Origin: a virus
IMG/VR virus record: IMGVR_UViG_3300025810_000113
Span: 1-20,950 of that record
Reading direction: 5' to 3' (one strand)
DNA: 20,950 nucleotides
Shown: positions 1-20,950 of the stretch, one piece after another
How positions within the stretch are numbered: position 1 is the stretch's first letter
Layout of the letters: each line of letters starts with the position of its first letter
Translations under genes and position numbers: made by a program
The notes under the pieces: generated by a model
Told to the model about the DNA's origin: nothing
Database searches by the model: none
The model's input: only the letters and a program-made list of their open reading frames with translations

Positions 1-71
1 TCTGCTTGTTGTTCTGACTCTGCAACTACAGATACAACTACTTTAAATGTCGCTTCGTATACTCTCTCCAT
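1..71 (-). CDS. Partial small protein, 5' end only
   Basis: A reading frame starts at an ATG at 69-71 on the minus strand and runs off the left edge of the window. The visible N-terminus reads MERVYEATFKVVVSVVAESE. A strong ribosome-binding site (GAGGAGGT) lies 5-6 bases upstream, inside the last codons of the preceding gene, so the two are translationally linked. About 23 residues are visible, rich in beta-branched amino acids, and no family is recognised. It continues the leftward operon of small phage genes. Confidence 0.6.
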   Translation of the reverse strand, partial: MERVYEATFKVVVSVVAESEQQA

Positions 72-75
72 TAGT

Positions 76-255
76 CTACCTCCTCATTTTACTTAAATAA
101 TCTTTTTTTAGCTTCTCGTTCATTCCCTCATAAGACTTATCCTCGTCTAAAAGTTTATCAACTTTTTTCTGATAGTCTTTGTCTTTATCAACACCCTTCC
201 ACCAAGAATCAAACTGATCAGGGTATAAAATCTTTACTGCGTCTTCAAATTTCAT
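76..255 (-). CDS. Small hypothetical phage protein (59 aa)
   Basis: Unrecognised 59-residue, lysine- and aspartate-rich protein starting MKFEDAVKILYPDQFDSWWKG. I place the start at the ATG at 253-255. It overlaps the upstream stop codon as ATGA and has GGAG six bases before it. A longer version would need a TTG at 265-267 with no better ribosome site. The Trp pair (residues 18-19) followed by a charged helical tail suggests a small soluble helical protein. No signal peptide or membrane segment is seen. Its last codons form the ribosome site of the next gene at 71. Confidence 0.65.
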   Translation of the reverse strand: MKFEDAVKILYPDQFDSWWKGVDKDKDYQKKVDKLLDEDKSYEGMNEKLKKDYLSKMRR

Positions 256-959
256 GCTGTTCTCCAATTAATTACAAATCCACTAGTGTCTGTCTTAGCA
301 TCACCTTTAGCTTTCAATCCTACCACAACACGCTTGTTTCCGTCAAGGAATCTCATGTCTGTCTTATCACCATCAATGACACGCAAACCTTTGAAAGTCT
401 TAGGTAATCCTTCTTTGAATACAACTGCTACATTGTATTTAATACTGTCAAAGTAATCTGCATACTTCTTGTTAGCTTCTGAGTATGACCAAGTCAGATG
501 ATAGTTAGGTATATGTGATACTTTACGATTAGGTATCTTTGTGTAGTCATACCATTGTACTTCTGGAAACATTTGAAATATGTTTTGACCACACTCAACC
601 TCAATAGTTTCCCATTGAATATCAGACGTTCCGTTTAATCTAATAGCAGGCTTTTTACCTTTACGTGTACAGTAACCTATAAACTTGATAACATCTAATA
701 CTAATAGTGCCATAAACTGTGGTCTGTCATTTAAAAACAAAGCAGTCTTACGTTCTCTAGCTTTGTGTATGCTAGGAAATACTCTAGCCATACCTGCATT
801 ATCAAGACAAGGTGCTTTACATTTAGCAACTACTTGAAATGGACATATCTTAGTATTTATAGGTCTTAAGTGCATAATAGTAGATATGTAATCACTTAAC
901 TCATTGTTACCTTTAGCAACTTTAGGATTGCTGTCAGGTGCTGATAATAACTTAAACAT
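252..959 (-). CDS. Phage protein resembling the GP88-type family (235 aa)
   Basis: A 235-residue soluble protein with a cysteine cluster near the N-terminus: C39, C47 and C51 (C-x7-C-x3-C) in TKICPFQVVAKCKAPC. It is followed by a helical stretch with FLNDRPQF and a block reading IRLNGTSDIQWE. The pattern of a CP-x-C-x3-C cluster, a basic helix and an N-G-T-S-D-x-x-W block recalls the phage Gene-product-88 family, whose biochemical role is unknown to me. That assignment is from memory of the family, not a search. The cysteines could hold a metal or an iron-sulphur cluster (inference). The start has GGGAG a few bases upstream. It is four bases downstream of the gene at 964-1320 and overlaps the gene at 255 by four bases, so it belongs to one operon. 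Confidence 0.7.
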   Translation of the reverse strand: MFKLLSAPDSNPKVAKGNNELSDYISTIMHLRPINTKICPFQVVAKCKAPCLDNAGMARVFPSIHKARERKTALFLNDRPQFMALLVLDVIKFIGYCTRKGKKPAIRLNGTSDIQWETIEVECGQNIFQMFPEVQWYDYTKIPNRKVSHIPNYHLTWSYSEANKKYADYFDSIKYNVAVVFKEGLPKTFKGLRVIDGDKTDMRFLDGNKRVVVGLKAKGDAKTDTSGFVINWRTA

Positions 960-963
960 TTGT

Positions 964-1320
964 TTACTCCCAAGCTGTGAATGACATAGAAGGTTGATAC
1001 GTTATACCTTCTGCTACCCAATCAATTCGTTCTTCTAAAATATCTTCAACCCATAGTTCAGCGTCTGTGCTATCACCTTCTTCACCAACACCTAATACTA
1101 AAGCTTTGCCTGCTAAAGGCTGACCACATAGTTTAAAGTATCTTTGGTTTTCAACAAACAAACCTTCATCATCTACAAAAACAGTATGATCATCTATACT
1201 GTAAACTGCATCAATAAGTTGACACTCACATAAAGTATAGATTTGTTTTAGTGTGTTGTCTTTTTCTAATGTAACTTGTTTAATAGTTTGGTCGAACGGA
1301 TTAATAAGATAACCTTTCAT
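964..1320 (-). CDS. DUF3846-like small phage protein (118 aa)
   Basis: The open frame can be read from 1371, but the convincing start is the internal ATG at 1318-1320. AAAGGAG stands six bases before it, giving a 118-residue protein starting MKGYLINPFDQTIKQVTLE. The region around residues 45-75 has a VFVDDEGLF-x-ENQRYFKLCGQPLAGKALVLG arrangement: a short acidic strand, then a glycine turn, then a hydrophobic strand. This resembles the small phage and plasmid DUF3846 domain (function unknown). The resemblance is by eye and uncertain. The acidic C-terminus (ELWVEDILEERIDWV) is typical of small soluble accessory proteins. It is first in a leftward cluster and follows a 321-base gene-poor stretch. 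Confidence 0.65.
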   Translation of the reverse strand: MKGYLINPFDQTIKQVTLEKDNTLKQIYTLCECQLIDAVYSIDDHTVFVDDEGLFVENQRYFKLCGQPLAGKALVLGVGEEGDSTDAELWVEDILEERIDWVAEGITYQPSMSFTAWE

Positions 1321-1641
1321 AAGGTACTCCTTTGTTAGTGTATTAAAAGATAAGGGAACAATGTTTATCACAGTAGCTAACTGTCTAGACTATTTGATTA
1401 CACACATTAGTCGTCAGATTTATATGTGAAACCCTCTTAAAAAAGTAGTTTTCTAGTTCCGAAGTAACTACTAACTCCTCCAACAGCAACATAACCATCG
1501 GTTTTTATAGTGTCTGTCACCACTAGTAGATGCGCTTTTATAGTCACCCTAACAACTCTACATTACATTGTTAGGCAGACTCACAGAGCAAGCTATGGTG
1601 GAACAGTCTCGAAGACTGGGTAATAAAGCTTGTTGCTTTTT
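1321..1641. other. Gene-poor stretch with several stem-loops
   Basis: No gene over 40 codons is supported in this 321-base interval. It holds an 8-bp perfect inverted repeat (CCTAACAA 1548-1555 with TTGTTAGG 1568-1575), a 7-bp one around 1444-1472 (AGTAGTT / AACTACT), and a 6-bp tight hairpin (CAGTCT-CGA-AGACTG, about 1605-1619). A short AAAGC/GCTTT stem followed by seven T lies on the plus strand at about 1625-1643. On the minus strand a 28-36 codon frame without a ribosome site ends at about 1434 and reads TDGYVAVGGVSSYFGTRK; it may be coincidence or a gene remnant. The whole could be a structured RNA on the plus strand or an operon leader. Confidence 0.45.
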
Positions 1642-1644
1642 TTA
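1604..1644 (+). terminator. Possible plus-strand intrinsic terminator
   Basis: A 6-bp stem (CAGTCT/AGACTG with a 3-base loop) is followed by a second 5-bp stem AAAGC-TTGTT-GCTTT running straight into a T tract. The T tract lies only on the plus strand, opposite to all neighbouring genes. It would therefore end a plus-strand RNA coming from 1321-1600 or protect the gene at 1642-2043 from antisense reading. Confidence 0.35.
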
Positions 1645-2043
1645 ACTAAAGATAGCATTTACAAGACGATTGCCTGTATCAGCTTCTCTGACAGCTCTAA
1701 AGCAAGGCTGTATATCACAAGCAATGGGCATCTCAAGGATTTGCATTGTAGGATTTACTTTACCAAGACCAACAGTAGCTTTAAAACTAAGCTGTCTGTT
1801 ACGTTTTGGTGTAGCTTTAGGAATGTACACAGAAGTTCTGTCTTTGTGGTAAGCATGAAAGGTATCTCCTGATGAGTAACCTTGTCTGTTCTTGTGAGAA
1901 CGAACTCGTATAATGCTTGCTCCAATTCTAGAACCTTCAAACCATAAGTTCTGTACTGATAAAGGTGCTTCTTTAATTGAAGTTGTAGTATCACTACCTC
2001 GTGCTGAATAAGTGATAAAGTTTTTGTGTTTATTGTGAGCCAT
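1642..2043 (-). CDS. Hypothetical phage protein (133 aa)
   Basis: A 133-residue basic protein starting MAHNKHKNFITYSARGSDTT. The ATG at 2041-2043 is chosen over the one at 2058 because GAGGAGGG stands at the right distance before it and nothing precedes the other. No domain is recognised. It has two short beta-rich halves and a C-terminal part with two cysteines (about C114 and C119) and a conserved-looking ACDIQPCFRAVREADTGNRLV stretch. No membrane segment is seen. It has its own promoter (2100-2128) and stands alone: a gene-poor stretch follows it and the next gene upstream is more than 100 bases away. It may be regulated separately from both neighbouring clusters. Confidence 0.7.
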   Translation of the reverse strand: MAHNKHKNFITYSARGSDTTTSIKEAPLSVQNLWFEGSRIGASIIRVRSHKNRQGYSSGDTFHAYHKDRTSVYIPKATPKRNRQLSFKATVGLGKVNPTMQILEMPIACDIQPCFRAVREADTGNRLVNAIFS

Positions 2044-2080
2044 AATAGCCCTCCTCATTAAGTAATGTTAAATTATAGTC

Positions 2081-2128
2081 AGCAAGTGCCGACCAACAAA
2101 TTCTGGCAGATGCCGAGAAGTTTGTCAA
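2081..2128 (-). promoter_or_regulatory. Sigma70-like promoter with paired operator-like repeats
   Basis: Read on the minus strand, TTGACA (2123-2128) and CAGAAT (2100-2105) are 17 bases apart, with TGC directly before the -10 (extended -10). It points at the gene ending at 1642. Two imperfect direct copies of a TCGGCA-type 12-mer lie at 2105-2116 and 2081-2092 (9 of 12 matching). They are spaced 24 bases and straddle the -10 and the expected start point, as repressor sites would. The repressor is unknown. Confidence 0.5.
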
Positions 2129-2150
2129 GTGGTTACGTGCGCAATTAAAC

Positions 2151-2528
2151 TTAGTAGTTTTTCATATCTATATCTCCTCTTTTAATACCAGAAACTTTCT
2201 TATCTAATTCGTCATCATCTTCAGCTCCTTCCCAAATATCATAAAAACTCTCTGCATACTTTAAAGTTTCTAAAACTTCTTTAGGACTTTGATAACTCTG
2301 AACATCATCACCTTTATGTTTATGAAAAGGATGGGTGTCTTTATAAAAGATAGCTGTTTCAGCATTACGACAATCCTTTGTGTATACATCATCATTTAGT
2401 TTAAGATTTTTATTTGAACAGTAATGATACTGACCAAACTGTACAGATACAGTATAGCCATTCTCAAATGTAATCTGAAAACCTTGACCACCTTGAATAC
2501 TAAAGTTACTGTGATTGAATCTACTCAT
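2151..2528 (-). CDS. Conserved-looking phage protein (125 aa)
   Basis: A 125-residue protein. The N-terminal half is a small beta domain (FQITFENGYTVSVQFGQYHYCSNKN, about residues 17-41) and the C-terminal half is acidic and helical. The core pattern F-x-N-G-x-T-V-S-V-x-F-G followed by Y-C-S-N recurs in uncharacterised proteins of many tailed phages (recollection, not a search). No function is known to me. The start is strong: AAGGAGGT directly precedes the ATG. Its start overlaps the stop of the next gene upstream (2525-2731) as ATGA, so the genes from 3189 down to 2151 form one translationally coupled operon. Confidence 0.7.
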   Translation of the reverse strand: MSRFNHSNFSIQGGQGFQITFENGYTVSVQFGQYHYCSNKNLKLNDDVYTKDCRNAETAIFYKDTHPFHKHKGDDVQSYQSPKEVLETLKYAESFYDIWEGAEDDDELDKKVSGIKRGDIDMKNY

Positions 2529-2731
2529 GATACCTCCTTAGGTAATAGTTGAACATTCCAAATGTATTTGTCATATGTATGACACCAAGTTCTAAAGACA
2601 TAAAAGCTTTTAGAACGATTCTCAAATAAAAACACTTTGTCTTTATAAGCAAGACTCCTGTTCTTACACTTTACTTTAAAAGAACTTAAGTGTTTCTGAG
2701 CCATCTCGAAACTTAGAAATTGTTTAATCAT
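2525..2731 (-). CDS. Small basic hypothetical protein (68 aa)
   Basis: A 68-residue basic, aromatic-rich protein starting MIKQFLSFEMAQKHLSSFKV. It has no recognised domain, signal peptide or membrane segment. It sits two bases downstream of the gene at 2734-2943 and overlaps the gene at 2151-2528 by four bases. Tight packing and coupled translation are the main support that it is real. The ribosome site is weaker (GGTAG), in keeping with coupling to the gene before it. Confidence 0.6.
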   Translation of the reverse strand: MIKQFLSFEMAQKHLSSFKVKCKNRSLAYKDKVFLFENRSKSFYVFRTWCHTYDKYIWNVQLLPKEVS

Positions 2732-2733
2732 AA

Positions 2734-2943
2734 TTATTCTACCTTTAAAATTAAATCATCTTTCATGGTTACCTTTGCAAAGAACTCTCTACCACCACCT
2801 AAAAGATGAGGTCTTCTAGCACCTACAAATGTACCATTTGATTTATACTCAGGACCAAATATAGAAGTTTCTTGGTATTGTAAAGGTTGTCCAATACATT
2901 CTTTCATTTGTTTCTTACTATCATAACCTGTTAATAACATCAT
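2734..2943 (-). CDS. Conserved small phage protein with ETS-x-F-G-x-EY core (69 aa)
   Basis: A 69-residue protein (68 if translation begins at the second ATG, which directly follows the first). It reads as KKQMKECIGQPLQYQETSIFGPEYKSNG followed by a REFFAKVTMKDDLILKV strand. This combination, I-G-x-P-L-x-Y-x-E-T-S-x-F-G-x-E-Y then a wFA-V-T beta hairpin, recurs in small uncharacterised proteins of diverse tailed phages, as I recall. The fold looks like a small beta barrel and the role is unknown. A GAGAGGTG ribosome site precedes it. It is second in the 3189-2151 operon, three bases after the gene at 2947. Confidence 0.7.
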   Translation of the reverse strand: MMLLTGYDSKKQMKECIGQPLQYQETSIFGPEYKSNGTFVGARRPHLLGGGREFFAKVTMKDDLILKVE

Positions 2944-2946
2944 ACA

Positions 2947-3189
2947 TCACCTCTCTATAATAAATTTAACTGCCTCTTGTCTTGATACTGCTCTGTTCTT
3001 AGACAACGATAATAATACTATATGTTCTCTGAACAAGTCAAGTATCGATTGATGTTCCTTCCCAGTCCAGAATTGTTTCTCTGGATGCTTGTCTTGAAAC
3101 CAAACTACAAAGTCCATTGTTGCGCCTATCTCTTCATGGCTTTCACCATAGTCGAGTGCAATTTTCTTATCCTCTTCTTCTTCGGTCAT
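2947..3189 (-). CDS. Acidic hypothetical protein, first in operon (80 aa)
   Basis: An 80-residue protein with a very acidic start (MTEEEEDKKIALDYGESHEE) and a helical remainder (DFVVWFQDKH, SILDLFREHIVLLSLSKN, SRQEAVKFIIE). No family is recognised. The acidic tail plus amphipathic helices would suit a protein that binds another protein, perhaps a host factor, but this is only inference. It has the best ribosome site of the group (AAGGAGGT, five bases before ATG). A 5' leader of about 50 bases carries a stem-loop, and the promoter at 3247-3274 lies upstream. It leads the four-gene operon down to 2151. Confidence 0.65.
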   Translation of the reverse strand: MTEEEEDKKIALDYGESHEEIGATMDFVVWFQDKHPEKQFWTGKEHQSILDLFREHIVLLSLSKNRAVSRQEAVKFIIER

Positions 3190-3223
3190 AAGCTTACCTC
3201 CTTAGGTAAGAATTTTATTTAAG

Positions 3224-3239
3224 CCCAGCAAGGGCTGGG
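3224..3239 (-). promoter_or_regulatory. Stem-loop in operon leader
   Basis: CCCAGC (3224-3229) and GCTGGG (3234-3239) form a 6-bp GC-only stem with a 4-base loop. It lies in the untranslated leader between the promoter at 3247-3274 and the ribosome site of the gene starting at 3189. It is followed by an A/T-rich single-stranded stretch, not a T tract. It therefore looks like an mRNA-stabilising or processing hairpin, not a terminator. Confidence 0.45.
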
Positions 3240-3246
3240 TGCAACC

Positions 3247-3274
3247 AGTTTACCACCGAAGTCGGTTTTGTCAA
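3247..3274 (-). promoter_or_regulatory. Sigma70-like promoter of the 3189-2151 operon, with palindrome in spacer
   Basis: On the minus strand TTGACA (3269-3274) and TAAACT (3247-3252) are separated by 16 bases. Twelve of the spacer bases form the palindrome ACCGA-CT-TCGGT, an obvious place for a repressor. It directly precedes the leader and strong ribosome site of the gene at 3189. The sequence after the -35 (TTGACAAAA) is shared with other promoters in this window. Confidence 0.6.
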
Positions 3275-3338
3275 GAGGTTCCACGCACGAATAACAATAG
3301 CCGAAGACACTAATTAAAATAATAATTACGCAAAACAC

Positions 3339-3368
3339 TTGACACGATATAAGGATTACCTGTATAAT
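3339..3368 (+). promoter_or_regulatory. Sigma70 promoter facing into the inverted-repeat region
   Basis: TTGACA (3339-3344) and TATAAT (3363-3368) match the consensus exactly, with an 18-base spacer, on the plus strand. It reads rightward into the left arm of the inverted duplication, away from the divergent promoter at 3247-3274 (-35 boxes 64 bases apart). The only frame near it is a 20-codon one at 3391-3453, so its product may be a non-coding RNA or a short leader peptide. Confidence 0.6.
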
Positions 3369-3390
3369 CTACGGAGATTAAAAAGGTTAT

Positions 3391-3453
3391 ATGTTTGGAG
3401 TTGAGGTATTCAGTGGTAGTTGCTTGAAAACTTCTAAAACTTCTAAAACTTAA
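3391..3453 (+). CDS. Possible 20-residue leader peptide
   Basis: A short frame begins 23 bases after the TATAAT box with a weak AAAGG ribosome site. It encodes MFGVEVFSGSCLKTSKTSKT and then stops. The 3' end is a direct repeat of AAAACTTCT. The matching position of the other arm has a different 14-codon frame (minus strand), so the peptide sequence is not conserved between arms. It may be a leader peptide or nothing. Confidence 0.2.
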   Translation: MFGVEVFSGSCLKTSKTSKT

Positions 3454-3487
3454 TAATATTCTGGGTAAATTTTAAATGAAAAATAAG

Positions 3488-3517
3488 TTATCCACAAGTT
3501 ATACATACTTATACACA
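3488..3517 (+). promoter_or_regulatory. Three tandem DnaA-box-like 9-mers
   Basis: TTATCCACA (3488-3496) is the perfect bacterial DnaA box. TTATACATA (3499-3507) has one mismatch to TTATNCACA, and TTATACACA (3509-3517) fits TTATNCACA. Starts are 11 and 10 bases apart, about one helical turn, all in the same orientation. The preceding 60 bases are very A/T-rich. This is the arrangement of a DnaA-dependent origin or of DnaA-controlled transcription. The segment is present only in the left arm. Confidence 0.5.
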
Positions 3518-3602
3518 AGGAATAGACAAGTTACTAACAGCAACTCGTTCAGTACTCAGGCGGTTTTTACAAGGCGTTATTAACTCATATAATTAAATTT
3601 AG

Positions 3603-3657
3603 GTATGGGTATGGTCATATAAAGAGCTGAGTTTATCTCAGTTATAAATGCCCACCC
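3603..3657 (+). ncRNA. Candidate structured RNA element, partly conserved in both arms
   Basis: GGGTATGG (about 3607-3614) and CCCACCC (3651-3657) can pair around an inner stem AGCTGAG (3625-3631) / CTCAGTT (3637-3643) with a TTTAT loop. Together they make a long interrupted hairpin. In the right arm (5313-5339, minus strand) the same outer stem is kept while the inner hairpin is replaced by a short loop. It lies downstream of the promoter at 3339-3368. Retention of the outer stem with a changed loop suggests an RNA structure, but no known family is recognised. Confidence 0.3.
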
Positions 3658-3741
3658 GAATTTTCCAGTTCTCTTCAGGTATGAATTGTATGTTTGTGAA
3701 TGCAAACTTCGACAAGAAGACATATGAGACCTGGAAAATTC
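3658..3741. repeat. 84-bp hairpin-ended segment, absent from the other arm
   Basis: GAATTTTCCAG (3658-3668) is perfectly inverted as CTGGAAAATTC (3731-3741), and pairing continues with TCTC/GAGA after one mismatch. A smaller GTTTG/CAAAC hairpin lies inside (3692-3707). When the two arms of the large duplication are compared, exactly this segment is missing from the right arm (junction near 5308-5313). It behaves like a miniature inverted-repeat element gained by the left arm, or a palindrome lost from the right. No flanking target-site duplication is evident. Confidence 0.5.
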
Positions 3742-3770
3742 TTAAAATGAATCTGCTCTAATTTAAACAT

Positions 3771-3802
3771 AAAAAAAGCTCCCTTTAATTAAAAAGAGAG
3801 CT
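3771..3802 (-). terminator. Intrinsic terminator of the 4418-3820 gene pair
   Basis: On the minus strand an AGCTCTCTTT / AAAGGGAGCT stem (one G-U pair) with a short A/T loop runs into seven U. It lies 18 bases beyond the stop of the gene at 3820-4221. The mirrored copy near 5265-5276 keeps only one side of the stem and has lost its T tract. Confidence 0.75.
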
Positions 3803-3819
3803 TAATTAGTAACTAAATC

Positions 3820-4221
3820 TTATAATTTAGTTGCAACAACCTTTAAAAACATATCAACTGGAGTCTTTTCTTGATTATGTTCCTTAAAAGATTTAGTTAC
3901 TTTAACCATAATTCTTTTAGGAAGAGCTTTAGAATTATCCTCAAAATATGCTTGGCAAGCATCAGAATCAAATTTCTTATCATCTAAAAGAACTTTAGAA
4001 ACTCTAGCTTTAATTCTATTATTGAAAGATTTTTTCATTGATTCTGACTCATTTTCACGAGGGTCAGATTCGAAAACCTTCTGAATAAAGCTTTCTAATG
4101 TGAAATTTGCTACACAATATGCTTGCTTTCTAGTGCAAGGTCTTCCTGACATTTTGTTAGCGTTAAATCCGGCAGACTTGTCTGCATTTTTTGTTACAAT
4201 GAAATCACTTAATGTTTTCAT
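3820..4221 (-). CDS. Hypothetical protein, intact copy of an inverted gene duplicate (133 aa)
   Basis: An unrecognised 133-residue basic, mostly helical protein starting MKTLSDFIVTKNADKSAG. It has a short S-G-R-P-C-T-R-K motif at about residues 25-32, then amphipathic helices (TLESFIQKVFES, FNNRIKARVSKVLLDD) and ACQAYFEDNSKALPKRIMVKVTKSF. Two cysteines occur (about C29 and C36), with a third in DACQAY. The basic character would suit nucleic-acid binding, which is inference only. It lies two bases downstream of the gene at 4224-4418 and before a terminator, so the two form a bicistronic unit. A degraded mirror copy lies at 4846-5226, which implies an intact ancestor was duplicated and one copy was kept. 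Confidence 0.65.
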   Translation of the reverse strand: MKTLSDFIVTKNADKSAGFNANKMSGRPCTRKQAYCVANFTLESFIQKVFESDPRENESESMKKSFNNRIKARVSKVLLDDKKFDSDACQAYFEDNSKALPKRIMVKVTKSFKEHNQEKTPVDMFLKVVATKL

Positions 4222-4223
4222 GT

Positions 4224-4418
4224 TTATTTACCTTTATAGGTTAGTTGAAGTTCTTCAATTTGAGATTGAAGCCGTTTAAAATCAGAAGCTGATGAGCATC
4301 TGAATCCTGCGATTAAAAAGTTTTTAAGCAAATAAGCCTTAATAACTTCTTGAACCATAGAATAAGTAGGAATTACTACTGTTTCGTTGTTAGAAAATGT
4401 TATTAGAATTTCTCTCAT
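4224..4418 (-). CDS. Small hypothetical protein, intact copy of an inverted gene duplicate (64 aa)
   Basis: An unrecognised 64-residue protein starting MREILITFSNNETVVIPTYS: a beta hairpin, then a long amphipathic helix (MVQEVIKAYLLKNFLIAGF), then a second helix (SASDFKRLQSQIEELQLTYKG). The size and strand-helix-helix layout would suit a small dimeric regulator or a partner of the next protein, but no family is recognised. The ribosome site is AAAGGAA eight bases upstream. It is followed two bases later by the gene at 3820-4221. The mirror copy at 4640-4843 has lost its ATG (TTG) and meets a stop at codon five. Confidence 0.6.
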   Translation of the reverse strand: MREILITFSNNETVVIPTYSMVQEVIKAYLLKNFLIAGFRCSSASDFKRLQSQIEELQLTYKGK

Positions 4419-4437
4419 GTTATATTCCTTTGCGATT

Positions 4438-4620
4438 TAAAAGAACAATACAGAACATCAAGGATTTTAATATGCAAATGCTTGAAATTGAAGAGCTTTA
4501 CCTCAATTTTTTTACATTTTGTGCTTTTTAAAATGTGAAACATTTGCATATTACAATACTATGTTATCGTTAACTAGAAAAACTTTAAAACTTTAAATGT
4601 TTTTTCTAGTTTTGTTCTGG
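4438..4620. repeat. Centre of the inverted duplication, with cruciform potential
   Basis: This unique 183-bp spacer joins the two arms. TAATATGCAAATG (4468-4480) is perfectly inverted at 4541-4553 (13 bp). Inside it lie two further perfect 7-bp stems, AAATTGA/TCAATTT (4485-4491 with 4503-4509) and ACATTTT/AAAATGT (4514-4520 with 4530-4536), giving a three-way-junction shape. A separate 11-bp stem AACTAGAAAAA / TTTTTCTAGTT follows (4572-4582 with 4601-4611). No reading frame is supported. It could be an origin structure, a protein-binding palindrome or an RNA. Confidence 0.55.
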
Positions 4621-4639
4621 AATCGCAAAGGAATTAACC

Positions 4640-4843
4640 TTGAGGGAATTATAATTATCAGTTTCTTAGAACGAAACAGTACTAATTCTGTAGTTATTGT
4701 AAGGTTCAAGAAGTTTGTTATGATTATTTGCTTAAAACCAAACAATCGCAGAAGTATTCATATGCTCATCAGATAATGATATTTTAAACAGGCTTCACAT
4801 GTCAAATGAATCTTTTTACTTCACAAACTTCTAAAGTAAATAA
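4640..4843 (+). pseudogene. Broken mirror copy of the 4224-4418 gene
   Basis: The sequence matches the reverse complement of the 4224-4418 gene in blocks, including its ribosome-site region (4621-4634), AACGAAACAGTACTAATTCT (4670-4689), GGTTCAAGAAGTT (4703-4715) and TTATTTGCTTAAAA (4724-4737). The start codon has become TTG (4640-4642) and the frame reads L-R-E-L-stop. Several frameshifts follow. It cannot make the 64-residue protein. Confidence 0.75.
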
Positions 4844-4845
4844 AC

Positions 4846-5226
4846 ATGAAAACTGCTTTTTAAGTGATTTCATTGTATCAAAAAATAGGCGGAGGTTTAA
4901 TTTAACACTAACAAAATGTGGAAGACCTAAGCTGAAACAAAGCAAGCTTATTGTCCCAAGCAAATCTTTACTTAGAAAGCTCGGTTAGGTTTTCTAATAT
5001 GTCCTCGTACTGTAATGAGCCAGAAGCTTGCGATAATTTTTTATTACAGCTTTAGAAGATTTAGAAGTTACAAAGTATTTTAAAGATTTCTTTAAGATTC
5101 TGATGCTTGCCAAGCCTATGAAAAAGATTCTAAAGCTAATATAGTAGAATTATGGTAATTTGAGAAATCTTTAATTGAAATAATTAAGAACTGTAAAGAG
5201 TTGTAGTTTACAAAGGCTGTAATATA
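4846..5226 (+). pseudogene. Broken mirror copy of the 3820-4221 gene
   Basis: The start region AAATAAACATGAAAAC is identical to the intact gene, but a small insertion after the third codon gives M-K-T-A-F-stop. Past the insertion the old frame is still recognisable: LSDFIVSKN against LSDFIVTKN, and CGRP against SGRP. Near 5096-5158 the frame reads DSDACQAYEKDSKANIVELW then stops, against DSDACQAYFEDNSKALPKRIM in the intact gene. Stops and frameshifts separate the two parts. A 60-codon hybrid frame at 4806-4988 spans the junction of both remnants and is not a real gene. Confidence 0.75.
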
Positions 5227-5460
5227 AAAAATTATTGTTTCAGCTAATTAAGCTATCAATAAAAAAAGGGAGCTACTGATAGGTGGTATCTGATGAGCAG
5301 ATTCCTTTTAGTGGGTGGGCAGAAGACCATACCCATACCACTATATATCTATGTACTGATCATACATTTTTAGAAGTTTTAGTAGTTAACCAGATCTAAC
5401 TGGTATATCTGCGCCTATTAAAGACTCCATAGACTACATATGTGACCTGCTCGGCACATA
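5159..5460. other. Outer part of the right arm, no intact gene
   Basis: This stretch holds the decayed terminator copy (near 5265-5276), the mirrored GGGTGGGCA (5313-5321) and GACCATACCCATACC (5325-5339) blocks, the mirrored AGAAGTTTTAG block (5368-5382) and a weak mirrored CTCCATAG (5425-5432). A short ACCAG/CTGGT stem lies at 5389-5404. On the minus strand a 14-codon frame (MESLIGADIPVRSG, about 5385-5429) lies in the leader of the promoter at 5465-5493. Nothing here is a supported protein gene. Confidence 0.6.
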
Positions 5461-5464
5461 AGTT

Positions 5465-5493
5465 ATTATATAGTTAATTTTTAAGTTTGTCAA
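5465..5493 (-). promoter_or_regulatory. Perfect-consensus sigma70 promoter facing into the right arm
   Basis: On the minus strand TTGACA (5488-5493), exactly 17 bases, then TATAAT (5465-5470): an ideal sigma70 promoter. It reads leftward through the whole right arm and centre and then into the two intact genes at 4418-3820. It may therefore be their promoter, with a leader of about 1 kb. A TCGGCAC site (5451-5457) sits at the expected start point. It is back to back with the terS promoter. Confidence 0.65.
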
Positions 5494-5511
5494 GGGCTAT
5501 AGAAAATAAAG

Positions 5512-5540
5512 TTGACAAAACTTCTATATGGCTATATACT
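5512..5540 (+). promoter_or_regulatory. Promoter of the packaging and virion genes
   Basis: TTGACA (5512-5517), 17 bases, TATACT (5535-5540) on the plus strand. Transcription would start near 5547, downstream of the first ATG of the terS frame (5528). This argues for the internal ATG at 5582 as the start. It diverges from the promoter at 5465-5493, the -35 boxes being only 18 bases apart, so one bound protein could control both. Confidence 0.6.
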
Positions 5541-5581
5541 TTAATGATGTCTTTCACAAACACTATAGAGATTTTAAAAGA

Positions 5582-6016
5582 ATGTCAGTACTACCAAGCA
5601 CAAACAATAAACAAACTAGAAGCCTAACTGAAAAGCAACAAGCATTTCTAGAACATTTAGTAGATACACAAGGAGATTCTAAGAAAGCAGCAAATCTAGC
5701 AGGCTATACTGGACACTATTCTCAAATAGTAAAGGCTTTAAAAACAGAGATACTAGAAATAACACAAGAGATCTTAGCAAACTCTGCGCCTAAAGCAGCT
5801 TTTAAGGTTGTAGAAATTATGGAAGCAGACCGACCAGTAATACAAGCTAATAATAAGTTAGCTGCTGCCACTACTTTACTTGATAGAGTAGGAGTTTCTA
5901 AAGTAGATAAGTTAGATGTAACTCATAAAGCAGCAGGAGGTATATTTCTTATGCCTGATAAAGCACCAATGGAAGCAGTAAAAACAGAATACACAGAGAT
6001 AAGAGGAGAAGAGTAA
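5582..6016 (+). CDS. terS: Terminase small subunit (144 aa from the internal start)
   Basis: The DNA-recognition subunit of the packaging motor: it binds the packaging site and hands DNA to TerL. After a short tail the protein reads SLTEKQQAFLEHLVDTQGDSKKAANLAGYTG, the helix-turn-helix signature of small terminases. Next come a helical oligomerisation region (ILEITQEILANSAPKAAFKVVEIME) and a C-terminal tail (HKAAGGIFLMPDKAPMEAV) likely to touch TerL or portal. The open frame extends back to ATG 5528 (162 residues), but the promoter -10 overlaps those codons and neither start has a good ribosome site. I prefer 5582. Its place just before TerL fits. Function is clear from motif and context; the exact start is not. 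Confidence 0.75.
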   Translation: MSVLPSTNNKQTRSLTEKQQAFLEHLVDTQGDSKKAANLAGYTGHYSQIVKALKTEILEITQEILANSAPKAAFKVVEIMEADRPVIQANNKLAAATTLLDRVGVSKVDKLDVTHKAAGGIFLMPDKAPMEAVKTEYTEIRGEE

Positions 6017-6017
6017 T

Positions 6018-6131
6018 ATGGACATAATAATTATGGTAGGTTTTGCAGTTCTAGTAGCTGCTATCGTAGTAAAAAGAAAGAAACCTGAATTATGGGCAAA
6101 AGTTGTGGAGAAGTTTAGTAAATGGAGTTAA
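6018..6131 (+). CDS. Small single-pass membrane protein (37 aa)
   Basis: A 37-codon gene between terS and the 6122 gene. AGAGGAGAAGAG gives it a strong ribosome site seven bases before ATG 6018. It starts MDIIIMVGFAVLVAAIVVKR: one hydrophobic segment of about 17 residues, followed by KRKK (positive-inside) and a basic amphipathic tail (PELWAKVVEKFSKWS). The N-terminus probably faces the periplasm. It overlaps the next start (6122). A small membrane protein in the terminase cassette could be a holin or spanin-like lysis protein, since T7-like phages keep lysis genes beside terminase genes, or a membrane-tethering factor. No family is recognised. Confidence 0.6.
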   Translation: MDIIIMVGFAVLVAAIVVKRKKPELWAKVVEKFSKWS

Positions 6132-6388
6132 GTTTAATACCAGACGGTTATATTAAAAGAAAAACATCTACTATTCCTTTTGGTTATGAAATAGATAAAA
6201 ACATAGCAGGTTATTTAAAACCAAACCACGAAGAAGTAGATCTTTTAAAAGAAGTATCAGAATCTGTTTACGCAGGAGAAATAAGTTTAGGTGTCGGTGT
6301 AGACTGGTTAGAGTATAAAACTGGTAAAAGTATGAGTAGAGCAGGCTTAAAAAAGCATGTAGACAAAGTATATGGTAGAAAAAAATAA
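6122..6388 (+). CDS. Small protein resembling the recombinase domain of large serine recombinases (88 aa)
   Basis: An 88-residue protein. Residues about 19-75 read PFGYEIDKN-x-YLKPNHEEVDLLKEVSESVYAGEISLGVGVDWLEYKTGKSMSRAGLKKHV. By eye this follows the Pfam Recombinase (PF07508) pattern: P-x-G-Y, a hydrophobic x-P-x-x-x-E-x-x-x-L/V, a helix ending Y-x-G-x-x-S, a short L-x-x-x-T-G helix, and a final recognition helix. The catalytic serine domain is absent, so if the likeness is real it is a stand-alone DNA-binding module. It overlaps the 6018 gene by ten bases at its start and TerL by 17 bases, so it is translated with packaging genes and may help choose the packaging site. Function is inferred. 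Confidence 0.6.
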   Translation: MELSLIPDGYIKRKTSTIPFGYEIDKNIAGYLKPNHEEVDLLKEVSESVYAGEISLGVGVDWLEYKTGKSMSRAGLKKHVDKVYGRKK

Positions 6389-8009
6389 AAAATACTTGAC
6401 AGATTCTAAAGGGAACTATATACTTAAGAAGGATGGTTCACCTAGATTAAAAGCAGGTAGACCTAAAAACTCAGAACTTTCTGCAGACAAAGCAGCACTA
6501 CAAGCTGAAAGAAAGTTAAAAAGAAAAGCAGTAAAAGCTAAAAAGCTAACAAGGAAGTTAGCTAAAGTTAAAAAAGAACTTGACAAAGAAACAAAAGTTC
6601 TAACTTCTAATGTTATAACGGAAGAAGAAAGTAAAACTCTTCCTGATGCAATACAAGAACATTTAGATAGTACAGGTTCGTATGTGGCTTTCATGCCTAA
6701 TGACGGACCTCAAACAGATTTTTTAGCTGCACCAGAAAAAGATGTTTTATATGGTGGAGCTGCAGGAGGTGGTAAAAGTTTTGCAATGTTAATTGATCCA
6801 TTGCGCTCTTGTCACAATCCTGTACACAGAGCATTGATACTTAGAAGGTCAATGCCTGAATTAAGAGAATTAATTGATAAGTCAAGAGAACTTTATCCGA
6901 AAGCATTTCCGGGCGCAAAGTTTAGAGAAGTAGAAAAACTCTGGAACTTTCCAAGCGGAGCAAAGATAGAGTTTGGCTTCTTAGAAAAAGATGCAGATGT
7001 ATATCGTTATCAAGGTCAAGCATATAGTTGGATAGGCTTTGACGAAATAACACACTTACCAACAGAGTTTGGTTGGAACTATTTAGCATCACGACTAAGA
7101 ACAACAGATCCTGACTTACAGACTTATTTAAGATGTACGGCAAATCCGGGAGGCATTGGCGCACATTGGGTAAAGAAAAGATATGTAGAAGCTTTTGAGT
7201 ATAACAAATCTTTTGTAGGTAAAGATGGTTTAACTAGGAAATTTATTCCTGCTAGACTTCAAGATAATCCTTACTTATCAGAAGATGGTGAATATGAAAG
7301 AATGCTTTCTTCTTTACCTGCTGTTCAACGTAAACAATTACTTGAAGGTAATTGGGATATTGCGGAAGGAGCAGCGTTTGCAGAGTTTGAAACAGAAAAC
7401 CATGTTGTAACACCTTTTGATATACCATCTTGGTGGGAAAGATTTAAAGGAGTTGATTATGGTTATGCTGCAGAAAGTTGTTGTTTGTGGGCTGCTGTTG
7501 ATCCTGAAGACAAGACCATTATTATATATAGAGAACTATACCAAAAAGGTCTAACAGGTTTAGCATTGGCTTCCAAAATAACAGAAATGGAACAGCACGA
7601 AATACGCTCTATATATGGAGTATTAGATACAGCAGCTTGGGCTAGGACAGGTTATTCAGGTCCTACTATTGGTGAAATCCTTACTCAAAAAGGACATAAG
7701 CTAAGAAGAGCTGATAAAAATAGAATAGCAGGAAAAGTACAGATACACGAATATCTTAGAAAAAGTGCAAGCACAGGTAGACCTAAATTACAAATATTTA
7801 ACTCTTGTCAAAATTTAATTAGAGAGCTACAAAGTTTGCCTTTATCTAAAACTAATTCTGAAGACGTAGATACTAAAGCTTCAGACCATGCTTACGATGC
7901 GTTGCGATATATGTTAATGAGCAGACCTAGATTAGATCATCCTTATGATAGGATGCTAAAGATAAAAACGGATATCTACCAACCTGCTGACTCAACATTT
8001 GGATATTAG
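6372..8009 (+). CDS. terL: Terminase large subunit (545 aa)
   Basis: The ATP-driven packaging motor and headful or cos nuclease. After a long, lysine-rich N-terminal extension (about 100 residues with a coiled-coil stretch near 45-75) comes the ATPase domain. Walker A is GGAAGGGKS at residues 128-136 (K135) and Walker B is YSWIGFDE at 218-225 (D224, E225). A coupling region LRCTANPGG follows near 254-262. The RNase-H-like nuclease domain shows its three acidic positions: FKGVDYGYA (D362), YGVLDTAAW (D419) and SDHAYDALRY (D505 and/or D509). All key residues are present, so it should be active. The length is normal for the family. The start overlaps the 6122 gene. A promoter-like sequence lies inside its first codons (6396-6424). 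The portal gene follows after three bases. Confidence 0.92.
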   Translation: MVEKNKKYLTDSKGNYILKKDGSPRLKAGRPKNSELSADKAALQAERKLKRKAVKAKKLTRKLAKVKKELDKETKVLTSNVITEEESKTLPDAIQEHLDSTGSYVAFMPNDGPQTDFLAAPEKDVLYGGAAGGGKSFAMLIDPLRSCHNPVHRALILRRSMPELRELIDKSRELYPKAFPGAKFREVEKLWNFPSGAKIEFGFLEKDADVYRYQGQAYSWIGFDEITHLPTEFGWNYLASRLRTTDPDLQTYLRCTANPGGIGAHWVKKRYVEAFEYNKSFVGKDGLTRKFIPARLQDNPYLSEDGEYERMLSSLPAVQRKQLLEGNWDIAEGAAFAEFETENHVVTPFDIPSWWERFKGVDYGYAAESCCLWAAVDPEDKTIIIYRELYQKGLTGLALASKITEMEQHEIRSIYGVLDTAAWARTGYSGPTIGEILTQKGHKLRRADKNRIAGKVQIHEYLRKSASTGRPKLQIFNSCQNLIRELQSLPLSKTNSEDVDTKASDHAYDALRYMLMSRPRLDHPYDRMLKIKTDIYQPADSTFGY

Positions 8010-8012
8010 TAC

Positions 8013-10205
8013 ATGGCAGAAAATGAAAATACTTTCTTGTCAGCCAACAACATTTACGAAGATGTTGAAGGTGAAGCAGGTAAGACTTTAAAATTAGAAT
8101 TAGACCAACGTACTAATTTAGTTGGTATTGTAGAAGATCGTTTTCTTGCTGCAGAAGACGCACGCAGCGTTGACGAACAACGTTGGCTAACAGCATATGA
8201 AAACTATCGTGGTCTTTATAAAAAGAATGTTAAGTTTAGAGAGTCTGAAAAATCTAGAGTCTTTGTAAAAGTTACGAAAACAAAAGTACTTGCTGCTTTT
8301 GGTCAGCTTGTAGATGTTATATTTGGAACTGGTAAGTTTCCTATAGGTATAGCAGAAACTAAAATACCTGAAGGTGAAAAAGCTAATGCTTATTTAGATA
8401 CTCAAAACCCATCACCAAATATAGAAATACCTGATAACATAGGTAATAGACTCGAAGATCCTCCGCAAGAAAATCCTTATGATGTAGGATATGAAGGAGA
8501 TGGTCGTACTCTTAAAGCAGGAGCTACTTTTGGTAGTGGAATGTTTGAAGATAGTATTGAAGATCAAGCTGAAGAAAAAGGATTTTTGGTAGAAGGACAA
8601 GCTCCGACACCTCAGATGCCTGAAATTTCTCCTGCACAAAGAGCTGCTAGACGCATGGAAAAATTAGTTCATGATCAAATAGAAGAGTCTAACGGATCAT
8701 CAGAAATACGAAATGCTTTACTTGAAGCTTCTCTGCTTGGTACAGGTATTGTTAAAGGTCCTTTTAATTTTAATAAGAAATTACATAAGTGGGATACAGA
8801 CGAAGAAGGTAATCGATCTTATAATCCTTTAGAAGTTAAAGTACCAAGAATAGAATTTGTAAGTTGTTGGGATTTCTATCCTGATCCTGCAGCTACTAAT
8901 ATAGAAGAGTGTGAATACGTTATCCATCGACATAAGATGAACCGTAGTCAACTCCGACAACTTCGTAACATGCCTTACTTTGATAAAGATGCTATTCGTG
9001 AATGTTTACAGATGGGTCCGAACTACGAAGAAAAACATTTTGAAAATGAATTAAAAGACAATAATACTACAGAAGAAGAGTATAGCTCTAACTACGAAGT
9101 TCTCGAATATTGGGGAATTATGGATGCCGAGTATGCTAGAGAAGTAGGAATAGAACTAGGTGAAGAAGTAGATGATCTAGATGAAGTACAGATTAATGCT
9201 TGGGTTACAGGTGGTAAACTGTTAAGAGCAGTTATTAATCCGTTTACACCTTATCGTATTCCTTACAATGCTTTCCCTTATGAAAGAAACCCATACAACT
9301 TCTTTGGTATTGGTGTTGCTGAGAACATGAATGATTCTCAACAGATTATGAACGGACACGCTAGAATGGCTATAGATAACTTAGCTCTAGCAGGTTCTAT
9401 TGTTTTTGATGTAGATGAGTCTGCTTTAGTCGGTGGACAATCAATGGAAATATATCCCGGAAAAATATTCCGTAGACAGTCTGGGATGCCCGGACAATCT
9501 ATATATGGTTTAAAGTTTCCTAATACAGCACAAGAAAATATGATGATGTTTGATAAGTTTAGACAACTTGCAGACGAACAAACTGGAATACCTAGTTACA
9601 GTCACGGACAAACAGGTGTTCAAAGTATGACAAGAACAGCTTCTGGTATGTCAATGCTATTAGGTGCTTCTAGTTTAAATATAAAAACAGTTGTTAAAAA
9701 CCTAGATGATTTTTTATTGAAGCCTTTAGGTGAATCCTACTTTCAATGGAATATGCAATTCTTAGAAGATTCTATAGATGTGAAAGGTGATTTAGAAGTT
9801 AAAGCTACTGGAACAAATAGCTTGATGCAAAAAGAAGTACGAAGTCAAAGACTAACTATGTTTTTACAAACTGCACAAAGTCCTGCTATTGCTCCGTTTG
9901 TTAAGATTTCTAAACTTGTAAGTGAACTAGCCTATAGCTTAGATTTAGATCCAGATGAAATACTCAACGATCCTGAAGAAGCAGCTATCATGGCTCAGAT
10001 AATAGGAATGCAAAATGCTCAACAAGAAACAAGCCCAGAAACTCAACCCGATAGTCAACAGCAAACAATGGGAAGCATTGGAGGAATACCTCAACCACCT
10101 CAAGACATTGGAGTTACAGGCACTGGTGGTGGCAACATCGGAACAGGAAATATTCCGCAGTCAGGGGAAGATCAATTCTCTGGTACGCTTAGAGAACCTG
10201 CCTAG
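8013..10205 (+). CDS. Portal (head-tail connector) protein (730 aa)
   Basis: Forms the dodecameric ring at one capsid vertex through which DNA enters and leaves, docking TerL and later the tail. The protein is long (730 residues, nearer the P22 portal than the T7 one). The N-terminus (about 35-125) is helical and rich in charged residues (DEQRWLTAYENYRGLY). An acidic insertion occupies about 130-215. A central wing and crown follow, with the signatures FVSCWDFYPDPAATNIEECEYVIHR near 287-311 and YPYERNPYNFFGIGVAENMND near 426-446. The C-terminal tail is Gln/Gly/Pro-rich (about 680-730) and probably disordered. The position directly after terL and before scaffold and capsid supports the call. 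Its ribosome site is weak, suggesting coupling to terL. Confidence 0.85.
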   Translation: MAENENTFLSANNIYEDVEGEAGKTLKLELDQRTNLVGIVEDRFLAAEDARSVDEQRWLTAYENYRGLYKKNVKFRESEKSRVFVKVTKTKVLAAFGQLVDVIFGTGKFPIGIAETKIPEGEKANAYLDTQNPSPNIEIPDNIGNRLEDPPQENPYDVGYEGDGRTLKAGATFGSGMFEDSIEDQAEEKGFLVEGQAPTPQMPEISPAQRAARRMEKLVHDQIEESNGSSEIRNALLEASLLGTGIVKGPFNFNKKLHKWDTDEEGNRSYNPLEVKVPRIEFVSCWDFYPDPAATNIEECEYVIHRHKMNRSQLRQLRNMPYFDKDAIRECLQMGPNYEEKHFENELKDNNTTEEEYSSNYEVLEYWGIMDAEYAREVGIELGEEVDDLDEVQINAWVTGGKLLRAVINPFTPYRIPYNAFPYERNPYNFFGIGVAENMNDSQQIMNGHARMAIDNLALAGSIVFDVDESALVGGQSMEIYPGKIFRRQSGMPGQSIYGLKFPNTAQENMMMFDKFRQLADEQTGIPSYSHGQTGVQSMTRTASGMSMLLGASSLNIKTVVKNLDDFLLKPLGESYFQWNMQFLEDSIDVKGDLEVKATGTNSLMQKEVRSQRLTMFLQTAQSPAIAPFVKISKLVSELAYSLDLDPDEILNDPEEAAIMAQIIGMQNAQQETSPETQPDSQQQTMGSIGGIPQPPQDIGVTGTGGGNIGTGNIPQSGEDQFSGTLREPA

Positions 10206-10237
10206 CGTAGTCAGACAAACACTTAAAGAGAGATAAT

Positions 10238-11188
10238 ATGGCAAAGAAAAAAGAATTTCCAGACCTTAATAAAGACGGTGAAACAACTTTTGCTGATGTA
10301 CTTATAGGTAGAGGAGTTAGAGAAAGAAAAGCTGTCGGTGGTGTTTTAGCAAAAGCTACAAAAAAAGCTATGTCTAAATCTACTAAAAGAAAAATTGCAA
10401 ACGAATCTGGTTTAACAAATAAAGATGAAATTAAATTAGATAGAATGAAAGAAGATTTAGTAAAAGCTGAAAGAGATTTACAAGATTTAAAAAAAACTGC
10501 AGTTGACGATAGTCAAATTGATAAAGAAGATTTTTTAGAATCATATATAGATGAATTAGAAACTGACATAAAAATGTTAGAGGAAGGTGTTTCAGAAGAA
10601 GAAGCAAGAGGTTTATTAGCAAAAGGCGGAAAAGTAATGAAGCCTGCTAAGACTCGTTACACTTATGCGGAAGGTAAAGAAGTAGACAAACAAATGGTAG
10701 GTCTAGGTATTTCCGTATCTCCAATAACTGCAGAGATGGAGTCAGATAAAGAAATGGAAGATGGATATGTAGACTTTATCGTAGAACAATCTCTTTCTCC
10801 AGAAGAACAAAAATTTTTAATGGATAAATTAGAGTCTGAACCAGAACTTAGTGTCGTATTTGACAAAGTTATGGACACAGCAACAGAATTCGCAGGATCA
10901 GGACCAGTTGAAGGTCCGGGTTCTGGAGTCTCCGATTCGATACCTGCAAGGTTATCGGATGGTGAGTTTGTTTTTACTGCAAAAGCAACAGAGCAAATAG
11001 GCGCAGACAGATTACAAAGTATGATGAAAGATGCTGAAATGCAAGCTGATGCAGGAAGACAAGAAATGCAAGAAGGTGGTGAAGTAGAAGAAACTAAAGT
11101 TGATAGATTTGGAAAGCCTGTTGATAAAGACATAGCTGAAGATGAAATTAAAAAAGGTATGATGTCTACTAACCCACGTTTGCAATAA
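10238..11188 (+). CDS. Virion-associated protein with EF-hand loop and GPGSGVSDSIPARLS motif (316 aa)
   Basis: An acidic 316-residue protein between portal and scaffold. Residues 9-20 (DLNKDGETTFAD) have the spacing of a calcium-binding EF-hand/dockerin loop: D9, N11, D13, G14, D20. Position 8 of the loop is Thr, not the usual hydrophobic residue. A basic region (about 30-65) and a coiled coil (about 68-130) follow. From residue 226 comes GPGSGVSDSIPARLSDGEFVFTAKATEQIGADRL. I recall this motif (G-x-S-D-S-I-P-A-x-L-S-x-G-E-F-V) from internal and tail proteins of many phages, where its role is unclear. It may be an ejected internal protein or a head-completion factor. A simple AGAGAG ribosome site precedes it. 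Confidence 0.65.
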   Translation: MAKKKEFPDLNKDGETTFADVLIGRGVRERKAVGGVLAKATKKAMSKSTKRKIANESGLTNKDEIKLDRMKEDLVKAERDLQDLKKTAVDDSQIDKEDFLESYIDELETDIKMLEEGVSEEEARGLLAKGGKVMKPAKTRYTYAEGKEVDKQMVGLGISVSPITAEMESDKEMEDGYVDFIVEQSLSPEEQKFLMDKLESEPELSVVFDKVMDTATEFAGSGPVEGPGSGVSDSIPARLSDGEFVFTAKATEQIGADRLQSMMKDAEMQADAGRQEMQEGGEVEETKVDRFGKPVDKDIAEDEIKKGMMSTNPRLQ

Positions 11189-11189
11189 C

Positions 11190-11249
11190 GATAAAGCCAC
11201 CTTAGTTTACTAAGCCCTTTATCATAACATAAACCGAAAGGCTACCTTT
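11190..11249 (+). promoter_or_regulatory. Stem-loops between the 10238 gene and the scaffold gene
   Basis: GATAAAG (11190-11196) pairs with CTTTATC (11217-11223), and inside it CTTAG/CTAAG (11201-11205 with 11210-11214) pairs around a 4-base loop. A second small stem AAAGG-CTA-CCTTT lies at 11237-11249. Neither is followed by a T tract, so these look like RNase processing or mRNA-stability elements at the head of the capsid message, not terminators. The gap of 133 bases is unusually long for this tightly packed cluster. Confidence 0.45.
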
Positions 11250-11321
11250 ACAAAAAACAAACCCTGCATAAGTCGACATTAGCAGCCACTTTGTTGAGAA
11301 AGCCCTGAGTAGGAGTAAGAA

Positions 11322-12152
11322 ATGGCAACACAAGCAAAAAAAGCAAACCCTTATAACGCTGATAAAGATTGGCATAACAAGAAAGATAAGCCGTTTGTAT
11401 CTGCTGACGGTGCATTCTTTGAAGAACCTCAATCAAAAGTTGAATCTTCGGAAGAACCAAAGCAAAGTAAAAAGGAAACGAAAAGTTCACCTGATTACAA
11501 AAAAAGATATGATGATTTAAAATCACATTACGATTCTAAACTTAACGAGTTTAAATCTAGAGAACAAGAACTTTTAGAACAGGCAGCTAAAAATATGCCT
11601 GAGTATAAAGCTCCAAAGTCTCCAGAAGAACTAGAAAAGTTTAGAGAACAATATCCAGATGTTTACGAAGTAGTTGAAACTGTAGCACACATGCAAAGTT
11701 CTGAAAAGACTAAAACTTTAGAAGAACGATTAGCACGGTTACAAGAACGTGAAACAGAATTAATTGCTAAAGAAGCACATTCTAAATTGACACAGAATCA
11801 TCCTGATTTTGAAGATATTAGAAATAGTGATGAGTTTCATAGTTGGGCTAAATCTCAACCTGAATCAATTCAAGATTGGATATATAAAAATTCTAATGAT
11901 GGTGATCTCGCAAGTCGTGCTTTAGATTTATATAAAAGAGATATGGGTATAGCTAAAACAGCTCGTAAGCCTAAAACTCAAAAGTCCAATAAATCTGCTG
12001 CTGATATGGTTTCAACTAAAACAACAGCCGTTGAACCACAGCAAGAAAAAATTTGGACTGAAAGGGAAATAGCTGCAATGTCTATTCAAGATTTTGACAA
12101 GTACGAAGAAGAAATCGGAAAAGCAATTCACGAAGGCAGAGTAGTTAAATAA
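11322..12152 (+). CDS. Scaffolding-like protein (276 aa)
   Basis: A highly charged helical protein placed immediately before the major capsid gene, as scaffold genes are in T7- and P22-like phages. It has a Lys/Glu/Ser-rich disordered N-terminus (about 1-65) and heptad-like coiled coils (YDDLKSHYDSKLNEFKSREQELLEQ near 69-93 and KTKTLEERLARLQERETEL near 129-147). The C-terminal region has a helix WTEREIAAMSIQDFDKYEEEIGKAIHEG near 246-273, then RVVK. A basic amphipathic C-terminal helix is the usual coat-binding part of scaffolds. Scaffolds diverge fast, so identification rests on composition and position. TAGGAG precedes the ATG. It probably directs capsid assembly and leaves before DNA packaging ends. 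Confidence 0.65.
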   Translation: MATQAKKANPYNADKDWHNKKDKPFVSADGAFFEEPQSKVESSEEPKQSKKETKSSPDYKKRYDDLKSHYDSKLNEFKSREQELLEQAAKNMPEYKAPKSPEELEKFREQYPDVYEVVETVAHMQSSEKTKTLEERLARLQERETELIAKEAHSKLTQNHPDFEDIRNSDEFHSWAKSQPESIQDWIYKNSNDGDLASRALDLYKRDMGIAKTARKPKTQKSNKSAADMVSTKTTAVEPQQEKIWTEREIAAMSIQDFDKYEEEIGKAIHEGRVVK

Positions 12153-12191
12153 AAACTAACTTTTAATTTGATAAAATAATGGAGAAGTAAA

Positions 12192-13181
12192 ATGGCTTAT
12201 AACCAATCAGATCAGTACTTTGAACCAAGTACCGATACTAACGCTAACTTTGCGAACTCCGTAAGTGGTCAAAATAATTCGTTTTTCCTTCCTGCAGTCT
12301 ACTCTAAAAAGGTTCTTAACTTCTTTAGAAAGGCTTCGGTTGTAGAAGCGATCACCAACACAGATTACGCTGGTGAGATTGCCGCTTTCGGAGATTCCGT
12401 AAAGATTATAAAAGAACCTGAAATCACTGTGTACCAGTACGAACGTGGTGCAGACGTTACAGCAACTAAATTAACTGATCAAGAGTTGACTCTTGTAGTT
12501 GATACAGCTAACGCATTTAAATTCATCGTTGATGATATTGAAACTTCAATGTCTCATGTGAACTTTAAAGAAGTAGCTAGTTCATCTGCAGCATACGCTC
12601 TTCGTGATGCTTATGATGAAGGTGTAATTGCTACTATGTTCTCAGGTGTATCTGCATCAAGTCCTAACCACATTCTTGGTTCTGACAACGCTACTGACCT
12701 AGCAGCAGGCACATTTGATGGAACTGGTAATCTTGACATCGGTTTTGCATCAAGTGAACACGATCCTATTGACGTATTATCACATATGGCTCGTTTGCTT
12801 GACGAACAGAACATTCCAGAAGAAGGTAGATGGTTCTTAGCATCACCTGATTTCTACGAAGTTCTTGCAAGTTCATCGTCAAAACTTTTGTCTGTTGATT
12901 ACAACGCAGGTCAAGGTTCTATTAGAAATGGTCTAGTCTCAAGTGGGAAACTGCGTGGATTCGACATGTACAAATCAAACAACATTGCAAGCACAACTAA
13001 TGCTGCTGGCAAATGTATTGCTGGTCACATGTCTTCTACAGCTACTGCTCAGACTATAACAAGTACTGAAGTAATCAGAGATCCTGATAGCTTTGGTGAC
13101 ATCGTACGAGGACTCCATGTTTATGGTGGAAAAGTACTACGTCCTGAAGCCTTAGTTTCTGCTTTCTACGGTATTGACTAA
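12192..13181 (+). CDS. Major capsid protein (329 aa)
   Basis: The main shell protein, expected to have the HK97 fold. The N-arm (about 1-40) is followed by LPAVYSKKVLNFFRKASVVEAITNTDYAGEIAAFGDSVKI, the entry to the peripheral domain. Then come EPEITVYQYERGADVTATKLTDQELTLVVDTANAFKFIVDDIETSMSHV and a long spine-like helix (FKEVASSSAAYALRDAYDEGVIATMF). This order (strand, acidic hydrophobic strand, DIE, long helix) is the one seen in T7- and P22-like coat proteins. The axial part includes WFLASPDFYEVLASSS and a C-terminal VRGLHVYGGKVLRPEALVSAFYG. The length is normal. Codon choice is the most GC-rich and regular in the window, as expected of the best-expressed gene. GGAGAAG precedes the ATG, and a terminator follows ten bases after the stop. 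Confidence 0.85.
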   Translation: MAYNQSDQYFEPSTDTNANFANSVSGQNNSFFLPAVYSKKVLNFFRKASVVEAITNTDYAGEIAAFGDSVKIIKEPEITVYQYERGADVTATKLTDQELTLVVDTANAFKFIVDDIETSMSHVNFKEVASSSAAYALRDAYDEGVIATMFSGVSASSPNHILGSDNATDLAAGTFDGTGNLDIGFASSEHDPIDVLSHMARLLDEQNIPEEGRWFLASPDFYEVLASSSSKLLSVDYNAGQGSIRNGLVSSGKLRGFDMYKSNNIASTTNAAGKCIAGHMSSTATAQTITSTEVIRDPDSFGDIVRGLHVYGGKVLRPEALVSAFYGID

Positions 13182-13190
13182 ACAGATTTG

Positions 13191-13219
13191 GGAGGTGTAA
13201 AAGCCTCCCTTTCTTTTTT
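13191..13219 (+). terminator. Intrinsic terminator after the major capsid gene
   Basis: GGGAGG (13191-13196) and CCTCCC (13204-13209) form a GC-rich stem with an 8-base loop, followed by TTTCTTTTTT. No clear promoter is seen before the next gene at 13275, so it is probably leaky. That would set a high capsid to low tail-protein ratio, comparable in position to the terminator after gene 10 of T7. Confidence 0.85.
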
Positions 13220-13245
13220 AGAGTACAAATTTTATTAACACTAAC

Positions 13246-13268
13246 TTATCTTTTAAAGATAAAGGAGA
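13246..13268 (+). promoter_or_regulatory. Hairpin abutting the ribosome site of the 13275 gene
   Basis: TTATCTTT (13246-13253) is perfectly inverted at 13255-13262 (AAAGATAA), and AAAGGAG follows immediately at 13261-13267, so the stem reaches the edge of the Shine-Dalgarno sequence. It could shield or present the ribosome site, or be a processed 5' end downstream of the terminator at 13191-13219. Confidence 0.4.
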
Positions 13269-13274
13269 CACAAA

Positions 13275-13862
13275 ATGTCAAACCCAGTATTTAAAGTAAG
13301 AGATACAGGGCGCAACTCAGCTAGAACAGTCGATGTTGGGAAAATTGCTGACAACATATGTACTTCGTGGACTTCAGCTACAACAGGAACTATTGCAGTT
13401 ACTGCTGACGCTACTTACGATGTTTCATTTACACAACCAGCCGATACTATTATCAGAAATCTTATTGCCATTCCAGCAGGTAACATTGTTACAGCAGGAG
13501 CTTCAGGCGATGATGTTGATTTTGATTTAGGTACTGCAGCAGGTGGTGGTCAAATTATTGATGAAAAAGCTATCTTAGATGATGGTGGATCAGCAGTAAC
13601 TTGGACAGCAAACGCACCTTTGTATATTATTCAAGACTCACACGGACACGCAGCTAACGCTTTTGTAGGAACAGGAGTAACAGCAGGTGTTGTAGGAGGA
13701 CCAGCAACTTCAGAAGCTATTGTTATAGCATCTACGTTGTATAGTGCTTCTGCTCGTACACTATATGCTCGTCTTAAGCCACTAGCAAATAACCTTGCTA
13801 CGGCAGCTACAACAGTTACTTACTTAGTCGAGTTTTTACATCTCGGTTCAACCCCTGATTAA
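13275..13862 (+). CDS. Putative head decoration or minor structural protein (195 aa)
   Basis: A 195-residue protein of Ala, Thr, Val and Gly, almost all beta strand by composition, with few charged residues. It has TADATYDVSFTQPADTIIRNLIAIPAGN near 43-70, an Asp-rich DDVDFDLGTAAGG block near 79-91, YIIQDSHGHAANAF near 116-130, and a final strand TVTYLVEFLHLGSTPD. This is the composition of small jelly-roll-like virion proteins. It directly follows the capsid gene and terminator and has a strong GGAGAC ribosome site, so a decoration protein is the best guess. No family is recognised with confidence. It might instead be a head-tail joining protein. The next gene starts two bases after its stop. 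Confidence 0.55.
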   Translation: MSNPVFKVRDTGRNSARTVDVGKIADNICTSWTSATTGTIAVTADATYDVSFTQPADTIIRNLIAIPAGNIVTAGASGDDVDFDLGTAAGGGQIIDEKAILDDGGSAVTWTANAPLYIIQDSHGHAANAFVGTGVTAGVVGGPATSEAIVIASTLYSASARTLYARLKPLANNLATAATTVTYLVEFLHLGSTPD

Positions 13863-13864
13863 AA

Positions 13865-14032
13865 ATGCCACAAATAGGTAACGATAAAAATCCTATGATC
13901 CTAAACGGCTCTAGTAAGCCTAAAAGCACTAGAGTCTTAGGATTGTTAGGTAACGCATATTCTGGTGAAGCAAAACAGAAGTACGTTGATAACTATGATC
14001 GTATTTTTGGTAAAAAGAAAAAGGGTAAATAA
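13865..14032 (+). CDS. Small basic protein between decoration and adaptor genes (55 aa)
   Basis: A 55-residue protein starting MPQIGNDKNPMILNGSSKPK and ending YDRIFGKKKKGK. It starts two bases after the preceding stop and its own stop overlaps the next ATG (TAATG), so translation is coupled on both sides. This packing is the main evidence that it is real. It is strongly basic, with a lysine tail that could touch DNA at the portal vertex (inference). No family is recognised. Confidence 0.6.
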   Translation: MPQIGNDKNPMILNGSSKPKSTRVLGLLGNAYSGEAKQKYVDNYDRIFGKKKKGK

Positions 14033-14799
14033 TGGCTACAACATATTTAACACTAACTAACGAAACTTTAAGAGAGCTTAACGAAGTTCAACTTACATCG
14101 TCAAACTTTTCAGATGCTATAGGAATACAAGCTTTTGTTAAAGAATCAATTAATAGATCGTTAAATGATATAGCTAATGAAGAACCTCAATTACCTTTTT
14201 TTGCAGCAGCAGCTAGTGGAGGTACAGATCCTTTTTACGGTAACGTAACTGTAGCAACTGTAGCAGGAACTCGATGGTATACACTTAAATCAGGAAGCTC
14301 TAGTATAACTACAGATTACTCTTCTATAGATTGGGATGATTTTTATATTACAACAATTAGTGTATCAGGTGAGTCTGCTCCTTACACATCTAAAGGTTTA
14401 AAATTTATATCTTTATCAGATTGGAGAAGATATTTAAGAGATTCTGAAAATGCTGATGATGCAGACACACAAAATTATGGTGAACCTAAATATGTTATAA
14501 GAAGTCCTGATCATCGTAAGTTTGGTCTTAGTCCTATACCTGATAAAGTATATAATGTGCATTTTTATGCTTATGCTAAACCGACTGCTTTATCAGCACA
14601 CGGAGATGCTATTGTTCTTCCTGATCAGTATGCTCCTGTTATATTAGCTAGAACACGTTATTATGTTCATCAGTTTAAAGAAAACTTACAGCAAGCAGCT
14701 TTTGCATTAGATGATTATAAAAAAGGTATGAAATACATGAAATCTAATTTAATTAATCCACAACCAAAAAGTATGACAGATGATAGGATTTATTTCTAA
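14032..14799 (+). CDS. Head-tail adaptor, tail-tubular-protein-A-like (255 aa)
   Basis: Likely the ring that attaches below the portal and starts the short tail (T7 gp11 / P22 gp4 class). The N-terminus is helical, TNETLRELNEVQLTSSNFSDAIGIQAFVKESINRSLNDIAN (about 8-48), the typical four-helix bundle start of these adaptors. A beta-rich middle follows (RWYTLKSGSSSITTDYSSIDWDDFYI and RKFGLSPIPDKVYNVHFYAYAKPTAL). The C-terminal half has helices (QYAPVILARTRYYVHQFKENLQQAAFALDDYKKGMKYM), also typical. The length is close to the 200-260 residues of the class. It lies between a small basic gene and a beta-propeller-like gene, each joined by a TAATG overlap. Identification is from layout and position, not a search. 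Confidence 0.6.
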   Translation: MATTYLTLTNETLRELNEVQLTSSNFSDAIGIQAFVKESINRSLNDIANEEPQLPFFAAAASGGTDPFYGNVTVATVAGTRWYTLKSGSSSITTDYSSIDWDDFYITTISVSGESAPYTSKGLKFISLSDWRRYLRDSENADDADTQNYGEPKYVIRSPDHRKFGLSPIPDKVYNVHFYAYAKPTALSAHGDAIVLPDQYAPVILARTRYYVHQFKENLQQAAFALDDYKKGMKYMKSNLINPQPKSMTDDRIYF

Positions 14800-16415
14800 T
14801 GGCAGCTTCGCAACCATTTTCAGTTGCGTTGCAAGGTGGTTTAGATAAGTCTAGTAACTCTTTAGAACTTTTAAAAACTCCGGGAAAAGCAACAAGATTA
14901 AAAAACTTTGAAGTCTCTACAAAGGGTGGATACAGACGTATAAATGGTTATTCGCAATTTGGAGATGGCACAAGACCTAACAGTTCTAATGAAATATTAG
15001 GACTACATGTGTATGCTGATGGAGTTATTGCTGCTTCAGGAACTAACATATATTTTAGTCAAGACGGAAATAGTTGGTTACAAATAAATAAAGACAGCGT
15101 AGCTGGAGGAGGAGATAACTACAGTACCTTTACAGGTCGTAGCACACTAGCTAGAACAAATCAAAGTAAAACACACTTTGCAACTTTTGAAGGAAACACA
15201 ACTTATGGTGAAGTAGTTGTTACTGACGAAGGATCTGGAGTAAAACCTTTTTATTTTAAAATGACAGGTACTGGAGATGCACTAAGTAGTAGGACTTACT
15301 TTGCAAAAGAGATTACAGTAAGCGGTACACATTATCCTAAGTTTTGTGTAATCCACGATAAACATTTAGTAGTTGCAGGAGCAGCTACAGCTTTAAATAC
15401 TATATTTTATAGTGGTACAAGCGACATAGATGATTTTACAAGTTCTGGATCAGGCAGTATTGTATTAGATGATCAAGTAGTAGGACTTAAATCTTTCCGT
15501 GATGAACTATTTATATTTTGCAGGAACTCAATTTATAAATTACAAAATATAAATAACTCAAGTACAGTAGCCGTTGTACCAGTTACAAAAAATGTAGGTT
15601 GTGTAGATGGTAAGACTATACAGGAATTTGCAGGTGACTTAATATTCTTAGCTCCTGATGGTTTTAGAACTATTGCAGGTACAGCAAGAATTGGTGATGT
15701 TGAGTTAGGAACTATTAGTAAATCTATTGAACCTATAATAAATGAAATTGTTGGAGGAACTTCTACATTTGAATTTAGTAGTGTAGTTCTTAGAAACAAA
15801 TCTCAATATAGAATGTTTTATAGTACTTCTACTTCTTCAACAGCTAATTCAAAAGGAGTAATAGGAACTTTAACTCAAAGAGGTTTTGAATGGTCTGAAA
15901 TATCTGAAATACAAGCCTGTGCAATAACTTCTGGATTTAACTATGCAGGTAAAGAAAAAAAATATCATGGTGATAGAGATGGATATATCTACAATCACGA
16001 CACAGGAAATAGTTTTAATCCTGCAGGAACTGAATCAAATATATTAGCAGAATATCAATCACCTGATTATGATTACGGAGACTTTGGAACTTTAAAAACT
16101 TTAGATCACGTTAAAGTTTCTGTATTTCCAGAAGGAGCTGTAGAGCCAACACTTAGAGTTAGGTTTGATTATGACAGCACAGACAGACTTCAACCAACAG
16201 ATGTAGGAATAATATCAGCAACTCCTTCTATATTTGGAGATTCATCAGCAGTATTCGGTACAAGTACTTTTGGTGCGCCAGAACAACCTTTAGTAAGAGC
16301 TACATTAACAGGAAGTGGGCATAGTAATTTCTTTAAAATATTTAGCAATGATACAAATGCTCCTTACACAATAAACGGCTTATACATAAATTACAGACCA
16401 TCGGGAAGACAATAA
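14799..16415 (+). CDS. Tail nozzle / DNA-stabilisation-like protein (538 aa)
   Basis: A 538-residue all-beta protein rich in Ser, Thr and Gly. Its N-terminus, QGGLDKSSNSLELLKTPGKATRLKNFEVSTKGGYRRINGYSQFGDG, has the phrase 'L-x-x-P-G-x-A-x-x-L-x-N-F-x-x-x-x-x-G-x-x-R-R-x-x-G'. I recall this as the opening of P22 gp10-like and T7 gp12-like nozzle proteins. Repeating four-strand blade patterns follow (for example LHVYADGVIAASGTNIYFSQDGNSW, HLVVAGAATALNTIFYS, LFIFCRNSIYKLQ, LIFLAPDGFRTIAG), consistent with a beta-propeller that closes the tail tube. The C-terminus forms strands likely to contact the fibre. It starts by a TAATG overlap with the adaptor gene. No catalytic motif is evident. Confidence 0.6.
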   Translation: MAASQPFSVALQGGLDKSSNSLELLKTPGKATRLKNFEVSTKGGYRRINGYSQFGDGTRPNSSNEILGLHVYADGVIAASGTNIYFSQDGNSWLQINKDSVAGGGDNYSTFTGRSTLARTNQSKTHFATFEGNTTYGEVVVTDEGSGVKPFYFKMTGTGDALSSRTYFAKEITVSGTHYPKFCVIHDKHLVVAGAATALNTIFYSGTSDIDDFTSSGSGSIVLDDQVVGLKSFRDELFIFCRNSIYKLQNINNSSTVAVVPVTKNVGCVDGKTIQEFAGDLIFLAPDGFRTIAGTARIGDVELGTISKSIEPIINEIVGGTSTFEFSSVVLRNKSQYRMFYSTSTSSTANSKGVIGTLTQRGFEWSEISEIQACAITSGFNYAGKEKKYHGDRDGYIYNHDTGNSFNPAGTESNILAEYQSPDYDYGDFGTLKTLDHVKVSVFPEGAVEPTLRVRFDYDSTDRLQPTDVGIISATPSIFGDSSAVFGTSTFGAPEQPLVRATLTGSGHSNFFKIFSNDTNAPYTINGLYINYRPSGRQ

Positions 16416-16436
16416 TAACAAAGAGAGAATTAAATT

Positions 16437-19400
16437 ATGGCTCAAACATACACTAGACAAAGTTCAATAGCTGATGGAGATACCATTACTGCTGCACTTT
16501 TTAATAACGAATATAATCAACTTTTAAATGCTTTTGCTTACTCTTCAAGTAGTGCATCATCTACAGGACACCGACATGATGGATCTACAGCACAAGGCGG
16601 TAATATTTATAAAATAGGTGACTTAGATTTTCTTAATAAAATAGAAGCTGATAGTACTAACAATCGTTGGGGAATTTATGTAGAAGTATCTAGTGCAGCC
16701 GTAGAACAAATAAGAATACAAGACGGAGCTATTGTACCTGTTACAGATAATGATATAGATTTAGGTACAAGCTCATTAGAATTTAAAGATGCATACTTTG
16801 ATGGTACAGTAACTTCAGATGCTTTTGCAGGTCCATTAACAGGAGATGTTACAGGTAATGTATCGGGTACTGCAGCAACTGTAACAACGGCTGCACAGTC
16901 TAATATTACAAGTTTAGGAACTTTAACAACTCTTACTGTTGATAATGTTATAGTTAACGGAACTACAATAGGTCATACATCAGATACAGATTTAATGACT
17001 CTTGCTGATGGAGTATTAACAGTAGCAGGTGAAGTTTCAATGACTACACTTGATATAGGTGGTACAAATGTAACAAGCACAGCAGCAGAACTTAATATTC
17101 TTGATGGTGTAACGAGTACTGCAGCAGAACTAAATATAATAGATGGAGACACTAGTGCTACTTCTACAACATTAGCCGATGCTGATAGAGTTGTAGTTAA
17201 TGACGGTGGTACAATGAAGCAAGTTGCTCTTACTGACTTTGAAACTTACTTTGAAAGCTCTATAGATACTATAGCAAACTTTGAAGTTACTACAGAACTA
17301 CAAACTCCACTTATTGCATTTACAGATGGTGATGATGCTATTCAAATTGCAGACGGTGGTGGAGTTACAATGGTTGCTGGTCTTACTTCTACAGCATCGG
17401 CAAACTCATTAGGAGCTACAAGTTTTAATGATGCAGATATTACTAATGTAGGAGATATTCAACTTGATTCTATTACAGGTGACGGAGATACTAATACTTC
17501 AATTACATTTAGTGGATCAGATGTAATAACTATTGCAGCAGGAGGAGACAATCAAGTTACATTTACTAACGGAGCTATTGTACCTTCAACAGATAACGAC
17601 ATAGACTTAGGAACAAGCTCAACAGAGTTTAAAGATGCTTACTTTGACGGCACAGTTACTACAGACGCTTTAGTTGCAGATACTGCAGACATTAATGGAG
17701 GTACTGTTGACGGTGCTATTATTGGTGGTGCAAGTGCTGCAGCTATTACAGGTACTGCTATTACTGGTACAAGTTTTGTAATTGGAAGTGCTGATATAAA
17801 TGAAGCAGAACTAGAAACTATTGATGGAGTTACTGCAGGAACTGTAGCAGCTTCAAAAGCTGTAGTTGTCGATTCTAATAAAGACATTGGAAGTTTCCGT
17901 AACATTACTCTTACAGGAGAACTTGATGCAGCTACATTAGACATTAGTGGTGACGCAGATATAGACGGTACTTTAGAAGCTGATGCAATTACTATTGGTG
18001 GTGTAACTTTAGCAGAAACAATTAGTGATACTGTAGGTGCTATGGTAACTTCTAATACCGAAACAGGTGTTACAGTTACTTACGATGATAGTGATAATAC
18101 GTTAGACTTTGTAATCGGTACACTTAACCAAGACACAACTGGTACAGCAGCGGTAGCTACAACTGTTACTATTACAGATAACGAAAGCACAAACGAAAAT
18201 AATGCTATTGTCTTTACATCAGGTGGAGACTTAGACGGTGGTAACTTGGGTTTAGAATCAGATGGTGATTTAAAATATAATCCAAGTACAGGAACTCTTT
18301 CTGCAACTAACATTTCAGTTAGTGGTACATTTAGTACAGTAAACTCTGTTACAATGAACGCTAACAACGCAGTAGTTTTTGAAGGATCTACAGCAGATGC
18401 ACACGAAACTACACTTTCAAGTATAGATGCTACAGGTGATAGAACAATAAATCTTCCTAATGTATCAGGTACGCTTCCAGTATTAGCGGCTGCATCAGCT
18501 ACTCAAATTAGTTCAACACCAGAAGAACTTAATATACTTGATGGAGCTACTGTAGTTGTTGGAGAAATAAACGCACTAGACTTAGGTTCTACAGCAGTCG
18601 GTACAGCTATTGCTTCTAAAGCAGTCATATTAGATTCTAACAAAGATTATACAGGTATTAGAAACTTAACTATTACAGGTGAACTAGATGGTGCAACTCT
18701 AGATATTTCAGGAGATGCTGATATAGATGGTACTACTAACCTAGATGTCGTAGATATTGATGGTGCTGTTGATATGGCTACAACTCTTGCAGTTGCAGGT
18801 AATGTAGACTTTAATGGTGACTTGGATGTTGATGGAACTACAAATCTTGATGTTGTTGATATAGATGGAGCTGTTGATATGGCTTCTACACTAGCAGTAA
18901 CAGGTATAGTCACACTAACTGACGATTTAATAATCGGTGATGGCAAAACAATCGGTTCTGCTTCAGACGTAGATGCTATGACTATTGCTTCTAATGGACA
19001 AGTAACATTTACACAAACACTTATTGGTACTGCTTTAGATATTTCAGGTGATGCAGATATTGATGGAACTTTAGAAACTGACGCACTAACTATTAATGGT
19101 TCAGCATTAAATTATAAAGCTTTTGGTACTTCTTCAATTATGCTTGGAGACAATGCTACAGGAACTATTGATGCTGCTGACAATAATACTGGTGTAGGTG
19201 TTGATGTTTTTGCAGCTTTAACATCTGGTGATAATAATGTTGCTGTTGGAAAATCTGCTTTAACAGCAAATACGACAGCAGATTACAACACAGCAATAGG
19301 TATGGATGCTTTAAAATCAGCCACAACTGGCGCACAAAACACAATGGTTGGTGCTTTGTCTGGCGATGCGATAACAACAGGTCAATATAATGTAGGTATG

Positions 19401-20735
19401 GGAATACACGCAGTTGGTTCAACGACAACTGCTTCAAGCAATACTGGACTTGGTTATAATGCTTTATTTGCAAACACTACAGGTGCAGATAATGTAGCAG
19501 TTGGAGCAAATGCTTTAGATGCTAACACCACAGGCGAACAAAATGTTGCAGTTGGTAAGGATGCTATGTCTGCAAACACCACAGGAAGTAATAATGTCGC
19601 AGTTGGAGAGCTTTGTTTAGATGTAGCAACAACAGCAAGCTCAAACACAGCAGTTGGTAGCCGAGCAATGGGAGCAACCACAACAGGAGCTTCAAACACA
19701 GCAGTTGGTCAAGGCGCATTGGAAGCAAATACAACAGCTTCTAACAATACAGGTCTCGGTAAACAAGCTCTAGCAGCAAACACAACAGGTACTGAGAACT
19801 CAGCAGTCGGATCAGGTGCTTTAAGAACAAATACTACTGGAGATTATAATACTGCATTTGGTTATGAATGTTTAAGATTAGCTACTACAGCAGCTAATAA
19901 TACTGCAATGGGACACTATGCTCTAGGAGCAACCACAACTGGATACCGCAATACAGCAATAGGAGCTACTGCTGGTGATGCAATAACTACAGGATTAGCA
20001 AATACTACTATGGGTTTTGAGTCTTTAACTACTCTGACTACAGGATCAAACAACGTAGCGATTGGAGAACAAGCATTAGCTAACAGTACAACTGGTGGAA
20101 ACAACACAGCAGTTGGTCGTAAAGCTTTAAAAGCAGTAACTACTGGAACTCACAATGATGCTTTTGGTTTTGAGTGCGCTGACAATCTTACTACAGGTCA
20201 TTCTAATACATTAATTGGTAATGGCATCACTACAGCATCGGTAAGCACTAGCAATGCTAATGGTTTAGGAGTAGATCTTGTGTGCGCAGACAACTACACA
20301 ACTATAGGTCAAGGTTCTGCTGATATTCGGACATCACACGGAAGTACATCTTGGGCAACTGTATCAGACAAAAGAGTTAAGAAAGATATTAAAGACTCTA
20401 CTGTAGGTTTAGCCTTTATCAACGATCTCAGACCAGTAACTTTTAATTATAAAAACAAAGGTGATCTACCTAAAAACTTTAAAGGCTATGAAGAAAGTTC
20501 TACAGAAGTTTATAAAAACTCTAAATCTCAGCATGGTTTTATAGCTCAAGAAGTTAAAGCAGCTATTGATAAACATAGTGATATTAAAGATGGTTTTAGT
20601 ATGTGGGATGATGATGATCCTTCTGGACAACAAAGAGTTGGTGAAGCAGCAGTTATACCTGTATTAGTAAAAGCAGTACAAGAACTTTCAGCACAAGTTG
20701 AAGAATTAAAAGCACAAATAACCGAGGAAAAATAA
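16437..20735 (+). CDS. Long trimeric tail fibre with beta-roll repeats and S74-type chaperone (1432 aa)
   Basis: The receptor-binding fibre. The N-terminus (about 1-60: SIADGDTITAALFNNEYNQLLNAF, then GHRHDGS) probably docks to the tail. The stalk (about 95-910) is built from recurring blocks: VP-x-TDNDIDLGTSS-x-EFKDAYFDGTV twice, TAAELNILDG three or more times, LDISGDADIDGT three times and TNLDVVDIDGAVDMA-x-TLAV in tandem. Residues 915-1254 are twenty 17-residue repeats of the N-T-A-V-G-x-x-A-L-x-x-N-T-T-G type, like YadA/haemagglutinin beta-rolls. The C-terminus is an intramolecular chaperone with the SDKRVKK motif (S1310, K1315) and HGFIAQEV, ending in a coiled coil. S74 members cut themselves just before that Ser, which would free about 123 residues. 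An AGAGAG ribosome site precedes it. Confidence 0.85.
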   Translation: MAQTYTRQSSIADGDTITAALFNNEYNQLLNAFAYSSSSASSTGHRHDGSTAQGGNIYKIGDLDFLNKIEADSTNNRWGIYVEVSSAAVEQIRIQDGAIVPVTDNDIDLGTSSLEFKDAYFDGTVTSDAFAGPLTGDVTGNVSGTAATVTTAAQSNITSLGTLTTLTVDNVIVNGTTIGHTSDTDLMTLADGVLTVAGEVSMTTLDIGGTNVTSTAAELNILDGVTSTAAELNIIDGDTSATSTTLADADRVVVNDGGTMKQVALTDFETYFESSIDTIANFEVTTELQTPLIAFTDGDDAIQIADGGGVTMVAGLTSTASANSLGATSFNDADITNVGDIQLDSITGDGDTNTSITFSGSDVITIAAGGDNQVTFTNGAIVPSTDNDIDLGTSSTEFKDAYFDGTVTTDALVADTADINGGTVDGAIIGGASAAAITGTAITGTSFVIGSADINEAELETIDGVTAGTVAASKAVVVDSNKDIGSFRNITLTGELDAATLDISGDADIDGTLEADAITIGGVTLAETISDTVGAMVTSNTETGVTVTYDDSDNTLDFVIGTLNQDTTGTAAVATTVTITDNESTNENNAIVFTSGGDLDGGNLGLESDGDLKYNPSTGTLSATNISVSGTFSTVNSVTMNANNAVVFEGSTADAHETTLSSIDATGDRTINLPNVSGTLPVLAAASATQISSTPEELNILDGATVVVGEINALDLGSTAVGTAIASKAVILDSNKDYTGIRNLTITGELDGATLDISGDADIDGTTNLDVVDIDGAVDMATTLAVAGNVDFNGDLDVDGTTNLDVVDIDGAVDMASTLAVTGIVTLTDDLIIGDGKTIGSASDVDAMTIASNGQVTFTQTLIGTALDISGDADIDGTLETDALTINGSALNYKAFGTSSIMLGDNATGTIDAADNNTGVGVDVFAALTSGDNNVAVGKSALTANTTADYNTAIGMDALKSATTGAQNTMVGALSGDAITTGQYNVGMGIHAVGSTTTASSNTGLGYNALFANTTGADNVAVGANALDANTTGEQNVAVGKDAMSANTTGSNNVAVGELCLDVATTASSNTAVGSRAMGATTTGASNTAVGQGALEANTTASNNTGLGKQALAANTTGTENSAVGSGALRTNTTGDYNTAFGYECLRLATTAANNTAMGHYALGATTTGYRNTAIGATAGDAITTGLANTTMGFESLTTLTTGSNNVAIGEQALANSTTGGNNTAVGRKALKAVTTGTHNDAFGFECADNLTTGHSNTLIGNGITTASVSTSNANGLGVDLVCADNYTTIGQGSADIRTSHGSTSWATVSDKRVKKDIKDSTVGLAFINDLRPVTFNYKNKGDLPKNFKGYEESSTEVYKNSKSQHGFIAQEVKAAIDKHSDIKDGFSMWDDDDPSGQQRVGEAAVIPVLVKAVQELSAQVEELKAQITEEK
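19179..20198 (+). repeat. Twenty 51-bp units coding for 17-residue beta-roll repeats
   Basis: In-frame tandem array inside the fibre gene. Every unit encodes x-x-N-(T/V)-(A/G)-(V/I/L/M/F)-G-x-x-(A/C)-(L/M)-x-x-x-T-T-(G/A). Twenty full units run from residue 915 to 1254, with a partial one (HSNTLIG) after them. Units differ at DNA level, so this is an old array under protein-level selection. It is coding and without palindromes, so it is not a CRISPR array. Confidence 0.85.
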
Positions 20736-20737
20736 AA

Positions 20738-20950
20738 TGGCACAAACAGTAAGCGAATGTTTAACAGCAGCTACAGATAGCGTAACAGTAATTAATGATA
20801 TTAACTCTAAAGGCAAAGAATCAACGCATATTACAGCATCCGATCCATCTGCAGGAGTTACACAAGCAGATGCAAACGCTAGAGTAAAAGCAAACGTAGA
20901 TCATTTAACTCTTATTCTTGCGTATGACGGAACTAATGAAACACCTAATG
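20738..20950 (+). CDS. Partial protein after the tail fibre, 5' end only
   Basis: An ATG two bases after the fibre stop, with GAGGA before it, opens a frame to the right edge of the window (71 codons visible). It starts MAQTVSECLTAATDSVTVIN, continues DINSKGKESTHITASDPSAGVTQADANARVKANVDHLTLILAYDG, and is small-residue-rich. No family is recognised. Being coupled to the fibre gene it may be a fibre-associated protein or a second tail component. Confidence 0.6.

What the first reader, a model, noticed from the sequence alone, without database searches (positions are those of the whole stretch)
3369..5432. A 2-kb mirror-image module: two small genes and their control DNA duplicated in inverted orientation, one copy decayed
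Seen directly: at least nine perfect blocks of 9-20 bases in the left arm recur as reverse complements in mirrored order in the right arm (3950-3969/5096-5115, 4214-4231/4836-4853, 4195-4211/4861-4877, 4424-4437/4621-4634, 3602-3616/5325-5339, 3434-3448/5368-5382 and others). Coding, terminator and upstream non-coding DNA are all included. One arm keeps both genes open; the other has lost a start codon and gained stops and frameshifts. Large palindromes are normally unstable in bacteria, so persistence to this divergence suggests the arrangement is tolerated or used (inference). It sits exactly at the switch from leftward to rightward genes. Possible roles: replication origin or resolution structure, long double-stranded RNA source, or a recombination relic. 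None is established.
Basis: seen in the sequence. Interest (0 to 1): 0.85.

Follow-up and report, generated by a model that had tools for sequence, protein, structure and literature searches.

The report
Giant self-matching hairpin in marine phages
A pair of small phage genes lies beside a mirror-image, non-coding copy of itself, and in dozens of related uncultured phages the two halves keep changing together so that they still match, which points to a huge folded DNA or RNA structure that evolution maintains rather than a decaying duplicate.

Summary
The inverted repeat is real: alignment score 364 against at most 40 in 200 shuffles, and the six named blocks are exact. "One copy decayed" does not hold. 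In 65 of 65 testable loci with the outer gene, the window included, an inverted copy lies upstream; in 0 of 65 does it encode that protein intact. On average the non-coding arm is barely alignable between genomes yet tracks its own coding arm. Nine close pairs show 102 matched double substitutions against 5.5 expected; an 11-genome alignment has 57 covarying mirror pairs against 11-21 slid and at most 36 shuffled. Tolerated mismatches favour the rightward strand in most of the p90 clade, not clearly in the window's clade. So this is a 1-2 kb imperfect stem-loop kept by selection on pairing or an equivalent force. It lies between repeats, DnaA-box-like in 22 of 36 loci, and divergent promoters before terS. 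My best guess is a single-strand hairpin at the replication origin; a long hairpin RNA is the main rival. No Rfam family matched above threshold; four cultured pelagiphages have at most marginal inverted similarity there.

The parts
3339..3368 (+). 12/12 sigma-70-like promoter left of the palindrome, pointing into it
   Evidence: a plus-strand promoter of 11/12 or better left of the palindrome is found in only 2 of 35 loci (WIN, L014); two of the 35 (L015, L109) had almost no left flank
3488..3517 (+). two DnaA-box-like repeats (TTATCCACA 3488-3496, TTATACACA 3509-3517) in the left flank
   Evidence: exact TTATCCACA also lies at this site in records G001, G003 and G005
3429..3457 (.). outermost left-arm repeat, mirrored at 5359-5387
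   Evidence: I5
3602..3657 (+). left half of the hairpin base stem (3602-3616 and 3649-3657)
3579..4510 (.). left arm (coding arm) of the palindrome
3776..3803 (-). intrinsic terminator after p133
3820..4221 (-). p133, intact 133-aa gene; positional equivalent of p90 in the larger clade (homology weak)
4224..4418 (-). p64, intact 64-aa gene; its relative p60 (L080) has a model of pLDDT 92.9
4490..4531 (.). tip of the hairpin, about 42 nt between the innermost arms
   Evidence: I6
4530..5478 (.). right arm, non-coding mirror of the left arm
4640..4843 (+). approximate mirror of p64, not an open gene
   Evidence: (L009, nearly the same sequence)
4846..5240 (+). approximate mirror of p133, 5 stops in the best tblastn match
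5312..5430 (+). right half of the base stem (5312-5339) and adjoining element conserved across clades
   Evidence: 13 loci aligned; the p90-clade form CTATATATCTATAGCATG has exact matches in 57 viral stretches
5465..5493 (-). 12/12 promoter for leftward transcription across the whole palindrome and p64-p133
   Evidence: 11/12 or better in 35 of 35 loci with data
5512..5540 (+). 11/12 rightward promoter before terS; 35 of 35 loci with data have one
5582..6016 (+). terS (listed ORF starts at 5528; in the alignment the ATG of relatives lines up with 5582, and the promoter overlaps 5528, so 5582 is the likelier start)

Best explanation
Shown by comparison (I put this half near 0.9): the feature is a conserved imperfect palindrome of about 1-2 kb, built over a two-gene leftward operon. 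Its right arm is non-coding and stays complementary to the left arm by matched changes. Less secure: what is maintained is a giant stem-loop with a preferred strand, the rightward (+) strand, in most p90-clade clusters. Inferred, my best guess for function: the stem-loop forms when the + strand is single-stranded DNA, as the lagging-strand template for a rightward fork leaving an origin at the repeat cluster on its left, and serves as a cis structure for replication start or strand priming beside the early/late promoter pair. p60/p64 and p90/p133 would be early proteins of unknown activity, possibly acting on the structure. The confidence given is for the whole mechanism.
For: An inverted copy in 65 of 65 testable loci, lowest score 51 against a shuffle maximum of 38. 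Mean arm score within a genome 0.324, against 0.046 for right arm to right arm between genomes. 102 matched double substitutions against 5.5 expected in 9 disjoint pairs, with old mismatches nearby as often as around single right-arm changes. 57 covarying mirror pairs of 204, against 11-21 slid and at most 36 in 200 shuffles. Window clade: 27 against 2.9 expected, maximum 9 in 1000 draws. Plus strand folds more stably in 31 of 36; isolated mismatches summed over 36 palindromes in 20 clusters are G.T 113 (35 from one cluster), A.C 30, G.G 56, C.C 1; the bias is also present in non-coding parts, 114 against 50; fourfold sites of neighbouring genes show no such skew. DnaA-box-like sites left of the palindrome 58 against 7.6 expected in 36 loci. 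A plus-strand promoter of 11/12 or better left of the palindrome in only 2 of 35 loci, which argues against an ordinary rightward RNA in the p90 clade.
Against: No measurement of single-stranded DNA, replication or transcription. DNA and RNA energies fit the mismatch spectrum equally once filtered and cluster-weighted (0.65 against 0.67). The strand preference is weak in the window's own clade (96/77, 82/81, 97/80; 2 against 3 isolated sites in the window), absent or reversed in 5 of 36 folds, and reversed in four distant loci with another gene pair. Third positions of terL/terS taken together do lean to G over C on the plus strand (0.161 against 0.098); only the fourfold sites do not (0.063 against 0.073). 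Much of the raw excess is a gain of G and loss of C in the right arm. DnaA-box-like sites are absent from the left flank of 14 of 36 loci, three of which had 150 nt or less. Nothing explains why the arms need to be hundreds of bases long or overlap genes. The GC-skew switch near the centre coincides with the gene-direction switch, so it is not independent.
Confidence: 0.4

Rival explanations
1. Long hairpin RNA. A rightward transcript that starts left of the palindrome folds into the rod; it could be a structured non-coding RNA or a leader that keeps antisense to p64-p133 sequestered by its own right arm.
For: Plus-strand folds are rods, many with abundant G.U pairs, e.g. L080 507 pairs with 54 G.U against 442 with 10 on the minus strand, though L083 has 7 against 9 and the window 27 against 21. 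Consensus fold -220.9 (312 pairs) on plus against -148.5 (231 pairs) on minus. A 12/12 rightward promoter at 3339-3368 in the window and one in L014.
Against: No plus-strand promoter of 11/12 or better left of the palindrome in 33 of 35 loci, including L122, where the strand bias is strong. G.G mismatches are tolerated about as well as G.T, more than I expect for RNA pairing. No Rfam match at gathering score in the stretches searched.
Confidence: 0.27
2. Self-complementary early mRNA. The conserved leftward promoter makes an mRNA whose 5' leader is the complement of its own coding region, so translation of p64-p133 is held off until the leader is cut or displaced.
For: The leftward promoter outside the right arm scores 11/12 or better in 35 of 35 loci with data, so such an mRNA is expected; the minus strand folds well below shuffled energy in all 36.
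Against: If the mRNA hairpin were the selected form, G.U on the minus strand should be favoured; the opposite is seen in 11 of 16 p90-clade clusters.
Confidence: 0.12
3. DNA-level palindrome kept alike by a mutational process: short-patch copying between arms during hairpin or cruciform formation, with no selection on the structure itself, perhaps with selection for a translatable mRNA giving the strand bias.
For: It would explain matched changes and the loss of right-arm memory between genomes. The strand bias is stronger in coding (3.75) than in non-coding (2.28) parts. Old mismatches are rarer near matched double changes (0.76, 1.82, 3.70 within 4, 8, 15 nt) than near fully conserved columns (1.28, 2.68, 5.15).
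Against: The same rarity holds around single right-arm changes (0.79, 1.75, 3.62), so it needs no copying, and patches would have to be a few nucleotides long. The strand-specific mismatch spectrum is also seen in non-coding parts.
Confidence: 0.16
4. Decaying inverted duplicate.
For: The right arm lacks intact genes.
Against: The same arrangement in 65 of 65 testable loci, matched double changes and within-genome arm identity of 0.757-0.916 over ungapped columns in 36 palindromes, shuffled 0.635.
Confidence: 0.03

Closest known systems
Single-strand origins and hairpin origins of small replicons (recalled)
   Same: A strand-specific imperfect hairpin beside an initiation site.
   Different: Those are, as I recall, one to a few hundred nucleotides and non-coding; here arms of roughly 0.3-0.8 kb overlap two protein genes. 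Not tested functionally.
Eukaryotic hairpin-RNA loci that arise by inverted duplication of a gene (recalled)
   Same: A long hairpin made of a gene and its inverted copy.
   Different: No small-RNA pathway is known to me in the likely hosts; here the copy is kept matched to its own neighbour by matched change.
Large structured bacterial and phage RNAs in Rfam
   Same: Long structure supported by covariation.
   Different: No Rfam family reached its gathering score in window 3000-5700 and six loci; the fold is one rod, half of it antisense to genes.
Pelagibacter phages HTVC103P, HTVC104P, HTVC115P, HTVC033P
   Same: Related large terminase, 51-65% aa identity.
   Different: Inverted scores before terS of 33-37, reached by 4 to 58 of 500 shuffles, against 51 or more in the 65 loci; p133 and p90 have no match in 50,697 phage records.

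Membership tests
Replication origin region | Cluster of initiator-binding repeats at the site and rarely elsewhere | tested here: inconclusive
   DnaA-box-like sites (up to 1 mismatch) 58 against 7.6 expected in 36 left flanks, none in 14 of them; exact TTATCCACA only at this site in G001, G003 and G005, only elsewhere in G002 and G004
Replication origin region | Initiation of DNA synthesis maps here | not testable with these tools
   needs nascent-strand or marker-frequency data
Structured RNA element | Covariation beyond shuffled and slid controls | tested here: met
   57 of 204 mirror pairs with two-sided change against 11-21 slid, maximum 36 in 200 shuffles; a DNA hairpin would meet this equally
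Structured RNA element | Transcript of the structured strand | tested here: inconclusive
   plus-strand promoter of 11/12 or better left of the palindrome in 2 of 35 loci; no transcript data
Known Rfam family | Score at or above the gathering threshold | tested here: not met
   only sub-threshold matches in window 3000-5700 and 6 loci
Decayed duplicate | Second copy free of constraint | tested here: not met

The most novel reading that the evidence does not exclude
A new class of genetic element: a protein operon that phages maintain together with its own non-coding mirror image, so that the region folds into a strand-specific stem-loop of about 1 kb or more kept by base-by-base compensatory evolution, overlapping genes and placed at the origin/late-promoter switch.
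Probability: 0.6. Interest if true: 0.9.

Novelty: categorically new. Interest (0 to 1): 0.82.

Why it matters
Long palindromes are regarded as unstable in bacteria (recalled), yet a group of uncultured phages keeps one over coding sequence and holds its matching by paired mutations. If true it adds a kind of cis element in which a gene's second copy exists only to pair with it, and it gives a concrete target for asking how phages in this group start replication or switch from early to late genes.

Tried and rejected
Searches of Pfam, PHROGs, PADLOC, NCBIfam and PDB sequences gave no family for the two proteins at a convincing score; Rfam gave only sub-threshold matches. Weak matches (PyrR, snoR25, ADAR Z-alpha, DUF382, phrog_3258 at E 0.0075) were dropped. 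Fold searches had no match at E 0.001 or better: PDB for p60 and p90 (73, 74), viral library for p90 only (107). Second looks gave best Z 6.4 to a designed protein for p60 (105) and 3.6 for p90 (106). Function stays open.

Assembly or amplification chimera: rejected, since arms differ at about 20% of aligned positions and the locus is nearly identical in four other contigs. Genome ends at the palindrome centre: rejected, since the contigs run across it. Genome-wide strand mutation bias: fourfold sites show no matching G-over-C skew, but all third positions of terL/terS do lean to G, so this is not fully closed. A preference for DNA over RNA energies looked strong when pooled (0.88 against 0.66) but vanished after filtering and cluster weighting (0.65 against 0.67); I do not use it. 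Searches use counts rebuilt from the rounded rates, and the model fits imperfectly (deviance 14.4). Homology of p133 to p90 is suggested by alignment (52) but unproven (hhalign probability 2%, E 0.024). A T7-type RNA polymerase search found nothing, but its control also rang nowhere (96). p90 was not found in genome contigs, with one pattern used (89). Cultured pelagiphages: inverted scores 37, 33, 37, 36 for HTVC115P, 104P, 103P, 033P; with 50 shuffles two of four exceeded the maximum slightly (87), and with 500 shuffles 58, 17, 4 and 6 reached them (110), so HTVC103P and HTVC033P are marginally above chance.

Rows dropped: of 66 p90/p133 regions, 7 gave no symmetric blastn match over 300 nt (L011, L090, L099, L132-L135), leaving 59, reduced to 36 by a 97% identity cut and to 26 with arms over 500 nt. 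L132 was too short. L110 had no right-flank data. In one search some arms did not span the whole gene, so I repeated that test on the whole right side.

Literature: seven searches for this phage group and for inverted repeats, palindromes or hairpin RNAs in phages; I saw listings only (one search listed none), plus passages of PMC9038755, which has no hit for "palindrom" or "intergenic". Statements marked recalled come from no call.
Full report
The observation. The inverted repeat is real and far above chance. Strict scoring gives 364 against at most 40 in 200 dinucleotide shuffles; lenient scoring gives 306.5 against at most 94 and aligns 858 columns with 692 identities and 175 gap positions. 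The six named blocks are exact. The repeat continues outward to 3429/5387 and inward to about 42 nt between the innermost arms. Four other contigs carry the same 2.3 kb at 99.74-99.96% identity.

What the window is. It is a 20,950-base virus record. Its large terminase is 63-65% identical to Pelagibacter phages HTVC115P, 104P and 103P, and 51% or less to HTVC033P and the HMO-2011-type phages listed. p133 and p90, the protein in the same place in the larger clade, have no match in 50,697 phage records. In four cultured pelagiphages the inverted score before terS is 33-37, reached by 58, 17, 4 and 6 of 500 shuffles: at most marginal.

The arrangement is shared. Of 59 terS loci with at least 900 nt upstream (62 fetched), 39 show a symmetric inverted match of 600 nt or more. 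A p90 search gave 61 loci, many on the same contigs. Among 66 regions with p90 or p133, the window included, 65 had enough flank, and all 65 carry an inverted match of the operon more than 10 above the maximum of 100 shuffles; the lowest is L011, 51 against 38. Direct-orientation matches exceed the shuffle maximum in 3 of 65. Many of these loci are near-identical; 59 of them reduce to 36 at 97%. On the right side no locus holds a stop-free homologous stretch of even half the outer protein: 0 of 65 reach 80% for p90/p133 (largest 48%) and 0 of 57 for p60/p64 (largest 64%), while the same test finds the gene on the coding side in 20 of 20. Many p90-clade palindromes end some 30-75 nt after the p90 stop, at the terminator. 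Four distant loci with another gene pair (L033, L035, L045, L054) fold 100-146 kcal/mol below one shuffle each, the minus strand slightly more stable in all four; five loci without the base motif lie 4-64 below.

The arms evolve together. In 26 full-length palindromes the arms score 0.324 within a genome; over 325 genome pairs left-left is 0.288, right-right 0.046, left-right 0.047, and shuffled -0.085. Right arms of close relatives are still alike (0.62 where left arms exceed 0.9), so the average hides a gradient. The match is equal at the three codon positions of p90 (0.806, 0.811, 0.802). In nine disjoint close pairs, 102 sites changed identically in both arms against 5.5 expected. Shared old mismatches occur within 4, 8 and 15 nt of these sites (0.76, 1.82, 3.70) about as often as near single right-arm changes (0.79, 1.75, 3.62), though less than near fully conserved columns (1.28, 2.68, 5.15); long conversion tracts do not explain this, very short ones are not excluded. 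An 11-genome alignment folded without being told the structure recovers the mirror rod: 312 pairs, 91 with two-sided change. For 204 mirror pairs, 57 have two-sided change, against 11-21 when slid and a mean of 29 and maximum of 36 in 200 shuffles. The window's own clade (three genomes, so not independent pairs) shows 27 against 2.9, 26 against 4.7 and 34 against 5.2 expected matched changes.

A strand preference. Arm mismatches that are G.T on the plus strand outnumber A.C 804 to 279. After adjusting for composition the excess is 1.31-fold for G.T and 1.08 for A.C, so much of the raw excess lies in the right arm's gain of G and loss of C, which is expected if plus-strand pairing is selected but could have another cause. 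Plus-strand RNA folds are more stable in 31 of 36; in L080 507 pairs with 54 G.U against 442 with 10, but L083 has 7 against 9 G.U. Isolated mismatches summed over 36 palindromes are 113 G.T, 30 A.C, 56 G.G, 1 C.C; by cluster G.T exceeds A.C in 12 of 20, ties in 3 and is lower in 5, among them the window, L013 and L014. On pairs chosen without wobble the counts are 33 G.U to 11 A.C. The bias is seen in coding (567/151) and non-coding (114/50) parts. Fourfold sites in neighbouring genes show no matching skew; all third positions of terL/terS do lean to G. The spectrum does not separate DNA from RNA.

Surroundings. In 35 of 35 loci with data a leftward promoter of 11/12 or better and a rightward terS promoter lie back to back to the right of the palindrome; a comparable rightward promoter on the left was found only in the window and L014, two of the 35 having almost no left flank. 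The base of the stem and about 100 nt to its right are conserved across clades. The left flank holds repeats: DnaA-box-like sites 58 against 7.6 expected in 36 loci, present in 22. CCCTCAA-type motifs occur at this site in four of five longer records (1, 2, 2 and 2 copies) with one copy elsewhere in G002 and none in G005, the window's near relative. GC skew changes sign near the centre, but gene direction does too. All five longer records encode a family A DNA polymerase.

Interpretation. The comparative evidence shows selection or an equivalent force that keeps the arms complementary; that is the firm part. That the plus strand is the selected form is likely for most of the p90 clade and unproven for the window's clade. 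That it acts as single-stranded DNA at an origin is inference from position and from the missing rightward promoter. Long hairpin RNA, a self-complementary early mRNA, and short-patch copying between arms remain.

Proteins. p60 is predicted with confidence (pLDDT 92.9) and p90 fairly well (82.6), but neither resembles a known fold convincingly. No function is assigned.

Literature. I searched seven times and saw passages of PMC9038755. None of the listings seen describes such a palindrome; journals not held could.

Noticed in passing
left flank of the palindrome in p90-clade loci (e.g. L104, L107, L118, L122): Loci without DnaA-box-like repeats carry other short repeated motifs in the same place (TTATGTGACAATT-like, GCACAATTGACACA-like), as if origin modules were exchanged.
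   Followed up: partly
p90-clade left flank; copies about 30 nt apart in G002, G003 and G004: CCCTCAACCAACCGAC-like repeats; the other strand reads GGTTGGTTGAGGG, which could form a two-layer G-quadruplex.
   Followed up: partly
A3 alignment, L088 against L092 and L082: L088 carries an L092-like p90 part and an L082-like p60 part, with both arms switching accordingly, as if the central cassette was exchanged as one block.
   Followed up: no
G003 (record of L139), 16452-17310: The DNA polymerase A match is in two pieces, one with three stops inside.
   Followed up: no
G002, 24600-24906: A further CCCTCAAC motif and a TTATCCACA site lie about 5 kb from the palindrome, possibly a second repeat cluster.
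   Followed up: no
window 16437-20735: A 1432-aa protein with long repetitive stretches (NVAVGxxAL-type repeats), tail-fibre-like by eye.
   Followed up: no
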